From assembly GCA_030620115.1 (NCBI GenBank), contig JAUXFG010000002.1:1-64000 (forward strand): a stretch of DNA of 64,000 bases, given 5' to 3'. The translations under genes were made by a program, and so were the position numbers. This document shows, in pieces, positions 1 through 64,000 of this stretch; position 1 is the first letter of the stretch, and the number at the start of each line of letters is the position of its first letter. Under the pieces are notes generated by a model, which had not been told where the DNA came from, searched no databases, and saw only the letters and a program-made list of their open reading frames with translations. Origin of the DNA: Candidatus Fermentibacterota bacterium. GTDB lineage: Bacteria > JAFGKV01.

Positions 1-3000
1 AGTCTGAAGCGTATCAATACTGAATCAGCTCCTTCACCAATCATGTCGCCCAGAGAGGTCTCCATCCTGGTCCATGAGAGCTCCCGCCCCGTGAAGGAAA
101 GCAGCTCCGTCCACGTTTGGCCATCCCGGCTTGCTTCCACATGACAGAAGTCATGATTCTCTTCGAGCCCGTACTTGACCCAGAAGCTGAGGCGCGCGCT
201 TTGGCTGTTGCCCAGATCGAGACCCACCAGGAGGGTGAGCGCGTTATCTTCATTGTTCCCGTATGCGCCTCCGGGGCTGTCCGTGACAATCCAATCGCCC
301 GAGTGGGGTGAGCCGCCTGTCTGCGCATCCCAACCAGTCCCCGGATCCCATAAATCAAGACCGTATTCAAAGCCTTCCAGACCATACACATAGGAACCCA
401 TCAACGAATAGCCCGTGTTCGGAGCTTCTGCGGTATCCTGAATGGAACAGTAGTAGTACACCGTATCGCCATACGCTCCCACAGGATCCAACGATCCCGC
501 AAGTTTCGCTTCAACGCCGATCCATTCCTGGAAAAGGAGAGGGGTCTGCCCCTGGATATCCCCTGCTTCATAGTGCAGCATCCCACTCTCGAGGTCGAGG
601 CCAAGATTGTCTCTGGCCATTACTTCAACGACTCGCGGCAACTCCAACGCAATCGCTTCGGGAAGCTCGGTCAGTGCGTTGAGGCTGGGCGGAAGAAGAT
701 CCGGACCCACATGGAAGCGGAATGTATCCCGCAGGGGGAGCCGCCACACGAAGTCACCACCCCGGGCCTCGAGGTAGTACCAGATGTCGCTTGCCTCACC
801 AGGTGCCGGGATGATGCCGTGATACATGCCTTCACCCTGATCCACCATGGGTAGATGGGTCCAGCCCAACTCTGGATCTCTTGTCCAGACAAGCCATAGC
901 GAGTCTGGCACCCCCGGAGACATCATATGCGCCCATACGCTGATTGGTATGGAAGTGTCCTCAATGTCATACAGAGGCGTGTGCATGATGGGCCCCAGGT
1001 AGTCGAGAATACGCGCCATCAGCTCGGTACGCATGCCAGTGTGGTCCGTGGGGTTGATATTCTGCCCTGATGCCACCGCTTCGAAACCAAAGGCCGTGTA
1101 CACCACTCCGTGGTCCTCACGGTAACGCACCGCCGCGTCCATGCTCGGTGTGTACCGAAAAACCGCATACGAATCGTCGCCGTAGGGATCGAGCACACTG
1201 GGATACTGGTTGTCCGGGTCTCGGCCCGGCTGGTATATGCCGAACGCCATTCCGTGGCCCAATAGATCGCCGGGAAGACCTTCCACGCTCTGCACTTGTG
1301 AATTGTCGTCTATATATTCGGCGTGGAGGTAGTCATTGAACCACGCAACGGCCTCCGGACTCGTGTTCTGACTGCCGGGATCACAAAGGTCCCATCCAAT
1401 GTCCTGGCCACTGAGATACAGCCTCCCGCCATGGTCGAGATAGGCGCCCAGGGCGGCTCGATCTTCCGGCGTCAGGCTCGGGAACGCCCACTCGCAGGCC
1501 CAGACCACCACAGGAAAATTGAGGAGTGTACTCGAATCCGGTGCACCGTTGGCTGCGTGGTCCCATATGAGATATGATACGCCAAGGGAGTCAAACACAG
1601 TGAGGTAATACTCCTCCACATTCACGTCACCGTCATCGTCGTCCACCAAGAGGATGGGAGCCTGGCCTATGGAGACCGCCAGGGTGTCTTGATGCCAGAA
1701 ACCGCCGTCAGCCTCATAGGTGACCAGAAATATCGCCCTCTGTGAAGGTGCATCCGAGGCTACGGCAAAGGTAAACGGCTGGCTGAGGAGGCCCATTGCA
1801 TCCGCCGGAATCTCCCCTTCGTTGATAGTCCCATCGATGATCGATATCCCCTGGGCTGACGTCCCAAGGCTTACCGTGGCATTCTCTGCAGGGCTCACCG
1901 TGTAGCTCCGATAGGTGACCCAGATCTGTCCGCTCTCGCCTTGAAGGATCCAGCCGTCACCATTGCCGCCTGGAGGGGAATCACTGACAGTCCAGGCCCA
2001 TGTCTCAACATAAGGTTGCTCCTGGAGCTCGACTTCGGTCACTCCCCGATACGCATTGACCCTCCCTATTCCTAGAAGACCTTCAAACCCCGGGTTGAGA
2101 TCATCGATATTGTCGGCGGTCAGCACAAGCTGCCGACCCAGCTCATAGGGCCCAAGCTCAGGACGCCCGCTCTTGATGAGCCCCGCAATGCCGGCAGCAA
2201 CAGGTGATGCGAGAGAGCTGCCACTGGCAGCACCATAGGCGCCTCCCGGTCTCGTGGTGCGAATGTTCACTCCCGGCGCCGATATGTCGACCGTTCGGCC
2301 CCATGTGGCATCCCCCGCGCGACGATCGCTCCCCGTTACCCACGTGACGCTGATGGTATTGAAATACGCTGATGGCCAGTGAGGTTGTCCTACGGGATCA
2401 TTGCCTGCAGCAGCCAATACCAGGCTCCCCAGACCTGTGGCGTAGTCGATGACATCCTGACTGTACTGGCTGGGCGCCCCGAAACTACCCCAACTGCAGT
2501 TGATGATATCCGCACCCGTTTCAGCAGCGTAGGTAATGCCTTGGTAGCCCTTCGAGATGAAATTGGGGCTTGGGTTGTAGGATGCTTTCACCGGCATGTA
2601 TTCGCAGTTCCATGAAATGCCTGCCACGCCAAGGCCATTGTTGGTAACCGCGGCAGCCGCGCCTGCCACCAATGTGCCGTGATCGAACCATCCATCAGGG
2701 TCGGGAGGACAAGGGCTCGGATCGGCATCATTGTCCGCCACATCGTACCCATGCACATCATCGATGCGCCCATTGCCATCGTCGTCGAATCCGGCGACGC
2801 CAGCGGCTTCGAGTTCATTGGTGAAGACGTTCGCCCAGAGATCCGGATGCGCGTAGTCCGTCCCATTGTCCACAATGGCGATGACTACCGAGGAATCACC
2901 CTTCTGCACGTCCCAGGCTTCGGGCCCAAGGACCTGGGGAAGGTGGGGCTGGGAGCCGTAAAGGGGATCGTCAGGCACATCGCAGGGCGCCGGAATCCGC

Positions 3001-3365
3001 ACTGTCTCGATCCATTCGATCTCCGGCCTATGGCGTAGAGCCTTCACCACGCTTTCCGGATCGATGCCGGGGGCCGGCTTCAGCTCCACCACGAGATCGA
3101 GCCTGGGCAGATTCTCCCTGATCTTGGCATGAGGATGAAGCCGCTCAACGTCCATGACTCCGGCTGACTCCAGGACCATGTCCAAAGACGCGATGCCACA
3201 GCTTCGTGCAGTGCCCTGTAGAAGGAGATTGCCATGCGGTGGCAGTACCTTCATCACCACCATAGATTCTTGAGCCGTCATAAAAGAAGGCTGAGGAAGT
3301 GACGACAAGACGCCAGTCGACACTGCGGCAAGGATGGCCAGGGCGAAGAAGCAATGCTTTTTCAT
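1..3365 (-). CDS. Secreted subtilisin-like serine protease (S8), 3' end outside window
   Basis: The reading frame is open from an ATG at 3365 to the left edge, giving at least 1121 residues; the gene is incomplete. A Shine-Dalgarno AAGGAGAT sits about 8 bases upstream of the ATG, and residues 1-21 form a signal peptide (MKKHCFFALAILAAVSTG...). A propeptide-like segment leads into the S8 catalytic domain. The triad is visible as Asp in VDNGTDYAHPD, His in DHGTLVAG and Ser in GSSLASPVAAG. Downstream comes a beta-sandwich region, then a domain opening with LLVDDDDGDVN and containing GGRLYLSGQD, resembling the glutamine-amidotransferase-like domains of large secreted proteins. A jelly-roll-like region follows (GYSLMGSYVYGLEGFEYG). 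This is a secreted endopeptidase with adhesive or accessory C-terminal modules; the substrate is unknown. A C-terminal sorting domain may lie outside the window. Confidence 0.9.
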   Translation of the reverse strand, partial: MKKHCFFALAILAAVSTGVLSSLPQPSFMTAQESMVVMKVLPPHGNLLLQGTARSCGIASLDMVLESAGVMDVERLHPHAKIRENLPRLDLVVELKPAPGIDPESVVKALRHRPEIEWIETVRIPAPCDVPDDPLYGSQPHLPQVLGPEAWDVQKGDSSVVIAIVDNGTDYAHPDLWANVFTNELEAAGVAGFDDDGNGRIDDVHGYDVADNDADPSPCPPDPDGWFDHGTLVAGAAAAVTNNGLGVAGISWNCEYMPVKASYNPSPNFISKGYQGITYAAETGADIINCSWGSFGAPSQYSQDVIDYATGLGSLVLAAAGNDPVGQPHWPSAYFNTISVTWVTGSDRRAGDATWGRTVDISAPGVNIRTTRPGGAYGAASGSSLASPVAAGIAGLIKSGRPELGPYELGRQLVLTADNIDDLNPGFEGLLGIGRVNAYRGVTEVELQEQPYVETWAWTVSDSPPGGNGDGWILQGESGQIWVTYRSYTVSPAENATVSLGTSAQGISIIDGTINEGEIPADAMGLLSQPFTFAVASDAPSQRAIFLVTYEADGGFWHQDTLAVSIGQAPILLVDDDDGDVNVEEYYLTVFDSLGVSYLIWDHAANGAPDSSTLLNFPVVVWACEWAFPSLTPEDRAALGAYLDHGGRLYLSGQDIGWDLCDPGSQNTSPEAVAWFNDYLHAEYIDDNSQVQSVEGLPGDLLGHGMAFGIYQPGRDPDNQYPSVLDPYGDDSYAVFRYTPSMDAAVRYREDHGVVYTAFGFEAVASGQNINPTDHTGMRTELMARILDYLGPIMHTPLYDIEDTSIPISVWAHMMSPGVPDSLWLVWTRDPELGWTHLPMVDQGEGMYHGIIPAPGEASDIWYYLEARGGDFVWRLPLRDTFRFHVGPDLLPPSLNALTELPEAIALELPRVVEVMARDNLGLDLESGMLHYEAGDIQGQTPLLFQEWIGVEAKLAGSLDPVGAYGDTVYYYCSIQDTAEAPNTGYSLMGSYVYGLEGFEYGLDLWDPGTGWDAQTGGSPHSGDWIVTDSPGGAYGNNEDNALTLLVGLDLGNSQSARLSFWVKYGLEENHDFCHVEASRDGQTWTELLSFTGRELSWTRMETSLGDMIGEGADSVLIRFR

Positions 3366-3475
3366 GGTCTGATCTCCTTCATCCGGTAACAAAACCGGAT
3401 CTTTGGGATTTGAATGCCTTGAGACACGGAATATCTCCTCCAGAGAACACGAAATTCATCCATCGCACAGAAAGG

Positions 3476-5137
3476 TCACTTTATGCCGGCGAGTTCCTCG
3501 GCGATGTTGTATGCGTGGTCACCCATCTTCTCGAAGCTTGTGACCATATCGAGAAATACGAGCCCCGCGTCGACGCTGCAACTCCCTTCTTTCAGTCGGG
3601 AAATATGTTCATTCTTCATCAATGTCCTGAGCTCATCGATCCTCGTCTCGTACTGACGCGCCCGCTCCATGAGCCCATCAAAGGATTCATTCTCGATACT
3701 TTCTAGAATGAGCTGCAGGAAGCCTTTGACCTCATCCGCGATCTGATCTATCTCACCCATGGCGGCTGAAGTGAACGTAATTCGATTGTCGAATAATCTA
3801 TTGGAGTGCTTGAGCACAAGCTCACTGTGATCCCCGATCCGTTCCAGCTCCGACGCAATTGCCATAATGTGTGCCGTCTCACGAGCCCCCTCCGGGGACA
3901 AAGGCGCCCGCGAGAGCTGCGCGCAAAACCGTGTGATCTCTCGTTCCAGCGTATCAACTGCATCCTCACGCCGCCTCACGCGCAGAACCTCTTCACCCAT
4001 CTTCCTGTGGGGGGAACGGAAAACCTTCAGGGAGATGGTGAGCATCTCAGTCACCAACTGACACATCTTGACAAGCTGCTGCCGGGCCTCGGCCAGGGCC
4101 ATGGAAGGTATCCGTACTGTTTGAGTGTCAAAAGGCTTCAGGCTGAAGACCTCTTCCACATCGCCGGGCACCAGTGCAGTGACCGCTCGAACGATAACTC
4201 CCACAAGAGGCAAGAAGAGAAGCGTGTTGGTCATATTGAACGCAGTGTGGAATGCCGCCAAGTGTACTGGTATCGCCTCTGCATGGCCGCTGACGGCTCC
4301 TGGAACCAGCCTGTCGACGAAGCCGAGAAACGGTCGAAACATGGCCAACATCCAGATCACGCCTATCACATTGAAGAGGAGATGCGCGACCGCGGCTCGC
4401 CGGGCGCTTGTATTCCCGCCCAGACTGCTCAGCAGTGCGGTGACGGTAGTACCGATGTTCTCGCCAAGAACGAGCGCACACGCCGTCGGGAAGTCAATGA
4501 ATCCCTTTGCTGATGCAGCGATGGTGATGGCCATGGTCGCACTGGATGATTGCACCACAAAGGTGACAAGAGAACCCACGAGGATCGCCAGAATCACCGA
4601 AGGCAATGTGGACGCAGAGTAGCGTGCCATCATCTCCAATGCTTCAGGATCGCTCCTGATGTCGGGCACGGAGTCTTTCATGAACTGGAGCCCCAGGAAA
4701 AGGAGCCCGAAACCTACGAGGGCTTCCAGCCAGAGACCCTGCTTTCCTTTGATGAAGAAGCGCGCAAGAACCCCGATGCCCACGGCAGGCAAGGCAAATG
4801 TGGCGATCTTGACCTTGAAACCCAGGATCGACACCACCCAGCCCGTCACCGTCGTCCCGATATTTGCCCCCATGATCACGCCTACCGCCTGCTTCAACGT
4901 AAGCAAGCCAGCGTTCACGAAACTGACCACCATCACGGTGGTGGCGCTGGAGGATTGGATTGCCGCCGTGACCATGAGTCCGGTCAAGACGCCTGCAACC
5001 CGACGACCCGTAATCGTGCCCAGAATGCGCCGGAGGCTCCGGCCTGCGGCATTCTGGAGACCCTCGCTCATGACTCTCATACCGAAAAGGAAAAGCCCCA
5101 AACCACCGATAAGCTGAAAGATCATTGAGAAAGTCAT
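3476..5137 (-). CDS. Na+/phosphate cotransporter family protein with C-terminal PhoU domain
   Basis: 553 residues from an ATG at 5137 whose ATGA overlaps the stop of the upstream L,D-transpeptidase gene; an in-frame TTG at 5143 is less likely. The N-terminal two thirds is an inverted-repeat membrane domain of the Na/Pi-cotransporter (NptA/YjbB) type. Its two QSSSAT signatures are present (AIQSSSATTVMVV near residue 60 and VVQSSSATMAITI near residue 195), as are two paired ANIGTTVT/ENIGTTVT motifs. The last 200 residues are helical and PhoU-like (ELERIGDHSELVLKHS; FEKMGDHAYNIAEEL). The family moves phosphate across the inner membrane coupled to sodium, often as an exporter or overflow valve, with PhoU thought to gate it. 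Direction is not decidable from sequence. It looks co-transcribed with the cell-wall enzyme upstream. Confidence 0.92.
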   Translation of the reverse strand: MTFSMIFQLIGGLGLFLFGMRVMSEGLQNAAGRSLRRILGTITGRRVAGVLTGLMVTAAIQSSSATTVMVVSFVNAGLLTLKQAVGVIMGANIGTTVTGWVVSILGFKVKIATFALPAVGIGVLARFFIKGKQGLWLEALVGFGLLFLGLQFMKDSVPDIRSDPEALEMMARYSASTLPSVILAILVGSLVTFVVQSSSATMAITIAASAKGFIDFPTACALVLGENIGTTVTALLSSLGGNTSARRAAVAHLLFNVIGVIWMLAMFRPFLGFVDRLVPGAVSGHAEAIPVHLAAFHTAFNMTNTLLFLPLVGVIVRAVTALVPGDVEEVFSLKPFDTQTVRIPSMALAEARQQLVKMCQLVTEMLTISLKVFRSPHRKMGEEVLRVRRREDAVDTLEREITRFCAQLSRAPLSPEGARETAHIMAIASELERIGDHSELVLKHSNRLFDNRITFTSAAMGEIDQIADEVKGFLQLILESIENESFDGLMERARQYETRIDELRTLMKNEHISRLKEGSCSVDAGLVFLDMVTSFEKMGDHAYNIAEELAGIK

Positions 5138-6075
5138 GGCCAACCCCTGGTTGGCTGCCTTGAGATATCTCGGATTGCAAAAGGGGAACGCCGACTACAC
5201 AATTGGGAAAGTGTGCACGAGAAACGCATTCCTCCATGGTCCTCCCATCTCGATTGCAAGCCCAAAGGGACGTCATTCCTGAATGCATCTGTGTGCTGAG
5301 ACCCCGCATCTCTGTTGAACGCATCCACCGCCGCAGGATCCAGCTCAATATCAACCGAGAAGATGGTCAAATCATTCGGCTGGAACCAACGGGTCACGGC
5401 GAGGAGTTCCTCCAGATCGTCGGGTTCCATCACAATGCAGCCCAGGCTCCAATTCTCGCATGTGGCACAGGTATCTTGAGACCTCTGCGCAGTATGTATC
5501 AGTATCTGAGCCCCCAAAGGGGTATTTCGGGGAGGAGGCCGGCGCTGCTCCAGGGCCAACTCAATCCTCCTGAATTGCGTATAGGTGATCTCCCCAGTAA
5601 GGAAAGCCCGAAGACCATCGGCTCGATTGGGGTAGCACACATAGAAACATCGCCCGTAGGAGGGACTAATATGCTTCATAATCTTATAGCGGCCCTCTGG
5701 GGTCTTTTTGTCCCCCTGATGGGTCTTGTGGCCAATGGGATTCCCGCTCAATGAGACGGCATACGCCTTGACGACCCTCTCCTTTGCCAAAATCAGGAGC
5801 ACAAACTGGGATTTGAAGATCTCGAATCGAATATCCGTGCTGGGCGGAGGGATTTGCTCAAAATGACATGCCTCTTCCAGGGATATGCCCCGACTACTCT
5901 CTATCAAATCCTCAACCCATCCTGAACGGATCGGGTGAGGAACCACCGTATCCTCATCGAGAAGCCGCCACGGTATCGCCGAAAACACCGGAATCTCCGA
6001 TGTCGAGCTCACAGAAAAGGTCAACAGCATCATGACGCCGAACAGAAATCGCCGGGATACAAGACCCTGGAGCAT
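5134..6075 (-). CDS. YkuD-family L,D-transpeptidase
   Basis: 313 residues. The N-terminus is a hydrophobic export signal (LFGVMMLLTFSVSS). The catalytic region has the YkuD arrangement: GNPIGHKTHQGDKKTPEGRY near 111-130, a conserved histidine in ILIHTAQRS (194), and the active-site cysteine in NWSLGCIVM (Cys213). The usual HG is HT here, and the arginine normally after GC(I/V) is replaced by Val-Met, so it is a divergent member. These enzymes act in the periplasm, forming 3-3 cross-links or attaching proteins to peptidoglycan through an acyl-cysteine intermediate. Its stop overlaps the start of the Na/Pi cotransporter (ATGA). The last 30 or so residues are not conserved-looking. A Shine-Dalgarno AAGGAG lies about 12 bases upstream of the ATG. 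Confidence 0.85.
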   Translation of the reverse strand: MLQGLVSRRFLFGVMMLLTFSVSSTSEIPVFSAIPWRLLDEDTVVPHPIRSGWVEDLIESSRGISLEEACHFEQIPPPSTDIRFEIFKSQFVLLILAKERVVKAYAVSLSGNPIGHKTHQGDKKTPEGRYKIMKHISPSYGRCFYVCYPNRADGLRAFLTGEITYTQFRRIELALEQRRPPPRNTPLGAQILIHTAQRSQDTCATCENWSLGCIVMEPDDLEELLAVTRWFQPNDLTIFSVDIELDPAAVDAFNRDAGSQHTDAFRNDVPLGLQSRWEDHGGMRFSCTLSQLCSRRSPFAIRDISRQPTRGWP

Positions 6076-6275
6076 TGAACTGAGCCACTCCTTCGATTAG
6101 TGCGACAGCCGAGGGTGTTTTCCACCCGGGGAACAGAGAATTGGAAGTGAGCCGAATGTATGGATGCACCGGGCAGCCGTCAACACGAGCCTTGCCTGGA
6201 CATGCAGCATGGAAGCACATTGATTCGAGCGAGGAATCTTGAGAATTCGTAGCGCCAAACTATAGGGGAACTCCT

Positions 6276-8225
6276 GTGCTTGCTCCGATCCGCAACGACC
6301 CCGCTCTCATTCAGCATGTCGTGGTCAATGGCCATGATCTCTCACTGTCTGACGTCATGGCAGTGGCGCGCTTCGGAGCCAAGGTCTCCATTGCGCCTGA
6401 GGCGTCGGCCAGGATACGAAAATCACGAGAGCGCGTTGAGGAACTCGTGCAGTCAGGGGAGAAGATCTACGGACTCAACACAGGATTCGGATCACTCCGC
6501 GATGTACTGATTTCGCCATCCGAGGTTCGGCTCCTGCAAACAAATCTGATACGAAGCCATGCAGCCGGCGTGGGTGAACCGCTCCCTGAGGATGTGGTCC
6601 GCGCCATGATGCTGCTTCGGCTGAATACGCTTTCAGCCGGATACTCAGGGATCAGGCATTCGACATTGGAGAGAATCGTCACACTCCTCAACGCGCGCGT
6701 GTATCCATGGATACCATCCAGAGGATCCGTGGGCGCTTCGGGAGACCTGGCGCCTTTGGCGCATCTTGCATTAGTGATCACCGGAGATCCCGCGGGAAAA
6801 ATCTATATCAGGGAGAGCGATCCGGTCTCCAACCACCGTGGTGATTTCATTGAGACGCCACGGGCAACCTCATTCGTACCCTTGGAGCCGGGCCTCCTTC
6901 AACGATCATGCGGGCTCGGACCCTATGATCTTGATGCGAAGGAAGGGCTCGCTCTCACCAACGGTACCCAGCTCATGACCGCATTAGGAGCGCTGTCTCT
7001 GTATGATGCGTTTGTCTCACTGGAAGCGGCACTTGTTGCCGCGGCTGCCAGCATCGAGGCAATCAAGGGTTCTGTGCAAGCCTTTGATGAACGCCTTTCG
7101 GAACTCAGGGGATTCCAGGAGCAATCCGAAATAGCATCCTCCATCAAAGGTATGTTGCGGGGAAGTTCGATCCTCGCCAGCGCATGCAATATCCCCTACC
7201 TCAAGCGAATCAGCCAACGAATCGAGGCAATTCTTCACGAGGATATCCCGCTCAGCGTGCGGCAAGCATTGACCATGGTGATCCAGGAATGTGAGAGGGC
7301 CTTGGGCAAGGCTCGCTTCGGAGATCACCCCCGCCTCGAAACCCGGCTCATTTTTCGCCTCGTGTCCGAGGCTATCGTCTCTCTCGATGCCGAAGGCCAA
7401 GACCGCCTGAGAGCGAATCTTGTCCCGATTCTTACCGAGATAGAAGCGGTTGCTCCAGGATCTCCGCGGGTCCAAGATGACTACAGTTTCCGCTGCATCC
7501 CTCAGGTACTCGGAAGCGCATTATGGGTACTCAATACATGCGGTGAGCGCATCGTGGCCGAGATGAACGCAGTCACCGACAACCCCCTGATCTTCGAGAG
7601 CGCTTCCGGGAAGTCATCGGATTCTCCGAATGTCTTGAGCGGGGGCAACTTCCATGGGGAGCCTGTGGCCATGGCCATGGACATGGCCGCAATCGCCATC
7701 AGCGAGATCGCATCCCTTTCGGAGCGGCGATCCGCGCAACTCCTCGACTCTTCGCACCACTACGGCCTTCCGTCTCAGCTCATTGCGCGGAGCGGTGTCA
7801 ACTCGGGCTTCATGATTGCACAGTACACGGCGGCGGCTCTTGTCTCCGAGTGTAAGCTGTTGGCACATCCAGCCAGTATTGACTCCATCCCCACATGCGA
7901 GAATACCGAGGATCATGTGAGTATGGGGCCCATCGCAGGCCTCAAGCTCCGGCGTTTGCTGGCCAACCTGGAAGAAGTCATCGGCATTGAGCTGTTGCTG
8001 GCGGGGCAGGCCCTGAACATGTGGCACCCTCTCGAGCCGGGCCCCGGTGGAAGACTGCTCCTCGATCTATTCGCCAAGGCCGATATTCCATTCGTGGAAA
8101 GCGATCTCCCGCTGTACCAGCTTATGGAGCGCACTGTCTTTTTTATACGCAAAGAGATGCTGCATCTCGCAATCATCCAAGCCGATGCCCAGGGGATAGC
8201 CCGGACTTCTCACCGGCTTCCGTAG
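6276..8225 (+). CDS. hutH: Histidine/aromatic amino acid ammonia-lyase (MIO family), enlarged
   Basis: 649 residues from a GTG at 6276 preceded by AGGGGAA. All family signatures are present: IYGLNTGFG with the catalytic Tyr (residues 64-72), the ASGD tripeptide source of the MIO cofactor (154-157), RVQDDYSFRC (398-407), TDNPLIF, GGNFHGEPVAMAMD and IDSIPTCENTEDHVSMG. The family removes ammonia from histidine (to urocanate) or from aromatic amino acids without an external cofactor. Usual bacterial HutH is about 510 residues. This one has about 95 additional residues between SSILAS (297-302) and RVQDDYS, and a longer 170-215 segment. No hutU, hutI or hutG is nearby, and the next gene is hisS, so a catabolic role is not shown and the substrate is uncertain. 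The last eight residues and the stop are encoded inside a MITE-like repeat. Confidence 0.88.
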   Translation: MLAPIRNDPALIQHVVVNGHDLSLSDVMAVARFGAKVSIAPEASARIRKSRERVEELVQSGEKIYGLNTGFGSLRDVLISPSEVRLLQTNLIRSHAAGVGEPLPEDVVRAMMLLRLNTLSAGYSGIRHSTLERIVTLLNARVYPWIPSRGSVGASGDLAPLAHLALVITGDPAGKIYIRESDPVSNHRGDFIETPRATSFVPLEPGLLQRSCGLGPYDLDAKEGLALTNGTQLMTALGALSLYDAFVSLEAALVAAAASIEAIKGSVQAFDERLSELRGFQEQSEIASSIKGMLRGSSILASACNIPYLKRISQRIEAILHEDIPLSVRQALTMVIQECERALGKARFGDHPRLETRLIFRLVSEAIVSLDAEGQDRLRANLVPILTEIEAVAPGSPRVQDDYSFRCIPQVLGSALWVLNTCGERIVAEMNAVTDNPLIFESASGKSSDSPNVLSGGNFHGEPVAMAMDMAAIAISEIASLSERRSAQLLDSSHHYGLPSQLIARSGVNSGFMIAQYTAAALVSECKLLAHPASIDSIPTCENTEDHVSMGPIAGLKLRRLLANLEEVIGIELLLAGQALNMWHPLEPGPGGRLLLDLFAKADIPFVESDLPLYQLMERTVFFIRKEMLHLAIIQADAQGIARTSHRLP

Positions 8226-8379
8226 CGAGACAGAATAGATGGTTGTGGCTGCAAGGCTTGCGACCGAGGCTTCCGCAGGCGTATCCTCTGCGATACGTCG
8301 AGGAAGCCGACAGAGCGTAACGCAGCAGACGGAGCCATATCGGATGTCGCAGCCGAAAGCTGATGAGAAGTCTGGGCTA
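8197..8379 (+). repeat. MITE-like repeat, copy 1
   Basis: A 183-bp element with imperfect terminal inverted repeats, starting TAGCCCGGACTTCTCACC and ending in the near complement TGATGAGAAGTCTGGGCTA. The interior closely matches the reverse complement of the copy at 30710-30892 and the direct strand of the copy at 54090-54256 (shared GCAGGCGTATCCTC and GCCATATCGG). It supplies the 3' end of the ammonia-lyase gene and lies 16 bases before hisS. It encodes no transposase. Confidence 0.85.
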
Positions 8380-8395
8380 ATAGCATGGAGTAATC

Positions 8396-9766
8396 ATGAA
8401 AAGACGTGACACTGAGCTCCAGCCTCGACTTCCCTCTGGCTTCAGGGATCTCCTGCCCGAGGAGAACGCCGCTCGCACTTGGATGATTGAAACCGTGTGC
8501 GAGGTGTACAAGTCCCACGGTTTCGTGTCTCTGGATACGTCACCTGTGGAATATTACCAAACGCTTGTCTCGGGCCATGAGGAAGGGGGAGAGAAGCAGA
8601 TATACCGCCTTTTCAAGGAACAATTGCCTGCTCCACGCAGAACGTTGGCACTCAGGTTCGAACTCACGGCCTCTTTGGCGCGCTTTCTCGCTCAGAATAT
8701 CGATAGGATTTCAATGCCATTCAAGCGGTACCAGTCAGGGTATGTGTGGCGAGGGGAACGCCCGCAACGCGGCCGGTTTCGCCAGTTCCTCCAGTTTGAT
8801 GTTGACACTGTGGGGGTCGCCGATCCTGTGGCGGATGCCGAGATCGTGGAGGTCATCTACAGAAGCTTGGAGGCCTTGGGAATCAAGGAGTTCCAGATAC
8901 GGCTTTCCAGCAGGAATCTGCTGGCCGGGCTGGCCAAGATATTGGGCCTTCGCTCCCCTGAAGATCGACTCCTCTTCTTCCGGCTTCTCGATAAACATGA
9001 TAAGATCGGAACCGAGAAACTCCTGGAGCTGCTCTCGCAAACCATAGTGGATCAAGACAGTACTTTCTCGTTGGAGAAGCCCCAGAGAGACATCGTGGAA
9101 AAAATCCTGACGCTGGAGGGGGACAACGAGGCCTTGTTGGAGCAGACCGAACGCCTGGTCTCAGGTCCAGAGGAAAGCCGCACAGGCATAGAAGAGCTGA
9201 GGAGCATTCTCTGCTACTGGTCTCACACCAGGCTCGGAAATCCGGAATTCCTCCGTATCGTCCCGCACCTGGCCCGTGGCCTTGATTACTATACGGGACC
9301 CATCTTCGAAACCGTGGTAACGGGGCACGAGAATATCGGGTCAATCATGGCTGGGGGTCGGTATGATGGCCTTGTCGGCTGTTTTCTTGGCCGGGATATC
9401 CCTGCAGTAGGCGTATCCATGGGTGTGGATAGGCTATTCGTGGCCCTCGGGAGTCTCGGTCTGCTCCCCGGTTCCATATCAAGCTGTAGAGTACTCGTTG
9501 CGGTCCTCAGCGAACCCGAACGTCAGGGCATGTACGGTCTGGCTTCAAAGCTCCGCGACGCAGGCATTCACGCGGAACTCTATCTCGGTTCGAAGCTGAC
9601 CTTCAGGGAGCAGATCAAGTATGCTTCCGCCCAGGGCATACCATTTCTGCTGATTCAAGGGGAAAATGAACGAACACGAGGCGTGGTGGGCTTGCGGCAC
9701 CTGGGAAGACGAGAACAGGAAGAGCTTACGTTGCAGGAGGCCATCACGCGGCTTCGGGAGGCGTAA
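8396..9766 (+). CDS. hisS: Histidine--tRNA ligase
   Basis: 456 residues; ATG preceded by ATGGAG six bases upstream. A class II aminoacyl-tRNA synthetase that charges tRNA-His in the cytoplasm. The N-terminus has the HisRS opening (LPSGFRDLLPEENAAR, motif 1 region). Motif 2 is in YVWRGERPQRGRFRQFLQFD near 120-140. The histidine-specific signature is ARGLDYYTGPIFE near 295-307, and motif 3 glycines/arginine are in AVGVSMGVDRLF. The C-terminal 90 residues form the anticodon-binding domain. HisZ, the catalytically dead paralogue, lacks the tight LARGLDYYTG motif and anticodon domain, so HisS is the better call. It follows the ammonia-lyase gene across a MITE and is convergent with the M23 peptidase gene, leaving 23 bases between the two stops. 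Confidence 0.93.
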   Translation: MKRRDTELQPRLPSGFRDLLPEENAARTWMIETVCEVYKSHGFVSLDTSPVEYYQTLVSGHEEGGEKQIYRLFKEQLPAPRRTLALRFELTASLARFLAQNIDRISMPFKRYQSGYVWRGERPQRGRFRQFLQFDVDTVGVADPVADAEIVEVIYRSLEALGIKEFQIRLSSRNLLAGLAKILGLRSPEDRLLFFRLLDKHDKIGTEKLLELLSQTIVDQDSTFSLEKPQRDIVEKILTLEGDNEALLEQTERLVSGPEESRTGIEELRSILCYWSHTRLGNPEFLRIVPHLARGLDYYTGPIFETVVTGHENIGSIMAGGRYDGLVGCFLGRDIPAVGVSMGVDRLFVALGSLGLLPGSISSCRVLVAVLSEPERQGMYGLASKLRDAGIHAELYLGSKLTFREQIKYASAQGIPFLLIQGENERTRGVVGLRHLGRREQEELTLQEAITRLREA

Positions 9767-9789
9767 GGAATCCCCACCCAAGGCGGCCT

Positions 9790-12129
9790 CTATCTGATCC
9801 GGAACGTGACCTGTGCGGCTCCTGGATTGCCAACCTTATCCCGAACGACCATGCGTACTGTGTGCAATCCCCTGGGAAGATTCGATCGAGGTCTGTAAAC
9901 CCACGATCCACCGCCCATGGGACACGCAGGAACCGCTCTCCCATCCACGTACATCTGCACGCTCTCCTTGGCAATTCCCGAGCCATGGTCAGACACCGTG
10001 GCCCTCAATGTGGGTCTTCGTCCGGTTACCACCATGCCCTGTCGTGGACTGATCTCCACACAAGGTGCATAGGGATCGCGCAGGAGAGCGAAAGTACCCA
10101 GAGATTCCGTGGTGCCGCCAACAGCGGCGGCCGAGCTGTCCCAGGATGCGCCAACTATCTTGTAGCTGCTCCCTGCCCATCTGAACAACCCGATACCACC
10201 CTCTGAACCCTGATTCATCGCGGACTCAGGCACCAGCAAACTCACTCTCACCGGTCGTTTGAGAACTGTCTCTTCCGGTTTGAACTGGTATCCGGCAGTG
10301 AGAAGCTCCAACCCATTCTGAGGTACGGAGAGGCTTCTCTCAATAACCTGAATATACGTATCGCTGAATACTGCACCCCGCGCTGCGGAAATACGTGCAT
10401 CCCCATCCCCGACCACCGACCCCTCCTCAACAAGCAGTGCCTGCAGGGGGATCTTGAGCTCTTTCCTCCCCACGCGGCCATCGAGCCCTTCCATGGTGAA
10501 CAAGATCCGATACAGAGGCACGACCTCCGGCAGCAAGGTGAGCTCCATCTCGTATTTCCGCTCGTTCACTGCCCGCATCCGAGCCGGCGTATAGGCGAGT
10601 TTCCCGGGCGCCACGAACACCACGGGGGGACGTGCCAGATCGACTTGCCCCTCCAATGTCACCGAGATGAGGGTTGGTTCTATATCATAACGAACGGCGC
10701 ATCTCAACTCCCCCTCGCCTTCAAGCACGATGCCATGGTAATACGGCGGGGATTTCATCCCATGGGGATCAATGATGGTGCATTCAAGAAGACAACCAGG
10801 GGGAGGCTCTGTCACCTTCCAGACTCCTCTTTCGTGGAGCAGGGTATTCAGAGACCGCCACCGTCCCTGATGTTTTAGCCTGAATTTCGCCTCACAGGAG
10901 AGGGGATCCTCATCCTGTATCACAATCCGGAGTGAATCCTCACCTATCCAAGACAGGAAGCGCACCTCCGGGGGTTTGTTCACAAGAAAAGGAAGCTCGG
11001 CATGCCTGCTATTGCCGGCAGCATCTCGGATAATGACCTCGATAAGGTGATCACCGTATTCGATGTCTCCTATCCCCGCCCGGATGATGCCATCGCCGGG
11101 GCTCTGCTCATGGAACTGCAGATCATCCCCTTGCAATCTATAGAGCCGCTCACACTGTCCGAAGCCACGCCTTCTGAGATCCCGGTCATGGACGAGATCG
11201 ATGAGCTTCCACTGGTCAATAGCCATTCTCTCATAGACACGATTGAATATCTCCTCGCCATCCACCTCTACTACAAATTCGTAGATACCAACCTTGTCGC
11301 CTCCGAGATTGACCCGGTCAAAGGCTCGCACGGAAAGGCCTATTTCTCCCCAGAGCTGGGGTGTGGCAAGTGCTTGATAGGTCTTGGTATCCCGATCAAA
11401 CCGAAGACGAATGGTTCGGCTTCGACGTCTTCCGTTGATGCGAGCCTCTGCACCGCGAGGCGACATCACGAATCGATAGAAACGAGGTGGCGTGCTATCC
11501 GGAAGCGCATAAGGCCCAAGGAGCGGATTGATGGGATCATTGTTCCTATCCCTGAGCTCCATGTGCAGATGAGGAGGGCCTACACCCGTCCCTCCGGCGG
11601 TGCCCACTATTTCTCCTTTGGCGAATCGTACTCGATCAGGCTCGGGGTAGAAATCGACCACGCATCTCCCGGTCTCTTCTTGCATCTCTTGCACGCAATC
11701 CCTGATCTTCCGCGCGAATCGTTCCATGTGCGCAAATACCACGATTCGCCCATCATCGAGCCTGAGGTAGAGCATATTGCCGTAACCGTCGGGATCCACC
11801 CTGACTCGCCAGAGACTTCCCTTCCCCACGGCCCGGAGTGCATATCCGGAACGCCCGTAGGTCGAGAGATCAATGCCGGCGTGGAAATGTGTCTTGCGAT
11901 ATTCACCGAACGTCGATGTCACGCGCGGCGGCAGGCTCATGGGCCACAGGAGTGAATCGTCAAGGGCCGCGAAATGATCTCCTGATGCCTCCTCGGCCAC
12001 TGCAGATGCCCAAAATGCGCACGGACGCAGGCTCCCGAAAGAGGAGCACGGACAGGCGTCAAAGAGGGAACACACTGCTCCCACCAGAAAAACACAGATC
12101 ACTCCCACCCAGATGCCGCGTCGTTCCAT
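9790..12129 (-). CDS. Exported M23-family metallopeptidase with Ig-like C-terminal region
   Basis: 779 residues from the ATG at 12129, chosen because it begins a signal sequence (MERRGIWVGVICVFLVGAVCS) and follows AGGAAGAG; the frame stays open further upstream. The LytM/M23 zinc site is complete, with THFHAGIDLSTYG (HxxxD, about residues 83-87) and PPHLHMELRD (HxH, about 187-189). Between them is the usual G-W-R-V-beta-strand core. M23 enzymes cut peptide cross-bridges of peptidoglycan or act as non-catalytic regulators; the complete metal ligands here favour activity. The remaining 560 residues look like repeated beta-sandwich modules, including a Bacterial Ig-like stretch near the end (SGIAKESVQMYVDGRAVP; LPRGLHTVRMVVRDKVGNPG). 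It acts in the periplasm or at the surface. Large M23 proteins of this plan are common in FCB-type genomes. Confidence 0.88.
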   Translation of the reverse strand: MERRGIWVGVICVFLVGAVCSLFDACPCSSFGSLRPCAFWASAVAEEASGDHFAALDDSLLWPMSLPPRVTSTFGEYRKTHFHAGIDLSTYGRSGYALRAVGKGSLWRVRVDPDGYGNMLYLRLDDGRIVVFAHMERFARKIRDCVQEMQEETGRCVVDFYPEPDRVRFAKGEIVGTAGGTGVGPPHLHMELRDRNNDPINPLLGPYALPDSTPPRFYRFVMSPRGAEARINGRRRSRTIRLRFDRDTKTYQALATPQLWGEIGLSVRAFDRVNLGGDKVGIYEFVVEVDGEEIFNRVYERMAIDQWKLIDLVHDRDLRRRGFGQCERLYRLQGDDLQFHEQSPGDGIIRAGIGDIEYGDHLIEVIIRDAAGNSRHAELPFLVNKPPEVRFLSWIGEDSLRIVIQDEDPLSCEAKFRLKHQGRWRSLNTLLHERGVWKVTEPPPGCLLECTIIDPHGMKSPPYYHGIVLEGEGELRCAVRYDIEPTLISVTLEGQVDLARPPVVFVAPGKLAYTPARMRAVNERKYEMELTLLPEVVPLYRILFTMEGLDGRVGRKELKIPLQALLVEEGSVVGDGDARISAARGAVFSDTYIQVIERSLSVPQNGLELLTAGYQFKPEETVLKRPVRVSLLVPESAMNQGSEGGIGLFRWAGSSYKIVGASWDSSAAAVGGTTESLGTFALLRDPYAPCVEISPRQGMVVTGRRPTLRATVSDHGSGIAKESVQMYVDGRAVPACPMGGGSWVYRPRSNLPRGLHTVRMVVRDKVGNPGAAQVTFRIR

Positions 12130-12549
12130 GAAACAGCAAGCTCTTCCTGGCGGGTCATGAAACAAGAAACGTTTGCCTCGCATCCAGACTCCTACTTCGG
12201 CGTTGATCGTCCAATGTTCGATGATTCTTCTTCCGGGCGAAGTCTCGGAAGAAGCCTGGGGATGTTTCAAAATAGACCGGGAAGTGCTTTACGCTTTCGG
12301 AACCCTCCCTGCAATGATTTAGGCCGTGCCGGGGGTCATCGCGAGCACTTCGACTTCGCTCAGCATAAACTCCGCGCGGCGATCCCGCGTACCGCGCGGG
12401 ATTGCTTCGTCGCTACTCTCCTCGCAATGACAGAGGGTGGTGTCACAGTTCCGGGATCTCTCTACGGAATTCTCTATTCCTATCGTGAGCCGCTATGTTG
12501 GGCCGAGACCGCAAAACGAGAGAATGAAGCATCCCGAGAAATGCGAACC
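12130..12549. other. Intergenic region with dispersed repeat, no gene
   Basis: This 420-bp gap separates the M23 gene from the TPR lipoprotein gene. It holds an inverted copy of the CATTGCGAGG-type repeat (12331-12432) and otherwise shows no gene, tRNA or hairpin terminator that I can support. Confidence 0.6.
12331..12432 (-). repeat. CATTGCGAGG-type dispersed repeat, copy A
   Basis: Read on the minus strand it begins TCATTGCGAGGAGAGTAGCG, passes through a palindromic CCGCGCGGTACGCGG-like stretch, and ends in TCGCGATGACC. Two more copies in the opposite orientation lie at 63319-63393 and 63408-63536. This class of non-coding intergenic repeat is known from many unrelated bacterial genomes. 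Confidence 0.8.
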
Positions 12550-14631
12550 CTAACTTTCGGTGCTATCCTGCGGTGCCGGCCGCGTGGGAATAAAGGGGAC
12601 GCCAATATCCAACCATGCTTCAACCCCTGACGAATCCTTCAGTGCAGGTGCATACTCGGCGCCCCGAGCTGCCTGCATGGCGGCATCATCGCAGAGCAGT
12701 GAGCCAGTCCCCTTCACGAGCTCCACATTCTTCGCCTCGCCAGTGGCATCTACCAGCACACGAACATCGATTACACCAAGTCTATGCAGAGAATCTACCG
12801 GGGCAATCTCCTCGCATGTCACCGTGTCAATGCAGGCGAGAGAAGGCGGGATGTCATACGGCAGGGTTTTGTGAGTCAGGGATACACCCAACTCCGTGGC
12901 TGCCCGACGCGCTTCCTCGGTTTTCGGATAGAGTTCTGTTACCTTTTCCAAATACGATTTGGCTGCTGTAGTATCATGGAGGCTCTCCGAGCAGATCCAT
13001 GCGCACGCCAACAACGCCTTTGACGCTTCAGGCGATTTCGGGAATGAGTCCGAGACTTGACCAAGAGTCTCCAGGGCTGCGCGGGGGTCATCCATGTACA
13101 GCCACCATGCTTCCCCCTGGGTAAGAAGCCACATTGACTCACTCATCCCCTGTGCAATCTGGGGGATATCTCCACGGTCCGCGAGCACCGTTCTCGCTTG
13201 AGCCGACCACCCATAATCAGAAACGAGCCGCTCGGTGAGCTCCGAAGAAATCAGAGCCAACGAATCATCCCCCTGCCCCAGAATCCATGCTTCTACATAA
13301 AGCGCGCGGGCCGCCCAACTGCTCTCAGGAAATTCCTCATGCGCCAAGTGATAGTATCGGGAGGCACTGTCTGGCAGTTCCAAGCTGAATAGATAGGTAT
13401 CCGCCAACTCCATGAGCCTTGCGCCCAACTCTGCTGAACTGTCTTTCAATGCCTCAGTCAGCTCCAGTACCTTCCGCAGCGCTTTTGCCCTTCTTCCCGC
13501 CTCTTCCACCAATGCCCGCGGGCGTCCCTGTTTTGAGAGTTCCTCATACTCTTTCAGTGCGGCTCCAAGCTCATGTTCCTTTGTTTCCAGCATGGTTGCC
13601 AATTCCATCATGGCACGTTTGGCTGCTCCTTCTCGAGGATAGGCTTGTATCACATTCCTCCAGGCTTCCTCGGCCTCCCGAAACTCGTTGAGTGAGAGCC
13701 AGCTCTTCCCCACGGAAAGCCCTACTTGGGCAAGCTCCGAGTCGACACGAGCTATGGAACTCAACTCACGAAACGTCGTCAGGGCTTCTTCTCCCCGCCC
13801 AAGAAGAGCCAGTGTCTCGCCCTTTTCGATCTGGCCTTCGAAACGATCCTCTCGTGTGGAGGCCCGATCGAAGGCCACGGCAAAGGCGTCCACCGCGTCA
13901 TCGAGCCTCCCAACCTCCCGCAGACACCTCCCCTTGAGCAGATACGCCTGTCCGATGACCTCTTTGCGACCGGCGCGCCCAAGGAGATCCGACACATGCC
14001 CCAGGGCGCGTTCGTAGGCGTAGTTCCATTCTGCAATCTGCGCCAGGAGTAGAGCGCTCCGTTCCTGCCAAACGGTCCACCTATCGCCTTTCTGAAGGTG
14101 GATCTTCAAGAGATTCTCGACTCGTGCCCACTGTTCCAGTTCGCTTCGCTCTTTCGCCTCCAAGTAATACGAAGCGTCCACAAAGGGGCTCTCGGGGAAA
14201 TATTCTCTCAATTCCGAGAACTTATCGGCCGCTGCGCTGTGTGACTGTTTGAGGACGAATGCTTTCCCCATGAGGAATAACGCGTCGTCAACAAGCCCAC
14301 TCTCAGAGTAGCGGGTTATGATGATGCGGCACTTGTCCAGGCAATTGTTCAGCTTTGTGTCCTCCGTTCCCGATGGTTTCGAACCCTTGTTCCTGGACTT
14401 GGAGAGATCTTCCGCTTCTTGGTAGAGCTTACTGGCATTGTAGTACGTATTGAAGCGTGCCGAGCTGCAGCCTATGATCACCGCAACGGCGGTGAGGAAA
14501 AGAATGGCCGCGCGCGAGAACTTGGCTCCGCGACGCTGCGCATCTGGGGTACTGGATGTTCCATCATTCCGTTCAGGGAGACCAAAGCGTGAGTCGGCAC
14601 AGAAGGCGTTGCTTACCAAGGGATTCCTCAT
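12550..14631 (-). CDS. TPR-repeat lipoprotein with C-terminal TonB-like domain
   Basis: 693 residues if it starts at the ATG at 14631, whose ATGA overlaps the rtcB stop and has GAAGGG just upstream; longer starts exist but would overlap rtcB further. A hydrophobic segment ends in a lipobox (AVAVIIGCSS). It is followed by many tetratricopeptide-like helices (KYFPES/LYPKTEEAR-type repeats) of the BamD/YbgF kind over about 500 residues. The last 90 residues match a TonB C-terminal domain (VDVRVLVDATGEAKNVELVKGTG... MQAARGAEYAPA), which in standalone form is found at the end of periplasmic envelope proteins. It is probably an outer-membrane-anchored periplasmic scaffold. Translational coupling to rtcB is shown by the overlap, but a functional link is not. 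Confidence 0.82.
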   Translation of the reverse strand: MRNPLVSNAFCADSRFGLPERNDGTSSTPDAQRRGAKFSRAAILFLTAVAVIIGCSSARFNTYYNASKLYQEAEDLSKSRNKGSKPSGTEDTKLNNCLDKCRIIITRYSESGLVDDALFLMGKAFVLKQSHSAAADKFSELREYFPESPFVDASYYLEAKERSELEQWARVENLLKIHLQKGDRWTVWQERSALLLAQIAEWNYAYERALGHVSDLLGRAGRKEVIGQAYLLKGRCLREVGRLDDAVDAFAVAFDRASTREDRFEGQIEKGETLALLGRGEEALTTFRELSSIARVDSELAQVGLSVGKSWLSLNEFREAEEAWRNVIQAYPREGAAKRAMMELATMLETKEHELGAALKEYEELSKQGRPRALVEEAGRRAKALRKVLELTEALKDSSAELGARLMELADTYLFSLELPDSASRYYHLAHEEFPESSWAARALYVEAWILGQGDDSLALISSELTERLVSDYGWSAQARTVLADRGDIPQIAQGMSESMWLLTQGEAWWLYMDDPRAALETLGQVSDSFPKSPEASKALLACAWICSESLHDTTAAKSYLEKVTELYPKTEEARRAATELGVSLTHKTLPYDIPPSLACIDTVTCEEIAPVDSLHRLGVIDVRVLVDATGEAKNVELVKGTGSLLCDDAAMQAARGAEYAPALKDSSGVEAWLDIGVPFIPTRPAPQDSTES

Positions 14632-16055
14632 CCCTTCAGGCATCCCATGGGGCGCAGCCGCGCAACCGCCGTGCACAAGCCGGCACCTTCCACCGCTTCC
14701 ACGACGCGCGACACATCCTTATACGCATCGGGCATCTCCTCCTGAAGCGTTCTTCTGCCGGTGGCAGTCACGTATACGCCTTGGCTGGCCAACTCATCGG
14801 GGATCGACCTCCCCTTGGCGCGCTGAACCGCCTTCTTCCTGCTCAGTACACGTCCCGCACCATGACAGGCCGAGCCAAATGTTTCTTCCATAGCTCCCGC
14901 CTTGCCAAGAAGCACGTATGAAGATCTCCCCATATCGCCAGGCACGAGAACAGGCTGTCCAAGTGCCCGGTATCGGACGGGAACCTCCGGCCTCCCGGGG
15001 CCAAAGGCCCGGGTCGCGCCTTTCCTGTGGACGCATAGCTTTCGTCTTTCCCCGGCAAAAACATGCTCCTCGATCTTTGCGATGTTGTGCGCAACCTCAT
15101 ACACCGTCGTCACCCCTGCCTCTCTCTCCCCGAAGATCCGATTGAAGACGACTCGGGCACGATGTGCAAGAAGCTGCCTATTTGCAAAGGCATAGTTCAC
15201 TGCTGCACACATAGCCTTGAGATAGTCGCCCCCTTCCCGTGAGCCGATCGGTGCACAACAAAGCTGCCGATCGGGGAGGGAGATTCCATAGCTTGCTGCG
15301 GCTTTCACCATAACGCGTATATAGTCGTCACAAACCTGGTACCCCAAACCTCGCGATCCCGAATGGATTGAGACCGTCACCGTGCCTTTCTCAAGCCCCA
15401 TGGCGACAGCCGCCGTGTCATCGAAAATCGTATCCACATAGGCCACTTCGACGAAATGATTCCCCGAACCCAAGGTTCCCAACTGCGGCCTTCCTCGCTG
15501 CAGTGCCCGTGGGCTCAATGCCGCAGGATCTGCACCATCCATACAGCCTTCCTCTTCGATGCTCGTGAGATCAGCCAGAGTTCCATACCCGTGCTCCACC
15601 GCCCACTTCGCCCCTCGGGTCAGCACCGACTCCTCATCACGGTTGCTCAACCTAAGCTGAGAACAAACACCCACACCGCTGGGAATGGAACTGTTCAATG
15701 CATCCACCAGCTCCTTGATCCGCGGGGCCACATCACCCCTCTCAAGCCGCGTCGTGAGGAGGCGTACACCACAGTTGATATCATAGCCAACACCGCCGGG
15801 AGAGATTATGCCGTCTTCCAGACCGAATGCCGCGACGCCGCCAATAGGGAAACCATATCCCCAGTGGATGTCCGGCATGGCCAGACTATAGCCCACGATG
15901 CCGGGCAATTGCGCGACATTGGCCACCTGGAGTGGTGCACGGTCGGAGACAATCCCCTCAAGAAGAAACGGTGATGCATAGATCCTTCCCGGAACCCGCA
16001 TCGAGCCCGTTTTTGGTATCTCCCAGCGAAACTCATCGATCCTTTTGAGCTCCAT
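14628..16055 (-). CDS. rtcB: RtcB-family RNA-splicing ligase
   Basis: 475 residues from the ATG at 16055, chosen because AGGAG lies nine bases upstream; an ATG eight codons earlier has no ribosome site. RtcB joins RNA 2',3'-cyclic phosphate or 3'-phosphate ends to 5'-hydroxyl ends using GTP and Mn2+. Metal and substrate motifs are all present: PDIHWGYGFPIGGVAA, GGVGYDINCGVRLL, LGSGNHFVEV, IHSGSRGLGYQV, VAHNIAKIEEH and CVHRKGATRAFGPG. The guanylated histidine is in GSACHGAGRVLSR near the C-terminus. Length is normal for the bacterial family. No archease gene or RtcA is seen nearby. It is the first gene of a two-gene run with the TPR lipoprotein. Confidence 0.95.
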   Translation of the reverse strand: MELKRIDEFRWEIPKTGSMRVPGRIYASPFLLEGIVSDRAPLQVANVAQLPGIVGYSLAMPDIHWGYGFPIGGVAAFGLEDGIISPGGVGYDINCGVRLLTTRLERGDVAPRIKELVDALNSSIPSGVGVCSQLRLSNRDEESVLTRGAKWAVEHGYGTLADLTSIEEEGCMDGADPAALSPRALQRGRPQLGTLGSGNHFVEVAYVDTIFDDTAAVAMGLEKGTVTVSIHSGSRGLGYQVCDDYIRVMVKAAASYGISLPDRQLCCAPIGSREGGDYLKAMCAAVNYAFANRQLLAHRARVVFNRIFGEREAGVTTVYEVAHNIAKIEEHVFAGERRKLCVHRKGATRAFGPGRPEVPVRYRALGQPVLVPGDMGRSSYVLLGKAGAMEETFGSACHGAGRVLSRKKAVQRAKGRSIPDELASQGVYVTATGRRTLQEEMPDAYKDVSRVVEAVEGAGLCTAVARLRPMGCLKG

Positions 16056-16305
16056 GTCACGGCTCCTGTCGTACATCATTGGGATACGGGATCGGCTTGC
16101 ACATGTGAGCTATCATTGCCGGGACCAGGGCGCAAGTCAAGACAACTCTTCTTGTACGCCCCAAAACCTCCATGCTCAATCCACCCGGTGAAAGAACATG
16201 GATTCCAGTCCGTCTGTGATTGAAACACATTCCGCGATCTTCAGATCCCCTATGCACATTGCCGGGCTAGGAGGCATCATCTGGCGGGTGCATCGTCTTC
16301 CTTGT

Positions 16306-16334
16306 TTGAGTTCGAGGCACGACCTCCCTATATT
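16306..16334 (+). promoter_or_regulatory. Probable sigma-70 promoter of the small lipoprotein gene
   Basis: TTGAGT (16306-16311), 17-base spacer, TATATT (16329-16334), about 70 bases before the lipoprotein ATG. Four of six and five of six consensus bases match. Recognised by eye only. Confidence 0.45.
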
Positions 16335-16405
16335 GAGAGAGTTCAACGGTGCGTTATCACAGCCCGTGGTACTGGCCCACCCACTCACTGTCCAGGGAGG
16401 AACCT

Positions 16406-16699
16406 ATGCTTGCACGGTGGTCCATAGTCATTCTTGGGGTTCTTGTTCTCACCATCGCCTGCGCGGGAGAAAAGGCGGAAGAGGCCGCAACGCCCGCGGC
16501 CAAAGCCCCCGCGGTGAAAAAAGCTGAGGTTCCCGCCGTAGCTACACCTGCTGTGGAAGAAGCAGCGGTAGACACGACAATAACCGAAGCGGTCGAGGAG
16601 GCGGGTGAGACGGAAGAACTGAAGGAGAAAGCTGAGGCGGACATCAAAGAGAAGGAAGAGGCTCTCAAGAAGGCGGCAAAAGAAGTCACTACTGAGTAG
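16406..16699 (+). CDS. Small Ala/Glu/Lys-rich lipoprotein
   Basis: 97 residues from the ATG at 16406, preceded by GGGAGGAA at good spacing. The start gives a lipoprotein signal peptide (MLARWSIVILGVLVLTIAC) with Cys at 19. The mature part is low-complexity: an Ala/Pro/Lys/Val stretch, then a highly charged Glu/Lys helix (ELKEKAEADIKEKEEALKKA) that may form a coiled coil. No family recognised. Small abundant helical lipoproteins such as Lpp tether or space the outer membrane, but nothing here shows that role. It stands alone between two minus-strand genes, with its own promoter-like sequence and a hairpin after the stop. Confidence 0.75.
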   Translation: MLARWSIVILGVLVLTIACAGEKAEEAATPAAKAPAVKKAEVPAVATPAVEEAAVDTTITEAVEEAGETEELKEKAEADIKEKEEALKKAAKEVTTE

Positions 16700-16709
16700 C
16701 GCTTCGCCA

Positions 16710-16739
16710 AGGCCCGCCACGAGCCTCTGTGGCGGGCCT
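16710..16739. terminator. Hairpin terminator, possibly bidirectional
   Basis: An 11-bp perfect stem AGGCCCGCCAC/GTGGCGGGCCT with an 8-base loop, 11 bases after the lipoprotein stop and 22 bases from the converging phospholipase D stop. The following tract CTCTCTAT is only moderately T-rich. Confidence 0.7.
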
Positions 16740-16761
16740 CTCTCTATCCAGTCCCGGCTAA

Positions 16762-19089
16762 CTAACGATAGCAGACTATCCGACGCGTCATCCTTCCCCA
16801 ATGACCATACGCCACTAGTACATGCGAACCGCTCCCTACCGCGCCCCACTCAAGTTCAACAGTATCCGATCCTGGATCCAGCTGTCTGGTCAGCACTCGT
16901 CGGCCGGCCATGTTGTAAAGTGCAACACGCGTAAGAGTTGGAGCATAGACGAGTAGCCGCGTCCCATGGATCCAGGGATTGGGGCCAATCGCAAGTACGA
17001 GATGCTCTGGGGAGGATTCCTGGGTCACTGACAAGGCAAGAGTATCGGATCCTCCCGCTTGATGGTATCTGGCCATGAATTCTTGAAGGTAAAGATTCGC
17101 CACTCGTGCATCGTGTATGAAAAGCACATTCTCATCATGCTGGGTTTCGGCGCTACGCGTCCAATTGTAGCTCCCCGTGGCCACGGCGCCATCATCGCCA
17201 ATATTATCCGCGTCGACCAGGAGATACTTGTGGTGCATTGAGGGAAATGCCCCCAGCAGGTGTACATCCGCGGGAGGGGACCACGCTCCCGAGCCCTGCC
17301 CGCTCATGGGCCAATACTCGCTGGATGAGCCAACCTGCCCATCATCAAAAATCCCGGCCACCCTGAGCCCATGCGCGTTCCGGGCCTCTTCCATGGAAGA
17401 AGAAAAGTCATCATTCGTGAAATTGAAGATGGCGAAGTATAGGCCGCGCTCCGCAGTACCTATGTAGTCCATGAATCGAGATGCCACCCCGTCGCTGGGG
17501 CTCATGTAGAGCTCCACGGACGCCTCTCCAATCTGGAATCGGTGTGGCGTATTGTCCGTCTTGCGACGACCGAACCGGGCGTCATCTTCCGAGGGCAGCG
17601 CATCCGGGCTTCCCCACATCTCTTCAAACTCCGCGGAGTAGGCGCCTGCCAGCGCTTGATCCTGGACAAGGATTACGTTCTCTGCATTCTCATAGAAGCC
17701 ATAATGCGTCACGTTCGCCGAGCCGCTCCACACATAATCATCCGCCGCGGAAGACCGGTCTTTGTAGTCAAAGATAAGGAATTTGTTGTGCATCAATCCA
17801 GAGCCATCATTGTCACCGCTATCATCGGCAAGCACTGGAATCCCGGCATTTCGCAGACGATCGATCTCCTGCCCCTCAGAGTCCGCCTCGTAGACAACCC
17901 TTACGTGAACGCCTCGATTCTTGGCACTGATGAGCGCCGTGGTAATCTCGGGCACCGTGAGATAATAAAAGCACGCATCGATAGAGAAGGATGCTCCGTT
18001 GATTCGATCCTGGAGCCTTCGCTGCAGAGACACCTCGCCATGGGCTGACTGATGCGTGGCATACTCTGTCTCCACTGCCTGATTGAAATATACGGTAATC
18101 TTCCCGCTACAATCTTGCGCTGACGCGGTCGAGGCAAACCAGACGGGGCTTCTGCTTTCCCCTGTGACATTGCTGCTTGCTGCCTGGAGCCGGTAGATGG
18201 TCGCAGGTTCGAGACCCGTGACGGTGATACAGTGAGCGGTGGTTTGGGTGGAATCCTCGATGACTCCCAGATCTCCTGCCTGATCAATTCCCCACAGCAA
18301 CATGGAGGATGATGGCACGTCCGTATGCCAGGAAACAGCAAAACCGGTAGGCGTGATATTCCCTTCCACCGGCTCAGTAATGAACTGTGGTCCTCCTGTG
18401 CCTTCGATATCCCCTTGAAAACGCGGGAGCAGCTCGTAGTCCCCGGTGTACGGCAAGGAAGGATCCCATTGCTTCACAATGCCTGTGACATGGTAGGTCC
18501 CCGATGACAACTCTATCCCCGTGTCGGAATCTATGTAGAGGATGCACGAACCGCTGGCATCGGTGATCGTCTCGGTGTTCTCGTCATAGGTGGCAAAAAG
18601 AACACGAACAAGCTTGCTCTCGTCAGGTTCGCAGTAATCTGTGCCAAATGCGTGTGTTATCATACTGCACGTCACAATCTCCGGTTCGGGCGGGGTTAGT
18701 CCCGAAGCAATGATCTCAAGCCCGGAGGGAATCACCTCCGTGGTTCCCTTGTACTGGGCGATCTCTCCCGTGACCAGCACGCTGTCACCAAGCGTAGCCT
18801 GCCACATGAAATCACTGCGATAGAGCAGCATGCCCCCCGTGTCATCTTGCACATAGAGTTCGGTTCGGATATTGGAAAATGTTCCCGTGCCCGCAGTGAT
18901 GACACCTGCTATCTGTACCAGTGTTCCTATCTCATAGGGTGCTGCGGGTATCCCTTGGGCATCATTGCAGTGCAGCTCAGCCATAGGCGCCACCTGGCCA
19001 TGAACCGTCCCAGGACTCCCCGCAAAAAAGACGAGAAGGGCGCAGGCAATCGATGTCAGGCTGTCAGGAAACATGCCTCGAGATCGCAT
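16762..19089 (-). CDS. Secreted phospholipase D-fold protein with OB-like, Fn3 and C-terminal sorting domains
   Basis: 775 residues from the ATG at 19089, four bases after the upstream stop; the frame extends further but would overlap the previous gene. A signal peptide (SLTSIACALLVFFAGSPGTVHG) is followed by an OB-fold-like region (YEIGTLVQIAGVITAGTG; LGDSVLVTGEIAQY), of the type seen in extracellular nucleases. A fibronectin III-like domain is next (PTGFAVSWHTDVPSSSMLLWG). Then come two HKD active-site halves, LMHNKFLIFDYKD near residue 433 and SMHHKYLLVDADN near 618, completing a PLD catalytic pair. The last 80 residues (GPNPWIHGTRLLV...LYNMAGRRVLTRQL) look like a FlgD-Ig/type-A sorting domain. 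It is probably an extracellular nuclease or phosphodiesterase; lipid versus nucleic acid as substrate cannot be decided. Confidence 0.85.
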   Translation of the reverse strand: MRSRGMFPDSLTSIACALLVFFAGSPGTVHGQVAPMAELHCNDAQGIPAAPYEIGTLVQIAGVITAGTGTFSNIRTELYVQDDTGGMLLYRSDFMWQATLGDSVLVTGEIAQYKGTTEVIPSGLEIIASGLTPPEPEIVTCSMITHAFGTDYCEPDESKLVRVLFATYDENTETITDASGSCILYIDSDTGIELSSGTYHVTGIVKQWDPSLPYTGDYELLPRFQGDIEGTGGPQFITEPVEGNITPTGFAVSWHTDVPSSSMLLWGIDQAGDLGVIEDSTQTTAHCITVTGLEPATIYRLQAASSNVTGESRSPVWFASTASAQDCSGKITVYFNQAVETEYATHQSAHGEVSLQRRLQDRINGASFSIDACFYYLTVPEITTALISAKNRGVHVRVVYEADSEGQEIDRLRNAGIPVLADDSGDNDGSGLMHNKFLIFDYKDRSSAADDYVWSGSANVTHYGFYENAENVILVQDQALAGAYSAEFEEMWGSPDALPSEDDARFGRRKTDNTPHRFQIGEASVELYMSPSDGVASRFMDYIGTAERGLYFAIFNFTNDDFSSSMEEARNAHGLRVAGIFDDGQVGSSSEYWPMSGQGSGAWSPPADVHLLGAFPSMHHKYLLVDADNIGDDGAVATGSYNWTRSAETQHDENVLFIHDARVANLYLQEFMARYHQAGGSDTLALSVTQESSPEHLVLAIGPNPWIHGTRLLVYAPTLTRVALYNMAGRRVLTRQLDPGSDTVELEWGAVGSGSHVLVAYGHWGRMTRRIVCYR

Positions 19090-19093
19090 TGCG

Positions 19094-19456
19094 CTAGACC
19101 TGTGTGCTGGGGGAAACGCCAATTGATACGGATCCGCCGTACCGAGTTCGCGCCACCACCTCCTTTGCCCATGTGTATGAGAAGCCGCCCAAGCCCAATT
19201 GGACATCATAGACGCACGTGACCTCCCATCCCTGCTGAAAAGGCACGATGAGAATGGCATCTTCCTTGAGTGTGATGTTCGCCTCGGCGGCAATCTCGCG
19301 AATCCTGTAGTGAATCGCATCCGGGGCCTCCCCGACGGCATTTTGCACATATGCCGAAAACTTGCTGTCGAAATCCATGGATTTCCAGAGTGAGTTGCCC
19401 ACAGAGGCGAGCAACCCGACCACCAAGACAAAGAAGATCAACCATTTGATATTCAT
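19094..19456 (-). CDS. DUF4845-like small membrane-anchored protein
   Basis: 120 residues. One N-terminal membrane segment (WLIFFVLVVGLLASVGNSLW) is followed by a small alpha/beta domain (IHYRIREIAAEANITLKEDAILIVPF; WEVTCVYDVQLGLGGFSYTW), which resembles DUF4845 pilin-like proteins. The start overlaps the stop of the DUF2142-like gene by four bases (ATGA), and it is followed after four bases by the phospholipase D gene. Function unknown. Confidence 0.65.
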   Translation of the reverse strand: MNIKWLIFFVLVVGLLASVGNSLWKSMDFDSKFSAYVQNAVGEAPDAIHYRIREIAAEANITLKEDAILIVPFQQGWEVTCVYDVQLGLGGFSYTWAKEVVARTRYGGSVSIGVSPSTQV

Positions 19457-21228
19457 TGTAGAAAAACCTCCTCGTGATGACGTTCATTGCACCAGATCAC
19501 AAACCTCAAATCTCCTCCCCGCGGTTCTCCATCCTCAAGGCGCACACCTTCGAGGTAAGGATTGCCAAGCGCGAAGCGAAGCGAAAGATCCCCTGAAGAG
19601 TCCGGCTTTTCGAGCCGGATACGAAACGAAAGCCCACGGTGTGCGGATTTCGCAATTGGCGCGAATTCGAATCGTGTGTATCCGTGCTTCACGAGACTAC
19701 TCAACGGAAGCTGAGTGGTTCGAAATACCTTACCGCTCTCCTCGTGCACCACCTCAAGATAGACGACGCCGCCGCGCTTCTGCGCACCCTCAAACATGAC
19801 GTCAATGGCACAGAGCCCGGCTCTACAACAGTAGAAACTCTGCCCCAATTCCGACCCCGAGGAGAGTGAATAGAGAACTACTCTATCTGCATAGCATTGA
19901 TGTGCGTCCATCTCTCCTCTCTCAGGAAGGGAAGATAAGCCATACATGTGCTGAAGTTGCATAATACATGCCACGTCAGCGCCTCCACACAAGAGGGGTA
20001 GCGCTACCCACCATCGAGATACACGCAGACCCGCCAGCCCCCGAACAAGAAGAATGGCTATTGGTCCTGCGTAGGGAAACAGAAATCTCCCCTGGAGCTG
20101 GCTAGTCGAACCAAGGGTCATCATCCAGCCAAGAATCACCGCCACAACAGGAATCCACAAGGGCCAGATGGGGACCGGAGCCCGATAAGTGCCCATGGAC
20201 CATCCTATGGTTGCCAAAGCAAGTATCGCCACCCAGAGAGCCCGCACCCCCCACGCAACATCGATGTCCATCCAGCCAAACTGCGCCCAGTATGAGGATA
20301 GAAGCGAGGAGAGGGACGCAAGGTAGTCCTTCCTCACAAGCTGTACGGCCTGTGAGCCTATTCTCATTCTCCATGAGGATAACTCCTGCCCCGCCAATGA
20401 TCCGGTGAGAAGCAGACCAGCAGCAACGACAATCAGTACGCCCAGCAGATATCCGGAGAGCACCCTTCTGCACTTGTTCGGACGCCACATGATAAGCATC
20501 ACTGGAACAGTGACCAAGTAAGCTGCCAAGTTCACTTTGACGGAGATCATGATGGCGGCAATGGCTCCTGAAATCGCTGCGGTCCAGAATGGGCGCGAAG
20601 ATCTCACGAATACGGCAGCCGCCATGACGAGCCCTCCTGCGAGTATCGCTGCTCCATCATTTGATACGGATGTGGAGATGAAAAGGATCTGGGGAATGAG
20701 AAGATGCAGGGTCAACACCAGGAGAGCCAACCGCGCATCACCAAACAGATACAGGCCACAGAGGTACGCCAACAGGCCAGACAAGAGGAGGGCAAGCAGG
20801 CCGAGCAATCGGATCACCACAACAAGGATCGGAGGATCGCCCCGGTGCGATCCCTCGAGGATGAAATGGCGACTTCCATCCATGCACCCAAACAAAGGTG
20901 ATGGTCTCACGGTCCACGAGATGTCAGGCAGAGCCTTTGCCACAAGCGCAGCCATCCGATAGTACAAAGATGGTTGCACCGCCTCGTAGGTCACCACGCC
21001 AGGGAAAAATTCATCACCGTAAGCATGGGGCTCCTCGCCGTATCGAGCCAGGTGCAACACCCTTGCCAAATGGCTCGGCTCGTCTGGTTTCTCACCCACC
21101 GGCACCACCAGACAGAATGCGAGCCCAAGCAGAATTCCCGCCACAAGCAGTACTGCAAGAAGAAGTCGGCTCCACCTTTGGCTATCCTGCACGTCGTATC
21201 GCCCCTTCCACGAAGAGAAGCATTCCAT
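19453..21228 (-). CDS. DUF2142/glycosyltransferase-39-like polytopic membrane protein
   Basis: 591 residues with about 11-12 predicted membrane spans followed by a soluble periplasmic beta domain of about 180 residues. Near the first span, PVGEKPDEPSHLARVLHLARYG and AVQPSLYYRMAALV match the acidic first-loop motif of DUF2142/GT39 membrane glycosyltransferases. These use polyprenyl-phosphate sugars to decorate proteins or surface glycans. It lies in the lptF-lptG run, fitting an envelope-polysaccharide role, but donor and acceptor cannot be inferred. Confidence 0.7.
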   Translation of the reverse strand: MECFSSWKGRYDVQDSQRWSRLLLAVLLVAGILLGLAFCLVVPVGEKPDEPSHLARVLHLARYGEEPHAYGDEFFPGVVTYEAVQPSLYYRMAALVAKALPDISWTVRPSPLFGCMDGSRHFILEGSHRGDPPILVVVIRLLGLLALLLSGLLAYLCGLYLFGDARLALLVLTLHLLIPQILFISTSVSNDGAAILAGGLVMAAAVFVRSSRPFWTAAISGAIAAIMISVKVNLAAYLVTVPVMLIMWRPNKCRRVLSGYLLGVLIVVAAGLLLTGSLAGQELSSWRMRIGSQAVQLVRKDYLASLSSLLSSYWAQFGWMDIDVAWGVRALWVAILALATIGWSMGTYRAPVPIWPLWIPVVAVILGWMMTLGSTSQLQGRFLFPYAGPIAILLVRGLAGLRVSRWWVALPLLCGGADVACIMQLQHMYGLSSLPERGEMDAHQCYADRVVLYSLSSGSELGQSFYCCRAGLCAIDVMFEGAQKRGGVVYLEVVHEESGKVFRTTQLPLSSLVKHGYTRFEFAPIAKSAHRGLSFRIRLEKPDSSGDLSLRFALGNPYLEGVRLEDGEPRGGDLRFVIWCNERHHEEVFLQ

Positions 21229-21294
21229 GAGACATGCGAACCCTTAGGACAAAGAGGAGAGAAACCGTCGACAGTCACCCAGCTCGAGTGGATA

Positions 21295-22380
21295 TCATTT
21301 GCGCACTTTGATCAGAATCCATGCGCCTGCAACAAGAAACAGAATGTCGGGAATCCAGGCAGCAACAGCCGGTGGGAGCGTTTCATGATGTCCCAACGCT
21401 TGGCAGGCTCTTACTGTGCCGAAAAAAGCAAAACTGATCGCAATGGAGAGCCCAAAACTGAGCGCCAACCCCGATCGCCGCGGATTTGAAGCAAGAGGTG
21501 CGCCAAGGAGTACCATCAGGAAGTTTGCAAGGGGAAAGCTGAAGCGGAGGTTGAGCTCGACCTCCTGTTTGGCGGTCGATAACCCGCTCCGTTGCATCCT
21601 TCTGATAAGCCGTTTCAGATCACTGACGCCTATCTCCTCCGGCTCTTGGGGTTTGCCCAAGAGATCGATAGGAGGCACACTGAGGTTGGCGGAACGTAGA
21701 AACCGAAACGGCGCCACATGTTCAACATGCCCAGAAAACACGCGAAGCAGGCCGGATCCTAGATTCCATAAGCCATTCACATACCTGCCGCGCTGAGCGT
21801 CGATTCGCCAATCCACGGTGCCGTCACTGCCAGATATGATCGAGATGCCTTCAGCGTCCCCCCTATCAGCGCGGAGCATATTCACGTGATAGATTCTCCC
21901 CGCCTCATCTTGATGGACTAGATTCCGTTTGGGCTCGCTCCCCCGTGTGCGCCGCCTTTCAATCTCATGCCTCTTGATTCGCTCCATTCTCGCATTCGTC
22001 TCGGGATAGATCCAGCCTCCCAGGAAGCCAACGAGGATACTGAGCGCAAGCCCGATCCCCCAAAGGGGCGCCAGCAATCGGTAGAGGCTGACTCCGCTTG
22101 TTTTCATGGCCACCAATTCATTGCTCCGCGCCATGGAGCCAACCGAGAGGAGTGATGCAAGAAGAGTGGCGACCGGCAACGTAAGGACGATGATATAAGG
22201 ACAGAGATACACGTAGTACATGACTACTGCCTTCAGAGGAGCGCGTCTATCGATGTAGGTATCGATATTATCAAGAATATCAACAAGCAAAAAAATCACT
22301 ATAAAAGCACCCAATGACACTGAGAGTATTCTCAGGAATTCCCATGCGACATGACGATCAAAAGTGCCCATCATGAGCAT
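21295..22380 (-). CDS. lptG: LPS export permease LptG (YjgP/YjgQ family)
   Basis: 361 residues; in-frame ATGs at 22380, 22374 and 22371 are all possible, and GCGGAG upstream favours one of the first two. Six membrane spans in a 3+3 arrangement flank a periplasmic beta-jellyroll domain. The family motif region is clear (VLTLPVATLLASLLSVGSMARSNELVAMKTSGVSLYRLL). LptG pairs with LptF and the ATPase LptB to extract LPS from the inner membrane and feed the LptA-type bridge to LptD. It lies directly after the LptF paralogue, separated by 60 bases holding a short palindromic repeat. F/G naming is by gene order, since the two are paralogues. Confidence 0.9.
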   Translation of the reverse strand: MLMMGTFDRHVAWEFLRILSVSLGAFIVIFLLVDILDNIDTYIDRRAPLKAVVMYYVYLCPYIIVLTLPVATLLASLLSVGSMARSNELVAMKTSGVSLYRLLAPLWGIGLALSILVGFLGGWIYPETNARMERIKRHEIERRRTRGSEPKRNLVHQDEAGRIYHVNMLRADRGDAEGISIISGSDGTVDWRIDAQRGRYVNGLWNLGSGLLRVFSGHVEHVAPFRFLRSANLSVPPIDLLGKPQEPEEIGVSDLKRLIRRMQRSGLSTAKQEVELNLRFSFPLANFLMVLLGAPLASNPRRSGLALSFGLSIAISFAFFGTVRACQALGHHETLPPAVAAWIPDILFLVAGAWILIKVRK

Positions 22381-22397
22381 GGCTCCGCTTCGCTACC

Positions 22398-22413
22398 TGC
22401 CTGCCGGCAGGCA
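22398..22413. repeat. Palindromic REP-like sequence between lptF and lptG
   Basis: Perfect palindrome TGCCTGCCGGCAGGCA preceded by GCTTCGCTACC. The same unit (GCTTCGCCACCTGCCAGCCGGCAGGCA) recurs at about 54322-54349 with one substitution in the palindrome. Confidence 0.6.
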
Positions 22414-22440
22414 AGCGCAACTGTGGCCCTGGGGTGATGC

Positions 22441-23817
22441 CTACTCATCCTGGCCTGTGCCTTCTTTTTGTACACTCTCCACCAGAGAGCGACGAGGCTG
22501 GATGATTGACCTCCAGCTCCATCGACCAGGTCCCCATTCCAAGAAAATAACCGCCACCAGATAGAGACCCACCGCCCCCACGACGACATTCGCTCCCCAC
22601 ATGGCAACTGCGGGAGAAATGAAGCGACGGTCGGCGAGTTCCTCCCCCCCTATGAGGAAGACATAGTAGATTACAAAAAAAATGAGGCTGATGCCAAGAC
22701 CTGTCCCAATCCCTCCTCTTCTCGTGATGATCCCAATTGGCGCGCCAATGAGGACGAACACAATACATGAGAACGCCACGCTGTACTTCTTCTGTATCTC
22801 AACCTGATACCTGCTGATATCCCTTAGCTTGTACTGGATTGCCTGGTCTTCATTTTGAAGTTTCATGTAGAAACTCCGCTCGGCAAGTGGGCCGTACGGT
22901 GTGTCTTTCGAGGTACTCGGGGCAATAGGCCAGAGCGGTCCCAGTGTCCGCCCCAGCCTCTCATCAACAATCCGTACGATTCGCTCTTTCACGCTTCGAA
23001 TCTCCCCCCGAAATCCGACGATCCGTTCCTCCATATCATGGGAAGTCATCTCTCTATCGCTCCTGTAACTCCGCTCGCGTTGCTCAAGAGTCAGGTGAAG
23101 ACCAGAAAGATGGAGGCTGTTTTTTTTGAATCCAAGTCGCCTATATCGCCCGGGACTCTCCGGGTCTATCTCGTGGATCTCGCCGTCGAAGAGGTGAAGG
23201 GTCAGCATATCAAGCTCCGGTCGAGATTCGAGACGCCCACGCTGGGCCACGATTGCCCTTGGCCCCTCCTCCCCTTTACCATCCTCGTAGATAATCACGC
23301 CCCGCAACTCACCCGTATCTGTGTTCTCGCTTCTGATCAGGATATGGTAGCCGGGAAAGTCGTCGATGAACACGCCTACCCGTATGTTCACGGCGGGCTT
23401 CTTTCTGCTGATATCCGAGTGGAGAGCTGCGTACTGATGATTCACTTGGGGGAGGACACTGTTATTGAAATAGACCATGAGCAACGAGAGCACCAGTGAG
23501 GCGCCCAGTACAGGAATCAGAAGCCGCCCGAGACTAGTGCCGCTCGCCCTGACGGCCACGGTTTCGCCATCAGAGCTCAGTCTTCCGAATGTCATGAGTG
23601 TGGCCACAAGCACCGACATGGGCACGGTGAGCGCAAAAGTGAATGGCAGCATGAGAAAGAGCAGACGGATAACAGCCCACAAAGGCACCCCTCTGCCGAG
23701 CAGGAGGTCGAACACTTTGAGCAGATGATTCATGATCATGACGAAGGTCAGGATTGCCAAAGCTCCCAGGAAAGGGGAAACATGCTCCCGGAGCATATAT
23801 CTGCTCAGAATTCCCAT
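22441..23817 (-). CDS. lptF: LPS export permease LptF (YjgP/YjgQ family)
   Basis: 458 residues. The membrane topology matches LptG: TM1 ALAILTFVMIMNHLLKVFDLL, then FALTVPMSVLVATLMTFGRLSSDGETVAVRASGTSLGRLL, a long periplasmic jellyroll, and three C-terminal spans (SVAFSCIVFVLIGAPIGI...). The periplasmic part has an extra charged helical stretch of about 80 residues (SYRSDREMTSHDMEERIVGFRGEI), longer than in enterobacterial LptF. It forms with LptG the transmembrane part of the LptBFG extractor. It begins three bases after the DUF362 gene, so the two are probably one transcript. Confidence 0.9.
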   Translation of the reverse strand: MGILSRYMLREHVSPFLGALAILTFVMIMNHLLKVFDLLLGRGVPLWAVIRLLFLMLPFTFALTVPMSVLVATLMTFGRLSSDGETVAVRASGTSLGRLLIPVLGASLVLSLLMVYFNNSVLPQVNHQYAALHSDISRKKPAVNIRVGVFIDDFPGYHILIRSENTDTGELRGVIIYEDGKGEEGPRAIVAQRGRLESRPELDMLTLHLFDGEIHEIDPESPGRYRRLGFKKNSLHLSGLHLTLEQRERSYRSDREMTSHDMEERIVGFRGEIRSVKERIVRIVDERLGRTLGPLWPIAPSTSKDTPYGPLAERSFYMKLQNEDQAIQYKLRDISRYQVEIQKKYSVAFSCIVFVLIGAPIGIITRRGGIGTGLGISLIFFVIYYVFLIGGEELADRRFISPAVAMWGANVVVGAVGLYLVAVIFLEWGPGRWSWRSIIQPRRSLVESVQKEGTGQDE

Positions 23818-23820
23818 GGG

Positions 23821-24891
23821 TCAGACCACCTCAACAAGCCTGTAGGCCCTGCTTCCGAGGCCAATTGCCTCTCCATGAGCAAGCTGGATCGTGGGATCTA
23901 TCTTCGGATAGCTCCATTCCGCCAAGCGCTTCCCGGATCTTTCCTTTATCAAATCCAAGATGGCCTGATCAACGGCAACCGGATCCGCGGAACCCAGAAG
24001 CCCGATATCGGGAAACAGCACAGGCCCCGGGTCTTGCATACAGTCGCAATCCTTGGTGATGCGGAGACCAATCGCCACATGGATGAATCGATCCTCCCTC
24101 CTGTGCACCACCGCAAGCGCGTGTTCCGCAATCCTCCTCTGCAAGGACTCGGATGATACCTTCCAGTCAAACCCGATTGCAGCAGATCGGCACATGGCCA
24201 AACACTCCCCACATCCGATGCACCGCGAGGAATCGATCTGTGCCTTGCCTTTCTCAAGGGTGATGGCGTCCACAGGGCACCAAAGCGCACACTCGCCACA
24301 GCCAATGCAGGCCTTTCGCCGAATGAATGGCTTGGCAACCGAGTGCATGGCCAATTTGCCTTTTCGGGAAGCGAGCCCCATGCCGAGCATCTTGATCACA
24401 CATCCCAAGCCCGTAATGATATGACCTGTGGGATGTGCAAGAACCACGAACCCCCGGGCTCGTCTGGCCAGGCCTGCAACCATCAGGCGTTTCCCGCCAT
24501 CCACAGGGATCGCCACCTCCTCCTCGTAGGCCCCTGTGAGACCGTCAGCAACGAGGAAAGGAGCTCCTGCGCTCTCGAGAGAATAGCCGTGCTCGGCAGC
24601 AAGTCGAGTATGACTTACTGCATCTGCCCGGGGGGATCGGTAGAGAACACATGTGTCGGTGAAAAACGGTTTCGCACCGAGAGCAGTAATCCCTCGCGCA
24701 GCCCCGGCGGCAAGTTCCGGTCCCAGGTAGCTGCTTTTTTTTCCCTCGCCGACATGCACCTTTATACCGATCAGGTCACCTCTTCTGCCCATCTTGGGAA
24801 GACCGAGCCGATTGAGCAACGCTTCCAGCTTGGATGGCCACTCGTCGGAATGAACACCGTCAGCAGGACAGAACAGGACTGTACTGGGCAT
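23821..24891 (-). CDS. DUF362-domain protein with two [4Fe-4S] motifs
   Basis: 356 residues. The N-terminal DUF362 domain (GIKVHVGEGKKSSYLGPELA) is followed by two ferredoxin-type clusters, CIGCGECALWCPVDAIT and CIGCGECLAMCRSAAIGF, each CxxCxxCxxxC/CxxCxxxC-like with the fourth Cys or Pro context visible. Proteins of this plan are cytoplasmic iron-sulfur proteins of unknown reaction, sometimes annotated 4Fe-4S ferredoxin. It is the promoter-proximal gene of the lptF-lptG run; the link to LPS export is positional only. Confidence 0.85.
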   Translation of the reverse strand: MPSTVLFCPADGVHSDEWPSKLEALLNRLGLPKMGRRGDLIGIKVHVGEGKKSSYLGPELAAGAARGITALGAKPFFTDTCVLYRSPRADAVSHTRLAAEHGYSLESAGAPFLVADGLTGAYEEEVAIPVDGGKRLMVAGLARRARGFVVLAHPTGHIITGLGCVIKMLGMGLASRKGKLAMHSVAKPFIRRKACIGCGECALWCPVDAITLEKGKAQIDSSRCIGCGECLAMCRSAAIGFDWKVSSESLQRRIAEHALAVVHRREDRFIHVAIGLRITKDCDCMQDPGPVLFPDIGLLGSADPVAVDQAILDLIKERSGKRLAEWSYPKIDPTIQLAHGEAIGLGSRAYRLVEVV

Positions 24892-25334
24892 CTAATACCG
24901 ATCCTTTCCAAACTCAAACACAATCAATGGCATCAAGCATCTTTGGAGTGCGCAAGCCACGCTTGCGCTTTCGAAGGCTGGAGCCACGCTCCCGCACACA
25001 AGATTATGAGACATGCCTGTTCGCAATCATCCGATTAGACCCTCAGAACATAACTGGTGAGCACGTATCCGTCAGCCGTCAACGAGGCTAAAGACACCTC
25101 CTGCCTCGACATTCCCATTCCCTTGGACCGGTGGCGTATGGTCCCGCAACCCTTTCCCGAAAGGAAAGGAGTCGGCATATTCAGGCGCAGTGGCCTATTC
25201 GGAAGTATGGTAACATATCGTGCCCCGACACGCCGAACAGGTCAGTGTGTAAATAGTACGAACTCATATGCTTCGCAGAACGGCGACCAGAAGAAGCTCC
25301 GGTCACCGGATTCTCTCGCCCCTGGAGGGTTCCC
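24892..25334. other. Divergent intergenic region
   Basis: 443 bp between the minus-strand DUF362-lptFG run and the plus-strand TRAP operon, so it should contain both promoters. I see no convincing -35/-10 pair, tRNA or riboswitch. A short hairpin (CCTTTCCCGAAAGGAAAGG) lies near 25150. Confidence 0.4.
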
Positions 25335-26192
25335 TTGAAGCGATTGCTCTTGCTACTGCTCACGATTGTTCTGGGCACATCATGTTCCGTGACCACAGGC
25401 ATGACGATGCGCGGCATGTTACCTGTGCTGGAAGAGATGGAGCTCTCCGTAAATGCCAGCTCCGATCTGGAGACTATCCGTGACGGACTACCGTCCGGCA
25501 TGCTCTTCCTCGAGGCAATTGTCCGGAAGCTTCCTTCCGATCACCGTGCGCGGCTCCTCGCATCCAAGATCTATTCGGGGTACGCCATCGCATTTGCGGA
25601 GGAGTCGGACCACAGCAGAGCGGTGACCCTTTACCTGAAAGCGAAAGACCACGGTCTTATGGCTCTCCCTGGTGGAACGATAATCCGTGAAGGGAAATAC
25701 AGAGATGCCGAGCAAGCCATCTCTCGTCTGGGCAAGAATGATGTCCCTCTCCTCTTTTGGACTGCCCAGGCGTGGGCCGGCGCCATCCGTCTCGGCCTCG
25801 ACAATCCAAGAAACCTGGCAGCACTGGCACGTGTAGAGGCAATGATGGACAGAGTTCTCCAGCTTGATGGTTCCTACTATCATGGAGGGCCCCACCTCTT
25901 TGCCGGTGTTCTTCTCGGCGCCAAACCTCCGCCTGCGGGAGGAGACCCCGATCTCGGTCTGCAGCGCATAGATGAAGCCCTCCGGATTTCCGAAGGCCAT
26001 TTCCTCTTGGCCCTGTATTACAAGGCCGCGCTTCTCGCAACACTCCCGGGGCGAGAGGAAGAGGCAAAAGAAACCATCGGATTCTTGTTGGAGAATAAGG
26101 ATCCTCATCCGGAACAACTTACACTGACAAATACCGTGGCAATGGCGCGTGCAAAGCATCTGCTAGCACGTATCCTCGAGGAGGAACTGTGA
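25335..26192 (+). CDS. TAtT-family TPR lipoprotein of a TRAP transporter
   Basis: 285 residues. Lipoprotein signal MKRLLLLLLTIVLGTSC (Cys17), then helical repeats typical of the TRAP-associated TatT component (LPSGMLFLEAIVRKLPSDHRAR; ALARVEAMMDRVLQLDGSYYHGGPHLFAGVLLG). TatT is a trimeric periplasmic TPR protein that docks the DctP substrate-binding protein, best known from Treponema pallidum, where the ligand is thought to be hydrophobic. The stop overlaps the GTG of the DctP gene (GTGA), so both products are likely made together. This makes the operon a TPR-associated (TPAT) TRAP transporter. Confidence 0.85.
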   Translation: MKRLLLLLLTIVLGTSCSVTTGMTMRGMLPVLEEMELSVNASSDLETIRDGLPSGMLFLEAIVRKLPSDHRARLLASKIYSGYAIAFAEESDHSRAVTLYLKAKDHGLMALPGGTIIREGKYRDAEQAISRLGKNDVPLLFWTAQAWAGAIRLGLDNPRNLAALARVEAMMDRVLQLDGSYYHGGPHLFAGVLLGAKPPPAGGDPDLGLQRIDEALRISEGHFLLALYYKAALLATLPGREEEAKETIGFLLENKDPHPEQLTLTNTVAMARAKHLLARILEEEL

Positions 26193-27190
26193 GCTTCTTG
26201 CGTCGTAATTCTCTGCTGGCTTTGATGCTGACTCTCGCCCTGACAGCCCCATCCCACAGTACATATCTGAAATTCGCATCGTTGGCGCCGGAAGGAACGA
26301 GTTGGATGAAACGGATGCATGAGTTGGCCGATGAGTTGGCTGACAGCACGGAAGGACGAGTAAAGATTAAGTTCTACCCGGGAGGAGTTGCCGGAGACGA
26401 GCGGGACGTACTCCGCAAAATCCGCATCGGCCAAATTCACGCTGCGGGCTTCACTGGGAATGGGCTCGGGGAGATCGTTCCTGCTATGAGGGTCTTGGAT
26501 ACGCCGTTCCTTTTTGTCAGCTTGGAGGAATACGACGCCGTTCTTGCTGCGGTTGATGACACCTTGCGGGCCATGTTTCGCGAGCAGGGATTCGAACTGG
26601 CCGGCTGGGCCAGTGTCGGCATGGTCTATCTCTTCTCAAAGGAACCTATCTCATCAGTCGACGCATTGAGGAAGTCAAGACCATGGGTATGGGAGACCGA
26701 CCCCCTGGCATCCGCCCTCTTCGCAAAACTGCATATCAGCCCGATCCCGCTTCCACTCCCGCAGGTGCTCACAAGCCTGCAGACCGGGGTCATAAACGTG
26801 GCGTACAGCTCACCCACCGCTGCCGTGTCTCTCCAATGGTTCACGCGAGTATCATGCATGACCGACCTCCCCATCACCCACTCCACGGGCGGAGTAGTAA
26901 TCTCATCAAAATTCCTCAATAAGCTAAAACCTGTTGATAGAGAGATGACATTGCGCCTCTTCCAAGACCATCTGAACAGGCTGGAGCCTGTCACTCGGAA
27001 CGAGGAGGTCATCTCGCTCGAGGTGCTCTCTGAGGAAGGCATACAACCAATCCCCGTGGCCGAAGATGACATCGTCTTGTTCCGGGAGCTTGGTCGTGAG
27101 GTGCGCCGGGAACTGGTGGGCCAACTCTATCCTCAATGGCTCCTCGACGAGGTGATAACAGCGCTCTCGGAGTTCCGTACGGCAGAATGA
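26189..27190 (+). CDS. dctP: TRAP transporter substrate-binding protein (DctP family)
   Basis: 333 residues from a GTG that overlaps the tatT stop. Signal peptide NSLLALMLTLALTAPSHS. DctP-type opening KFASLAPEGTSWMKRMHELA, followed by RVKIKFYPGGVAGDERDVLRKIRIGQIHAAGFTGNG and QTGVINVAYSSPTAAVSLQWF. The family binds carboxylates or other organic ligands in the periplasm and hands them to the DctQM permease using an ion gradient. The arginine that usually anchors a carboxylate (VYxxGxIR-type motif) is not obvious, and pairing with TatT suggests a non-carboxylate ligand. The next gene overlaps by four bases (ATGA). Confidence 0.9.
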   Translation: MSFLRRNSLLALMLTLALTAPSHSTYLKFASLAPEGTSWMKRMHELADELADSTEGRVKIKFYPGGVAGDERDVLRKIRIGQIHAAGFTGNGLGEIVPAMRVLDTPFLFVSLEEYDAVLAAVDDTLRAMFREQGFELAGWASVGMVYLFSKEPISSVDALRKSRPWVWETDPLASALFAKLHISPIPLPLPQVLTSLQTGVINVAYSSPTAAVSLQWFTRVSCMTDLPITHSTGGVVISSKFLNKLKPVDREMTLRLFQDHLNRLEPVTRNEEVISLEVLSEEGIQPIPVAEDDIVLFRELGREVRRELVGQLYPQWLLDEVITALSEFRTAE

Positions 27191-27690
27191 CTCGGCACAC
27201 CGAGGATAATTTCCGCCACAAGATCACCCGAATCCTCAATGCATTGGAGACTGGTTTTCTCGTTCTCCTTGTTGCGCTTCTTCTCCTGAGCGGACTCGCG
27301 CAGTTCTTCCTACGCAATTTCTTTCATACCGGTCTCCTCTGGCTCGAGCCGCTCTCTCGTTATCTCGTGCTGTGGATCACGTTTTTGGGCGCTCTCAAAG
27401 CCGCTGGTGAAGAACGACACATACGGATAGATCTAGTTCCCCGGCTTCTCAAAGGGAGAGCTCGCACGCTGTTCGATATCATGGCATCGCTCTCTGCGGC
27501 CACAGTATGTCTCTTTCTTGCACGCTGGGCTCTGGATTTCCTTCGTATGGAGCGGGAGTTCGGTGGGATGGCATTTCTCGCCGTGCCCACCTGGATTGCT
27601 TTGGCGGCCATTCCAGTAGGATTCCTCTGTTTGGGGCTGCGCATGGGGGGCCGTGCCATACAAGAGCTCTTAGGGTTCACACAGGAATAG
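27187..27690 (+). CDS. dctQ: TRAP transporter small permease (DctQ family)
   Basis: 167 residues from the ATG at 27187 that overlaps the dctP stop; an earlier in-frame start would overlap more. Four membrane spans (FLVLLVALLLLSGLAQFFL; YLVLWITFLGALKAAGEERHIRIDLV; DIMASLSAATVCLFLARWAL; WIALAAIPVGFLCLGLRM) carry the DctQ motif E(E)RHIRID. It forms the membrane complex with DctM. Its last codons and stop lie in a sequence resembling 48592-48614. Confidence 0.9.
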   Translation: MTRHTEDNFRHKITRILNALETGFLVLLVALLLLSGLAQFFLRNFFHTGLLWLEPLSRYLVLWITFLGALKAAGEERHIRIDLVPRLLKGRARTLFDIMASLSAATVCLFLARWALDFLRMEREFGGMAFLAVPTWIALAAIPVGFLCLGLRMGGRAIQELLGFTQE

Positions 27691-27741
27691 GTTCGCAGTC
27701 TTGACGCACAGATTTGCCATGGAATTGTTTTCCCCATGTAG

Positions 27742-27791
27742 GGGCACGGCATGCCGTGCCCACCGGAGGCATAGTCCCGCCGTCGGCGGGA
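27742..27791. repeat. Two palindromic REP-like units between dctQ and dctM
   Basis: A perfect 20-bp palindrome GGGCACGGCATGCCGTGCCC (27742-27761) is followed by the hairpin TCCCGCCGTCGGCGGGA (27775-27791). They interrupt the otherwise overlapping TRAP operon and could attenuate or stabilise the mRNA upstream of dctM. Confidence 0.75.
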
Positions 27792-27846
27792 TAAAGATGG
27801 GAAGTCAGAATGCCGAGTTATCCTTGCCGATCCGGGCAATGACCTG

Positions 27847-29097
27847 ATGCCTATTCTTCTGATCGCCCTGGCGCTGATAGGAACCCCGTTATTCGCCGTC
27901 CTGGCCGGTCTGGCCCTGATTGGTTTTGCTTCGCAAGACTCACCAGGCAGTGCCGTGATCATCGAAATGGCACGCATGGCCGGCACCTCGACACTTACAC
28001 CGATACCGCTCTTTGCTCTGACGGGCTATCTTTTGGCCGCCGGAAGCGGCCCCACACGCCTCATCGCACTCTCTCAGGCCTTGCTCGGCTGGCTTCCGGG
28101 GGGATTGGCAATCGCATGCCTGACCGCTTCCGCGTTGTTCACGGCGCTCACAGGCGCCTCAGGCGTCACTATCATTGCCTTGGGGGGCCTGCTCCTGCCG
28201 GCCTTGAGAGGTTCCGGGTATCGGGAGAAGTTCAGCCTTGGTCTCGTAACCACCTCGGGCAGCCTTGGTCTTCTATTCCCGCCCAGCCTACCACTCATCA
28301 TCTATGGCTTCATCGCTGAAGTGCCGATAGATGATCTCTTTCGAGCTGGCCTCTTGCCCGGGCTTCTCTTGGTATCGCTCCTGGGAGTATATTCCGCTGT
28401 CACGGCGCGCAGGCATCGGATTCCAAGAACACCCACATCATTCCCCGCGCTTCTGAGGGCCTTCAAAGAGGCCTTCGGAGAACTCATACTGCCGGTACTC
28501 GTGCTTGGAGGCATCTACGGAGGCTTCCTCACTATTTCAGAAGCCGCAGCCTTGGCAGCAACCTATGCACTCATCCTCACGGTCGTGGTGAGGAAGGAAC
28601 TCGCTTTGTCACAGCTTGTGCAAGTCATCAGGGAAAGCATGGTGCTTGTCGGCGGAATCCTCATCATTCTCTGTTCCGCAATGGGACTCACAAGCTACCT
28701 CGTGGATATTCAGCTCCCCATGAAAGTCCTGGCAGTCATGGAGGGACATGTGGCGAGCAAGATCGGCTTTCTCCTTCTTCTCAATGTGATGCTCTTGGCG
28801 GTCGGCTGCCTCATGGACATTTTCTCTGCGCTGGTCGTCGTGGCCCCTCTCATCATCCCATTGGCTACCCAATTTGGCGTCAATCCAATCCATCTGGGAA
28901 TCATCTTCCTCGCCAATCTTGAGATTGGATACTCCACTCCACCGGTAGGCCTGAATCTTTTCATCGCCAGTCTCCGTTTCGACAAACCGATGCTTACTCT
29001 TTATGCGGCGAGTCTCCCCTTTCTCGCGCTCCTCTTGCTTGCACTGGCCGTCATCACTTACTGGCCGGCCCTCTCCATGGCCCTAGTCGGCTCCTGA
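27847..29097 (+). CDS. dctM: TRAP transporter large permease (DctM family)
   Basis: 416 residues and about 11-12 membrane spans. Characteristic stretches include LFALTGYLLAAGS, LTGASGVTIIALGGLLLPALRGSGYREKFSLGLVTTSGSLGLLFPPSLPLIIYG and NLEIGYSTPPVGLNLFIAS. It is the ion-coupled translocating subunit of the TRAP transporter, working with DctQ. A 156-bp gap with two palindromes separates it from dctQ, and the ribosome site is weak (GACCTG next to the ATG), so its expression relative to dctQ may be tuned. Normal family length. Confidence 0.9.
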   Translation: MPILLIALALIGTPLFAVLAGLALIGFASQDSPGSAVIIEMARMAGTSTLTPIPLFALTGYLLAAGSGPTRLIALSQALLGWLPGGLAIACLTASALFTALTGASGVTIIALGGLLLPALRGSGYREKFSLGLVTTSGSLGLLFPPSLPLIIYGFIAEVPIDDLFRAGLLPGLLLVSLLGVYSAVTARRHRIPRTPTSFPALLRAFKEAFGELILPVLVLGGIYGGFLTISEAAALAATYALILTVVVRKELALSQLVQVIRESMVLVGGILIILCSAMGLTSYLVDIQLPMKVLAVMEGHVASKIGFLLLLNVMLLAVGCLMDIFSALVVVAPLIIPLATQFGVNPIHLGIIFLANLEIGYSTPPVGLNLFIASLRFDKPMLTLYAASLPFLALLLLALAVITYWPALSMALVGS

Positions 29098-29218
29098 GGG
29101 TTCGCATTCTTGGCGAGAGTATTCGCCGTAGGATCGGTCTCCTCAATGTTGGAGCATCGCCCGCTGGCGGATTCAATCCCTCAATTTGCGATCAAGAAAT
29201 CCGCTTTTCTTTCCACTT

Positions 29219-29300
29219 CCTCAGAATGACACACACCGCCATATATATGTATCCATAACCACTGTCATTCTGAGCGACCCACAGGAACGAAGAATCTCTC
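29219..29300. repeat. TCATTCTGAG-type inverted repeat, copy 1
   Basis: CCTCAGAATGACA and TGTCATTCTGAGCG face each other across about 35 bases, and the right arm continues to GAAGAATCTC. A better-preserved copy lies at 54457-54537. Confidence 0.65.
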
Positions 29301-29318
29301 TTCCTTCCAGAGTCGAGT

Positions 29319-29470
29319 GGGGTGAGGGTACCAGGAAGAAGTCAAGGGAAAAGCTTGAGCTCCGATTTTGGCAATAATCCTCCGTTGCCGATCGATGTCG
29401 GTTTTCGAGAAACGAGTTGTTCAGGACCAGGCTCTCACGACACCAAGTGCTCGAGGACCGACGTAGTCCC
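29319..29470 (+). repeat. GGTACCAGGAAGAAGTC repeat, copy 1
   Basis: Shares about 110 near-identical bases with 47449-47595 (common blocks AGCTCCGATTTTG, CCTCCGTTGCCGAT and TCGGTTTTCGAGAAACGAGT). A 26-base piece of the same 5' end is at 44349-44374. The element begins GGGGT(C/G)AGGGTACC. No coding content recognised; it resembles the end of a RAYT element. Confidence 0.75.
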
Positions 29471-29877
29471 GCTGGAAGGCGGGACGGACCCTGCCTTATG
29501 TTGCCCGACTTTGGCAGTCTGGTTTGACGAGATCTCTTGGTTTGTCCCAGGATCAAGGTACCTTGGAGCCATCTTACTCAATCTGCCCAACACATCATGG
29601 GGCATGTCCGGATCATCTCCATAGGTCCCCCCACGACCATCGTCTCTTCCATCTCCGACCACAAAACGCCGATGAGAACCACATAACGCCTTGCCTGGCC
29701 CACCACGGCCCGCGACGCGGCGCAACGCGAAGACGGCCTATCCTGAGCTTGCCGAAGCCGACTCCGTCCAACACATCCTATCCTGAATGCTGCTCCCAAA
29801 CCGCTTGCCTCCGTCCGCGAATGTGACATACTTACAGCACTCAGGATAGAACGCTATTCGTTCGGACGTCGGCTTCC

Positions 29878-29936
29878 GCCGAACAACTCGCTCGAGCGGA
29901 CACCCCGGCGCAGCTCAGCTCACGCACATTGGGCGT
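29878..29936. other. attC-like integron recombination site (degenerate)
   Basis: GCCGAACAACTCGCTCGAGC (R'' plus L''-like, 29878-29897) and GCAGCTCAGCTCACGC followed by ATTGGGC (L' plus R'-like, ending 29934) reproduce the order and spacing of integron attC sites. The terminal R' deviates from GTTRRRY at its first base (ATTGGGC). The site lies 43 bases before the toxin start. No integrase gene is in the window, so this is a relic or orphan site. Confidence 0.45.
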
Positions 29937-29978
29937 GCATGAATTGACCCGCTGGAGTCGATGGCATAGGATGATTGC

Positions 29979-30296
29979 ATGGCATTGCTTGGCGATATTC
30001 GCGACAAGATCGTGCGGAGGCAGTATGAGTTCTCGAAGCACGCGGTGGATCAGACTATCGTGCGTGACATCAGCGTCTCCGAACTGGAGCAGGCGATATC
30101 ACACCGAAGTGAAGTGATAGAGGACTATCCCGAGGACAAATACGGTCCGAGTTGTCTGGTCTTGGGATTCACAGATGCGGGTCGGCCGCTTCATGTTCAG
30201 TGTAGCTATCCGGTACGACCCTTGATCAGGATTATCACGGTGTACGAGCCGGATCCGGAACTCTGGATTGATTTGAGGATTCGGAAGGCGGATTAA
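29979..30296 (+). CDS. DUF4258-family protein, probable type II toxin
   Basis: 105 residues. The DUF4258 pattern is visible: YEFSKHAVDQTIVRDISVSELEQAI, a central EVIEDYPEDKYGPSCLVLG, then PLHVQCSYPVRPLIRIITVY. The family is a BrnT/RelE-like small nuclease fold, and members are commonly encoded just before a YgiT-type antitoxin, as here (10-base gap). It would act as an mRNA interferase. The attC-like site just upstream suggests arrival as an integron cassette. Activity is inferred from family and context. Confidence 0.8.
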   Translation: MALLGDIRDKIVRRQYEFSKHAVDQTIVRDISVSELEQAISHRSEVIEDYPEDKYGPSCLVLGFTDAGRPLHVQCSYPVRPLIRIITVYEPDPELWIDLRIRKAD

Positions 30297-30305
30297 CGAG
30301 GTGAC

Positions 30306-30518
30306 ATGATGAGAGAAACGATGATTGAAACTGAAGTAACCTACACACTGGAGCATGAGGGCAAGTTCTACCTCATCAAGCACGTGCCGGCACGGGTGTG
30401 TCGGGAGACCGGGGAGCAGTACTTCGCGCCCGAAACCGTCGAGCGTATTCATGCGGTGATCAAGACCCGGAAAAAGCCCACGAAGGTCATTGAGACCCCC
30501 GTGTATGAGTATGCATGA
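30306..30518 (+). CDS. YgiT-like antitoxin lacking its zinc knuckles
   Basis: 70 residues (the second ATG at 30309 is better placed after GAGGTG; MIETEV at 30321 is another possibility). The core VTYTLEHEGKFYLIKHVPARVCRETGEQYFAPETVERI matches the YgiT/MqsA N-terminal zinc domain. However, the first CxxCG knuckle is absent and the second is CRETG, keeping one Cys. It therefore probably folds without zinc. It pairs with the DUF4258 protein upstream as antitoxin. No HTH domain follows, so self-regulation would need another factor. Confidence 0.75.
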   Translation: MMRETMIETEVTYTLEHEGKFYLIKHVPARVCRETGEQYFAPETVERIHAVIKTRKKPTKVIETPVYEYA

Positions 30519-30582
30519 AGAATGTACTATGAGTATAAGGGGACCAATGTATCTCTTACTTCTAGGGTGCCAAGCCTGGTGT

Positions 30583-30694
30583 CTGATCTTTAATGTTTAA
30601 TATGCGAGATCCTCGTCTTGGGCTCACATCTTTATTCTCCAGTATTGTCTCGTGATATGCTCTGATATGTCTTGCCATCGATGGCTTTGTTGTT
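30583..30694 (+). repeat. Long dispersed repeat, copy 1
   Basis: About 110 bp beginning GTCTGATCTTTAATGTTTAA and including CGAGATCCTCG and ATGTCTTGCCATCGATGGCT, matched in direct orientation at 39587-39698. A shorter variant is near 39392-39420. Its start (GGTGTCTGATC) resembles RAYT-associated repeat ends. Confidence 0.75.
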
Positions 30695-30709
30695 GGTGAA
30701 ATGGTGAAC

Positions 30710-30892
30710 TAACCCGGGCTTCTCACCAGTTTTCGACTGCAACCACCGATATAGCCCTGCCTGCTTCGTTACGCTTCCTCGGCCTCCTCGCCGTATCGCA
30801 GAGGATACGACTGCGTTGTTTTCGGTCGCAAGCCTCGCAGACGCAGCCAACTTCCCCGCTTCGCGACGAAAGCCGGTGAGAAGTGCGGGATA
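30710..30892 (-). repeat. MITE-like repeat, copy 3
   Basis: 183 bp, the same length as the copy at 8197-8379 and inverted relative to it. Ends are TAACCCGGGCTTCTCACCAG and GCCGGTGAGAAGTGCGGGATA. It abuts a RAYT C-terminal fragment, and the two may have been joined by insertion. Confidence 0.85.
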
Positions 30893-31060
30893 GGAGCAGC
30901 TCGCAGAGATGTCGCTCAGATTGCCGAAAAGAAGCTTGGAATGAGCGCGACGGAAGTGGCACGCCACCTGGGAGTAAGCACTTCCTATATAAGCAGGATA
31001 GTAGCGAAAGGAACAATCAGTCAAACAGCGCAAGAAATCGTCGGGCAGTGGGATTCATAA
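30893..31060 (+). pseudogene. C-terminal fragment of a REP-associated tyrosine transposase
   Basis: An open reading without a start, reading RRDVAQIAEKKLGMSATEVA then RHLGVSTSYISRIVAKGTIS and ending GQWDS-stop (31058-31060). This matches the helix-turn-helix tail of RAYT proteins and aligns with the tail of the damaged RAYT at 40059-40756 (RHLGVTTSCVNRHVATGEMS). The catalytic domain is missing, replaced by the MITE copy at 30710-30892. Confidence 0.75.
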
Positions 31061-31064
31061 GTTA

Positions 31065-31116
31065 CATTCGGTACCAACGTCCCCTATATACGTTCGGTAC
31101 CATCGTCCCATAGATA
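31065..31116. repeat. Tandem pair of 26-bp RAYT end-like units
   Basis: CATTCGGTACCAACGTCCCC plus TATATA is followed directly by CGTTCGGTACCATCGTCCCA plus TAGATA. The AACGTCCCC block is the same as at the right ends of the RAYT elements near 40.8, 44.5 and 45.7 kb. It lies five bases after the RAYT fragment stop. Confidence 0.7.
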
Positions 31117-31277
31117 CGCAGTTTGTGTTATATTTTGAACAGCGATTTGGAGCTCTGCCCGGCTATTGGTCGTTTCAGTGGCGGGCCGAACTTCATCTGC
31201 GCCTGACCCGCAGAACGTCCCCCGGAACCAGCAAGCAGCGGCGAAGGAAGCCGACCAGCTTGAAAGGATAATTGTCC

Positions 31278-32741
31278 GTGCCCAAGCGAAGGCAAAGACG
31301 CATTGAGGAAGGTCTGATAGATGGGCGCATTTCTCGGTCTATCTGGAAGCTTGCCCTACCCATGATGATAAGTGGCGCTTTACAGAACCTCTTCTCGATT
31401 GTGGACCTCTATTTCGTGGGCAGACTGGGGCATGTGGAGGTAGCGGCTCTGTCCATAGCGGGTGTTGTCTTGTCCGTTCTCGTGATGTTTGTCATGGGCA
31501 TAGCCATCGGCACGACAGCGCTGATTGCCCACTGCACGGGGCAGAAGAACCACGAGCAAGCTGATGAAGTGCTTGGGCAGACACTTCTCCTTGGCGCCAT
31601 GGCTTCTGCAATTATGCTTGCCATAGCGCTGTGGGCGGTAGAGCCGCTCCTGGCACTCTTTGGTGCGACGGAAGGTGTGCTCGTATTTGGCGCCGAGTAC
31701 TTACGGATTGTCTTCGGATGGTCAATCGTCATTTTCGCCTTCATGGGAATAAACCAGGCTATCCGGGGCGCCGGGGACGCAAAGACCCCCCTCAAGGCAC
31801 TTATCGTGGCAAACGTGATAAACATCTTCCTTGATCCTATGCTTATTATGGGATACGGCCCTTTCCCGGAGATGGGAGTCGCAGGCTCAGCAGCCGCAAC
31901 AGTCTTCAGCAGGGGTGTGGGGGTCATGTTCCTTCTCATCCACATCACAATCGGTCACGCGACAGTCCACCTGAAGCTCCAGAACCTGAAACCAAACCCA
32001 GTGATATTGAAGAGAATACTCAACATCGGTTCGTTTGCCTCAATACAGGTTCTGATTAGAGAGATATCGTTCCTTCTGCTTATGCGGCTTGTCGCCTCTT
32101 ACGGGCCGGTGATTCTTGCCGCATACGGCATAGGCGCTCGCCTGAGAATGATCATTATGGTGCCCGGGTTCGGTTTCGCCAATTCAGCCTCGATTTTGGC
32201 CGGCCAGAACCTGGGCGCCAATCAGCCTGAGCGGGCAGCAAGATCGGTTTGGCAAACAGTTGCATATTACGAATGCATCGCAATTCCGACAGCTGCCGCA
32301 TACATTGTCTTTGCGCCCCACCTCGTGGGTTTCTTCAATGACCATCTCGAGGTGGTCAGGGTTGGCGCCTCATTCCTCAGGTTTCTCGGTGTGAGTTTCC
32401 CCTTCCTTGCCATTTCGCTTGTTCTTGGGCAGGCTATGAACGGTGCGGGTGATACACGCACGCCTACTATCGTCACTGCAATAGGGCAGTTGGTTTTCCG
32501 TATTCCGGTGGCCTACCTGTTGGCCCTGACCGTTGGAATGGGTCCAACCGGAGTATGGCTGGGGATCAACGCCTCTGACGCGGCACAGGGGCTCTTGATG
32601 GCGCTTGTCTTCCGCTCGGGTCGGTGGAAAAGGGCGTACGCAAGACACAAGAGAATCCTTGAAGGCAGGCCTGTTTCGTCCTTCCCTGATTCCGGAACCC
32701 CTAGGCACGTTGGCAAAATGGAAAGCTGCGAGGAATCCTGA
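31278..32741 (+). CDS. MATE-family multidrug efflux transporter
   Basis: 487 residues from the GTG at 31278, nine bases after GAAAGGA; a TTG at 31272 is an alternative. Twelve membrane spans in two homologous halves: SIWKLALPMMISGALQNLFSIVDLYFVGRLG at the N-terminus and the matching GSFASIQVLIREISFLLLMRLV in the second half. The family hallmarks AIRGAGDAKTP and AMNGAGDTRTP are at equivalent positions. MATE pumps export cationic drugs or metabolites using Na+ or H+. It stands alone in the repeat-rich region, with RAYT fragments upstream and an IS630 fragment downstream, so acquisition is plausible. Confidence 0.93.
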   Translation: MPKRRQRRIEEGLIDGRISRSIWKLALPMMISGALQNLFSIVDLYFVGRLGHVEVAALSIAGVVLSVLVMFVMGIAIGTTALIAHCTGQKNHEQADEVLGQTLLLGAMASAIMLAIALWAVEPLLALFGATEGVLVFGAEYLRIVFGWSIVIFAFMGINQAIRGAGDAKTPLKALIVANVINIFLDPMLIMGYGPFPEMGVAGSAAATVFSRGVGVMFLLIHITIGHATVHLKLQNLKPNPVILKRILNIGSFASIQVLIREISFLLLMRLVASYGPVILAAYGIGARLRMIIMVPGFGFANSASILAGQNLGANQPERAARSVWQTVAYYECIAIPTAAAYIVFAPHLVGFFNDHLEVVRVGASFLRFLGVSFPFLAISLVLGQAMNGAGDTRTPTIVTAIGQLVFRIPVAYLLALTVGMGPTGVWLGINASDAAQGLLMALVFRSGRWKRAYARHKRILEGRPVSSFPDSGTPRHVGKMESCEES

Positions 32742-33031
32742 GTTGGTATGGTTTGCGGATGAGTATCCGGGGGGATATCCGGGACGTCTATGAAATCAGA
32801 ACGTTCGCTTCTCAAGATGAAGATCGCGTTCCTTGACCAACTGCTCTCCGCAGGCGATCGCCTTGCGGATCGCGGAAGATCTTCCACCGATCTATCCCCC
32901 GAAAGATGATATGTGCAATGCACCAGCATCAGGAGCGTCTATCCGTCCAGTTCATGGCCTTATGCCAATGTATGACCCTCTCCAACTCAGAATGACAAGG
33001 AATAATTTCATGAACGTCCCCTAACCCTTTG

Positions 33032-33247
33032 CCAGTTCACGCCAGTTGACTTAATCAGATCGAGATATATTTCTCGATCGTCCAACGAAAGATTCTTACA
33101 CCGAAAGACCTTGACTCTCTACAGGCAGTAAAAGAACGATTGCTCGCATTCCAAGATCGGTATAAAGAAATAGCCAGACCACTAAGGATCGGAAGTCAGT
33201 CTGGTGGTGTTTCAGCATGGAACCCTAATAGACGGCGTCTCTACTGA
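33032..33247 (+). pseudogene. IS630-family transposase C-terminal remnant
   Basis: Reading from 33032: PVHAS-stop-LNQIEIYFSIVQRKI, LTPKDLDSLQAVKERLLAFQ, DRYKEIARP and a stop at 33245-33247. This is the conserved end of IS630 DDE transposases, where HASWLNQ(I/V)E contains the last catalytic Glu. The expected Trp codon is TGA here (33047-33049). The rest of the gene and any terminal repeats are absent; a RAYT-like AACGTCCCC end (33013-33021) sits immediately upstream. Confidence 0.75.
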
Positions 33248-33357
33248 ACCGTGCTGGAAGGAGATCATCTGAAAGCCTGAGAATCCGCTGTGGGCTCAGA
33301 GATGCGAGTTCACGCGACCGCGTAAGTCGCTCGCCGGATTGTGGAGGAGCGAGGAAT

Positions 33358-34563
33358 TTGGATCATACTATGAGAAAAAAGATTCTTGTTGGCCTCGCGG
33401 TGCTCTTCGCCGTATTGGCGGCCTGGCGCATCATCAGTCATGTCGCCGGCGGCAAAGACAATTCGGGACGCCCCAGGCGCCCTCCGGTCGCTGTGGAGGT
33501 TGACACCGTTCGGGTCGGCGAGATCCGCGAAGTGCGGCAGTTCACCGGGACGGTGTTTCCAAAGTACCAGTATGTGGTGGCCCCCAAGGTCTCGGGTCGC
33601 CTGATCGCCATCCACAAGCGCATCGGCGACGCGGTGATTCGAGGCGAGCTCATCGCGCGGATCGATGACGCAGAGTACCAACAGGGAGTTCTCGAGGCCG
33701 AGGCCGCCCTCAAGATTGCGGAAGCATCGCTCGCCGAGTTCCGCGTTCAGTTCCGACTGGCCAGCCAGGAGAAGACGCGGGTAGAATCGCTGCAGGTCAA
33801 GGGTATCGCTTCCCCGTCCGAACTAGACGCGGCGGTGGCGAACTATACGGCCCAGGATTCCCGCCTGCAGCTGGCGGAAGCCCAGATCGAGCAGCGAAAG
33901 GCTTCGTTGCAGGTGGCCCGGATTCGCCTGGGCTACACGCGGTTGACTGCTTCGAAACCGGGACTCGTCGGAGAACGTTTCGTGGATGAGGGAGCGCTGC
34001 TTGCCCCCAACGCGGCGGTAGTATCCGTCATTGGCATTGATTCGGTCATCGTTCGCACCACGGTTATCGAGCGTGACTATGCATTCATCAAGACCGCTCA
34101 GCCGGCGGTGGTCAGGGTCGACGCCTTCCCGTCCGAACGCTTCTCGGGCAGCGTGGCTCGCATCGCGCCGATGCTGCAGGAGGCGACTCGCGTTGCGCAG
34201 ATGGAAGTCGAGATCGTCAACGATCCCTCGCTGCTCAAGCCCGGAATGTTCGCACGTGTTGAGGTGGTGACTGCAAAGAAGCAGAACGCGCAATACGTGC
34301 CGACACGAGCCGTCGTGACCCGGGATGGAGACACGATGGTCTTCGTCGTGGAGGGAGATGAACCGATCACTCGCCAGATGACCATCGTCACGGGGATTAC
34401 GACTCTAAAGGACACGGAGATTGTGAGTCCGGTGATCGAGGGTATCGTGGTGACATTGGGGCAACACCTCTTGAACGATGGCAGTCCGGTCCTCCTGCCG
34501 CAACCATCGAGCGGGGGAATGTCGGCCGAGAAGACAGCTCTTTCGGGGAAAAAGCGGCAATGA
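33358..34563 (+). CDS. RND efflux periplasmic adaptor (membrane fusion protein)
   Basis: 401 residues from a TTG at 33358 (GAGGAG nine bases upstream); an ATG four codons later is the alternative. Membrane anchor ILVGLAVLFAVLAAWRIISHV, then the lipoyl half-motifs PKVSGRLIAIHKRIGDAVIRGELIARIDD, a coiled-coil hairpin (about 100-170), the second lipoyl half TRLTASKPGLVGERFVDEGALL and a beta-barrel domain. It links the inner-membrane pump to the TolC-type channel. First gene of a three-gene operon with two four-base ATGA overlaps. Confidence 0.92.
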   Translation: MDHTMRKKILVGLAVLFAVLAAWRIISHVAGGKDNSGRPRRPPVAVEVDTVRVGEIREVRQFTGTVFPKYQYVVAPKVSGRLIAIHKRIGDAVIRGELIARIDDAEYQQGVLEAEAALKIAEASLAEFRVQFRLASQEKTRVESLQVKGIASPSELDAAVANYTAQDSRLQLAEAQIEQRKASLQVARIRLGYTRLTASKPGLVGERFVDEGALLAPNAAVVSVIGIDSVIVRTTVIERDYAFIKTAQPAVVRVDAFPSERFSGSVARIAPMLQEATRVAQMEVEIVNDPSLLKPGMFARVEVVTAKKQNAQYVPTRAVVTRDGDTMVFVVEGDEPITRQMTIVTGITTLKDTEIVSPVIEGIVVTLGQHLLNDGSPVLLPQPSSGGMSAEKTALSGKKRQ

Positions 34564-37500
34564 GCATCGCGAACGGATCGGTTCGTCGACCCATCCTGAC
34601 GAGCATTGTTTTCGTGGCAGTGGTCACCTTCGGTGTAGTCTCATTCACCCGCCTGTCTATCGATCTCATGCCGGAGTTCACGTATCCCACCATCTCCGTG
34701 GTGACCAACTATGGAAACGTGGGGCCAGAAGAGATCGAGGAATCGATCACGATCCCCCTCGAAGAGGCGCTCGCGGCGGTACAGGGTGTCGAGGAGATCA
34801 CCTCCACCTCAACCGAGGGCAGGAGCCAGGTTCGCGTCGCCTTGGCGTGGGGGACAGACCTCGACGTCGTAGCCAATGACATCCGCGATCGTATCGACCG
34901 AGTATTGGGAAAGCTGCCGGAAGACATCTCACGCCCCATGATCCGCAAGTTCGATCTTTCGGCATTCCCGGTCATGTTGCTCAGCGTCTCCAGCGATCTG
35001 AATCCACTCGATCTTCGACGAATCGTGGAAGATCAGGTGAAGTACCGGCTCGAACGAGTACCCGGTGTGGCGGCAGTAGATATTCGCGGCGGCCTCAATC
35101 GGGAAATCCATGTCGATCTGCACGCCGACCAGTTGAAGGCGCTTAGCCTCTCCACCGATGCCATCCTGTCGGTCTTGCGGAATGAGAATCGCAACGTGCC
35201 GGCGGGTCTCTACGAGAAGGGCAACGTAGAGATGCTGGTGCGTACCTTGGGGGAGTTCACCAACCTTGACGAGATCCGCAACACGGTCATCACGACCCGG
35301 GGAGGCGCTCCCATACGCGTCGGGGATGTCGCACAGGTCGAAGATTCCTGGGAAGAGGTTCGCCAACTGGTCCGCATCGATGGGAAGCCGGGGCTCCGCA
35401 TCTCCATCAACAAACAATCGGGCGCCAACACGGTGAAGGTGGCGGAAGGTGTTCGCGCGGAGATGCGCAACATCAATCGTGACATCCCGCAGATTCGGCT
35501 GCTTCCGCTGCTCGACACCTCGGTCTACATCAGCCGATCCATCAACAACGTGGGGAATGCCATCCTTCTGGGCGGCGCCCTGGCACTCCTCGCTCTCTTC
35601 CTCTTCCTTCGCAACATCACGAGTACGTTGATCATCGCCACCGCCATTCCAATCTCCATCGTTGCAGCCTTCGGCCTCATGTATTTCGGCGGGTTCACGT
35701 TGAATATCATCACCTTCGGGGGATTGGCCCTGGGCATCGGCATGCTTGTGGACAGCGCGATCGTGGTGCTGGAGAACATCTACCGGCATCGAGAAGAAGG
35801 AATGCCCCGAATGCAAAGCGCCGTCACGGGCACCGACGAGGTCTGGTCGGCCATTCTGGCGAGTACCTTGACAACGTTGGTGGTATTCTTCCCGGTGGTG
35901 TTCATCAGAGGGATGTCGGGAATCATGTTCCAGCAGATGGCGTATGTCGTGAGCTTTTCGCTGCTCTGCGCGCTCATCGTGGCTCTCACGCTCGTGCCGG
36001 TGCTCGCCTCGCGCTTTTTGCGCGTCCAGTCATCAGAGGCCCACGAGAATGGGAGCCGCCTCCACCGCATCTACTCCCAAAGCGAGGAGACGTTCCGGCG
36101 GGTGGAACGGCGGTATGCCCGCCTGCTCGGCTGGGCCCTGACGCATAGACGGACGGTCGTGATCCTGGCCTTCTCTCTGTTTGTGGCGTCACTGATCGTA
36201 ATCCGCTTCATCGGAGTGGAACTGATGCCCACCACCGATGAGGGGGAAGTACGGATCACTGTCGAGACCGCGGTGGGAAGCCGGCTCGGTATCATTGATC
36301 AGGCCACGCGTGCCGTGGAGGAGATTGTCCGCGCCGAGGTCCCCGAAGCGACGTCGATTCTTGCGAGCATCGGTGGCGGAGGCTTTCGCTCATCAGGCGG
36401 GCATATGTCGGAGGTTCGTGTCAGTCTCGTCCCGAGGAATGCGCGTCGGCGCAGCAGCGAACAGACCGCCAACGACCTGCGCAGGTCCCTCGCCGAGTTG
36501 CCCGGCGTGACGGCCCGAACCCGTGCCGGCGGAGGCATTTTCCTCATGCGCATGGGCAGGTCGTCATCGCAGAGTATCGCGATCGAGATCCGTGGCTACG
36601 ATCTCGAAACCGCTCATCTGCTCGCAAGCCGTGTCGATCAACTGGTGCAGAGAGTCCCCGGTATTACCGACACGAAGATCAGCCGGGAAGAGGGGAGCCC
36701 GGAACAGATCTTCCGTATCGACCGTCAGAGAGCTGCCGACCTGGGCGTAGGCGTGTCAGGCATTGGCGAGGCGTTAAAAACCGCTATTGGCGGTACGCAG
36801 GCCTCGTTTTATCGCGAAGGCGGGAAACAGTACCGCATTCTGGCGCGTTTGAGCGAGAGGGATCGCGGAGATCTGAACGAGCTCCTCGACTTGACGGTCA
36901 TCAACAACAGGGGAGAACCGGTCGTGCTTCGCAACGTCGTAGAGACCGTTCAGCGGGAGGGGCCGGTTCGCATCGAGCGCAAAGATCAGGAACGGATCAT
37001 CACCGTGGAAGCCAACTTCACGGGCAGAGATATGGGGTCGGTGATCGGTGATATCCGTCGACAGCTCCAGACCGTTCCAGTGCCAAAGGATTTCGTCATC
37101 TTCTTCGGCGGTGACTATGAAGAGCAGCAGGAAGCGTTCAGGGAGCTTCTTCTTGGCCTCTTCTTGGCCATATTCCTGGTCTATTTGGTCATGGCAGGCC
37201 AGTTCGAATCGTTCCGCGATCCCTTGGTCGTCCTCTTCGCCGTTCCAATGGGGCTCGTCGGCGTCGTGCTGACGATGCTGCTGACCGGCACCATCTTCAG
37301 CATACAGGCGTTCATCGGCTGTATCATCCTGACCGGCATCGTGGTCAACAACGCCATCCTCATAGTTCATCATACGAATCAGCTTCGACGAAGCGAACGG
37401 CTGCCTCTCTTCGAAGCTATCCGCCTCTCGGGAAGCCATCGCCTTCGTCCCATCCTGATGACGACCTCGACCACGACACTCGGGTTGCTTCCCCTCTCCC

Positions 37501-37658
37501 TAGGGCTGGGCGAAGGCGGCGAAGCGCAGGCCCCCCTGGCGCGGGTCGTGATCGGCGGATTGCTCAGCGCAAGCTTGATCACCCTGGTGCTCATCCCGGT
37601 CATCTACTCGGTATTCGAGCAGCGACGCCGCCAAAGAGGCGAGGAAGCTGCGCCATGA
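34560..37658 (+). CDS. RND-family efflux transporter permease (AcrB/HAE1-like)
   Basis: 1032 residues. N-terminal SIANGSVRRPILTSIVFVAVVTFGVVSF and the PTISVVTNYGNVGPEEIEESIT porter-domain signature. TM4 proton-relay region is GIGMLVDSAIVVLENIYRHREEG. The second half has DFVIFFGGDYEEQQEAF and LTGIVVNNAILIVHHTNQLR. It is a proton-driven inner-membrane pump working as a trimer with the adaptor upstream and the TolC protein downstream; the HAE1 clade exports hydrophobic drugs or lipids. Starts within the adaptor stop (ATGA). The operon is visibly richer in GC than, for example, the 24-29 kb genes. Confidence 0.95.
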   Translation: MSIANGSVRRPILTSIVFVAVVTFGVVSFTRLSIDLMPEFTYPTISVVTNYGNVGPEEIEESITIPLEEALAAVQGVEEITSTSTEGRSQVRVALAWGTDLDVVANDIRDRIDRVLGKLPEDISRPMIRKFDLSAFPVMLLSVSSDLNPLDLRRIVEDQVKYRLERVPGVAAVDIRGGLNREIHVDLHADQLKALSLSTDAILSVLRNENRNVPAGLYEKGNVEMLVRTLGEFTNLDEIRNTVITTRGGAPIRVGDVAQVEDSWEEVRQLVRIDGKPGLRISINKQSGANTVKVAEGVRAEMRNINRDIPQIRLLPLLDTSVYISRSINNVGNAILLGGALALLALFLFLRNITSTLIIATAIPISIVAAFGLMYFGGFTLNIITFGGLALGIGMLVDSAIVVLENIYRHREEGMPRMQSAVTGTDEVWSAILASTLTTLVVFFPVVFIRGMSGIMFQQMAYVVSFSLLCALIVALTLVPVLASRFLRVQSSEAHENGSRLHRIYSQSEETFRRVERRYARLLGWALTHRRTVVILAFSLFVASLIVIRFIGVELMPTTDEGEVRITVETAVGSRLGIIDQATRAVEEIVRAEVPEATSILASIGGGGFRSSGGHMSEVRVSLVPRNARRRSSEQTANDLRRSLAELPGVTARTRAGGGIFLMRMGRSSSQSIAIEIRGYDLETAHLLASRVDQLVQRVPGITDTKISREEGSPEQIFRIDRQRAADLGVGVSGIGEALKTAIGGTQASFYREGGKQYRILARLSERDRGDLNELLDLTVINNRGEPVVLRNVVETVQREGPVRIERKDQERIITVEANFTGRDMGSVIGDIRRQLQTVPVPKDFVIFFGGDYEEQQEAFRELLLGLFLAIFLVYLVMAGQFESFRDPLVVLFAVPMGLVGVVLTMLLTGTIFSIQAFIGCIILTGIVVNNAILIVHHTNQLRRSERLPLFEAIRLSGSHRLRPILMTTSTTTLGLLPLSLGLGEGGEAQAPLARVVIGGLLSASLITLVLIPVIYSVFEQRRRQRGEEAAP

Positions 37659-39214
37659 TTCGTCATGCCAAAACGCGGCGAAGGAAATCTTGCTGCCGAA
37701 CCGTACGGATGCTCCGGGAGGCCTTGTCCTATCTGGCATTTCTCCCTCTCGCGCTTCACGCCTCGGGCATCACGCTCTGCGTTTTGCCCATTCACACGAC
37801 TGAGGTATCCGACACCCTCAGGATCGGGGTGCACGAAGCGGTGCTGCTTGCTCTCGAGAACAGCCCGACCGTGGCCATCCAACGCGCTGAGACCGCAATC
37901 ATGAAAACGTATGTTCGAGAGGAACACGCGGCATTCGATCCGGTGCTCAGCGTGACCGGGGAGAAGAGCGAGATCACCTCGCGGCGCCGTTTGGGTACGC
38001 AGCCGATGCCTCTTGAGCTGCGGGACGAGCGGTTCGACATGACGGCCGAGCTCACCGCAGACCTCCCGACCGGCGCCTCACTTTCCCTCACCGCGGGGAT
38101 GACCGGATCGGTCTCGAACCTTTACACGGATCAGTACACGGGCACCCTCGGGCTTACCGTTACCCAATCCCTCCTGGAGGGTTTCGGCTTCGTGCCGAAC
38201 TTGGCCCGTCTCCGCAAAGCCAGGATCGATGCGGAGATGTCCGACGCCGAGCTCAAGGAGGTCGGGCAGGATGTGGCCGCCTCTGTCGAGAAGCGCTACT
38301 GGGACCTCTATCTCACGCAGGAGGAGAAGGAAATCCAGGGGCGATCGCTGGCATTGGCCGAGCAGCAGCTCGCCGAATCACTGGAGAGAGTCAAGGTTGG
38401 CAAGTTGCCCGAACTGGAGCTGGCATCGGTCGAAGCGGAGGTCGCCGCGCGCCGGGGCGCACTGATCGACGCCCAGAGCCGCCAGCAACAGGCTCGCCTG
38501 CAACTCCTCTATTTGCTTTCGTTGGACACCGCCTCGTTGTGGTCTATCGTGCCGCTTCTCGCTGACCGGCCCTTCGTGCCTGCGGATACTCTCGATACCA
38601 TCGCGGTCCACGAGCGGTTGGGCTTGGACTATCGACCGGATCTCACCTTGGCGCGCCTGGAGCTCGCCAAGGATGAAATCGAGGTCAGCCGCACGAAAAA
38701 CGGCCTGCTCCCACGACTCGATGTGTTCATCAGCCTGGGGAAGACGAGCTACGCGGAATCCTTTCAAGACGCCTATCCCGATCCGACCAGCCCCCACAAC
38801 CAGGCCACGGCTGGGCTCTCGTTCGAGTTTCCCGTGCCGAATCGGAAAGCATCCGCCAGGCTCTCCCGGGCCTCTCTCTCCCGCGAGCAGCAGGAACTGG
38901 CAGTCAGGAACATGGAACGGCTCGTGCAATTGGACATCCGCTCGACCTACGTAGAAGTCCTCCGCGCACGCCAGCAGATCGAGGCCACTCGCCTCACGAG
39001 GGTTCTACAGGAGAAGAAGCTGGCCGCGGAGCAGGAGAAGTTTCGCGTCGGCAAGTCCACCAATCTGCTGGTGCTTCAAGCGCAGCGCGATCTCGTCGCC
39101 AGTCATCTCGACGAGGCTCGAGCGATGGCGGCATATCTTGAAGCGCTCATCGATCTGTATGTCGCCGAGGGAACACTCCTCGAACGCCGCGGCATAACTC
39201 TGGCAAGGGGCTGA
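37655..39214 (+). CDS. TolC-family outer membrane efflux protein
   Basis: 519 residues, start overlapping the permease stop (ATGA). After a basic N-terminus, ALSYLAFLPLALHASGITLC forms the export signal. The TolC fold shows as two homologous halves with long amphipathic helices: LRIGVHEAVLLALENSPTVAIQRAE and QDVAASVEKRYWDLYLTQEEKEIQ in the first half, RLGLDYRPDLTLARLELAKDEIEVSRTKNGLLPRLDVFIS in the second. The C-terminal ANLLVLQAQRDL-like motif is TNLLVLQAQRDLVASHL. It forms the trimeric exit duct of the tripartite pump. Confidence 0.92.
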   Translation: MIRHAKTRRRKSCCRTVRMLREALSYLAFLPLALHASGITLCVLPIHTTEVSDTLRIGVHEAVLLALENSPTVAIQRAETAIMKTYVREEHAAFDPVLSVTGEKSEITSRRRLGTQPMPLELRDERFDMTAELTADLPTGASLSLTAGMTGSVSNLYTDQYTGTLGLTVTQSLLEGFGFVPNLARLRKARIDAEMSDAELKEVGQDVAASVEKRYWDLYLTQEEKEIQGRSLALAEQQLAESLERVKVGKLPELELASVEAEVAARRGALIDAQSRQQQARLQLLYLLSLDTASLWSIVPLLADRPFVPADTLDTIAVHERLGLDYRPDLTLARLELAKDEIEVSRTKNGLLPRLDVFISLGKTSYAESFQDAYPDPTSPHNQATAGLSFEFPVPNRKASARLSRASLSREQQELAVRNMERLVQLDIRSTYVEVLRARQQIEATRLTRVLQEKKLAAEQEKFRVGKSTNLLVLQAQRDLVASHLDEARAMAAYLEALIDLYVAEGTLLERRGITLARG

Positions 39215-39231
39215 GTTTCCCCGTCAATCGC

Positions 39232-39280
39232 GGCAAATGGGGCAAATGGGGGACGTTGCTGAAATTAGGACTTTCTTGGG
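39232..39280 (+). repeat. Solo left end of the GGGGGACGTTGCTG RAYT element
   Basis: GGCAAATGG (39232-39240) then GGCAAATGGGGGACGTTGCT and GAAATTAGGACTTTCTTGGG. Identical in layout to the left end of the element at 45391-45681, but followed by unrelated sequence with no right end nearby. It begins 17 bases after the tolC-type gene stop. Confidence 0.75.
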
Positions 39281-39438
39281 GGCGGGTTGCATGTTAGATC
39301 GGGTCCATGCCTAGATCATCACGGATAGACGCGCCCGGCGCCCTGCACTCCGCCGGCAGTCGGATCTTCGATATTGGCTCCTGGCGAAGTCCGATATATC
39401 TTGGCATCGATGGATTGGGGCTTGTCCAGGAATAACCT

Positions 39439-39530
39439 TGACTCGGACTTCTCACCAACTATCTGCTGGCAGCGTCGGATCTGGCAGCGCCTGCTTTCCG
39501 CCAGCTGACGGACTTCGTCAGCCTCCTCGA
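39439..39530 (-). repeat. MITE-like repeat, copy 4 (truncated)
   Basis: CTCGGACTTCTCACCAACT followed by sequence matching the reverse complement of 54150-54256, including GCCTGCTTTCCGCCAGCTG. The distal terminal repeat is missing. Confidence 0.65.
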
Positions 39531-39586
39531 TCGGCCGGCTGGCTGCTGGGTCGGGCTGGGTCGGGGTCAACGGGCTCGGTCGCGGT

Positions 39587-39698
39587 CAGATCTTTAATGT
39601 TTAATATTCGAGATCCTCGGCTTCTCCTCTCATCTTTAATTGTTTCTATTGGCTGGTGATGTGCCCCGATATGTCTTGCCATCGATGGCTTTGTTACC
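39587..39698 (+). repeat. Long dispersed repeat, copy 2
   Basis: Matches 30583-30694 in the same orientation (TCAGATCTTTAATGTTTAAT, CGAGATCCTCGG, ATGTCTTGCCATCGATGGCT). With copy 1 it brackets about 9 kb carrying the MATE and RND efflux genes. Confidence 0.75.
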
Positions 39699-39801
39699 GG
39701 TGTATTGATGCACTGATGCCCAGAGCACATCAGAGATCATTGCCAAAGAGGCATAGATCTAATCACAAGTTGACTCGATATCTTCGCCTTCTACCATCCG
39801 T

Positions 39802-39894
39802 GAAGTCCTATCTGATGAAGATCGCGTATCCCCCGAACATCAGGATCGTTGCCCGCTAAATCTCTAGTAAATCCATGGATTTACTAGAGATTTA
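39802..39894 (+). repeat. Repeat ending in a 38-bp perfect palindrome, copy 1
   Basis: About 55 bases (GAAGTCCTATCTGATGAAGA onwards, including CCCCCGAACATCA) precede a perfect inverted repeat at 39857-39894, whose half is TAAATCTCTAGTAAATCC and whose centre is CCATGG. The whole unit recurs at 48278-48369 with the palindrome unchanged. In RNA it would be an 18-19 bp stem. Confidence 0.85.
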
Positions 39895-39978
39895 TCCCAG
39901 CACCGAAACGGACCGGGGTCAGTATTCTGTATTGATGTCAAGTCGCCCGATTCTGGACATTATGCCGTGCGTGAGAAT

Positions 39979-40784
39979 TTAGGGGACGTTGGTGCAGAAA
40001 GTGCTTGAGGCAGGAAAGACGAGGCTGATATTCGGAGCATTGTGGCAAGAGGACCACGTTGGGACTGCCCCGGAACACTCCACTCCACCGGTTGTCGGAT
40101 CTCCGACATGTAATGGCTCATAGCATCGACCGGCTGAAGATATTTCGGGCAAAGAAGGACTATGAAGATTTCCTTGATCGATTGGAGATCATAGTCGAAG
40201 ACGACAAGCTTCGTGTGTATGCGTGGGCTCTTATTCCGAATCACACACATCTCCTAGTTCGCAGTGGTCCGAAGCCCTTGTCTGCAGCCATGCGCAAATT
40301 GATGACCGGGTATGCGGTATCGTACAATCTGCGGCGCAAACGTCACGGGCATGTATATGGTCGGAGGTATTGGGACTCCGACGTCGGAAGGAGCGGATGG
40401 CATCGGACAGCCGCATCTTGGGGAGCGGGGAGTTTGTAGAAGCGATGCTGCGTGATGTTGAGGAACGACAAGCCGACAGCCTGAGGTTGCGACGCGCTGG
40501 AATCGGCCTCCACGAGATAGTGGAGGCGGTAGCGAGGCATCGTGGATTAGAGGAAGAAGAGGTCATTTCCGGAGGACGACGGGTCATAACTGAAGCGCGC
40601 AACGACATATGTCAGTTGGCAGTGAAGCGACTCGGGTACAGCGGAGCGGAAGTTGCCCGTCATCTTGGCGTGACGACATCGTGTGTCAATAGACACGTGG
40701 CAACGGGTGAGATGAGTTTCGTAGCCCAATCGATTATAGATTCATGGTCATCATAATGCACTTTCTGTAACAACGTCCCCTGAA
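39979..40784 (+). mobile_element. RAYT element with terminal inverted repeats
   Basis: Left end TTAGGGGACGTTGGTGCAGA plus AAGTGC (39979-40004), right end GCACTTTCTGTAACAACGTC plus CCC (40758-40780), complementary apart from a few mismatches. Between them lies one defective RAYT gene. REP-associated transposases are domesticated relatives of IS200/IS605 HUH transposases that act on flanking palindromes. Confidence 0.7.
40059..40756 (+). pseudogene. REP-associated tyrosine transposase (Y1_Tnp/RAYT), internally deleted
   Basis: The N-terminal part (frame from 40059) has the Y1 transposase core: RHVMAHSIDRLKIFRAKKDY, the HUH metal site in ALIPNHTHLLVRSG, and the helix with the candidate nucleophile tyrosine (KLMTGYAVSYNLRRKRHGHV). 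At about 40368-40385 the reading jumps to another frame, continuing RRRKERMASDSRILGSGEFV and the C-terminal HTH RLGYSGAEVARHLGVTTSCV, ending at 40756. The segment normally between (the YKS...ELVRYIHLNPLRA region, roughly 100 residues) is absent. It cannot make a complete enzyme. Confidence 0.8.
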
Positions 40785-41058
40785 GTCAAATGGCTGGCGA
40801 TATGGGGTGGGTACTGTCGGCTGTCCTCTCCTTCCGCTGCCTGTAGGTGCGGGGTCGGATTGCCTTTCGGGGCCGGCGGCACGACCCATTCTGAAGGGGT
40901 TGTAGTTCTCGGAGTACTAGCATAATTTGGTAGGCTTCTGTTCGCAGCGGCCGGTTGGCTGTGGTACACTCAACGCGGTTGACCCGCCCTCCAGCCTTTG
41001 CAGAAAGATGCCCTGTCGTGGCTTAACGCTGCCACCACCTTTGCCGAGGAGGTCCCCC

Positions 41059-44000
41059 ATGCGCGCCGTCTTATTCGCTCTGGTTGTCGCGTTGCTCGTG
41101 AGCATCGCGGGCACTTCCATCGCCCAGCCCTCGTTGACCTTGGTACCTCCGGATCCGCAGGCCGACAGTTATTTCGGCCGCCGCCTTTGTACCCTCGGCT
41201 ACTTCGGCGGTGATCCTTCCGGTGATGGGGTGGTTGATCTGATCGTGACCGCCGAAAATCAGACCGCCGGTGCAGATGCGTCAGGGGCCGTCTTCCTGTT
41301 CGACGGCGCCACCGGAGCGCCCCTGTGTGCCTTTCGCTCGGATAACGCCGAGACGTGGGGAAACTTCGGGCACTCGGTCGGGGAAGTTCCGGATGCCAAC
41401 GGCGACGGATACGACGATTTCATCGTCGGTGCCTGGCGGGAAGACCATTCCGGAATCACCAACGCCGGCAGGGTCTACGTCTTCGATGGGGATGTCGATG
41501 CGCCCGTCTACACCCTGGTATCTCCCAACCCCGAAAGCGATGGGCGGTTTGCCTGGTCAGCGGGCTTCGCAGGCGACGTGAACAATGACGGCGACCCCGA
41601 CATCGTGGTGGGGGCCTACATCGAGGACGGTGGGGCCTCAAATTCCGGTCGCGCCTATGTCTTCGATGCCCAGACAGGCACGCTGCTGTGGACGTTGGTC
41701 TCGCCGAATCCCGAGGACACCGGCAGATTCGGCGATTCTGTCGCGGGCGCCGGCGATATCGATGACGATGGGTTCGATGATGTGATCATCGGAGCCAATT
41801 CCGAAGACGGCGGCACGTTCGAGGCAGGCCGCGCCTATGTGTTCGGTGGGCAGACCGGTTCCCTGATCCATACCCTCGTCTCTCCCAATCCTTCCATCAA
41901 CGGCCTCTTCGGTGTGGCAGTGTCTGGCGTGGGCGACGTCGACAATGACGGTTACGACGACGTGATCGTAGGAACGCAAGAAGCCCCCGGTGGGCTCTTG
42001 GGGGCAGGCAGGGCCTATGTGTTCAGCGGGCAGACCGGCTCGCTTCTCCACACCCTGGTCTCGCCCAATCCCGTGGAGTGGGGGTTCTTCGGTTCCGGTG
42101 TCATTGGGACCGGCGACATGAACAGTGATGGTCGGCCTGACATGGTCATCTCCGCCTCAACGGAGGACGGCGGCGCCACCGATGCCGGCAGGGTCTACGT
42201 GTTCAGCGGGATCGATGGCTCTCTCCTCAGGACCTTTGTCTCTCCCAATCCCGAAGTGGACGGCACCTTCGGTGCTTCCATCGCATCCGTACCCGATGTG
42301 AACAGCGACGGCTGCCCTGACCTGATGGTCGGTGCCTCCTACGAGGACGGCGGCGATAGCGACACCGGCAGGGCCTACTTGCTCAGCGGCAGCGACGGGG
42401 CACTGCTGTCCACCTTCGTATCGCCCAATCCGGAGAGTGGCGGAGACTTCGGCACCTCGGTATCCTCCATCGGAGATCTGAATGGCGATGGGTTTGCTGA
42501 TGCTTTGGTCGGCGCCCGTCTAGAGGACGGCGGCGCGGCCAATGCGGGGAGGGCCTACGTGTTCAGCGGCGCCGACGGCGCTCTCATCCATCCCATCGGG
42601 TCGCCCACCCCCGAGGCGAACGGGTTCTTCGGGCATGCCGCGTTCTCCGTGGGCGATGCCACGGCGGATGGGCTGGATGACTTCGTGATCGGCACCTACT
42701 ACGAGGATGGCGGCGGGGTTCTGGACGCCGGCAGGGTCTACTTCTTCGACGGCGATCTGGACGCCCCGCGGCTCACCTTGATCTCGCCCAATGCCCAGAC
42801 CAACAGCCGTTTCGGCTGCGCGGCAGCCGGCGCGGGCGATGTCGACAATGACGGCGATCCCGATATTGTCGTCGGCGCCTACGGCGAGACGGTCGGCGGT
42901 TCCACCGCTGCTGGACGGGTCTATCTCTTCGATGCGGGCACCGGCGCCTTGGTGCGGACGTTGGTCTCGCCGAACCCCGAATATGCCGGTCGGTTCGGAT
43001 GGTCGGTCGCCGGGACCGGCGATGTCGACGACGACGGCTACGACGACGTGGTCATCGGCGCAGATAGCGAGGACGGCGGTGCCGGCGGGGCCGGCAGAGC
43101 GTATGTGTTCAGCGGGCAGACCGGCGGCGTGCTCTACACCCTGGTTTCTCCGAACCCGGTTGGCAGCGGCGGGTTCGGCTCGCACGTGTCGGGAGCGGGC
43201 GACGTCGACGATGACGGATACGCCGACGTGATCGTCGGAGCCTCGGAGCCCCCCGGAGGGCTCTCAGGGGCCGGCAGAGCCTATGTGTTCAGCGGGCAGA
43301 CCGGGAGCATCCTCTACACCCTGGTCTCGCCGAACCCGGAGGAGTGGGGCTCCTTCGGAGCTTCGGCCGCCTGCGTAGGCGACATCGACAATGACGGCTA
43401 CGATGACGTGGTCGTGGGAGCGGGCGGAGAGAGCGGAGGAGAATCGGCGTCGGGGCGAGTCTACGTGTTCTCCGGTTCCACGGGGAATCTCCTGGCAACC
43501 CTTGTCTCGCCTGCCCCCGAGGAGGGCGGCCATTTCGGTGCGGCGGTGGCGGGGATCGGCGATCGCGACGGCGACGGGTTTGACGACTTGATGATCGGGG
43601 CGCTCTACGAGGACGGAGGCGCCACGGATTCAGGACGAGCGTATGTCTACAGCGGCACGGTCGTACCGGTCGAACTGGCTCTGTTTGAGGCATTCCCGAC
43701 AACGGACAGGGCAGTATCGCTGCGATGGACCACCGCCAGCGAACAAGATAACCTTGGCTTCTTGATCTACCGGGCTGACGGAGAGCATGCACCGCGGCGT
43801 CTCATTACCTCGGACATAATACCGGGCGCAGGCACCTCCTCAGCCACGAACTCCTACGAGTATGTGGACCATGTGCCGGGCCCCGGAACCTATCTCTACT
43901 GGCTCGACCAGGTGGACATGGGCGGTGCGACCACGACCTATGGGCCCATCCGTGCAGTCGTGAAACCCGACGGCCTGGCCATCGATGGGCTTCGGCCGAA

Positions 44001-44238
44001 CCCGGCGATTCGAGACGTCCGTGTCACGCTCATGATCCCCGACGACGCGTCGACGCCTGCATGCCTGGCGCTGTACGACTTCGCAGGCCGGGAGGTCGTG
44101 ATCCTTCGGGATGATCTCGTCAGTGGTGTCCACGAGATCGAGTGCGCGATCCCGGATGACATCGCCGCGGGCGCCTACCGGATGATGGTCCGGACTGACA
44201 AGAGCGCGGCAGCACTGCCGTTGGTCATCGCCAGGTAG
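41059..44238 (+). CDS. Secreted FG-GAP (integrin-alpha-like) beta-propeller protein, 14 repeats
   Basis: 1059 residues from the ATG at 41059, which follows GGAGGT and opens a signal peptide (MRAVLFALVVALLVSIAGTSIA). Fourteen FG-GAP repeats of about 61-64 residues follow, each with FGxSV...GD, a DxDxDG calcium loop (DVDNDGYDD) and (V/I)IVGA...EDGG...GRAYVF. Repeats 2-5 resemble repeats 9-12 more than their neighbours (shared FDGDxDAP, APGG/PPGG, PVEWG/PEEWG), giving a seven-repeat higher-order period, as expected for two seven-bladed propellers. The end (LRPNPAIRDVRVTLMI...ALYDFAGREVVIL) is a FlgD-like/type-A sorting domain. Probably a calcium-binding surface or secreted adhesion protein. It lies beside a broken RAYT element and ends at a strong hairpin. 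Confidence 0.9.
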   Translation: MRAVLFALVVALLVSIAGTSIAQPSLTLVPPDPQADSYFGRRLCTLGYFGGDPSGDGVVDLIVTAENQTAGADASGAVFLFDGATGAPLCAFRSDNAETWGNFGHSVGEVPDANGDGYDDFIVGAWREDHSGITNAGRVYVFDGDVDAPVYTLVSPNPESDGRFAWSAGFAGDVNNDGDPDIVVGAYIEDGGASNSGRAYVFDAQTGTLLWTLVSPNPEDTGRFGDSVAGAGDIDDDGFDDVIIGANSEDGGTFEAGRAYVFGGQTGSLIHTLVSPNPSINGLFGVAVSGVGDVDNDGYDDVIVGTQEAPGGLLGAGRAYVFSGQTGSLLHTLVSPNPVEWGFFGSGVIGTGDMNSDGRPDMVISASTEDGGATDAGRVYVFSGIDGSLLRTFVSPNPEVDGTFGASIASVPDVNSDGCPDLMVGASYEDGGDSDTGRAYLLSGSDGALLSTFVSPNPESGGDFGTSVSSIGDLNGDGFADALVGARLEDGGAANAGRAYVFSGADGALIHPIGSPTPEANGFFGHAAFSVGDATADGLDDFVIGTYYEDGGGVLDAGRVYFFDGDLDAPRLTLISPNAQTNSRFGCAAAGAGDVDNDGDPDIVVGAYGETVGGSTAAGRVYLFDAGTGALVRTLVSPNPEYAGRFGWSVAGTGDVDDDGYDDVVIGADSEDGGAGGAGRAYVFSGQTGGVLYTLVSPNPVGSGGFGSHVSGAGDVDDDGYADVIVGASEPPGGLSGAGRAYVFSGQTGSILYTLVSPNPEEWGSFGASAACVGDIDNDGYDDVVVGAGGESGGESASGRVYVFSGSTGNLLATLVSPAPEEGGHFGAAVAGIGDRDGDGFDDLMIGALYEDGGATDSGRAYVYSGTVVPVELALFEAFPTTDRAVSLRWTTASEQDNLGFLIYRADGEHAPRRLITSDIIPGAGTSSATNSYEYVDHVPGPGTYLYWLDQVDMGGATTTYGPIRAVVKPDGLAIDGLRPNPAIRDVRVTLMIPDDASTPACLALYDFAGREVVILRDDLVSGVHEIECAIPDDIAAGAYRMMVRTDKSAAALPLVIAR

Positions 44239-44277
44239 CGGCATCGCGACCCAGATCAGCACGACCTCATCCTCGGC

Positions 44278-44305
44278 GGTGAGGGGGCTAATCGGCCCCC
44301 TCACC
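44278..44305 (+). terminator. Rho-independent terminator of the FG-GAP gene
   Basis: 11-bp perfect stem GGTGAGGGGGC/GCCCCCTCACC with loop TAATCG, followed by GTTTCGT, 40 bases after the stop codon. Confidence 0.8.
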
Positions 44306-44380
44306 GTTTCGTCCTGCCTCGCATCGCGAGTGGAAGATGGGCACAAGTGGGGTCAGGGTACCAGGAAGAAGTCAACGGGG

Positions 44381-44514
44381 GCAAATGGGGGACGTTGCTG
44401 AAACTCGATCAATCGTCGGTCAGCAAGGCCGCTCGGCAGGGAGAGCAACTCTGCCGGGAGCTGGGAGTCACGCTTGAGCCCCAAGAGTCCTAATTTCAGC
44501 AACGTCCCCCATTT
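44381..44514 (+). mobile_element. Collapsed RAYT element: left end fused to C-terminal codons
   Basis: Left end GCAAATGGGGGACGTTGCTG and right end CAGCAACGTCCCCCATTT are inverted repeats. Between them a 33-codon open stretch reads LLKLDQSSVSKAARQGEQLC and RELGVTLEPQES-stop (TAA 44490-44492), the tail of the same RAYT type as at 45391-45681. GTTGCTGAAA occurs both in the element end and at the internal LLK codons, so the gene body appears lost by deletion between these 10-bp matches. Confidence 0.75.
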
Positions 44515-44541
44515 TTTATCCTAAGAACGATTGAGCCCCAG

Positions 44542-44559
44542 GGTGAGAAGTCCGGGCTA
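44542..44559. repeat. MITE-like repeat, copy 5 (single arm)
   Basis: GGTGAGAAGTCCGGGCTA only, identical to the complement of the consensus left arm; the rest of the element is missing. Confidence 0.6.
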
Positions 44560-44593
44560 ATACTTCGAGGTTACGATTGCAATCAGTTTTAGC

Positions 44594-44622
44594 TTGCATT
44601 TGCAAACATTCTATGTTATCAT
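44594..44622 (+). promoter_or_regulatory. Probable hicAB promoter
   Basis: TTGCAT (44594-44599), 17-base spacer, TATCAT (44617-44622). Transcription would begin near 44629-44630, coinciding with the hicA ATG, so the message may be leaderless. The spacer contains the palindrome TTTGCAAA-like ATTTGCAAAC, a possible operator. Confidence 0.45.
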
Positions 44623-44629
44623 TCCATTC

Positions 44630-44884
44630 ATGAATGTGAAGCACAGAAAAACACTTGCAGCTATCTACACAGATCCGATAAACGGCAATATTGAATGGGG
44701 CAGGATTGAAGCTCTTTTTCTCCATCTTGGTTGTCGAGTCATTGAAGGAACCGGTTCAAGTGTTACCTTTGAGAAAGATGGCATCCGGTCTTATTTTCAC
44801 CGACCACATCCTGCCAAGGAAGCACTCAGATACCGCGTCAAAGATGCCCGTGCATTTCTTACAACCCTAGGAGTCAAGCCATGA
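44630..44884 (+). CDS. hicA: HicA-family mRNA interferase toxin
   Basis: 84 residues from the ATG at 44630. The sequence has the dsRBD-like HicA pattern IEWGRIEALFLHLGCRVIEGTGSSVTFEKDGIRSYFHRPH, with the catalytic His in the FHRPHPAKE region. HicA cleaves mRNA in the cytoplasm unless bound by HicB. The variant with an N-terminal RKTLAAIYTDPINGNIEW leader is common in chromosomal copies. The stop overlaps the hicB start (ATGA). The AT-rich upstream region contrasts with the surrounding sequence. No clear Shine-Dalgarno is present. Confidence 0.88.
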   Translation: MNVKHRKTLAAIYTDPINGNIEWGRIEALFLHLGCRVIEGTGSSVTFEKDGIRSYFHRPHPAKEALRYRVKDARAFLTTLGVKP

Positions 44885-45216
44885 AGGGAATAAGCTACAA
44901 AGGCTACTCTGCCCACATAGAATTCGACCCGGAGGATCGCATTCTTGTTGGTCACATCATCGGCATACGCGATGTCGTTGGCTTCCACGGAAAATCTGTA
45001 AAGGAGCTTGAGAGAGCCTTTCATGAAGCCGTTGATGATTATCTCGCAGCGTGTAGGGAGCTTGGTCAAGAACCCAATAAGCCCTATTCCGGTAACCTTA
45101 TGCTGCGGGTCCCAACTGAAGTTCATGCTGCTGTTGCAGCAGCCGCCGAAGCCAATGGGAAGAGTATCAATCAATGGGCAGCTAGAGTTCTTGCGTCAGC
45201 AAGTCATGCTCATTGA
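44881..45216 (+). CDS. hicB: HicB-family antitoxin
   Basis: 111 residues. N-terminal partial RNase H-like domain (YKGYSAHIEFDPEDRILVGHIIGIRDVVGFHGKSVKELERAFHEAVDDYL) and C-terminal ribbon-helix-helix DNA-binding domain (GNLMLRVPTEVHAAVAAAAEANGKSINQWAARVL). It neutralises HicA and, through the RHH domain, should repress the hicAB promoter. Coupled to hicA by a four-base overlap. Confidence 0.9.
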   Translation: MKGISYKGYSAHIEFDPEDRILVGHIIGIRDVVGFHGKSVKELERAFHEAVDDYLAACRELGQEPNKPYSGNLMLRVPTEVHAAVAAAAEANGKSINQWAARVLASASHAH

Positions 45217-45390
45217 CAAATGGAAAGGTCTGCAATACTGCGCTGTAACGAGGGGAACCGGGCTTGCATATTTGGTGAAACGATTGAATTCCTAATAATT
45301 GGCATTGGCTCATGACGAGCCCTGATGTTTCTGTGGATTTCGGCCTGTGAACGCGTGGGGTCCGCATTCCGTAACGGGCAAATGGGGGAC

Positions 45391-45681
45391 GGCAAATGGG
45401 GGACGTTGCTGGAATTAGGACTTTCTTGGGGCGGGCGACTTGGGCTTTTGACGTGTTGGTAGAGGACATCTACGGAGGTGGAAAATCGAGACCACAAGCC
45501 AAGGCACGCAGTCTGTTCTGTTACTGGGCGACTCGCGAGCTGGGGATAACAGCGACAGTTGCTGAAACTCGATCAATCGTCGGTCAGCAAGGCCGCTCGC
45601 CGGGGAGAGTATCTCTCCCGGGAACTGGGAGTCACGCTTGAGCCCCAAAAGTCCTTATTCCAGCAACGTTCCCCATTTGCC
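45391..45681 (+). mobile_element. Defective RAYT element with 40-bp terminal inverted repeats
   Basis: Left arm 45391-45432 (GGCAAATGGGGGACGTTGCT...TTCTTGGGGC) and right arm 45642-45681 (GCCCCAAAAGTCC...CATTTGCC) are nearly perfect complements. The interior keeps a RAYT tail, KARSLFCYWATRELGITATV in one frame and LLKLDQSSVSKAARRGEYLS in another, so a one- or two-base indel lies near 45550. A second, outer pair GGGGTCCGCATTCCG (45349-45363) and CGGAATGCTGACCCC (45770-45784) encloses it. Confidence 0.8.
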
Positions 45682-45844
45682 CTCATTTGCCTTGAACTAC
45701 CTATCCGACGAGCTAGCGATATACAAGCGTTTATTCCCTGAGATCTGTGAAAAAGTCCAAAGACCAATGCGGAATGCTGACCCCCGATCACGATCACGGA
45801 TTCTTCGAATCAGCCGCGAGGGAAAGGTCGACCGTGCTCTCGTG

Positions 45845-47269
45845 TCAGGGGAGATTCCACACGAACTCGCGCTCGCCTGCGTAGTTGGAGCGCGCCAATT
45901 CGGCGTTGAGGTCATCGACCGCCACGATAACGAAGGACCATTCGCTCCCGGGGTCGCCGATGCCTGCGGAGAACGTGAAGGTAAAGACTTCCGGAGACAA
46001 CAGCGCCAGCATGTTCCCGCCTCCGGGTTCGAAGCAGGCATGGTTCTCCTCGCCATGGCAACAATGGGAGCTCGCCCACGGATAAGGCGACCAGTACAGC
46101 ACCAGGTCGCTTCCCACCACCCGGGCAGCGAGGGAAATGCCCTCGCCTTGCACATGCCTCAGGCTCGAGTTGCTCGCGTGGTAGCTGATCTGAGGAAACC
46201 CATACGCATCAAGCGATAGGGATGGGAAGGAGCCGCCACCCATGCCCGGGGCATTGACTCGCTCCAGGTGCCAGATGGTTCCCAGCATGGCGGCAAACGT
46301 CAAACCGCGCGCGCTTGCCTCCCAGTAGGCGATCCGTGGCGCACCGTAGTCGTCGACTGCCAGGGACGCATACATGCCAGCATGAAAGGCGTCGTCGACC
46401 ACCTGGGTGTGCCATCCTTCGCCATTCTTGAAGGCATACTTGAGCCGTTTCGGGAGATCGTCGTAGAAGTAAACCTGTTCCTGATAGCCGATATGAGGGA
46501 AGCCCTGCGCATCGAGATCCAGCGACGCGTACGCCCCGACACAGCCCTCGCCATCCGCGATCTCGATGCTCCAGCCTGCTGCGCCTCGGTAGGCATACCT
46601 CAGATCCTCGGGATGATCGTACCACGAATTAAGGCAATAATCGCAGTAACCCACATGGGCACGGTCCGCGTCATCGAGCTTCAGCGAGGCCCACTTGCCT
46701 CTGTTGCCCCCGCTATCCACCAGCTCGAGGTGCCAGCCACCGGAATCCTTATAGGCATACCTGAGATCGCCGCCCCATTGGCTCGTGGACCAGTAGTAGG
46801 CAATGTGGGGGAACCCCGTCTGATCCAATGCCAATGAGGTGGAGCCCCCAAAGTAGGCCTCGGTCTGCACGGTCTCGATGTACCAGCCATCGCCGTCCAT
46901 GTACGCGTAGCGAAGGTCAACCGAACCGAAGTAGCTGATGTGAGGAAACCCGGCAGCATCCAGTGCAAGCGATGTGTACCACCCGACCCTGTAGGAGGTC
47001 GTGTCGACAACGGCCGTGTGCCATCCTGTGCCATCCTTGTAGGCATACTTGAGGTGCTCGTTGGTTTCGTCGTAGTAGCTGATATGGGGGAACCCGCCGG
47101 AATCGATGGCAATAGAGCACCACATGCCGACATCTCCTGCGGTATCCACTGTCTCGGAATCCCATTCAAGCCCTGTGGCCATGTGCGCATTCCCCGCGAG
47201 GCCGAGAATCACAAGGCTGCGGGTCAGGAATCTCGCAAGGCCGCGCGCTATGACGTGTGTCGAGTGCAT
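45845..47269 (-). CDS. Secreted protein with seven propeller-like repeats
   Basis: 474 residues from the ATG at 47269, five bases after GGGAGGTG; it opens a signal peptide (LARFLTRSLVILGLAGNAHM). Seven repeats of about 45-60 residues follow the pattern SLALDxxGFPHISYxxxxLRYAYxDGxGW, with Asp, Gly-Phe-Pro-His and Tyr positions conserved. Seven copies suggest one seven-bladed beta-propeller. No catalytic motif recognised. The end lacks a FlgD-like sorting domain but contains a short Cys-rich stretch (SSHCCHGEENHACFEPGGG). Probably surface or secreted. Confidence 0.78.
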   Translation of the reverse strand: MHSTHVIARGLARFLTRSLVILGLAGNAHMATGLEWDSETVDTAGDVGMWCSIAIDSGGFPHISYYDETNEHLKYAYKDGTGWHTAVVDTTSYRVGWYTSLALDAAGFPHISYFGSVDLRYAYMDGDGWYIETVQTEAYFGGSTSLALDQTGFPHIAYYWSTSQWGGDLRYAYKDSGGWHLELVDSGGNRGKWASLKLDDADRAHVGYCDYCLNSWYDHPEDLRYAYRGAAGWSIEIADGEGCVGAYASLDLDAQGFPHIGYQEQVYFYDDLPKRLKYAFKNGEGWHTQVVDDAFHAGMYASLAVDDYGAPRIAYWEASARGLTFAAMLGTIWHLERVNAPGMGGGSFPSLSLDAYGFPQISYHASNSSLRHVQGEGISLAARVVGSDLVLYWSPYPWASSHCCHGEENHACFEPGGGNMLALLSPEVFTFTFSAGIGDPGSEWSFVIVAVDDLNAELARSNYAGEREFVWNLP

Positions 47270-47448
47270 GGGGCACCTCCCGGCGTCACTCCGCCCATGA
47301 GATGATGAACACAACCCCAGGCTCACCTCCGTTAACAATAAAGCGGAAAGACGACGGAATGGCAACTGATCCACAACCCGGAATCCACGACGTTGAGAGT
47401 GTTGTTCTCGGGCGTCGGCATCGACAAGTGCCAGGGGGTCAACAGCCT

Positions 47449-47595
47449 GGGGTCAGGGTACCAGGAAGAAGTCAGGGGAAAGCCGCGAGCTCCGATTTTG
47501 ACAATAACCCTCCGTTGCCGATTTGTGTCGGTTTTCGAGAAACGAGTGGATCAGAACCAGACTGTCAGTTCGGTGAGTGCCGGGGCGACGTAGCT
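47449..47595 (+). repeat. GGTACCAGGAAGAAGTC repeat, copy 2
   Basis: GGGGTCAGGGTACCAGGAAG followed by the blocks shared with 29319-29470. Preceded at 47434 by a further GGGGTCAACAGCCTG start. Confidence 0.75.
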
Positions 47596-47923
47596 ACGCT
47601 GTGATATTCCCCGGTCAGAATGGCAAAACCCGCCCGGCCGACCATCTTGGATTGAGATTGAACGGTGCAAGAGATGGTGTGCTCATGCTATCTCCCGTAA
47701 TCGCTGTTGGATAGCCGTATCTCCATTATTGTAGAGACTTCTCATCGCCCCAAGCGAAGTCCAAATGCCCTCGATCCCCTCAGATAATCTGTTGCTTTCT
47801 CATCTTGAAGGCGTTATGTATGTGGATATCCACTGGCAAAACGGTTATAGAATCTTTTTGGGAGCCTTGAGAAACCCATCGTACTGAGGTATTCTGCAGC
47901 AAGATCTTGAGGAGGGGAGGCCA
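47596..47923. other. Intergenic region, possible decayed coding fragment
   Basis: About 330 bp before the antitoxin gene. On the minus strand near 47690-47800 a start-less 38-codon stretch ends LYNNGDTAIQQRLREIA-stop, which looks protein-like but matches nothing I can name. Nothing else supported. Confidence 0.3.
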
Positions 47924-48160
47924 ATGGTCCTGGTCAAAGCGAAGGTAGTGGACTCCACCCATCTGGAGCTCTTGAAGCCCATCGCGGTACGTAAGGGACT
48001 AACCGTGCTTGTCTCGGTTGCCGAATCGGGGGACAAGGATGCCGAGCGGCAGCAGTGGCTCGCCGTTTCCGCTGAGTCTCTTCACGCAGCATACGGCGAG
48101 CCGGAGCCGGACTATCCCGCCTCCATGGTCAAGGAGAGCAATCCGGACTACGGTACATGA
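47924..48160 (+). CDS. Probable type II antitoxin
   Basis: 78 residues with GAGGGGAGG four bases before the ATG. The N-terminal beta part (VKAKVVDSTHLELLKPIAVRKGLTVLVSV) is of the small swapped-hairpin type used by AF2212/AbrB-like antitoxins. The C-terminal tail (WLAVSAESLHAAYGEPEPDYPASMVKESNPDYGT) is the partner-binding type seen upstream of PemK/MazF-like toxins. The next reading frame overlaps its stop by four bases, as in such pairs, but is damaged. So this may be an antitoxin without a working toxin. Confidence 0.65.
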   Translation: MVLVKAKVVDSTHLELLKPIAVRKGLTVLVSVAESGDKDAERQQWLAVSAESLHAAYGEPEPDYPASMVKESNPDYGT

Positions 48161-48342
48161 CGGAACAGGTCTTGTTGCGGATTCCTCAATCCGTTTGGGC
48201 TTCCTTGCCGTCCTTCGAAGTTCGGGGGGAAATCTTGGGAAAATCGACAAGGCTCCCGATGAAGTTTCAGGTCAGAGAAGTCCTATCTGATGGAGATCGC
48301 GCATCCCCCGAACATCAAAATCGTTGTCCGGTAAATCTCTAG
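48157..48342 (+). pseudogene. Decayed PemK/MazF-like toxin reading frame
   Basis: 61 codons beginning MTEQVLLRIPQSVWASLP at the ATGA overlap with the antitoxin. VLLRIPQS resembles the strand-1 opening of PemK-type toxins, and a second frame (LGFLAVLRSSGGNLGKIDK) resembles the following RPAVVLR region, implying a frameshift near 48200. Beyond about 48278 the frame is made of the palindrome-bearing repeat. Toxin length would be about 110 residues, so at least half is lost. Confidence 0.4.
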
Positions 48343-48369
48343 TAAATCCATGGATTTACTAGAGATTTA
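48278..48369 (+). repeat. Repeat ending in a 38-bp perfect palindrome, copy 2
   Basis: GAAGTCCTATCTGATGGAGA onwards matches 39802-39894; the palindrome at 48332-48369 is identical to that at 39857-39894. Only the upstream half shows substitutions. Confidence 0.85.
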
Positions 48370-48803
48370 TTCCAATACCAGAATCCGGGTAGCGCCTCAT
48401 TGGCACCGCGAGCTGGGCATACCGACAATAGACTCTCAGCTCGACCACGTTTCTCCATCTCACCATAGCCTTCCACATGCGTGCCAGCCCTTGCGAAATC
48501 GGGGTCAACAGGAGAACTTGGCACGAGTTTTGATCCCAGTCAGACGACAGTGATAAAGAGAGAAGCCAAGTCCGGATTCCTTATATTGGGGTTCGCACAG
48601 GAATAGGATCGCAGGCAGGGAAAAATCACAGGCAGGGACGCCTGCGCCACTGAGCTGCGCCACTGAGCTGCCCCACTTGGCAAGGCCGAAAGATGGGACA
48701 TCATAATGGGAGATTATTCCCGAGCGGATCTTGGCACGCATATTCGGACATGGACCGGGGTGGTTTTGGGCCACACCAGATTAAGTCATAGGAGGATGAT
48801 GTG
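48370..48803. other. Intergenic region upstream of ppdK
   Basis: About 430 bp. It holds a GGGGTCAACAGG start (48501), the sequence GGTTCGCACAGGAATAGG (48592-48609) also found at the dctQ stop, and a short tandem duplication CCACTGAGCTGCG/CCACTGAGCTGCC (about 48647-48672). No gene seen; the ppdK promoter should lie here but I cannot place it. Confidence 0.5.
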
Positions 48804-51515
48804 ATGGCGAAGCAAGTATATCTTTTTGGACTCGGTACGGCTGATGGTTCCGTTCAAATGCGGAATCTGCTTGGCGGAAAAGGTGCGGGTCTGGCCGAGA
48901 TGACCAACCTGGGGCTGCCTGTGCCCCCTGGATTTACGATCTCCACGGAAGTCTGTACCTACTACGAGACGAATAATCACCAGTATCCCGAAGGCATGAA
49001 AGAGGCCGTGAAAGACGCATTGAGAAAGGTCGAGGAGAAGATGGGGCTCGTATTCGGCGATCCCGAGAAGCCACTCCTCCTCTCGGTGCGGAGCGGCGCC
49101 AGAGTTTCCATGCCGGGAATGATGGATACGGTACTGAATCTCGGACTCAATGATCAGACCGTTGAGGGCCTCATCAAGATGGGCGGGGATGCCCGGTTCG
49201 CATATGATAGCTACCGCCGATTCGTGCAGATGTACGGTGATGTGGTGTTGGGCCTTAAGCCGACGTCGAAGACGGAGGAGGACCCTTTCGAGGTCAACAT
49301 ACAAGAGAAAAAGAATGAAGTAGGCGCAAAGCTCGACATAGACCTCTCCACTGAAGACTTGAAGGACCTGGTAGGAAGGTTCAAGCAGGCCATCCTGTCC
49401 GCCACAGGAAGTGATTTCCCCGAGAATCCTGAAGATCAGCTATGGGGATCCATTGGTGCAGTGTTCGGGTCGTGGGACAATGATCGGGCAATCGCATATA
49501 GGGAATTGAACGGGATCCCGGATGATTGGGGAACCGCGGACAATGTACAAACCATGGTCTTTGGGAATATGGGCCCTGACTCGGGAACAGGTGTGGCATT
49601 CACCCGTGACCCTGCCACAGGTGAGAAGAAACCGTACGGTGAGTACCTCATGAATGCCCAAGGAGAGGACGTCGTTGCAGGTGTCAGGACTCCATTGCCG
49701 CTTTCGGATCTCAAGACTTCCCGCCCCGAGATCTATGATCAGCTTATCTCGACCTTTCAGCGCCTGGAAGATCACTTCAAGGACATGCAGGACGTTGAGT
49801 TCACCATGCAAGAGGATCACCTCTGGATGCTCCAGACCAGAACCGGGAAACGAACCGGGTTCGCCGCGGTGAGAATCGCGGTGGAGCTTGCTGAAGAGAG
49901 GCTCATCGATGAGAAAACCGCGCTGGAACGAGTAGACCCTGAACAATTGAACCATCTACTCAGACCCGTCTTCGATCCGGAAGAGAAGAGAACCGCCATC
50001 TTCCAAGAAAACCGGCTCCTGGCCAAGGGTCTGAATGCAGGCCCCGGGGCGGCCAGCGGCAAGGTGGTATTCAGTGCTCCTGATGCGGAAGAGTGGCGAT
50101 CCAGAGGAGAGAAAGTGATCCTTGTCCGGATCGAGACCAGCCCAGAGGATATCAGAGGCATGAACGCCGCAGAAGGAATCCTTACGGCCCGGGGCGGCAT
50201 GACCTCCCATGCGGCATTGGTGGCGCGGCAGATGGGCAAGGTGTGTGTCGCCGGCTGCGGTGCGCTGAACATCGACTACTCTCAAGCTCGGATGACCGTT
50301 GGCAGCAAGGAGGTCAGAGAGGGCGATACTATCAGTATCGATGGCTTCACCGGCGAAGTGATTGCCGGAGATCTCTCCACGCGTCCTTCGGAGGTTATCC
50401 AAGTGCTCATCGAGGGTTCTTTGAAGCGCGAAAAGTCAGCCATGTTTGGGAAGTATCAGAAGCTCATGCAATGGGCTGACAGATTCCGCCGACTCCGCGT
50501 GCGAACCAATGCGGACCAGCCTGACCAGGCGCGGAATGCCATCGCATTCGGGGCGGAAGGGATTGGTCTGTGCCGGACCGAGCACATGTTCTTTGGGGAG
50601 AGCAAGATTACGGCTATGCGCGAAATGATCCTGGCCGCAAACTTGGAAGATCGAGAGAAGGCCCTGGCCAAACTCCTTCCCATGCAGCGGGAAGACTTCA
50701 GAGGCATCTTCCGAGCCATGGACGGATATCCGGTCACCATCAGGACCCTTGATCCTCCGCTTCACGAGTTCCTTCCGCACGACGAAGACAAGATCATTGA
50801 CCTCGCCGCCTCCATGGGAGTGGACGCTGATCAACTGAAAGCAAAGGTCAAGAGTCTGCATGAAAGCAACCCCATGCTGGGGCATCGCGGCTGTCGACTC
50901 GGCATCTTCTACCCTGAGATCACGCGGATGCAGGCAAGGGCAATCTTCGAAGCCGCATGTGAGGTGGCGAAGGAGGGTATATCCGTCATGCCGGAGATCA
51001 TGATTCCCGTGGTTTTCGAGCGCAATGAATTTGCCGACCAAGAAAAGATCGTTCGCCAGGTAGCCGAGCAAGTCTTCCAGGAACGGGGGATGAAGGTCGA
51101 TTACCTCGTGGGCACGATGATCGAGCTCCCCCGGGCCGCCATCACCGCAGCTCAAATCGCACGAGATGCCGAGTTCTTCTCATTCGGCACCAATGATCTG
51201 ACACAGACCGCCTTGGGCATCTCTCGTGACGACGCAGGCACCTTCCTGCCACGCTACATAGAGACTGGCATTTTACCCTTTGATCCGTTCCAATCCGTGG
51301 ATAGGGAAGGGGTCGGCGAGCTCATGAAGTGGGGTGTGGAGAAGGGACGGACAACTCGACCGGACCTAAAGGTTGGCATATGCGGTGAACATGGAGGAGA
51401 TCCCAAGTCGGTCGAATTCTGTCACGAGATCGGTCTGAACTATGTGAGCTGCTCTCCGTTCCGTGTGCCAATTGCCTGTCTCGCCGCAGCAAGGGCGGCA
51501 ATCAACGACGACTAG
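48804..51515 (+). CDS. ppdK: Pyruvate, phosphate dikinase
   Basis: 903 residues from the ATG at 48804, eight bases after AGGAGG. The enzyme interconverts pyruvate + ATP + Pi and phosphoenolpyruvate + AMP + PPi in the cytoplasm. The N-terminal ATP-grasp part starts [31 protein letters not shown] and contains [26 protein letters not shown]. The phosphorylated histidine is in [18 protein letters not shown] near residue 468. The C-terminal TIM barrel has [28 protein letters not shown] and [15 protein letters not shown], with the catalytic Cys in [11 protein letters not shown]. Full length. It is followed after nine bases by the PP2C-like/PQQ gene. Confidence 0.96.
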
Positions 51516-51524
51516 GAGATACAG

Positions 51525-53447
51525 ATGATCGGTGTGCTCCGGCTTCAGAGTGGGGCAGGCACTCTCCTTGTTTATCCGGAAGTAGATCCGGGCACGGGAG
51601 AGCTCATCCATCTGGTGATGGTGGCGGCGCAGGGCTATCAGGAACAAGAGGTGGCAAGGGCAGTCGCCTCTTTTCTGGTCCATGCGAGCGGTGATACGGA
51701 CGCATGGATGGCGGGTCCCGGGCCCATGCTCACCAAGGCGCTTGCACAGGTGGAACCTATCACCGTCCAGGGCGGGCTCTTGCTCAGTTGTGCGGTATGC
51801 ATCCGCAAGGGACAGATGGTGGAGACTGCATTTGCTGGTGATATCGAGGTGAGGCTTGCGCGGATGCACAAGACGGAGTGGTTCGAGGGGAGCCGGAGCC
51901 AGGAATCGGGTCTTACCACCGCAACCTTCGGCATTGCTGCTGACGATGTCCTGGTGATCACCACACAAGCCCTCATGGACGAAATGACCGCTGAGGAGCT
52001 GGCCAAGACGGTTCTCGTTGCGGACCCGCCCGAGGCGGTCAATCGTGTGGAGAGACGCCTTCAGAATGCCACGTTTCGCGACCCGCAAGCAATCATTCTG
52101 GCTTCATTTCGGAAGAACCTCCCCGCCATGGGGGAACCGGGCAGTCCGGCCAAGGTTTTCCCCGGCTTGTTCGGGATTTCCCAACCCCGCAGGCACTTCC
52201 CGAAAATCGCGCTTCCCGTAGGCCTGGCGGCAGTGGTGGTCGCCATCCTCTTCGTGATATTCGGCACCAATCTCTTCCGGGAGCCCGGCCCAGGCGAGCC
52301 CGGCATGGTGCGGGAACGAGAAACAGACCGGCAGCCGGTGGAAACGACCAAGATCCCGGCAGCGGAACCAGAAACCACCGTGATCGAATTGCCCCCTGCT
52401 GTCCAACCTCCGACTGATTCAGTGGCGAGGATTCCTGCAGCGGTCACCGAGCCTGACGAACAAGAACCCCTGGGCAAACCAGGAGAACTTCTGTGGAAGG
52501 TGAGAATCGGCGGCAGCAACTTCTCTTCTTCTCCATGTGTGGCGGGGAAGAAGATCTATGTGGGGAGCAAGGATACCCATCTCTATTGCCTCTCCACCTC
52601 CAGTGGAGAAGTCGTGTGGAAGTACAAGACGGATGGCGGGATTGGATCATCGCCGCTCATCGTGGACGACAGACTCTGCTTCGGGAGCTATGACAGTACT
52701 CTCTACTGCATCAACCGCCACTCCGGTGAGCTTCTCTGGAAACAAAAGGTCAACAATCGTATCGCGACAAGCCCTGAGGCTCGCCACGGGATGGTTTTTT
52801 GCGGCAGCGATGACCATTCACTCTACGCATGGAAGCTGTCGACTGGCGCGCCAGTCTGGAATCGCGAGACCGGCGATGTCATTTGGGCCAGACCGGTGAT
52901 TCTTGATGAACAGCTGTTTATTGGAAGTCTCGATGGCCTGTTTTATTGCCTGCACCCAAAGACCGGCGAGATACAGTGGAGTCAGGAGGCGGGAGGAAAG
53001 GTCTATGCGTCGGCCGCACTCGCGGGTCGAAAGACGGTGCTGTACGCCTCTGCTGCCGGGCACATCAGGCGAGTCACCCGAGACAGTGGTGACCTTATTT
53101 GGCAGAGCAATTTTGGTTCTATCTACTCCACGCCTGTCTTTTTTGAGGATCTGATCTACTTTGGCAGCAAGGATGGTCTTTTCCATTGCCTGGCCGCTGA
53201 TAAGGGCAATCAGATATGGAGTTTCTCAACCACCAGGGCCATACGCTCCTCACCTGTCATTTCAGGGAATACCGTGTACGTTGGAGGATATGACGGAAGA
53301 CTCTACGCCCTGAACCGGGATACAGGCAAGAAACGCTGGGAGTTTGACACAAAGTCTCGTATCTATTCCACGCCGGTTGTCTCTGGCGGTCGTGTCTTCT
53401 TCGGAGATCTGACGGGCTGGTTCTACGCGTTGGCCGCTTCTTCCTAG
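51525..53447 (+). CDS. Membrane protein with PP2C-like N-terminal domain and eight-bladed PQQ-type propeller
   Basis: 640 residues. Residues 1-205 look like a PPM/PP2C phosphatase core (LVMVAAQGYQEQEVARAVASFLVHA; FGIAADDVLVITTQALMDEMTAEELAKTVL; RDPQAIILASF), but the metal-binding DG and GD/DN aspartates are not all evident, so it may be inactive. A single membrane span (IALPVGLAAVVVAILFVIFG, about 226-250) and a Pro-rich linker lead to a C-terminal domain of eight PQQ-like blades (SSPVISGNTVYVGGYDGRLYALNRDTGKKRWEF type). By topology the phosphatase-like part is cytoplasmic and the propeller periplasmic: a sensor layout like some Ser/Thr kinases. It sits nine bases after ppdK, suggesting co-expression. 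Confidence 0.8.
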   Translation: MIGVLRLQSGAGTLLVYPEVDPGTGELIHLVMVAAQGYQEQEVARAVASFLVHASGDTDAWMAGPGPMLTKALAQVEPITVQGGLLLSCAVCIRKGQMVETAFAGDIEVRLARMHKTEWFEGSRSQESGLTTATFGIAADDVLVITTQALMDEMTAEELAKTVLVADPPEAVNRVERRLQNATFRDPQAIILASFRKNLPAMGEPGSPAKVFPGLFGISQPRRHFPKIALPVGLAAVVVAILFVIFGTNLFREPGPGEPGMVRERETDRQPVETTKIPAAEPETTVIELPPAVQPPTDSVARIPAAVTEPDEQEPLGKPGELLWKVRIGGSNFSSSPCVAGKKIYVGSKDTHLYCLSTSSGEVVWKYKTDGGIGSSPLIVDDRLCFGSYDSTLYCINRHSGELLWKQKVNNRIATSPEARHGMVFCGSDDHSLYAWKLSTGAPVWNRETGDVIWARPVILDEQLFIGSLDGLFYCLHPKTGEIQWSQEAGGKVYASAALAGRKTVLYASAAGHIRRVTRDSGDLIWQSNFGSIYSTPVFFEDLIYFGSKDGLFHCLAADKGNQIWSFSTTRAIRSSPVISGNTVYVGGYDGRLYALNRDTGKKRWEFDTKSRIYSTPVVSGGRVFFGDLTGWFYALAASS

Positions 53448-53540
53448 GCCGCATATGTCTGGTTCGAATTCGTGTTTCTTGAAACTTGAAACCCGACACC
53501 TGAAACCTGTAGTAATCTCTTGATGGATCCGGACAACATC

Positions 53541-53583
53541 GGAGAAATCCCCCTCAGTCCCCCTTTGCAAAAGGGGGAGGTGT
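53541..53583. repeat. CCCCCTTTGCAAAAGGGGG-type intergenic repeat
   Basis: AAATCCCCCTCAGTCCCCCT followed by the hairpin CCCCCTTTGCAAAAGGGGG. This type of intergenic repeat is known from many bacteria. One copy seen in the window. Confidence 0.7.
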
Positions 53584-53714
53584 TCGGATGCTCGGATTTA
53601 TTGAAAGATTGGAAACATGACACCTGACAACAGCGTAGAATCCTGACTTCGCCCGGGGCATGAGGTTTCTAAGGAATAGACAAAACAGCGTTCTCTCAGA
53701 GAATAGGAGGGGTC

Positions 53715-54092
53715 ATGCCGCTGTATGAGTATCGTTGCAGAGATTGTGGGAAGGTGAGCACCATCCTGGTTGGAATTACCATGGAGAAGCCGGCAATCTG
53801 CTGCGCACGCTGCGGCGGAACCGACTTGGAGCGGCTAATATCTCGCGTACATCATCTCCTTGGTGAGGAAGCGCGCATGGAGAAGATGTTGGATCCTTCC
53901 ATGCTGGCGGGTGTAGATGAGAACGATCCCAAGAGCATCGCACGTTGGGCACGGAAGATGGGGCGAGGCCTCGGAGACGATATGGGGGAAGACTTCGACG
54001 GTCTTGTTGATGAAATGGAGGAGACAGCGGCCCGTGAGATCGAATCTGGTCCGCACGGAGACGATGAATCCATCCCAAACGATCTTGATTAG
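53715..54092 (+). CDS. FmdB-family zinc-ribbon protein
   Basis: 125 residues; ATG after AGGAGGGG. The N-terminal 45 residues are the FmdB zinc ribbon, MPLYEYRCRDCGKVST with the second knuckle ICCARCGGTDLERLISR. The remaining acidic helical tail (MGRGLGDDMGEDFDGLVDEMEE) is typical of longer bacterial members. Function unknown; named after a regulator of formamidase in Methylophilus. The TAG stop is the first three bases of a MITE-like repeat. Confidence 0.88.
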   Translation: MPLYEYRCRDCGKVSTILVGITMEKPAICCARCGGTDLERLISRVHHLLGEEARMEKMLDPSMLAGVDENDPKSIARWARKMGRGLGDDMGEDFDGLVDEMEETAAREIESGPHGDDESIPNDLD

Positions 54093-54256
54093 CCCGGACT
54101 TCTCACCGGCTTTCGAGGCGAAGCTGCCGAGATGGTTCTGAATGCGAGGCTTACGACTGAGGACCTCGCAGGCGTATCCTCGATCCGCCAGCTGGCGGAA
54201 AGCAGGCAGTGCCATATCGGCTGCTGCAGCCTAAAGTTGGTGAGAAATCCGGGCTA
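54090..54256 (+). repeat. MITE-like repeat, copy 2
   Basis: 167 bp from TAGCCCGGACTTCTCACCGG to GTTGGTGAGAAATCCGGGCT plus A. Same orientation as copy 1. The right end runs straight into AGCCCAGACTTCCC, a partial further left arm. Its first three bases form the fmdB-type gene stop codon. Confidence 0.85.
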
Positions 54257-54727
54257 GCCCAGACTTCCCTGTTTCTTGCTGATGTGAACAGTTGACCGAT
54301 TTAATGGACGGAACTCAGCTCCGCTTCGCCACCTGCCAGCCGGCAGGCACGCAGAATTGGGGCATTGGTATGATGGAGTGGGAAAGAATCTGTAATATAG
54401 AATCTGGTAATCTGACGAGATGGGAAAAAGCGAAGTGCGGAAATGCTGGAATGCAGAGATTCTTCGCTCCCTTCAATCGCTCAGAATGACAGTGGTATCA
54501 TGTGTCATTCTGAGGGAGCAAAGCAACTGAAGAATCTGGGTGGGGAAGGGGGATTGTGATTCTGTCATCTCTTCTCCTTGAGAAGTCATTCCCCAACATT
54601 CCATTATCCCATTATTCCAGCATTCTTCAGGGAAAGGTCGAATCGTGAGTCGGTGCAGGAGACGTTGCATGCCAAAGAGGTGTGGAATTTCCGATACATC
54701 CAATAATACTGTGGTGCGAGTACTGAT
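54257..54727. other. Intergenic region upstream of secA
   Basis: About 470 bp with a second copy of the CTGCC(A)GCCGGCAGGCA palindrome (54333-54349) and the inverted repeat at 54457-54537. No gene seen; secA regulation must lie here, but no SecM-like reading frame was recognised. Confidence 0.5.
54457..54537. repeat. TCATTCTGAG-type inverted repeat, copy 2
   Basis: Arms of about 35 bases (AGATTCTTCGCTCCCTTCAA...TCAGAATGACA and TGTCATTCTGAGGGAGCAAA...GAAGAATCT) face each other across about 10 bases, able to form a long hairpin. Related to 29219-29300. Confidence 0.75.
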
Positions 54728-57721
<2,994 letters not shown>

Positions 57722-57737
57722 AAGGAAGTTCGAAGCA

Positions 57738-57869
57738 ATGGCGCAAGCACGTGTGATCAGTTTCGCAATATTGGAGGTCCCCCATTTCTCACCAGCTTGG
57801 CTCACAAGACAGCCCAGATGTCAGGGCCTTCCATCGGGTCGAGTACATAGCAGAAGAGGCATACGATGA
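57738..57869 (+). CDS. Possible 43-codon leader reading frame coupled to the next gene
   Basis: ATG at 57738 with AAGGAAG eight bases upstream, reading MAQARVISFAILEVPHFSPA and stopping with a TGA (57867-57869) that overlaps the ATG of the next gene (ATGA). No homologue recognised. Good ribosome site and overlap argue for translation, perhaps as a coupling leader, but composition is not clearly coding. Confidence 0.3.
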   Translation: MAQARVISFAILEVPHFSPAWLTRQPRCQGLPSGRVHSRRGIR

Positions 57870-59479
57870 TTAGACAATTCTTGGCTGGACCTAGCGCACT
57901 TTTGGTGCTCCTCCTCGCCTGCGCGAGCACGACCGCGGATCGTCTGCCGGTAGGCGAGGCATATTCCGACACCCTGCAACTCGCCGTAAGGCTTTCTGAG
58001 GAACGCGACCTTGATGGATGCGTCCAGGAGCTCCAGCGGATCGTGGCACTGCCCTCGTCCCCCATGGTGAAGATCCAGGCGTACTGGAGACTGTATCTTG
58101 TGCATCGCGATAGAGGAGAAAGCCTGGACGCATTGCAGGCGCTTGTTTCCTGTCTTGAACGAGACGCCGCACATCGATCCAGCATATACGGGAGAGCACG
58201 ATCGAGTCTGGGCCCCGCAGTGGTGGATGCCCTGGCGGCGGATATCAGCTGGGCCACGATCTCGAATCTGCTCGGCGGCATCGAGGAAGTGGAGCTAACC
58301 CTCGATCTCGTCTCCTATTTGACCGAAAACGAAGACTGTTATCCCGCGTCGATATTGCTCGGTAAGCTCGCACGCCAAGGACTCGACGCAGGGGATGAGC
58401 AAAGAAGAACGCGATTGGCGAAGAAAGTGATGCGCTGCATGGAGAAGACCAGACCAACGCTGGCTCTGGTGGTACCGCTCACAGGCGACTATGCGGAGTA
58501 TGGATCGAACCTCGCGCGCGGAGCGGAACTCGCATTGTTGGATTCAGCTTCCGCCGGCACTCTCATTCTGGAGAAAATCGATTCCGGTTCCGATCCGGTT
58601 GAAGCCACATTGGCCATGAGTCGATTGGCAAGGTCACCGCACGTCATTGCGGTCATCGGCCCGCTGCAGAGCAGAGCGGCCACGGGAGCCGCAATGGCAG
58701 TGACCCAGGGGGAGCTACCCAATCTTGTTCCCCTTCCTGCCCCACAGGGTCTATCCAGATTCGGCAAATGGGTCTTCCAGAGTGCCGTGCCGATTCAGGC
58801 TGAAGCGAGAACCGTGGCCAAGTATGCCATGATTCACGGAGGAATATCGAGGTTCGCCATCCTGTATCCTTCCCACGCCACAGGAGAGCGTGCCATGGAT
58901 GCCTTCAAGAGCCAGGTATACGACCTTGGCGGCGAGGTTGTGGCCATCGAGCGCTACAGCGAGGACCGAGATACTGATTTCCGTACACAGATCGTGAATA
59001 TCAAGCGGGCATCCCCCCAGGCGCTTTTCGTGCCCGGGCAGCCAAGGGAACTGATTCAGATTGCCCGACAGGTCGCCTTCTATGAACTCGAATGCCAACT
59101 CCTTGGCACCGATGGTTGGAGCTCAACCGAGGTTATTGCCCGGGGTGGACGACTGGTTGAGGGTGTCATCTTCTCCGACCTTGCCGGCATGGAGAAAAAC
59201 ACCTACGCGGTTGACATCTTCAGAGCAACTTATCAGGAACGGTTTGCACGGGATCCCGATCACTATGCCTACATCGGATTCGACCTTGCCTCCTGCGTGA
59301 GAAAGGCGGTTGAGAACGGGAGAACCACCAGAGACGGCCTGCGGCGATACCTCGAAGGTCTCGGGCCTATCATGCGGGTTTCAGGGGTCCTCAGCTGGCG
59401 CGACGAAGACACTCCCGGCGCGATTCAGTTGCTTACCATCGCCGATGGTCTGGTGGTACCACTGCCCATGGGGTCGTAG
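57866..59479 (+). CDS. Penicillin-binding-protein-activator-like lipoprotein (periplasmic binding protein type I fold)
   Basis: 537 residues. Lipoprotein signal with Cys19 (GPSALLVLLLACAST), an N-terminal helical/TPR-like domain of about 170 residues, then a type I periplasmic-binding fold (TLALVVPLTGDYAEYGSNLARGAELALLDS; HVIAVIGPLQSRAATGAAM; FAILYPSHATGERAMDAFKSQVYDLGGEVV). This two-part layout is that of LpoA/LppC-type activators of class A penicillin-binding proteins, which reach through peptidoglycan from the outer membrane. A plain branched-chain amino-acid-binding protein is the alternative, but no transporter genes are nearby and the neighbours (secA, lptD) are envelope genes. Confidence 0.78.
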   Translation: MIRQFLAGPSALLVLLLACASTTADRLPVGEAYSDTLQLAVRLSEERDLDGCVQELQRIVALPSSPMVKIQAYWRLYLVHRDRGESLDALQALVSCLERDAAHRSSIYGRARSSLGPAVVDALAADISWATISNLLGGIEEVELTLDLVSYLTENEDCYPASILLGKLARQGLDAGDEQRRTRLAKKVMRCMEKTRPTLALVVPLTGDYAEYGSNLARGAELALLDSASAGTLILEKIDSGSDPVEATLAMSRLARSPHVIAVIGPLQSRAATGAAMAVTQGELPNLVPLPAPQGLSRFGKWVFQSAVPIQAEARTVAKYAMIHGGISRFAILYPSHATGERAMDAFKSQVYDLGGEVVAIERYSEDRDTDFRTQIVNIKRASPQALFVPGQPRELIQIARQVAFYELECQLLGTDGWSSTEVIARGGRLVEGVIFSDLAGMEKNTYAVDIFRATYQERFARDPDHYAYIGFDLASCVRKAVENGRTTRDGLRRYLEGLGPIMRVSGVLSWRDEDTPGAIQLLTIADGLVVPLPMGS

Positions 59480-59491
59480 GAGCGCGCTATT
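59478..59491 (+). promoter_or_regulatory. Candidate lptD ribosome site and AUU start codon
   Basis: AGGAG (59478-59482) overlaps the upstream stop, and six bases later an ATT (59489-59491) opens an in-frame extension of 17 codons to the first lptD ATG. The extension supplies RATDQGFHWGVLVWIA, completing a normal signal peptide. No ATG, GTG or TTG exists in that stretch. Confidence 0.45.
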
Positions 59492-59539
59492 CGGGCCACT
59501 GATCAAGGCTTTCACTGGGGCGTTCTTGTCTGGATCGCC

Positions 59540-62500
59540 ATGATGATTCTCTTTTGCTCTCCCCTTTCAGCCACCCACCGCGCATCCACCAAGAAATCCA
59601 TTGCCTATCGAGCCGACGAATGCGTCACCAATCTGAAGGAAGGGATCACGACGCTGCGGCGGAACGTCAGGGCGGTGGCAAAGCAGTGGACCTTGACGGC
59701 GGCATGGGGTACGTATCGAACGACTCCTGAACTACTCCGATTGGGTGGCGACGTGCAGGCCACGTGGCACGGAGACTCGGCATGGGCCCAACAGGCGAGG
59801 ATCGTGCCTGCCGATTCTCTGGTTGAGCTTCTTCATCGAGTTCGGCTTCTCCGGGAAGATGGATCCCGTCTTCTATGCTCCCGTTTGTTGTTCAGTGGCC
59901 TCACGGATGTCACAGAGCTCACAGGCCCACTCTCCCTCGTCGACTCCACGGGCTCCTATGAGGCCAGAGCGGACACTGGTTGGTTCTTCGAACAGCAGCA
60001 TATCCTTCACCTGGCACGATCCTGTACTCTATTGATACAAGCATCGGAATCCGATCCTGTGACCGTTCTGTCTGACTCAGCACTCATCGAACAACCTTCG
60101 AATCGACTCGTGGCCAGTGGCAGGGTCATCATAACGGGCCCCGAGATACACGGAACGTGCCAGGATTTGGAGTATGACGGCAGCGAAGACCGCGTCATTC
60201 TCACCGGCGATCCTTCGCTTCAGAGCGGACAATTCCTCTGCACTGCACAGAGGGTGGTACTGCAGCGGCGTGACGGCGCCTTCAGCCAAATGGTGCTGGA
60301 GGGAGACGCTTGGGCGGCTCAACAGGAGGTCAATGCCGACTCTGCCTCCTGGGACCAAACGTGGGGCGACAGAATGGTGCTCTGGCTCCGTGACCGCAAA
60401 CCCTCGTCCATGTTGGTTACGGGGAATGCCAGGGCCATTCATGCCGTGGCGGACTCAAGCGGTCGTCACGTGGGGATCAATGATTCCCACGGGGACAGCC
60501 TTTTCCTGGAACTGGAGGATCAAGACCTGGCATATCTCAGGATCTCCGGTTCGGCTAATGGCACCTATGTCTCGAAACACGGCCATACCGACATGCCAGA
60601 TGAATCGACGGACTATTCGGCGGACATGATATCCTTCGCCAAAGAGGATCACCTTCTGACTATGAAAGGCAATGCCGATCTCCAGAGCGGTACACTCCGG
60701 CTCACTGCATCGGAGGTCAGGTTCTCTCTCTTTTCCAAGGAAATGGTGGCACTGGAGAATGCTGTTCTGAGAGACGGCGAACAAGAGGTCTCCGGCAAGC
60801 GCATGAGCTTCAGTACGATCAAACGGCAAGGCGTAGTCACGAACGGCATAACCCAATTCGAGAGCGCCTTCTCATTCGGCACACAGGTTGCCCGCGTGGA
60901 TGAACGATCGCTGGACATCAGACATGGGCAGTTCACCTCATGCGATGAGGATCATCCGCACTTCTACATCACCTCGCCCAGAATGCGCGTCACCATGGAC
61001 GACAAGGTCGTATGCCGGCCGTTGATCATGTGGGTACACGATGTCCCCGTCTTCTGGCTCCCCTACTCGGTTTTCCCCATTCGAAGAGGTCGACATTCCG
61101 GCTTCCTCGTTCCTCACTTCAGTGCCCGCAACATCCTGGGCTTGGAGGGTTCGCACACGAGTATCGAGGACCTTGGATACTACTTCGTGCTGGGTGACTA
61201 TGGGGATCTGAATCTATCTCTTGACTGGGAAGAGGATCTCGGGTGGACTGCCAAGGCCAATGCGCGCTATGCACTGCGCTACCGTATCAGACAAGGCGAT
61301 ATCACGTTCAACTATGCGCGACGGGATAACATATCCCAATGGATAATCCACCATGTCCACGATCAGTATCTTCCCCATGGGTGGCGGCTCAAGGCAGACA
61401 TCAATGCCACGCGCAGCAAGGAATATATTGATCAAGAAACTCCGGACATCGAGGACCGCCTCAATCAACAAGCCGGGTTCAAATCCGCCTTGACTCTGAA
61501 CAAGAATCTCCCTGGCTGGAGCCTGCGGATGAGCTTGAGGAGGGACCAGAAATGGACTACCACCCAGCCGGAAGGGGAAGAGGAATCCACGACTGAGACC
61601 ATCACCACCATGCTTCCGGAGATAGTGATCTCCCGTCCCAGCAAACGGCTCTTCTCTCCACAAGCTCCCACAGTGCCATGGTTCAAGGAGCTCTATGCAT
61701 CACTGAGTTCCTCGTTCAAGAACCAGACCATACAAGGAAGCGATGAGGTAACCGAGGATCACTCGATAGGAACGCGGCACTCCACATCGTTGCGATGGCA
61801 ACTGCCCAAGATACTGCGGAGAGTAAGCCTCTCGCCCAGCGCCTCATACAAGGAGACATGGGTTCATCTGGGAAAAGAGCCTGAACAAGGAGAGCGGATG
61901 AAGTGGGATCGTGTCGGTGTGCTCTCCAACATCAGCGTGTCCGCATCAACCAAGCTCTACGGGCTTCTCGAGCCACCCATTGGTCCGGTAGTGGCGCTCC
62001 GCCACGTGGTCACGCCGAGCCTCGGCTACAGCTATACGCCGGACTGGTTCACCTATGGATGGGACTTCAGGACAGGCAAGTTCAGCCAGGACGATGATCA
62101 GCCGTACAGCGACGCTGGCTTTGGTGTTTCGTCTACCAAATCGAGGCGGCTCAACCTGGGCCTCGGCAATCTATTTCAGGCAAAGCTCAAGAGGGGAGAG
62201 GATGTCGTAAGAAAGGATAACCTGGCCAGCGTGAACTTCTCCACGAGCTATGACTTCCAACGCAAGGAAAATGGGGAGGATCCGTGGTCATCCTTGCGCA
62301 CAAGGCTGGACTTCTCCCCCGCGCGGGCTCTTTCGTGGAATCTCACCCTGAACCACGATCCAAATGAGCGCCTGGGATTTCTTTCCCTCACGTCGTCGGC
62401 AATGCTCCGCTTGAACGGTGGTTGGGAACGGCCGTCCATGCTCGGTAGCGGGGGTATGCCGCTGGAGCCATTTCGCTATAAGTGGAATCTCACGGCGAGG

Positions 62501-62782
62501 CATTCCTGGAGCCATTCCAGAGGCTCAGCCAACGATCCACAGACGGTGATGCTCAATGGCAGCCTTGCCCCCACCAAGGGATGGAACGTGAGCGCCAACC
62601 TGGGCTACGACATCACCAATAACAGGGTGATGACCAAAGGTTTGGCAATTACGCGTGATTTGCACTGCTGGCAGATGAACTTCTCGTGGTCCAAATCGGA
62701 AACACATTGGAACTATCGCTTCAAGATTTTCGTGAAGGCCTATCCCGAGTCAATCTTCATTAAACACCATGAGAGACAGTGA
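59540..62782 (+). CDS. lptD: LPS-assembly outer membrane protein LptD
   Basis: 1080 residues from the first ATG (59540); with the AUU start at 59489 it would be 1097. LptD is the outer-membrane barrel that, with LptE, inserts LPS into the outer leaflet. The N-terminal half is a long OstA/LptA-type beta-jellyroll (SNRLVASGRVIITGPEIHGTCQDLEYDGSEDRVILTGDPSL; DLQSGTLRLTASEVRFSLFSKEMVALENAVL). Then comes the LptD signature PRMRVTMDDKVVCRPLIMWVHDVPVFWLPYSVFPIRRGRHSGFLVP and a barrel of alternating strands. The extra N-terminal jellyroll makes it longer than E. coli LptD (about 780). The two cysteine pairs of the enterobacterial protein are not conserved. Starting at the ATG leaves an 11-residue signal peptide, unusually short. 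Confidence 0.9.
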   Translation: MMILFCSPLSATHRASTKKSIAYRADECVTNLKEGITTLRRNVRAVAKQWTLTAAWGTYRTTPELLRLGGDVQATWHGDSAWAQQARIVPADSLVELLHRVRLLREDGSRLLCSRLLFSGLTDVTELTGPLSLVDSTGSYEARADTGWFFEQQHILHLARSCTLLIQASESDPVTVLSDSALIEQPSNRLVASGRVIITGPEIHGTCQDLEYDGSEDRVILTGDPSLQSGQFLCTAQRVVLQRRDGAFSQMVLEGDAWAAQQEVNADSASWDQTWGDRMVLWLRDRKPSSMLVTGNARAIHAVADSSGRHVGINDSHGDSLFLELEDQDLAYLRISGSANGTYVSKHGHTDMPDESTDYSADMISFAKEDHLLTMKGNADLQSGTLRLTASEVRFSLFSKEMVALENAVLRDGEQEVSGKRMSFSTIKRQGVVTNGITQFESAFSFGTQVARVDERSLDIRHGQFTSCDEDHPHFYITSPRMRVTMDDKVVCRPLIMWVHDVPVFWLPYSVFPIRRGRHSGFLVPHFSARNILGLEGSHTSIEDLGYYFVLGDYGDLNLSLDWEEDLGWTAKANARYALRYRIRQGDITFNYARRDNISQWIIHHVHDQYLPHGWRLKADINATRSKEYIDQETPDIEDRLNQQAGFKSALTLNKNLPGWSLRMSLRRDQKWTTTQPEGEEESTTETITTMLPEIVISRPSKRLFSPQAPTVPWFKELYASLSSSFKNQTIQGSDEVTEDHSIGTRHSTSLRWQLPKILRRVSLSPSASYKETWVHLGKEPEQGERMKWDRVGVLSNISVSASTKLYGLLEPPIGPVVALRHVVTPSLGYSYTPDWFTYGWDFRTGKFSQDDDQPYSDAGFGVSSTKSRRLNLGLGNLFQAKLKRGEDVVRKDNLASVNFSTSYDFQRKENGEDPWSSLRTRLDFSPARALSWNLTLNHDPNERLGFLSLTSSAMLRLNGGWERPSMLGSGGMPLEPFRYKWNLTARHSWSHSRGSANDPQTVMLNGSLAPTKGWNVSANLGYDITNNRVMTKGLAITRDLHCWQMNFSWSKSETHWNYRFKIFVKAYPESIFIKHHERQ

Positions 62783-62826
62783 TCCCCGATGCGCATGGCG
62801 CAAGACAAACGCAATAGAACCTGAGC

Positions 62827-63054
62827 TTATCTAGTATGCTTCACGCAGTTCGCTCTAGTGTAATACCGCGCCCACAGCTCAGGATGCTTCTCCCAACATT
62901 CCCGGCACTCTCTAATGCTGGCGGAAGGCCTGAAACAAGTGCTCATCTCGACTTCCTCGACAATCTCCAATTCAGTAGTCTGGGAAATCTGGGGAGCAAT
63001 CGGAGGGGCATCCACAACCGAAAACAGATCGAGTTGTGCTGAACTCTCTCTCAT
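62827..63054 (-). CDS. Small hypothetical protein with Cys-rich C-terminus
   Basis: 75 residues from the ATG at 63054, five bases after AAAGGAG; a longer frame exists upstream but lacks a ribosome site. Begins MRESSAQLDLFSVVDAPP, and the C-terminal half holds CFRPSASIRECRECWEKHPELW, where CxxC plus two further cysteines could bind zinc. Family not recognised. It is surrounded by non-coding repeats. Confidence 0.5.
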   Translation of the reverse strand: MRESSAQLDLFSVVDAPPIAPQISQTTELEIVEEVEMSTCFRPSASIRECRECWEKHPELWARYYTRANCVKHTR

Positions 63055-63318
63055 CATCTCTCCTTTGGGGTTTAACACTTGCCACAAGTTAGCATATCTA
63101 AGGCCAAATGTCAACTACCTGCCCATGATCAATCATGATAATGCGCGGATAAGGAATGCTGCTACACTTTCACCTCGCATCTCCCACCGCTCCCCTCTTT
63201 TCGTGTGAAATGCGGAGATGGCTCACTTTCTCGTTGTACGGTCTCGGCCTCGCGCTACCACTCACCATAGAAATACAAAATCTGGTAGAGAGATCCCGGA
63301 ACCGTGGCCCCACCCTCA

Positions 63319-63393
63319 GTCATTGCGAGGAAAGTAGCGACGAAGCAATTTCATGCCCTCAACTGAGATCGCCGCGCTATCGCTCGCGATGAC
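63319..63393 (+). repeat. CATTGCGAGG-type dispersed repeat, copy B
   Basis: TCATTGCGAGGAAAGTAGCG to CGCTCGCGATGACC, same unit as 12331-12432 but inverted and with a different central segment. Confidence 0.8.
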
Positions 63394-63407
63394 CAGTCTC
63401 TCCTCCT

Positions 63408-63536
63408 GTCATTGCGAGGAGTGTAGTGACGAAACAATCCCGCGCAGTACGCGTGATCGCCGCGCGGAGCTTATGCTGCCTCCGGCCCGTAGGGCCTACG
63501 CCCCGGAGGGAGCGAAGTCGAAGTGCTCGCGATGAC
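63408..63536 (+). repeat. CATTGCGAGG-type dispersed repeat, copy C
   Basis: TCATTGCGAGGAGTGTAGTG to GTGCTCGCGATGACC, 14 bases after copy B and in the same orientation. The interior has an extra hairpin GGCCCGTAGGGCC absent from B. Confidence 0.8.
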
Positions 63537-63782
63537 CCGCGGGGCCTCAGTCTTTGCAAAGAGGATTCCGAATGCGTAAACCACCGCTACGCGGGGCTCT
63601 TGATTCAGGCCATGGTCAGCATTTGACCGATGGGCAATCCACCGGCGGACGGACAGACCGGGACAAATCCCTTGCTCTTCATACCATTTCAGCATTACTG
63701 TCCTCAGTCATCTGTCCTCTCGTCCCGAAGGGACGGTTTCATTTCAGCGCGAAGCTGCGGAAATGACATGGGAGGTTCTCTG

Positions 63783-64000
63783 GTGAAGGCTATGGGAATG
63801 TTCTCTGGCGGTCTTGACAGTCAACTGGCAGTTCGTGTGATGAAGGACCAGGGCATAACGGTCATGGCCGTCTACTTCTATCACCGGTTCAACAGGATCG
63901 GAGAGCAAGGAACATGGCCCGACATGGATCATGCCCCACCCCAGGTGGCCTGCATGTCCGAACTGGCGCGAGAGGCAGAAGTCGATTTCGTGGCCGTGGA
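63783..64000 (+). CDS. PP-loop ATPase, tRNA-thiolation-type, 5' part only
   Basis: 72 codons from a GTG at 63783 with GGAGG seven bases upstream; the frame runs off the right edge. MKAMGMFSGGLDSQLAVRVM contains the SGGxDS PP-loop that binds ATP, followed by QGITVMAVYFYHRF. This start is characteristic of MnmA/ThiI-type tRNA thiouridine synthases and relatives, which adenylate tRNA uridine before sulfur transfer. Which member cannot be decided without the C-terminal part. Confidence 0.75.
   Translation, partial: MKAMGMFSGGLDSQLAVRVMKDQGITVMAVYFYHRFNRIGEQGTWPDMDHAPPQVACMSELAREAEVDFVAV

Follow-up and report, generated by a model that had tools for sequence, protein, structure and literature searches.

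Results

Relics and solo ends in the window

The window analysed here, a 64,000-nucleotide stretch of a 4.1-Mb assembly (G000:C241), carries partly nested remains of elements whose ends begin with GGGG(A/T)C. An earlier note on this DNA had described at least four RAYT-related relics and a solo end within 15 kb. Every site that it quoted is found in the window, further GGGG(A/T)C-tipped ends are present besides, and the RAYT-like (Y1/HUH) nature of the relics is confirmed; four of the five relic stretches searched (r30895, r40107, r40405 and r45391) encode pieces of TIRYT proteins by BLAST. As set out below, these are the remains of TIRtrons and not of classical REP/RAYT elements.

The F2 TIRYT relic (39982-40780, plus strand) has a left TIR (39982-40004), a HUH half (40107-40394), a frameshift, a C-terminal HTH half (40406-40753) and a right TIR (40758-40780). 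Pfam detects domains in both halves, namely PF01797 above the cut-off in 40107-40391 (E 3.1e-6) and HTH_23 (0.0011) and Bac_DnaA_C (0.0046) in the C-terminal half, and a profile search gives E values of 2.9e-28 and 1.5e-14. The best relatives of this relic, L187 and L188, belong to genomes of other families (57-59% identity over 88 aa and 49-55% over the HTH half, the HUH half being 59% identical to L187). Each of these relatives has one end, the opposite one having been lost to a contig end, and the ends that remain, GGGGACGGTGGTGCAGGAAGTGC to the left of L187 and GGGGACGTTGGTGCAGAAGGTGC to the right of L188, are nearly the window's GGGGACGTTGGTGCAGAAAGTGC.

The F1 and F3 relics retain only HTH tails and ends, and both match proteins of the lineage of F2. 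The F3 relic (30895-31084, plus strand) consists of a C-terminal HTH coding remnant (30895-31057) followed by a right TIR (31064-31084) that reads AACGTCCCC on the plus strand, and it matches TIRYTs of the GGGGAC lineage by blastx/tblastn (L187, 62% over 40 aa, and also L188). The F1 relic (45399-45679, plus strand) has a left TIR, a C-terminal HTH remnant and a right TIR and is without its catalytic half; it matches L089/L190 by tblastn (47% over 43 aa) and contains an inverted repeat, I2, that is 92% identical over 37 nt. These matches tie the GGGGACGTT families of the window to the GGGGAC-tipped TIRYT lineage. An F1 internal-deletion derivative of 122 bp (44388-44509, plus strand), in which the left TIR runs directly into the HTH tail, with the right TIR behind it, is 92% identical to 45558-45678, the distal part of the larger F1 relic; its junction, GTTGCTGAAA, is a 10-mer common to the TIR and to the interior (at 45558 in the larger relic). 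This copy itself gave no significant BLAST match to TIRYTs. The layering proposed in the earlier note is clearest at 45357-45784, where an outer pair of F8 ends (GGGGTCCGCATTCCG at 45357 on the plus strand and GGGGTCAGCATTCCGCATTG at 45784 on the minus strand) encloses the F1 relic, an arrangement that reads as a nested insertion.

Other ends stand alone. An F4 end, GGGGACGTTCATGAAATTATTCC (33013-33021, minus strand), adjoins a fragment that we take to be part of an IS630 element, and a further F4 copy lies at C104 of the same genome. An F1 end at 39249-39271 (plus strand) matches the F1 pattern exactly. F5-type ends, recognised by the F5 TIR of the intact TIRYT L002, occur at 39582-39605 (GCGGTCAGATCTTTAATGTTTAAT, plus strand) and at 30578-30601, and the same sequence of ~130 nt comes next at both. 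An F8-type solo end, GGGGTCAGTATTCTGTATTG, is found at 39915-39934 (plus strand). An F7 repeat start, GGGGTCAGGGTACCAGGAAGAAGTCA (44348-44374, plus strand), is broken off just before the F1 element; only one end of it was found there, and the repeat is present at 8 places genome-wide, with longer copies at 29318-29437 and 47448-47567. Some of the GGGGTCA "starts" in the earlier note are unsupported. The GGGGTCAAC sites at 39563, 47435 and 48501 lie outside the F1-F8 families identified here and may be due to chance.

End families and intact elements in the host genome

GGGGACGTT occurs nine times in the window, against about 0.6 expected per 64 kb, and 41 times in the 4.1-Mb genome, against 25 for its reversed control word. 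Four longer end families, F1 (GGGGACGTTGCTGAAATTAGGAC), F2 (GGGGACGTTGGTGCAGAAAGTGC), F3 (GGGGACGTTGGTACCGAATGTAAC) and F4 (GGGGACGTTCATGAAATTATTCC), cover 23 of the 39 distinct GGGGACGTT sites inspected, and their sites are mostly in short frames and largely outside long ones (coding or intergenic position was called from the stop-free frames around each site). The remaining 16 are unrelated, lie mostly inside long ORFs and are chance coding matches. When up to 3 mismatches were allowed in the long family patterns, there were 8 occurrences of F1, 16 of F5 (GGGGTCAGATCTTTAATGTTTAAT) and 4 of F8 (GGGGTCAGCATTCCGCATTG) genome-wide, and none of the corresponding reversed patterns. The bare 8-mer GGGGTCAG is hardly enriched over the genome (111 versus 89 reversed), so that the prefix alone provides no usable genome-wide test and it is the continuation that marks an end.

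The same genome contains two intact GGGGTCAG TIRtrons, L001 with GGGGTCAGGCATTGCTAAC ends and L002 with GGGGTCAGATCTTTAATGTTTAAT ends; long TIRs around the gene were confirmed in both, as in the window relic at 39982-40780. PF01797 is above its cut-off in L001, L002 and L003, the other Y1 gene of the genome, and a Bac_DnaA_C/HTH extension is present in L001 (1.2e-6) and L002 (1.5e-10). L003 is flanked by a true REP, with a GTAG foot and a stable hairpin. The GGGGTCAG of L001 and L002 agrees with the published GGGGWSAS; the GGGGACGT of the window fits GGGGWS, not the last AS. Among the 16 F5 ends are inverted dimers of ~62 bp (L354, L360 and L362). Most copies in the host genome are relics.

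A doubled word behind a constant tip

Domain-wide searches yielded 205 full-length relatives with both flanks. A significant TIR was present in 166 of them, in genomes of many phyla, compared with none in shuffled controls; a detectable TIR was absent from 39. Identity between the two ends of an element reaches background level after base 27, and these 27 bp comprise a constant 12-mer followed by two direct heptamers, or 8- or 9-mers in the GGGGAC lineage (consensus GGGGTCAGGTCT, then a TGACWTT-like word twice). Heptamer identity at an offset of 7 is 0.50 within an element versus 0.39 between elements (z 9.8), with a weaker excess at 8 (z 5.2), and no other offset exceeds the between-element identity. 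In GGGGAC elements the repeat offset peaks at 8, and in the F2-type end of L188 GGTGCA is repeated at 9. The tip with its family-specific continuation is seen, as the earlier note had proposed, across transposase lineages, in intact GGGGTC- and GGGGAC-tipped elements alike. A DnaA box resembling TTATCACA was found in only 1 of 159 TIRs.

Tip and word co-vary with different protein domains

The residues H60, H62 and Y119 (the HUH motif and catalytic Tyr) are invariant. The TIRYT profile matches DnaA domain IV structures (1j1v, 9e-11), and in the predicted TIRYT model (pLDDT 89.5) residues 230-320 superimpose on DnaA domain IV bound to its box (Z 17.8, rmsd 1.0) and residues 1-190 on TnpA-REP (Z 16.4). 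The DnaA domain was detectable in 22 of 30 relatives, not in all.

Covariation was measured by partial Mantel analysis of 159 elements, with TIR bases 1-12 taken as the tip and 13-27 as the word. Divergence of the tip tracks that of the catalytic core (partial r 0.48, CI 0.41-0.55) but not that of the C-terminus (-0.03); for the word, the C-terminus (0.14) comes slightly above the core (0.10), and the linker shows no association (-0.02). Joint regression places the loading of the word on the recognition helix (0.176) and that of the tip on the core (0.557). When close relatives are compared, the word correlates with the recognition helix at 0.33 (95% CI 0.25-0.41) and with the core at -0.01, a modest association that fades and loses significance among the most divergent pairs. 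The columns aligned to DnaA H434, T436 and H439 are among those most associated with the word, and the columns equivalent to the contact set H434, T435, T436 and H439 are enriched, the set having been picked after the ranking was seen; of these residues, H434, T435 and H439 have been reported to contact the DnaA box (PMC7561715). These statistics suggest that the tip co-varies with the catalytic core and the repeated word with the recognition helix of the C-terminal DnaA-domain-IV fold.

Mobility and distribution

Near-identical elements are found at different sites, both in a single genome (L273/L368, 98%) and in two members of one genus (L205/L329, 95%). Identity starts no more than a base from the left tip in two copy pairs but extends 5-8 nt beyond the right one; the chemical ends of TIRtrons may therefore be asymmetric, as in IS200/IS605, a point for which two pairs are too few. 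No target-site duplication of 1-12 bp was detected. The outermost flank bases are complementary more often than expected (61% versus 35%), with T/A or A/T junctions, which may mean that the target is palindromic or the TIR slightly longer. One full-length TIRYT relative was found in 72,556 plasmid records, one partial relative in 50,697 phage records and only 2 partial or distant loci in viral contigs; with almost no relatives there, plasmids and phages were dropped as a source of empty sites. A strong match to TIRtron transposases is present in 96 of 386 sampled genomes, and most genomes hold few copies.

Discussion

We consider it probable that the region is a graveyard of TIRtrons whose two-part ends worked in the following manner. 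A TIRtron is an element of ~1 kb in which one TIRYT gene lies between two TIRs of ~27 bp, its product combining a Y1/HUH single-strand nuclease-ligase with a putative C-terminal DNA-binding domain like DnaA domain IV. Each TIR provides a constant tip, of the GGGGTCAGGTCT or GGGGACGTT type, and two tandem family-specific words, which are 7 bp long, or 8 or 9 bp for GGGGAC-tipped elements. When the DNA is transiently single-stranded, both TIRs of one strand could anneal to form a duplex of ~27 bp, in which the DnaA-like domains of a transposase dimer would read the doubled word and so select the element to be moved, while the HUH domain would cut and rejoin next to the GGGG tip. Copies with internal deletions, and the minimal pairs of TIRs, retain both parts and might, in the manner of REPINs, be mobilised in trans. 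The sequences themselves show the TIRs, the doubled word, the two covariations, near-identical copies at different sites and the lack of a target duplication; from these we infer the binding, cleavage, dimerisation, pairing of the ends and mobilisation in trans. The sequence statistics and the predicted fold together suggest the link between the doubled word and the DnaA-like domain, and we lean slightly towards the broader view that the TIR is a two-part address, a universal HUH tip plus a doubled word for which a DnaA domain IV, once captured, serves as the reader, in which tip and word have evolved separately, each with its own domain, and origin-recognition machinery has been reused to endow every single-strand transposase with a specificity of its own.

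The TIR pairs and solo ends could instead be sites on the chromosome, operators or structural ones, that spread long ago and are bound by domesticated TIRYTs, with the doubled word as an autoregulatory operator at the promoter and end of the gene. As with domesticated RAYTs, plasmids and phages hold very few relatives, copies are few in most genomes, and those of the host genome are mostly relics. This seems unlikely to us, given that near-identical elements have different flanks, whether in the same genome or in related ones, that identity stops at about the tips with the same site at both ends, and that the 62-bp TIR pairs and internal-deletion copies resemble mobilised derivatives. We also hold it improbable that the doubled word is a by-product of low-complexity, A/T-rich coding ends and its covariation with the HTH helix a product of shared ancestry. 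The right TIR does encode the C-terminus of the transposase, with a stop codon inside it in 113 of 159 elements (in 55 of them the TGA of CTGACCCC), so that some of its bases are constrained by coding, and phylogeny is not fully removable by covariation statistics; against this, the repeat is specific to offsets of 7 or 8 when compared with position-matched permutations, tip and word track different domains, and the word does not track the linker. Least credible, and in our view very improbable, is the REP/RAYT reading of the earlier note, on which the ends would be degenerate REPs recognised as a single-strand hairpin with a GGGG-type foot: the catalytic domain is indeed nearest TnpA-REP and a few TIRs have self-complementary tips (e.g. 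GGGGTCAGACCCC in L085), but the median folding z is about 0 over 159 TIRs versus -4.7 for the L003 REP of the same genome, and the TIR consensus GGGGTCAGGTCTTGACTTTTGACATTT has no GTAG foot.

Returning to the TIRtron reading, the locus adds new relics to a known, though little-studied, type of element. TIRYTs and TIRtrons were named by Di Nocera et al. (2013), who reported GGGGWSAS in many TIRs (PMC3733652), and Quentin et al. (2018; PMC6006769) assigned them to subclass 2.1, in which the tail is Bac_DnaA_C or HTH and REPs are absent; our literature search found the term "TIRYT" in these two papers only. The "end grammar" that the earlier note offered as its own is thus real but was already in print as GGGGWSAS. 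GGGGACGTT is more frequent than expected and GGGGTCAG not clearly so, these long TIRs do not fold as single strands, a check that the note had suggested, and the second layer, the doubled word of 7-9 bp, was overlooked in it. It is this word, missing from the main text of both TIRYT papers, and its link to the DnaA-like domain that our analysis adds to published work. The mode by which TIRYTs recognise their ends, and the reason for their DnaA-like domain, were left open in 2018 (PMC6006769), and the doubled word with its recognition-helix covariation offers a concrete, testable answer for transposases that are common, being found in a quarter of the genomes sampled. If true, exchanging one helix and one short word could be enough to switch what a HUH transposase recognises.

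Among known systems, IS200/IS605 elements (IS608, ISDra2) share the HUH/Y1 chemistry domain and the lack of target duplication, but their ends are asymmetric subterminal hairpins and not TIRs, and no hairpin of that type was found in the first 30 bases of each TIRtron end. RAYTs, REPtrons and REPINs have a homologous catalytic domain and non-autonomous inverted end pairs in the genome; they differ in the GTAG foot and hairpin of the REP, in a shorter protein without the DnaA domain and in having no long TIR. The TIRYT/TIRtron of Di Nocera et al. corresponds closely, as a Y1/HUH gene between long GGGGWSAS TIRs, some genomes having moderately abundant families of TIRs, often as dimers, and clusters of them; what the main text of that paper (PMC3733652) does not describe is the doubled 7-9-bp word, the fixed 27-bp length, the way in which the two parts of the TIR co-vary with separate protein domains, and layered relics such as those of the window. 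TnpA-Y1 subclass 2.1 likewise agrees in its class 2 Y1 protein, C-terminal Bac_DnaA_C/HTH, absence of REPs and GGGG[AT][CG]A[CG] TIRs. Quentin et al. noted that the tip is unlike a DnaA box and therefore doubted that the DnaA-like domain reads the TIR, suggesting that the tail might not recognise the target or might have evolved to recognise a new one (PMC6006769), whereas here the word that lies inside of the tip is a candidate for that site.

The F7 family of repeats, which begins GGGGTCAGGGTACCAGGAAGAAGTCA and is about 120 nt long, lies at 29318-29437, 44348-44374 and 47448-47567 of the window; it was found at 8 places genome-wide, and at none of these was a second, partner end found. Another repeat, of 108 nt, is present in two 90% identical copies (39797-39904 and 48272-48379), contains a perfect 38-bp palindrome, TAAATCTCTAGTAAATCCATGGATTTACTAGAGATTTA, and is perhaps a MITE. 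Between the F1 relics (decayed TIRYT copies) sit two small ORFs (44594-45216) which, as read by eye, resemble a HicA/HicB-type toxin-antitoxin pair. A large gene with internal repeats of about 180 bp (40927-44238) encodes a secreted-type protein, presumably FG-GAP/integrin-like as judged by eye.

TIRYT-like genes occur singly in each of the congeneric genomes G122/G385 (L317, L318) and G073/G215/G343 (L319, L321, L322), and no TIRs were detectable beside any of them. These genes are candidates for domesticated TIRYTs, kept by vertical descent.

The source genome (G000) also carries a second kind of Y1 gene, which encodes 187 aa without an HTH and is flanked by perfect palindromic REPs with a GTAG foot (L003, on C200); a gene of this kind also adjoins the TIR dimer in L362. 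Thus, the same genome houses both TIRtrons and a classical REPtron, L003.

Follow-up and report, generated by a model that had tools for sequence, protein, structure and literature searches.

Very few start codons are AUU, with one switch in 61,358 AUG starts (PMC5622118). The infC gene of E. coli starts at ATT, and sigR of Streptomyces starts at GTC and is repressed there by IF3 (PMC5472188). An AUU start of pcnB from E. coli is attributed to Binns and Masters 2002, as cited in a later paper (PMC13009471). According to that paper the AUU start of cvfC1 from S. aureus has about 10% of the AUG activity in a reporter (PMC13009471). A literature search for lptD with a non-canonical start found no paper.

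We analyzed a window of 64,000 nucleotides from a Candidatus Fermentibacterota genome (contig JAUXFG010000002.1, positions 1 to 64,000), in which the best reading is that AUU is the start codon of lptD, with a probability of roughly 60% in our estimate. If real, this start would join the type known from infC, pcnB, and cvfC1. With infC it would share an AUU behind an SD site, with pcnB (as far as the citing paper describes it) a gene outside the translation machinery and weak AUU initiation, with cvfC1 an AUU with a good SD, and with sigR a non-canonical start missed by annotation. There are also differences. The infC gene of this lineage starts at ATG, and lptD encodes no translation factor and forms no feedback loop. 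The pcnB start was, by the same citation, tested experimentally, whereas that of lptD is known from sequence and lies directly behind another gene, with the SD over the stop codon of that gene. The cvfC1 gene has an extended SD and a conserved codon, in contrast to the five-base SD of lptD. Finally, the sigR start is conserved and shown to be IF3-repressed, whereas the lptD AUU is known from the sequence of one genome.

Table 1. Features of the lptD locus, with positions in the window.
Feature	Position	Strand	Basis
Upstream gene, periplasmic-binding/LppC-like lipoprotein, ends TAG	57866..59479	+	Peripla_BP_6 7.4e-35, LppC 3.5e-09
SD-like AGGAG over upstream stop TAG (59477-59479)	59478..59482	+	duplex -6.5 kcal/mol for ATT
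ATT, proposed lptD start codon, spacing 6 (CGCGCT)	59489..59491	+	layout, in-frame reading
Proposed complete signal sequence MRATDQGFHWGVLVWIAMMILFCSPLSA	59489..59572	+	cleavage site inferred
ATG, first canonical start; weak SD and a signal sequence cut to 11 residues	59540..59542	+	SD energy, N-terminal sequence
lptD, 1097 codons from ATT plus stop	59489..62782	+	Pfam

The product of the lptD reading frame (Table 1) belongs to LptD by its Pfam matches, LptD_2 (6.8e-59) and LptD_N (1.5e-09); LptD is also matched in part by NCBIfam, with scores below the NCBIfam cut-offs, and the frame gives the sole LptD match of the genome. Behind the upstream TAG the frame reads GAG CGC GCT ATT CGG GCC ACT GAT CAA GGC TTT CAC TGG GGC GTT CTT GTC TGG ATC GCC ATG ATG, with the ATT and the first ATG in frame at a distance of 51 nt. 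No ATG, GTG, or TTG occurs in the lptD frame between the upstream stop and ATG 59540, and no canonical start was found in any frame 0–16 nt behind the AGGAG. An SD at suitable spacing without a canonical codon in frame there is what an AUU start calls for; alone, it is not beyond chance. The earlier note had described the AGGAG, the ATT six bases on, the frame lacking ATG, GTG, and TTG, and the residues FHWGVLVWIA directly before the first ATG, and the sequence and its translation confirm each of these details.

The AUU start is the best-supported reading mainly because of the signal peptide, together with the lack of an alternative start. Translated from ATG 59540, the protein would begin with MMILFCSPLSATHRAS, which lacks a charged n-region and would probably be cleaved after 11 residues, whereas the earliest cleavage site among 227 signal-like N termini (core of at least 10 residues), a set found by a simple home-made rule rather than SignalP and including membrane anchors, is at residue 14. 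From the ATT the cleavage site falls at about residue 28–29, as compared to 11 from the ATG, and the translation reads as an ordinary signal sequence, in agreement with the earlier claims that the first ATG leaves an 11-residue signal and that the extension completes a normal one. The ten residues before the ATG are so hydrophobic that only 1.2% of random open 10-mers match them, and equally hydrophobic ten residues precede the start in only two of 264 genes, one being lptD and the other a gene without a signal sequence. By codon usage the 17-codon extension scores +1.2, which falls within the coding range (median +1.9) and, among 46 upstream stretches presumed to be non-coding (median −1.5), corresponds to roughly the 90th percentile. 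The truncated signal sequence from the ATG and the hydrophobic extension thus indicate, indirectly, that the protein needs an upstream start.

SD strength was computed by pairing the sequence in front of each candidate start with the standard anti-SD, which was assumed since the 16S gene was not found in the assembly; the first sample covered 1.05 Mb of the genome with 619 genes called by codon usage. The genome clearly uses SD sites, with a median of −6.9 kcal/mol for the chosen starts, a value flattered by their having been picked partly by SD, versus −2.2 at random positions. At ATT 59489 the strength is −6.5 kcal/mol, close to that of a typical start in the genome and matched at 6.8% of random positions; among all codons lying before a first canonical start, 8.3% have an SD-like site at least as good. 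No enrichment of ATT was seen behind equally good SD-like sites (8/103 vs 8.2% for other codons), and a general excess of ATT behind SD sites was rejected on these counts. The combination of SD and ATT is therefore a common coincidence in this genome and unconvincing by itself. For CTG the enrichment behind SD sites is weak and only suggestive, with 20 of 126 in the first set (p = 0.004, uncorrected) and 37 of 220 in a larger set with a looser threshold (p = 0.045), where some other codons ranked higher. The mRNA structure at ATT 59489 and at ATG 59540 is in the normal range, with nothing unusual at either start.

The locus was compared with those of two other genomes of the phylum, both from the same family, in which LptD is 52% identical. 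In both relatives' loci (L002, L003) the C-terminal end of the upstream lipoprotein gene is kept, the lptD frame stays open as far as the signal sequence, and only a start located well before the hydrophobic core yields such a sequence. In one relative (L003) the lptD start is a GTG that shares bases with the upstream stop (GTGA), and in the other the first candidate, an ATG, follows the upstream stop at a distance of 27 nt. AUU is thus not conserved at 52% identity. The earlier note would have abandoned the AUU start if relatives began at the internal ATG with similarly short signals; neither does so, their canonical starts lying on the upstream stop or a little way behind it. Among other genome contigs, a search for close LptD relatives returned distant ones only (22–28%).

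A survey of 1.69 Mb (about 41% of the genome, 1102 called genes) for coding-like or homologous sequence extending upstream of the first canonical codon gave two further candidates for a non-canonical start, in each case a CTG that follows an AGGAG with a spacing of six bases. The gene of a ROK-family kinase (L125:7442-8401) has AGGAG-TGATCT-CTG-CTG-AGC, with the AGGAG at the upstream stop (L125 7434-7535). From the CTG the ROK profile starts at residue 10, with a DLGGT motif, and the first canonical codon is at about residue 31; the relative of this gene in G001 has an ATG available. A CUG start is probable here, and the candidate is fairly firm. In an AllH-like gene (L066:10122-11012), which reads TAGGAG-CAAACC-CTG (L066 10119-10214), Pfam AllH covers the C-terminal part only. 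Its N-terminal part, into which the first canonical ATG would cut, we take to be conserved or homologous, and a CUG start is possible, as a weaker candidate than ROK. In the prfA gene (release factor 1, L075:8002-9105) no canonical start precedes the conserved PCRF domain, and G-runs lie close by (L075 8002-8175); the gene may contain an indel or use a non-canonical start. With the ROK, AllH-like, and prfA cases, genuine non-canonical starts become more likely, but the same cases reveal that some starts in the draft are doubtful. On the minus strand of L119 (about 1060-1280 of the reverse complement), the signal-like RKTFIISLALVLSLLATS of a TPR-like protein reaches back beyond the first canonical codon, and no clear SD accompanies it; this is another doubtful start. 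An M3-family peptidase (L121 15555-16753, minus strand) was rejected as a start-codon case, its two pieces being a broken gene or an assembly fault.

A rival reading is that 59489 really carries a canonical start, with the ATT due to an error of assembly or to a mutation private to the sampled strain. The assembly is a draft of 296 contigs, the ATT was seen in this one draft genome, the lptD starts of both relatives are canonical, and prfA, on another contig beside G-runs, hints at occasional indels or errors. A single substitution would give the same picture as a real ATT. However, a frame-shifting indel would be insufficient, because no frame has a canonical codon near the AGGAG, so that a change at exactly codon 59489 would be needed, and the substitution rate would presumably have to be high to produce as many as three such genes among about 1100. 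We consider an error or private mutation fairly unlikely. Translation from ATG 59540 or 59543, with a very short signal sequence and an upstream hydrophobic frame that arose by chance, appears rather improbable. The SD of ATG 59540 is −3.1, weaker than those of about 92% of the chosen starts, and this codon sits 60 nt behind the upstream stop; its signal would be shorter than all 227 sampled, and the extension before it is hydrophobic and coding-like. It is nevertheless the first canonical codon, 14-residue signals are apparent in a few genes of the same genome, and SD plus ATT arises by chance about as often as observed. Very unlikely is the use of another upstream codon, such as ATC 59534 with an SD of −5.3, which would add two residues only, or readthrough of the in-frame TAG 59477, which would give a lipoprotein-LptD fusion from the frame common to the upstream ORF and lptD, a shared frame that is not conserved given the GTGA overlap in L003.

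If lptD does start at AUU, ribosomes that terminate at TAG 59477 or are drawn in by the overlapping AGGAG would initiate nine bases on, at AUU 59489, by means of the ordinary initiator tRNA. The product would have a 28-residue signal sequence, and RATDQGFHWGVLVWIA would belong to the part cleaved off. The AUU would probably just weaken initiation, which could be tolerable for a low-abundance outer-membrane protein. We infer all three elements, namely initiation at AUU, its coupling to the upstream gene, and its weakness, and an AUU start, if real, most probably initiates weakly and by coupling instead of acting as a switch. The genome carries a tRNA-Met(CAT) with an initiator-type GGGCTCATAACCC anticodon arm, and an altered initiator tRNA was rejected in view of this normal-looking tRNA.

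Gene finders ignore non-canonical starts, and N termini are misannotated as a consequence, in this case the signal peptide of an outer-membrane assembly protein. One unverified case matters little. If several genes of one genome use AUU or CUG with AGGAG-N6, start-codon rules would vary among lineages more than assumed. It is conceivable, and in our view unlikely, that AUU and CUG starts are better tolerated in this little-known lineage than in model bacteria, with an AGGAG-N6 overlapping or abutting the upstream stop and terminating ribosomes re-initiating weakly, as lptD, the ROK kinase, and the AllH-like gene would exemplify.

The earlier note had called control of lptD by initiation fidelity conceivable. 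Control by IF3, as known for infC or sigR, would be a special case of the AUU start and not exclusive of it. IF3 represses AUU and GUC starts in other bacteria (PMC5472188), SD-less re-initiation is also repressible by IF3 (PMC2268962), and the IF3 gene is present in the genome. Such control is nonetheless highly improbable and was rejected as unsupported, since ATG is the infC start codon here as well as in the two relatives, the lptD starts of the relatives are ATG or GTG, and no logic ties LptD to IF3. In each of the three genomes the infC ATG is at the same place, with no in-frame ATT, ATC, or ATA between it and the upstream stop; the infC of this organism does not start non-canonically, and the AUU feedback of the classical kind is thus missing. 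A conserved AAGGAGAGGAT precedes the infC ATG by about 14–17 bases in all three genomes (L054, L055, and L056, near position 1456 on the coding strand), an unusually long spacing.
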